5,375 bases of DNA, from positions 1 to 5,375 of the forward strand of contig JALVYZ010000013.1 in assembly GCA_027037705.1 (NCBI GenBank). The letters run 5' to 3'. This DNA comes from a bacterium (GTDB taxonomy: Bacteria > DYJV01 > JALVYZ01). Numbering within the stretch: the first letter of the stretch is position 1; each line of letters opens with the position of its first letter. The translations under genes and the position numbers were made by a program. The notes below the pieces were generated by a model. That model did not search any database and was not told the origin of the DNA. It saw nothing but the letters and a program-made list of their open reading frames with translations. This document shows positions 1-5,375 of this stretch, in pieces.

Positions 1-614
1 GCATCATCTGTCATTAATATTGCATTATATTTTTTAGCTAAAAAATTTATATCTTTCAGAGGTGCAATATCTCCATCCATACTGAAAACTGTATCTGTTA
101 CTATTAGCTTTTTTTTACCTTTTTCTTTTTTTAATAAATCTTCAAGGTTATTTAAATTACAATGCTTATAAATTACTTTTTTTGCCTTTGAAATTCTACA
201 ACCATCAACAATGCTTGCATGATTTAATTCATCAGAATATATAATATCATTCTCACCTGTTAGAGCATCTATGATACCAATATTTGCCATATAGCCAGCA
301 TTAAAAATTAATGCTTTATCTGTACCTTTAAATTTCGCTACTACTTCCTCTAATTCTAAATGAGGACTCATTGTCCCTGTAATTAACCTGGAACCAGTTG
401 AGCCACAACCATATTTCTCAGCATATTCAATTTCTGCTTTTATTAATTCAGGATGACCGCTAAGACCAAGATAATTATTAGAACATAAATTTAATACTTC
501 TTTTCCATTTAAAATTATTTTCTCATCTGGTTTTGAAGAAATATTCCTTAAAAACCTATATCTATTTTTTTGTTTTATTTTGTTTAATTCATCTATTAAA
601 AAATCTATAAGCAT
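1..614 (-). CDS. bioF: 8-amino-7-oxononanoate synthase (KAPA synthase), N-terminal part, cut by window edge
   Basis: PLP-dependent alpha-oxoamine synthase that joins pimeloyl thioester and L-alanine to give 7-keto-8-aminopelargonate, the first step of biotin ring assembly, in the cytosol. I translated 204 full codons from the ATG at 614-612; the frame stays open to the left edge, so the C-terminal part with the PLP lysine is missing. Visible family motifs are SNNYLGL (residues 45-51), a glycine-rich GCGSTGSRLITGT (69-81), DELNHASIVDGCR (128-140, with His132 expected to stack on PLP), TDTVFSMDGDIAPL (173-186) and TDDA at the cut, where the PLP-binding Asp-x-x-His begins. An in-frame stop lies at 624-626, so the ATG is the only sensible start. 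No Shine-Dalgarno is visible before it. It begins 19 bp after bioB, which favours BioF over the related 2-amino-3-ketobutyrate CoA ligase. That alternative cannot be excluded without the C-terminus. Confidence 0.9.
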   Translation of the reverse strand, partial: MLIDFLIDELNKIKQKNRYRFLRNISSKPDEKIILNGKEVLNLCSNNYLGLSGHPELIKAEIEYAEKYGCGSTGSRLITGTMSPHLELEEVVAKFKGTDKALIFNAGYMANIGIIDALTGENDIIYSDELNHASIVDGCRISKAKKVIYKHCNLNNLEDLLKKEKGKKKLIVTDTVFSMDGDIAPLKDINFLAKKYNAILMTDD

Positions 615-633
615 TGTTATTTTTTACTTTATT

Positions 634-1554
634 TTATTGTAAGTCAATTTTTAATTCTAAATCATTTATCATTTCAAAGTCATCTTCTATTTTTCTACCT
701 TTTGTTGTTAAATAATTTCCAATCATTACTCCATTAGCACCAGCAGAAAAAATTAAAGGTTGTAATTGTCTTAAATTATATTCCCTTCCTCCACAAATCC
801 TTATATCTTTATTTGGAAAATTAATTCTAAAAAATGCTATTATTTTTAAACATTCTATAGGTGTAAGTTCATTTTTATTTTCAAGTGGTGTCCCTTTTAT
901 TGGTGTTAAAAAATTTATTGGCAATGAATCAACATCAAGTTTTTTTAGAGTTTCAGCAAGCTCAATTCTGTGTTCCCAGCTTTCTCCAAGTCCAAAAATA
1001 CCACAAGAGCAAGTATAAAAACCCATCTCTTTTGCTGCTTCAACCATTTTTATATCTTCTTCATAGTTATGAGTGGTGCAAATTTTTGGGAAAAATGACC
1101 GAGAAGTTTCTAAATTGTGATGAAATCCAGTTACCCCAGCCTCTTTCAATTCTTTTAAAAATCCTTTTTCTACTATCCCAATAGAAACACAACATTTTAA
1201 AGAAGTTTCTTTCCTTATTAATTCAATTGCCTCTAAAATTTTTCTCTTTTCTTCCTTAGTTTTAATTCCTTTTCCACTTGTAACAATTGAAAATCTTTCT
1301 GATTTTTTATCTAATTTTTTAGCAAATTCTAAAATTTCTTCTGAAGATTTTAAAGAAAAAGTCTCTATATCTGTTTTGTAAAATGAAGATTGGGCACAAA
1401 AAGCACAATTCTCTGAACATTTTCCAGATTTTGCATTAATAATTGAACATGTTTTAATTTCACTTTTTCCAATTTTTTCTTTTATCTTTTCAATTTCATA
1501 AAAAATTTTGAATAATTCTTTTCTATTAGCTTTTTTAATTGAATCAATCTCCAA
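634..1554 (-). CDS. bioB: Biotin synthase, radical SAM enzyme, probable anaerobe (Type II-like) variant
   Basis: Last step of biotin synthesis: inserts sulfur into dethiobiotin by radical SAM chemistry. The 306-residue protein has the SAM-cluster motif CSENCAFC (Cys46, Cys50, Cys53), then YKT (59-61), HHNLETS (145-151), GIFGLGE (185-191), NFLTPIKGTPLE (214-225) and IRICGGRE (251-258), all diagnostic of BioB. Compared from memory with E. coli BioB, Cys122, Cys182 and Arg252 match the auxiliary-cluster ligands Cys128, Cys188 and Arg260, but the Cys97 position is Ser89 (ERFSIVTSG). Extra cysteines sit at 121, 184 and 254. This fits the BioB type reported for obligate anaerobes with an auxiliary 4Fe-5S cluster; that placement is inference. 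It is shorter than E. coli BioB (346 aa), lacking its C-terminal tail. The start is TTG at 1554-1552, supported by a strong Shine-Dalgarno seven bases upstream, and it overlaps the end of pilB by 11 bp. Confidence 0.96.
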   Translation of the reverse strand: MEIDSIKKANRKELFKIFYEIEKIKEKIGKSEIKTCSIINAKSGKCSENCAFCAQSSFYKTDIETFSLKSSEEILEFAKKLDKKSERFSIVTSGKGIKTKEEKRKILEAIELIRKETSLKCCVSIGIVEKGFLKELKEAGVTGFHHNLETSRSFFPKICTTHNYEEDIKMVEAAKEMGFYTCSCGIFGLGESWEHRIELAETLKKLDVDSLPINFLTPIKGTPLENKNELTPIECLKIIAFFRINFPNKDIRICGGREYNLRQLQPLIFSAGANGVMIGNYLTTKGRKIEDDFEMINDLELKIDLQ

Positions 1555-3262
1555 TAGTTGCCCTCCCTACTTCCTCAAGAGTAGTTATCCCCTGTTTAAC
1601 CTTTAAAAGTCCAGCTTCTCTTAATGTTTTCATTCCTTCTTTTATTGCCACTTGTTGAATTTGATATGCTGTACCTCCCTTATTAATTAATTCTTTAATA
1701 TCTTGAGATACTTTTAAAACTTCATACAAAGCTGTTCTTCCTTTATAACCTGTACCATTACACTCTTCACAACCTTTTCCTTTAAAAACTTTAAAATCAT
1801 CTACTTCTTCCTCTTCTACTCCCATTGATATTAAAGCTTTTTTCTCAATTTTTACTTCTTCTTTGCAATTTAAGCATATTTTTCTTACTAATCTTTGTGC
1901 CACAATGAGCAATAAAGAAGTACTTACTAAGAAAGGCTCTATCCCCATATCAACAAGTCTAACAATTGTACTTGATGCATCATTTGTATGTAAAGTTGAA
2001 AGAACTAAATGACCTGTTAAAGCTGCTTTAACTGCTATTTCAGCTGTTTCAAGGTCTCTTATCTCTCCAAGTAAAATAATATCAGGGTCCTGTCTTAAAA
2101 ATGACCTTAATGCAGTAGCAAATGTTAAACCAATATCTTCTCTAATATTAACTTGATTTATTCCCTCAATGTTATATTCCACAGGATCTTCTGCTGTGGA
2201 AATATTAACATCAGGTTTATTAAGTTCAGATAAAGCAGAATATAAAGTTGTTGTTTTTCCACTTCCAGTTGGTCCAGTAACCAATATCATTCCATAAGGT
2301 TTATTTATAACTTCTCTAAAAACTCTTAATTCCCTTTCTTCAAATCCCAATGTTTTTAAATCTAATTTTAACGATGATTTATCAAGAATTCTCATAACCA
2401 CTTTTTCACCAAAAATAGTTGGAAGTGTTGACACTCTTATATCAATTTCTTTATTATCTTGTAGTTTTATTTTAATTCTCCCATCCTGAGGGATTCTTCT
2501 TTCAGCAATATCTAAATGAGACATTATTTTTATTCTTGAAACAATAGCATTTTTTAACTTTAATGGAGGTGTGAAAAATTCATGTAAAATTCCATCTATT
2601 CTATATCTTATTCTCAATTTTTTCTCATAAGGTTCAATATGAATATCACTTGCCTCTTTTCTAACAGCATCAGCAATTATGTAATTAACAAATCTTATAA
2701 TTGGTGCTTTCTGAGATTCTTCTTGAATAGATGATAAATCTATATCCTCATCTTCTTCTATATAATCTATACCCTCTAAATTAAGATTCAAATCATCGAC
2801 TTCTAAAATTCCTTCACCTGTTTCAAGTTCTTCAATAACTTTATCAATTCCTGAGGGTGTAGCAATAGCAATGTCAATATTATAATTTGTATAAAATCTA
2901 ATATCTGCAATTGCATTTAGATCAGTTGGGTCTTCCATTGCAACAATTAAAATATTACCATTTCTTTCTATTGGAACAGCTCTATATTTTTTTATCATAC
3001 TTAATGGTAATATCTCTAAAATCTCGTCAGGAATTTTATATTTTTTAAGATTAACAAAAGGGATCCCCATTTTATCACTAAAAGCCTTGACTAATTCTTC
3101 TTCGGAAATGAATCCTTTTTCTATTAAAATTTTAATTAATTTATCCTTATATCCTCTTTGTTCACATTCTTTAAATGCTATTTTAAGTTGTTCTTTAGAA
3201 ATTAAACCTTGCTCTACTAAAATTCTTCCAATTTTATCCTGTATTCTAATTACTTTTTTCAT
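1544..3262 (-). CDS. pilB: Type IV pilus assembly (PilB/GspE family) ATPase
   Basis: Cytoplasmic hexameric ATPase of the secretion superfamily that powers pilin (or pseudopilin) polymerisation through an inner-membrane PilC/GspF protein. The 572 residues hold two MshEN-like helical motifs (about 10-33 and 41-64), the rest of the T2SSE N-domain to about 147, an acidic linker (about 148-185), the N2 domain (ASDIHIEPYE, 204-213; RRIPQDGRI, 255-263), Walker A GPTGSGKTT (330-338), the Asp box AEDPVEY (357-363), Walker B DPDIILLGEIRD (392-403), the His box GHLVLSTLHTNDA (417-429), and a tetracysteine zinc site (Cys463, Cys466, Cys498, Cys501). PPLKLKNAI (232-240) is more like PilB than GspE, so pilB is preferred, but GspE is possible. 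Length is normal and all catalytic motifs are intact. The ATG sits in an ATGA overlap with the aroE stop, with AGGA at 3273-3270. No pilC, pilT or pilin gene is in the window. Confidence 0.93.
   Translation of the reverse strand: MKKVIRIQDKIGRILVEQGLISKEQLKIAFKECEQRGYKDKLIKILIEKGFISEEELVKAFSDKMGIPFVNLKKYKIPDEILEILPLSMIKKYRAVPIERNGNILIVAMEDPTDLNAIADIRFYTNYNIDIAIATPSGIDKVIEELETGEGILEVDDLNLNLEGIDYIEEDEDIDLSSIQEESQKAPIIRFVNYIIADAVRKEASDIHIEPYEKKLRIRYRIDGILHEFFTPPLKLKNAIVSRIKIMSHLDIAERRIPQDGRIKIKLQDNKEIDIRVSTLPTIFGEKVVMRILDKSSLKLDLKTLGFEERELRVFREVINKPYGMILVTGPTGSGKTTTLYSALSELNKPDVNISTAEDPVEYNIEGINQVNIREDIGLTFATALRSFLRQDPDIILLGEIRDLETAEIAVKAALTGHLVLSTLHTNDASSTIVRLVDMGIEPFLVSTSLLLIVAQRLVRKICLNCKEEVKIEKKALISMGVEEEEVDDFKVFKGKGCEECNGTGYKGRTALYEVLKVSQDIKELINKGGTAYQIQQVAIKEGMKTLREAGLLKVKQGITTLEEVGRATIGD
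1561..1568 (-). promoter_or_regulatory. Strong Shine-Dalgarno deciding the TTG start of bioB
   Basis: On the minus strand the sequence reads AGGGAGGG, then seven bases, then TTG. The GGAGG core is at 1566-1562. It lies within the last codons of pilB. No in-frame ATG sits nearby in bioB, so this site is what fixes the TTG start. A strong ribosome site in front of a weak start codon, inside the preceding gene, fits coupled translation of pilB and bioB. Confidence 0.85.
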
Positions 3263-4071
3263 TTTAACATCCTAAAAATTTTTTTTATTAATTCAGGTTT
3301 AATTATTACTTCGTACCAAAATTCAAAACTTTTAATAGCTTGATAAATTAACATTGATAATCCATTTATTGATTTAAATCCATAAGATTTTGCCTTTTTT
3401 ACAAATGGAGTATCTAAATAAATTACATCAAAAAAGCAACATTCTTTTTTAAATTTTTTAAAATCTATCTCCAATGTCTCTCCATTCAATCCAACTGGAG
3501 TGGAATTTATGACAAGGTCTATTTTTTCTAAATCTTTAGGTGCTCCAATTTCTATTTTTTCATTTTTAAAAAAATTTTTTATTTTTTTTGCATTAGATAA
3601 TGTTCTATTAATGACATAAATCTTTTTAACTTCATTGATTAATGAATAAATAATTGATTTTGCAGTCGCTCCTGCTCCATAAATTAATATATTTTTATTA
3701 GAAAAAGAAAAGTTTAATTCATTTTCAACAGCTAGTTTAAAACCTAAAAAATCTGTATTTGTAGCTTTAATATTCCCATTTTCAAATTTTAAACAATTTA
3801 CAGCTCCTAAGCTTTGAAATTTATTTTCTACAATAATTGCCGCCCATTCTTTATATGGAATTGTAATATTAACTCCTTTAAAATTTGAAATTTTTGAAAG
3901 ATTAGTTATAAAATTTTGAAATTCTTTTTTTGAAAGTTTTACATTAAATGGGATATATATCCCATTTATTTTAAACTCTTTAAAAAGATAATTATGGATT
4001 TTTGGAGATAATGTATGAGAAATTGGGTATCCAATTAATCCACAAATTTTTGTGCTTCCATCAATGTCCAT
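3259..4071 (-). CDS. aroE: Shikimate dehydrogenase (NADP-dependent)
   Basis: Reduces 3-dehydroshikimate to shikimate with NADPH, the fourth step of the chorismate pathway, in the cytosol. The 270 residues match the usual length. The substrate domain shows GYPISHTLSPKIHN (14-27), NITIPYKE (68-75) with catalytic Lys74, GAVN (89-92) and NTDFLGF (105-111) with catalytic Asp107. The Rossmann domain shows YGAGATAKS (131-139) and NRT (155-157), the latter typical of NADP preference, then NSTPVGL (189-195) and NGLSMLIYQA (236-245) with substrate-contacting Gln244. Small departures: Thr20 replaces the first Ser of the usual HSxSP, the stretch from Lys74 to GAVN is about three residues short, and YNP near 218 is replaced by YLDTP. 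The ATG at 4071-4069 follows AAGGAA by nine bases. Gene lies 13 bp after the aminotransferase, and its TGA shares four bases with the pilB ATG. Confidence 0.95.
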   Translation of the reverse strand: MDIDGSTKICGLIGYPISHTLSPKIHNYLFKEFKINGIYIPFNVKLSKKEFQNFITNLSKISNFKGVNITIPYKEWAAIIVENKFQSLGAVNCLKFENGNIKATNTDFLGFKLAVENELNFSFSNKNILIYGAGATAKSIIYSLINEVKKIYVINRTLSNAKKIKNFFKNEKIEIGAPKDLEKIDLVINSTPVGLNGETLEIDFKKFKKECCFFDVIYLDTPFVKKAKSYGFKSINGLSMLIYQAIKSFEFWYEVIIKPELIKKIFRMLK

Positions 4072-4080
4072 TTTTTATAT

Positions 4081-4086
4081 TTCCTT
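4081..4086 (-). promoter_or_regulatory. Shine-Dalgarno of aroE overlapping the aminotransferase stop codon
   Basis: AAGGAA on the minus strand, nine bases before the aroE ATG. Its first two bases are the last two of the TAA stop (4087-4085) of the upstream aminotransferase gene. Ribosomes finishing that gene therefore sit on the aroE initiation site. Confidence 0.65.
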
Positions 4087-5248
4087 AACTATTTAGCTTT
4101 CTCAACCTTCTTATAGCATTTTCTAATGTTTCCATCTTTTTGCAAAAACAAAACCTAATGTATTTGCTTTTCTCAGGATTTCCATCTGAAAAAAAACTAC
4201 TACCTGGAACAACTGCAACTCCAATTTCTTTAATTAGATATTCTGTAAACTTTATATCATCATCAAAACCAAAATTATCAAATTTGCACATAATATAATA
4301 TGCACCATGAGGTTCAATACATTTGAAACCAATATGCTTCAAAGCATTGTAAAAAAAATCTTTTCTTTCTTTATAAAAATTTTTTAGTTTACTATAATAC
4401 TCATTACTTTCTGAAATAGCTTTTGCACAAGCTTCTTGCAATGGAGCAGGAGCACCAACAGTTAAAAAATCATGAATTTTTCTAATCCCTTTTGTTATAT
4501 TTTCAGGCGCTAAAATATAACCAACTCTCCATCCTGTAACACTAAAAGTTTTAGAAACTCCACTGATTGTAACAGTTCTATCTTTCATTCCATCCAATGA
4601 AGCAATTGGTATATGCTTTCCTTTATAAACGATATGCTCATAAATCTCATCAGTTATAGCAATTACATCATATTTTTTACAATAATCAGCAATTAAATTT
4701 AATTCACTTTCAGAAAAAACTTTACCAGTAGGATTATGTGGTGAATTAATTATAATTGCTTTTGTTTTTTTATTAAACACTTTATCTAATTTTTCTCTTG
4801 TAATCAAAAAATCAGGACCTGTTAATTGAAGATAAACTGGTTTAGCATCTGAAATAATTGCATCAGGGCCATAATTCTCATAAAATGGTTCAATAACGAT
4901 CACTTCATCACCAGGATTAACTATTCCAAGCATTGTTGATATCATACATTCTGTAGACCCGCAGCATACTGTAATCTCTTTTTCTGGATCATAATCTAAG
5001 TTATAAAATTCTTTATATTTTTTAGACAATGCATGTCTAATTGTTCTTGTTCCCCAGGTTATAGCATATTGATTGTAATCTCTATCAATAAATTCTTTTG
5101 CATATTCTTTTAAAAAATCAGGTGCTGAAAAGTCAGGAAATCCCTGAGCTAAATTTATAGCTTTGTATTGATTTGCAAGTCTCGTCATTTCCCTTATCAC
5201 AGACTCTTCAAACCTGTCTGCTTTTATAGATGGTTTCACTTTAGTCAT
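4085..5248 (-). CDS. Class I/II PLP-dependent aminotransferase (kynurenine/methionine/glutamine transaminase-like)
   Basis: Fold-type I transaminase that moves an amino group between an amino acid and a 2-oxo acid in the cytosol. The 387 residues are full length for the family. Visible motifs: INLAQGFPDF (31-40), YAITWGTRTIR (61-71), CCGSTEC (95-101), SPHNPTGKVF (169-178, Asn172 contacts PLP), ITDEIYEH (198-205, Asp200 and Tyr203), SGVSKTFSVTGWRVGY (229-244, PLP-linking Lys233), HDFLTVGAPAPLQEA (259-273) and YIRFCF (363-368, Arg365 binding the substrate carboxylate). The AQGFPDF, YAITWG and HDFLTVGAPAPLQ blocks resemble the branch containing kynurenine and glutamine transaminases and YbdL-like methionine transaminases. 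Substrate cannot be read from motifs, so no symbol is given. Lying just before aroE it may serve aromatic amino acids, but this is inference; it is not the class III BioA of biotin synthesis. The ATG at 5248-5246 follows AAGGAG by six bases. Confidence 0.93.
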   Translation of the reverse strand: MTKVKPSIKADRFEESVIREMTRLANQYKAINLAQGFPDFSAPDFLKEYAKEFIDRDYNQYAITWGTRTIRHALSKKYKEFYNLDYDPEKEITVCCGSTECMISTMLGIVNPGDEVIVIEPFYENYGPDAIISDAKPVYLQLTGPDFLITREKLDKVFNKKTKAIIINSPHNPTGKVFSESELNLIADYCKKYDVIAITDEIYEHIVYKGKHIPIASLDGMKDRTVTISGVSKTFSVTGWRVGYILAPENITKGIRKIHDFLTVGAPAPLQEACAKAISESNEYYSKLKNFYKERKDFFYNALKHIGFKCIEPHGAYYIMCKFDNFGFDDDIKFTEYLIKEIGVAVVPGSSFFSDGNPEKSKYIRFCFCKKMETLENAIRRLRKLNS

Positions 5249-5254
5249 TTAATG

Positions 5255-5260
5255 CTCCTT
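5255..5260 (-). promoter_or_regulatory. Shine-Dalgarno of the aminotransferase gene
   Basis: AAGGAG on the minus strand, six bases before the ATG at 5248-5246. It is near-consensus and ideally spaced, so it confirms this start. Confidence 0.75.
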
Positions 5261-5286
5261 TTAAGCTGAATATTAAAAATTAATTT

Positions 5287-5317
5287 CTTCTACCTTCCAC
5301 CTTCTGCCTTCAACCTT
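5287..5317 (-). repeat. Degenerate tandem heptanucleotide repeat, four units plus a partial
   Basis: Read on the minus strand after a leading AAG (5317-5315), four consecutive 7-bp units follow: GTTGAAG, then GCAGAAG, then GTGGAAG, then GTAGAAG. The pattern is G-Y-N-GAAG, with GAAG fixed in every unit and changes confined to positions 2 and 3. It fills about half of the gap between the putative upstream stop codon and the aminotransferase start and is much richer in G and C than the flanking DNA. No function is known to me; it may be a copy of a dispersed intergenic repeat or a slippage-born microsatellite. Confidence 0.75.
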
Positions 5318-5375
5318 AATATTTATATTTCTCATAAAATACAAAATCATCAACTTCTTTTCTTTTAGGTGCATT
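5316..5375 (-). CDS. Probable C-terminal end of an upstream gene, unidentified
   Basis: Reading from the right edge on the minus strand, the frame beginning at 5375 gives 19 codons and then TAA at 5318-5316. The peptide is charged and aromatic (contains APKRKEVDDF and ends YEKYKY), which looks like a normal hydrophilic protein tail. It would put the previous gene 67 bp upstream of the aminotransferase and in the same direction. Twenty open codons in AT-rich DNA is weak evidence. A competing frame (5374-5273, beginning with ATG and running through the heptad repeat) is also open. The family cannot be recognised from so little. Confidence 0.35.
   Translation of the reverse strand, partial: NAPKRKEVDDFVFYEKYKY

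Follow-up and report, generated by a model that had tools for sequence, protein, structure and literature searches.

Which auxiliary cluster donates the sulfur in a biotin synthase that lacks one of the cysteines holding this cluster in Escherichia coli BioB? The question is raised by the bioB gene of the window (the whole stretch of DNA that was analyzed, 5,375 nucleotides; Table 1). The original prediction had placed a serine at the position of Cys97 of the E. coli enzyme and had taken three additional cysteines (Cys121, Cys184, and Cys254) as the mark of a different cluster, in line with the Type II BioB of obligate anaerobes, and of a strictly anaerobic host.

Table 1. Features of the bioB locus; positions refer to the window.
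Feature	Position	Strand	Remarks
bioB, biotin synthase, 306 aa	634..1554	-	TIGR00433, AlphaFold model, fold matches 8vdw, 8vcw, and 1r30
bioF, N-terminal 204 aa, cut by contig end	3..614	-	Directly downstream of bioB
Radical SAM motif C46-x3-C50-x2-C53 (CSENCAFC)	1396..1419	-	Invariant in 152 of 152 homologues
Cys36 (E. coli Ser43), strand 1	1447..1449	-	Putative auxiliary-cluster ligand; Cys in 8vdw and 8vcw
Ser89 (E. coli Cys97 position)	1288..1290	-	Alignment
Cys121-Cys122	1189..1194	-	Codons 1192-1194 (Cys121) and 1189-1191 (Cys122); Cys122 = E. coli Cys128
Cys159 (within ICTTH; Ile165 in E. coli), loop following strand 4	1078..1080	-	Cys in 8vdw and 8vcw
Cys182 and Cys184	1003..1011	-	Codons 1009-1011 (Cys182) and 1003-1005 (Cys184)
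Arg252 (E. coli Arg260) and Cys254, RxCGGRE motif	793..801	-	Cys254 codon 793-795

The bioB locus and its host

The bioB gene begins with a TTG codon and shares 11 bases with the 3′ end of pilB; bioF comes next, resulting in the gene order pilB-bioB-bioF. The incomplete bioF product matched TIGR00858 with an E value of 1.9e-74 across profile positions 2-188, and stayed under the full-length cut-off because it is truncated. The order bioB-bioF is also kept in a relative of the same order (L033). The contig of this relative (DYJV01000064.1; 34% G+C) is titled “Candidatus Methylomirabilis sp.”, a label that may be wrong given this G+C content and a lineage that forms a small phylum of its own among the genomes used, where only two genomes (G000 and G001) represent the phylum of the window.

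The structure of BioB was predicted by AlphaFold with high confidence (pLDDT 96). As its fold is common to HydE and PylB, the gene might encode a BioB-like radical SAM enzyme acting on another substrate; this is highly improbable, considering that the protein scored 372 bits with the curated BioB equivalog model TIGR00433 (cut-off 225), that bioF adjoins bioB in an order conserved in the relative, and that bioD is present in the genome, albeit apart from bioF and bioB. In the draft genome, which is 93% complete, no match exceeded the cut-off of the bioA model. The best match below the cut-off is flanked by ruvB-like and argF/argG-like genes and resembles ArgD, and the second-best is HemL. Thus, the DAPA step may be absent from the draft, or it may be carried out by another enzyme.

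Several POR genes and the lack of a match for haem-copper oxidase (COX1) in the host's draft genome point to an anaerobic lifestyle. However, the same genome contains the cytochrome bd oxidase genes cydA-cydB beside a gene for an Rrf2-like regulator (G000:C229; L209 813-3616), which is why strict anaerobiosis of the host is not established.

Residues around the auxiliary cluster

The BioB of the window was aligned with the E. coli enzyme (1r30), with the solved enzymes of two anaerobes, Veillonella parvula (8vdw) and Blautia obeum (8vcw), and with 20 homologues. As the 1r30 chain carries a 23-residue tag, E. coli numbers are given here as chain numbers minus 23. Around the residues in question, the alignment was locally gap-free and unambiguous (window/E. 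coli: RFSIVTSG/RFCMGAAW, CCVSIG/ACMTLG, TCSCGIFGLGE/VCSGGIVGLGE, and RICGGRE/RLSAGRE), and it bore out every equivalence of the original prediction: Ser89 corresponds to Cys97, Cys122 to Cys128, Cys182 to Cys188, and Arg252 to Arg260. Hence, within the ligand set of the Type I [2Fe-2S] cluster (Cys97, Cys128, Cys188, and Arg260), only Cys97 is replaced, and no other cysteine could be placed at its position in this alignment. The three additional cysteines are likewise present, where E. coli has Ala127 (Cys121), Gly190 (Cys184), and Ser262 (Cys254), but two more, Cys36 and Cys159, had been overlooked.

How widespread these residues are was assessed in 152 homologues (after dereplication, 68 without and 20 with Cys97), which were gathered by a profile scan of genome contigs after a scan with the single protein had given no matches. 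Cys36 was found in all 68 dereplicated sequences without Cys97, a count biased, as are all Cys36 counts among the 80 relatives lacking Cys97, by the fact that one of the two search patterns of the profile scan demands Cys36; Cys159 was found in 56 of the 68. Neither residue is exclusive to proteins without Cys97, as Cys36 also occurs in 11, and Cys159 in 10, of the 20 dereplicated sequences that keep it. The overall number of cysteines was dismissed as a signal, because the core of the window's BioB has 11, close to the average of 9.7, and 50 of the 152 homologues reach or exceed 11.

Could Ser89 simply take the place of Cys97 as an oxygen ligand of an E. coli-like [2Fe-2S] cluster? Ligation by serine is possible in principle, as in the auxiliary cluster of lipoyl synthase (PMC11138216), and Cys122, Cys182, and Arg252 are all retained. 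Yet, about half of the 80 relatives without Cys97 have glycine at this position, which is incapable of ligation (40 Gly, 31 Ser), and serine is also found there in both solved enzymes from anaerobes, so that this interpretation is very unlikely. The BioB of anaerobes uses a [4Fe-5S] cluster instead (PMC11138216; PMC11099021), and Ser43 of E. coli, the counterpart of Cys36, is among the residues around its [2Fe-2S] cluster (PMC11099021). The likeliest ligands, judged from the alignment, would be Cys36 and Cys159, together with Cys122 and Cys182.

We thus consider it very probable that the window encodes a Type II-like biotin synthase whose second cluster is likely [4Fe-5S], with ligands from this set of four cysteines. 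In such an enzyme, Cys46, Cys50, and Cys53 would bind the radical SAM [4Fe-4S] cluster, which would cleave SAM twice and thereby activate C9 and C6 of dethiobiotin, while the second cluster, located inside the barrel, would donate the sulfur. With serine in place of the Cys97 ligand, this auxiliary cluster is most likely not the [2Fe-2S] cluster of E. coli but of the kind reported for anaerobes, presumably held by cysteines out of Cys36, Cys122, Cys159, and Cys182.

Additional cysteines and ligand variation in the family

The notion that Cys121, Cys184, and Cys254 build the cluster was not supported in this form. None of the three is present in the solved enzymes from anaerobes. Cys184 is unique to the window's BioB, all 151 other homologues having glycine, and Cys121 was found in only two of the 152. 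Moreover, residues 120-124 lie on one strand of the predicted structure; if Cys122 faces into the barrel like its E. coli counterpart, Cys121 should face out of it, an orientation derived from strand parity, not from atom distances. Both residues are probably incidental.

Cys254 is a different matter. It occurs in 99 of the 152 homologues, which amounts to genuine conservation within a subgroup, but both solved enzymes from anaerobes have alanine at this position. As only one residue separates it from Arg252 at the end of a predicted strand that both share, the two side chains likely lie on one face, and in its subgroup Cys254 probably also lines the pocket of the auxiliary cluster. It might even be a ligand itself, taking over from Arg260 in a subtype with the RxCGGRE motif whose coordination is unlike that in B. 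obeum and V. parvula. The distance to Arg252 fits with this, as does the frequency of Cys254 (46 of the 68 dereplicated sequences without Cys97) and the fact that Arg252 is kept in only 30 of the 99 homologues with Cys254, compared with 34 of the 53 without it. Nevertheless, such a role appears doubtful: besides its absence from both solved enzymes, seven sequences that keep Cys97 also have Cys254, and the window's BioB retains Arg252. Replacement of Arg260 by Cys254 was rejected as a candidate: the raw counts favor it, but the tree yielded only three independent, well-supported contrasts, without a trend, and the window has both residues. That the RxCGGRE enzymes are a subtype whose sulfur-donor cluster is held by other ligands than in E. 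coli or in the two enzymes solved from anaerobes can be proposed only tentatively. The same applies to the idea, put forward within this reading, that ligands may possibly migrate between barrel strands in the wider family, for example to Cys87 where Cys122 has been lost in Geobacter-type enzymes.

Variation at these positions was also seen elsewhere. BioB of Geobacter/Desulfuromonadales (L037, L042, L049, L062-L065, and others) lacks the equivalents of both Cys97 (Gly) and Cys128 (Ser/Ala) and has Cys254 and a cysteine at the position of E. coli Arg95 (residue 87 of the window's BioB), the ligand set apparently being shifted. Cys87 and Cys122 are almost mutually exclusive, occurring together in three of the 152 homologues. 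In BioB sequences labeled Nitrospirota (L082, L088, L093, L104, L109, and L110), features of both types are combined, as Cys97 is kept along with Cys36, Cys122, Cys159, Cys182, and Cys254.

One homologue (L131; G076:C39:5045-5971) contains a single in-frame TGA (L131 2062) exactly at the codon for Cys182 (E. coli Cys188), and a stable hairpin (−18 to −20 kcal/mol) comes right after it. This codon might specify selenocysteine at a ligand position of the auxiliary cluster; a sequencing error or a pseudogene is possible as well. ARAGORN detected no selenocysteine tRNA in the ∼1.56 Mb covered of the 4.8 Mb genome, where only 15 tRNAs were found, and Rfam gave no match in L131.

Comparison with solved biotin synthases

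By sequence and by fold, the window's BioB is closest to the V. parvula enzyme, followed by that of B. obeum and then by that of E. coli. Identity was 42%, 39%, and 29-30%, respectively; phmmer scores were 272, 226, and 156 bits, and Foldseek TM scores 0.95, 0.92, and 0.91. The corresponding VIA Z values were 42.8 (rmsd 1.4, 305 residues aligned), 41.5 (1.7, 301), and 38.4 (2.0, 298). The assignment to Type II, with a cluster other than [2Fe-2S], is supported by the serine at the Cys97 position, by Cys36 and Cys159, which are shared with both solved enzymes from anaerobes, and by an identity and a predicted fold closer to these; the part of the original argument built on Cys121, Cys184, and Cys254 is not supported in its original form. 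The tree separates the types less clearly. Its deep branches are weak, with 8vdw and 8vcw across a weak split from the window's BioB, so that no well-supported Type II clade emerges from it. Sequences with Cys97 are scattered over several places, including the Nitrospirota-labeled enzymes with all five other cysteines; the division into two classes by Cys97 is thus not clean on this tree.

The BioB of the window is an ordinary new member of the already known anaerobe-type biotin synthases. With it, this group gains a deep-branching lineage that is poorly sampled; mild novelty lies only in the conservation of Cys254 within a subgroup and in the plasticity of ligands across the family. Around the sulfur-donor cluster, the cysteines vary more than a division into two types would suggest, so that specific ligand-swap tests become possible.

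Compared with Type I BioB from E. coli, the window's enzyme has the fold, the radical SAM motif, and the equivalents of Cys128, Cys188, and Arg260 in common, but it differs by Ser89, Cys36, and Cys159, where E. coli has Cys97, Ser43, and Ile165. Both Type II enzymes share the absence of a cysteine at the Cys97 position, and all four auxiliary-pocket cysteines common to them are present in the window's BioB: Ser89, Cys36, Cys122, Cys159, and Cys182 correspond to S106, C52, C138, C175, and C198 in B. obeum and to S145, C91, C178, C215, and C238 in V. parvula. The B. obeum enzyme is without the three extra cysteines, with alanine at the Cys254 position and LAAGR instead of the CGGRE motif. The V. 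parvula enzyme also shares Arg252, but it has isoleucine, glycine, and alanine in place of Cys121, Cys184, and Cys254, respectively, and an extra cysteine of its own, Cys179.
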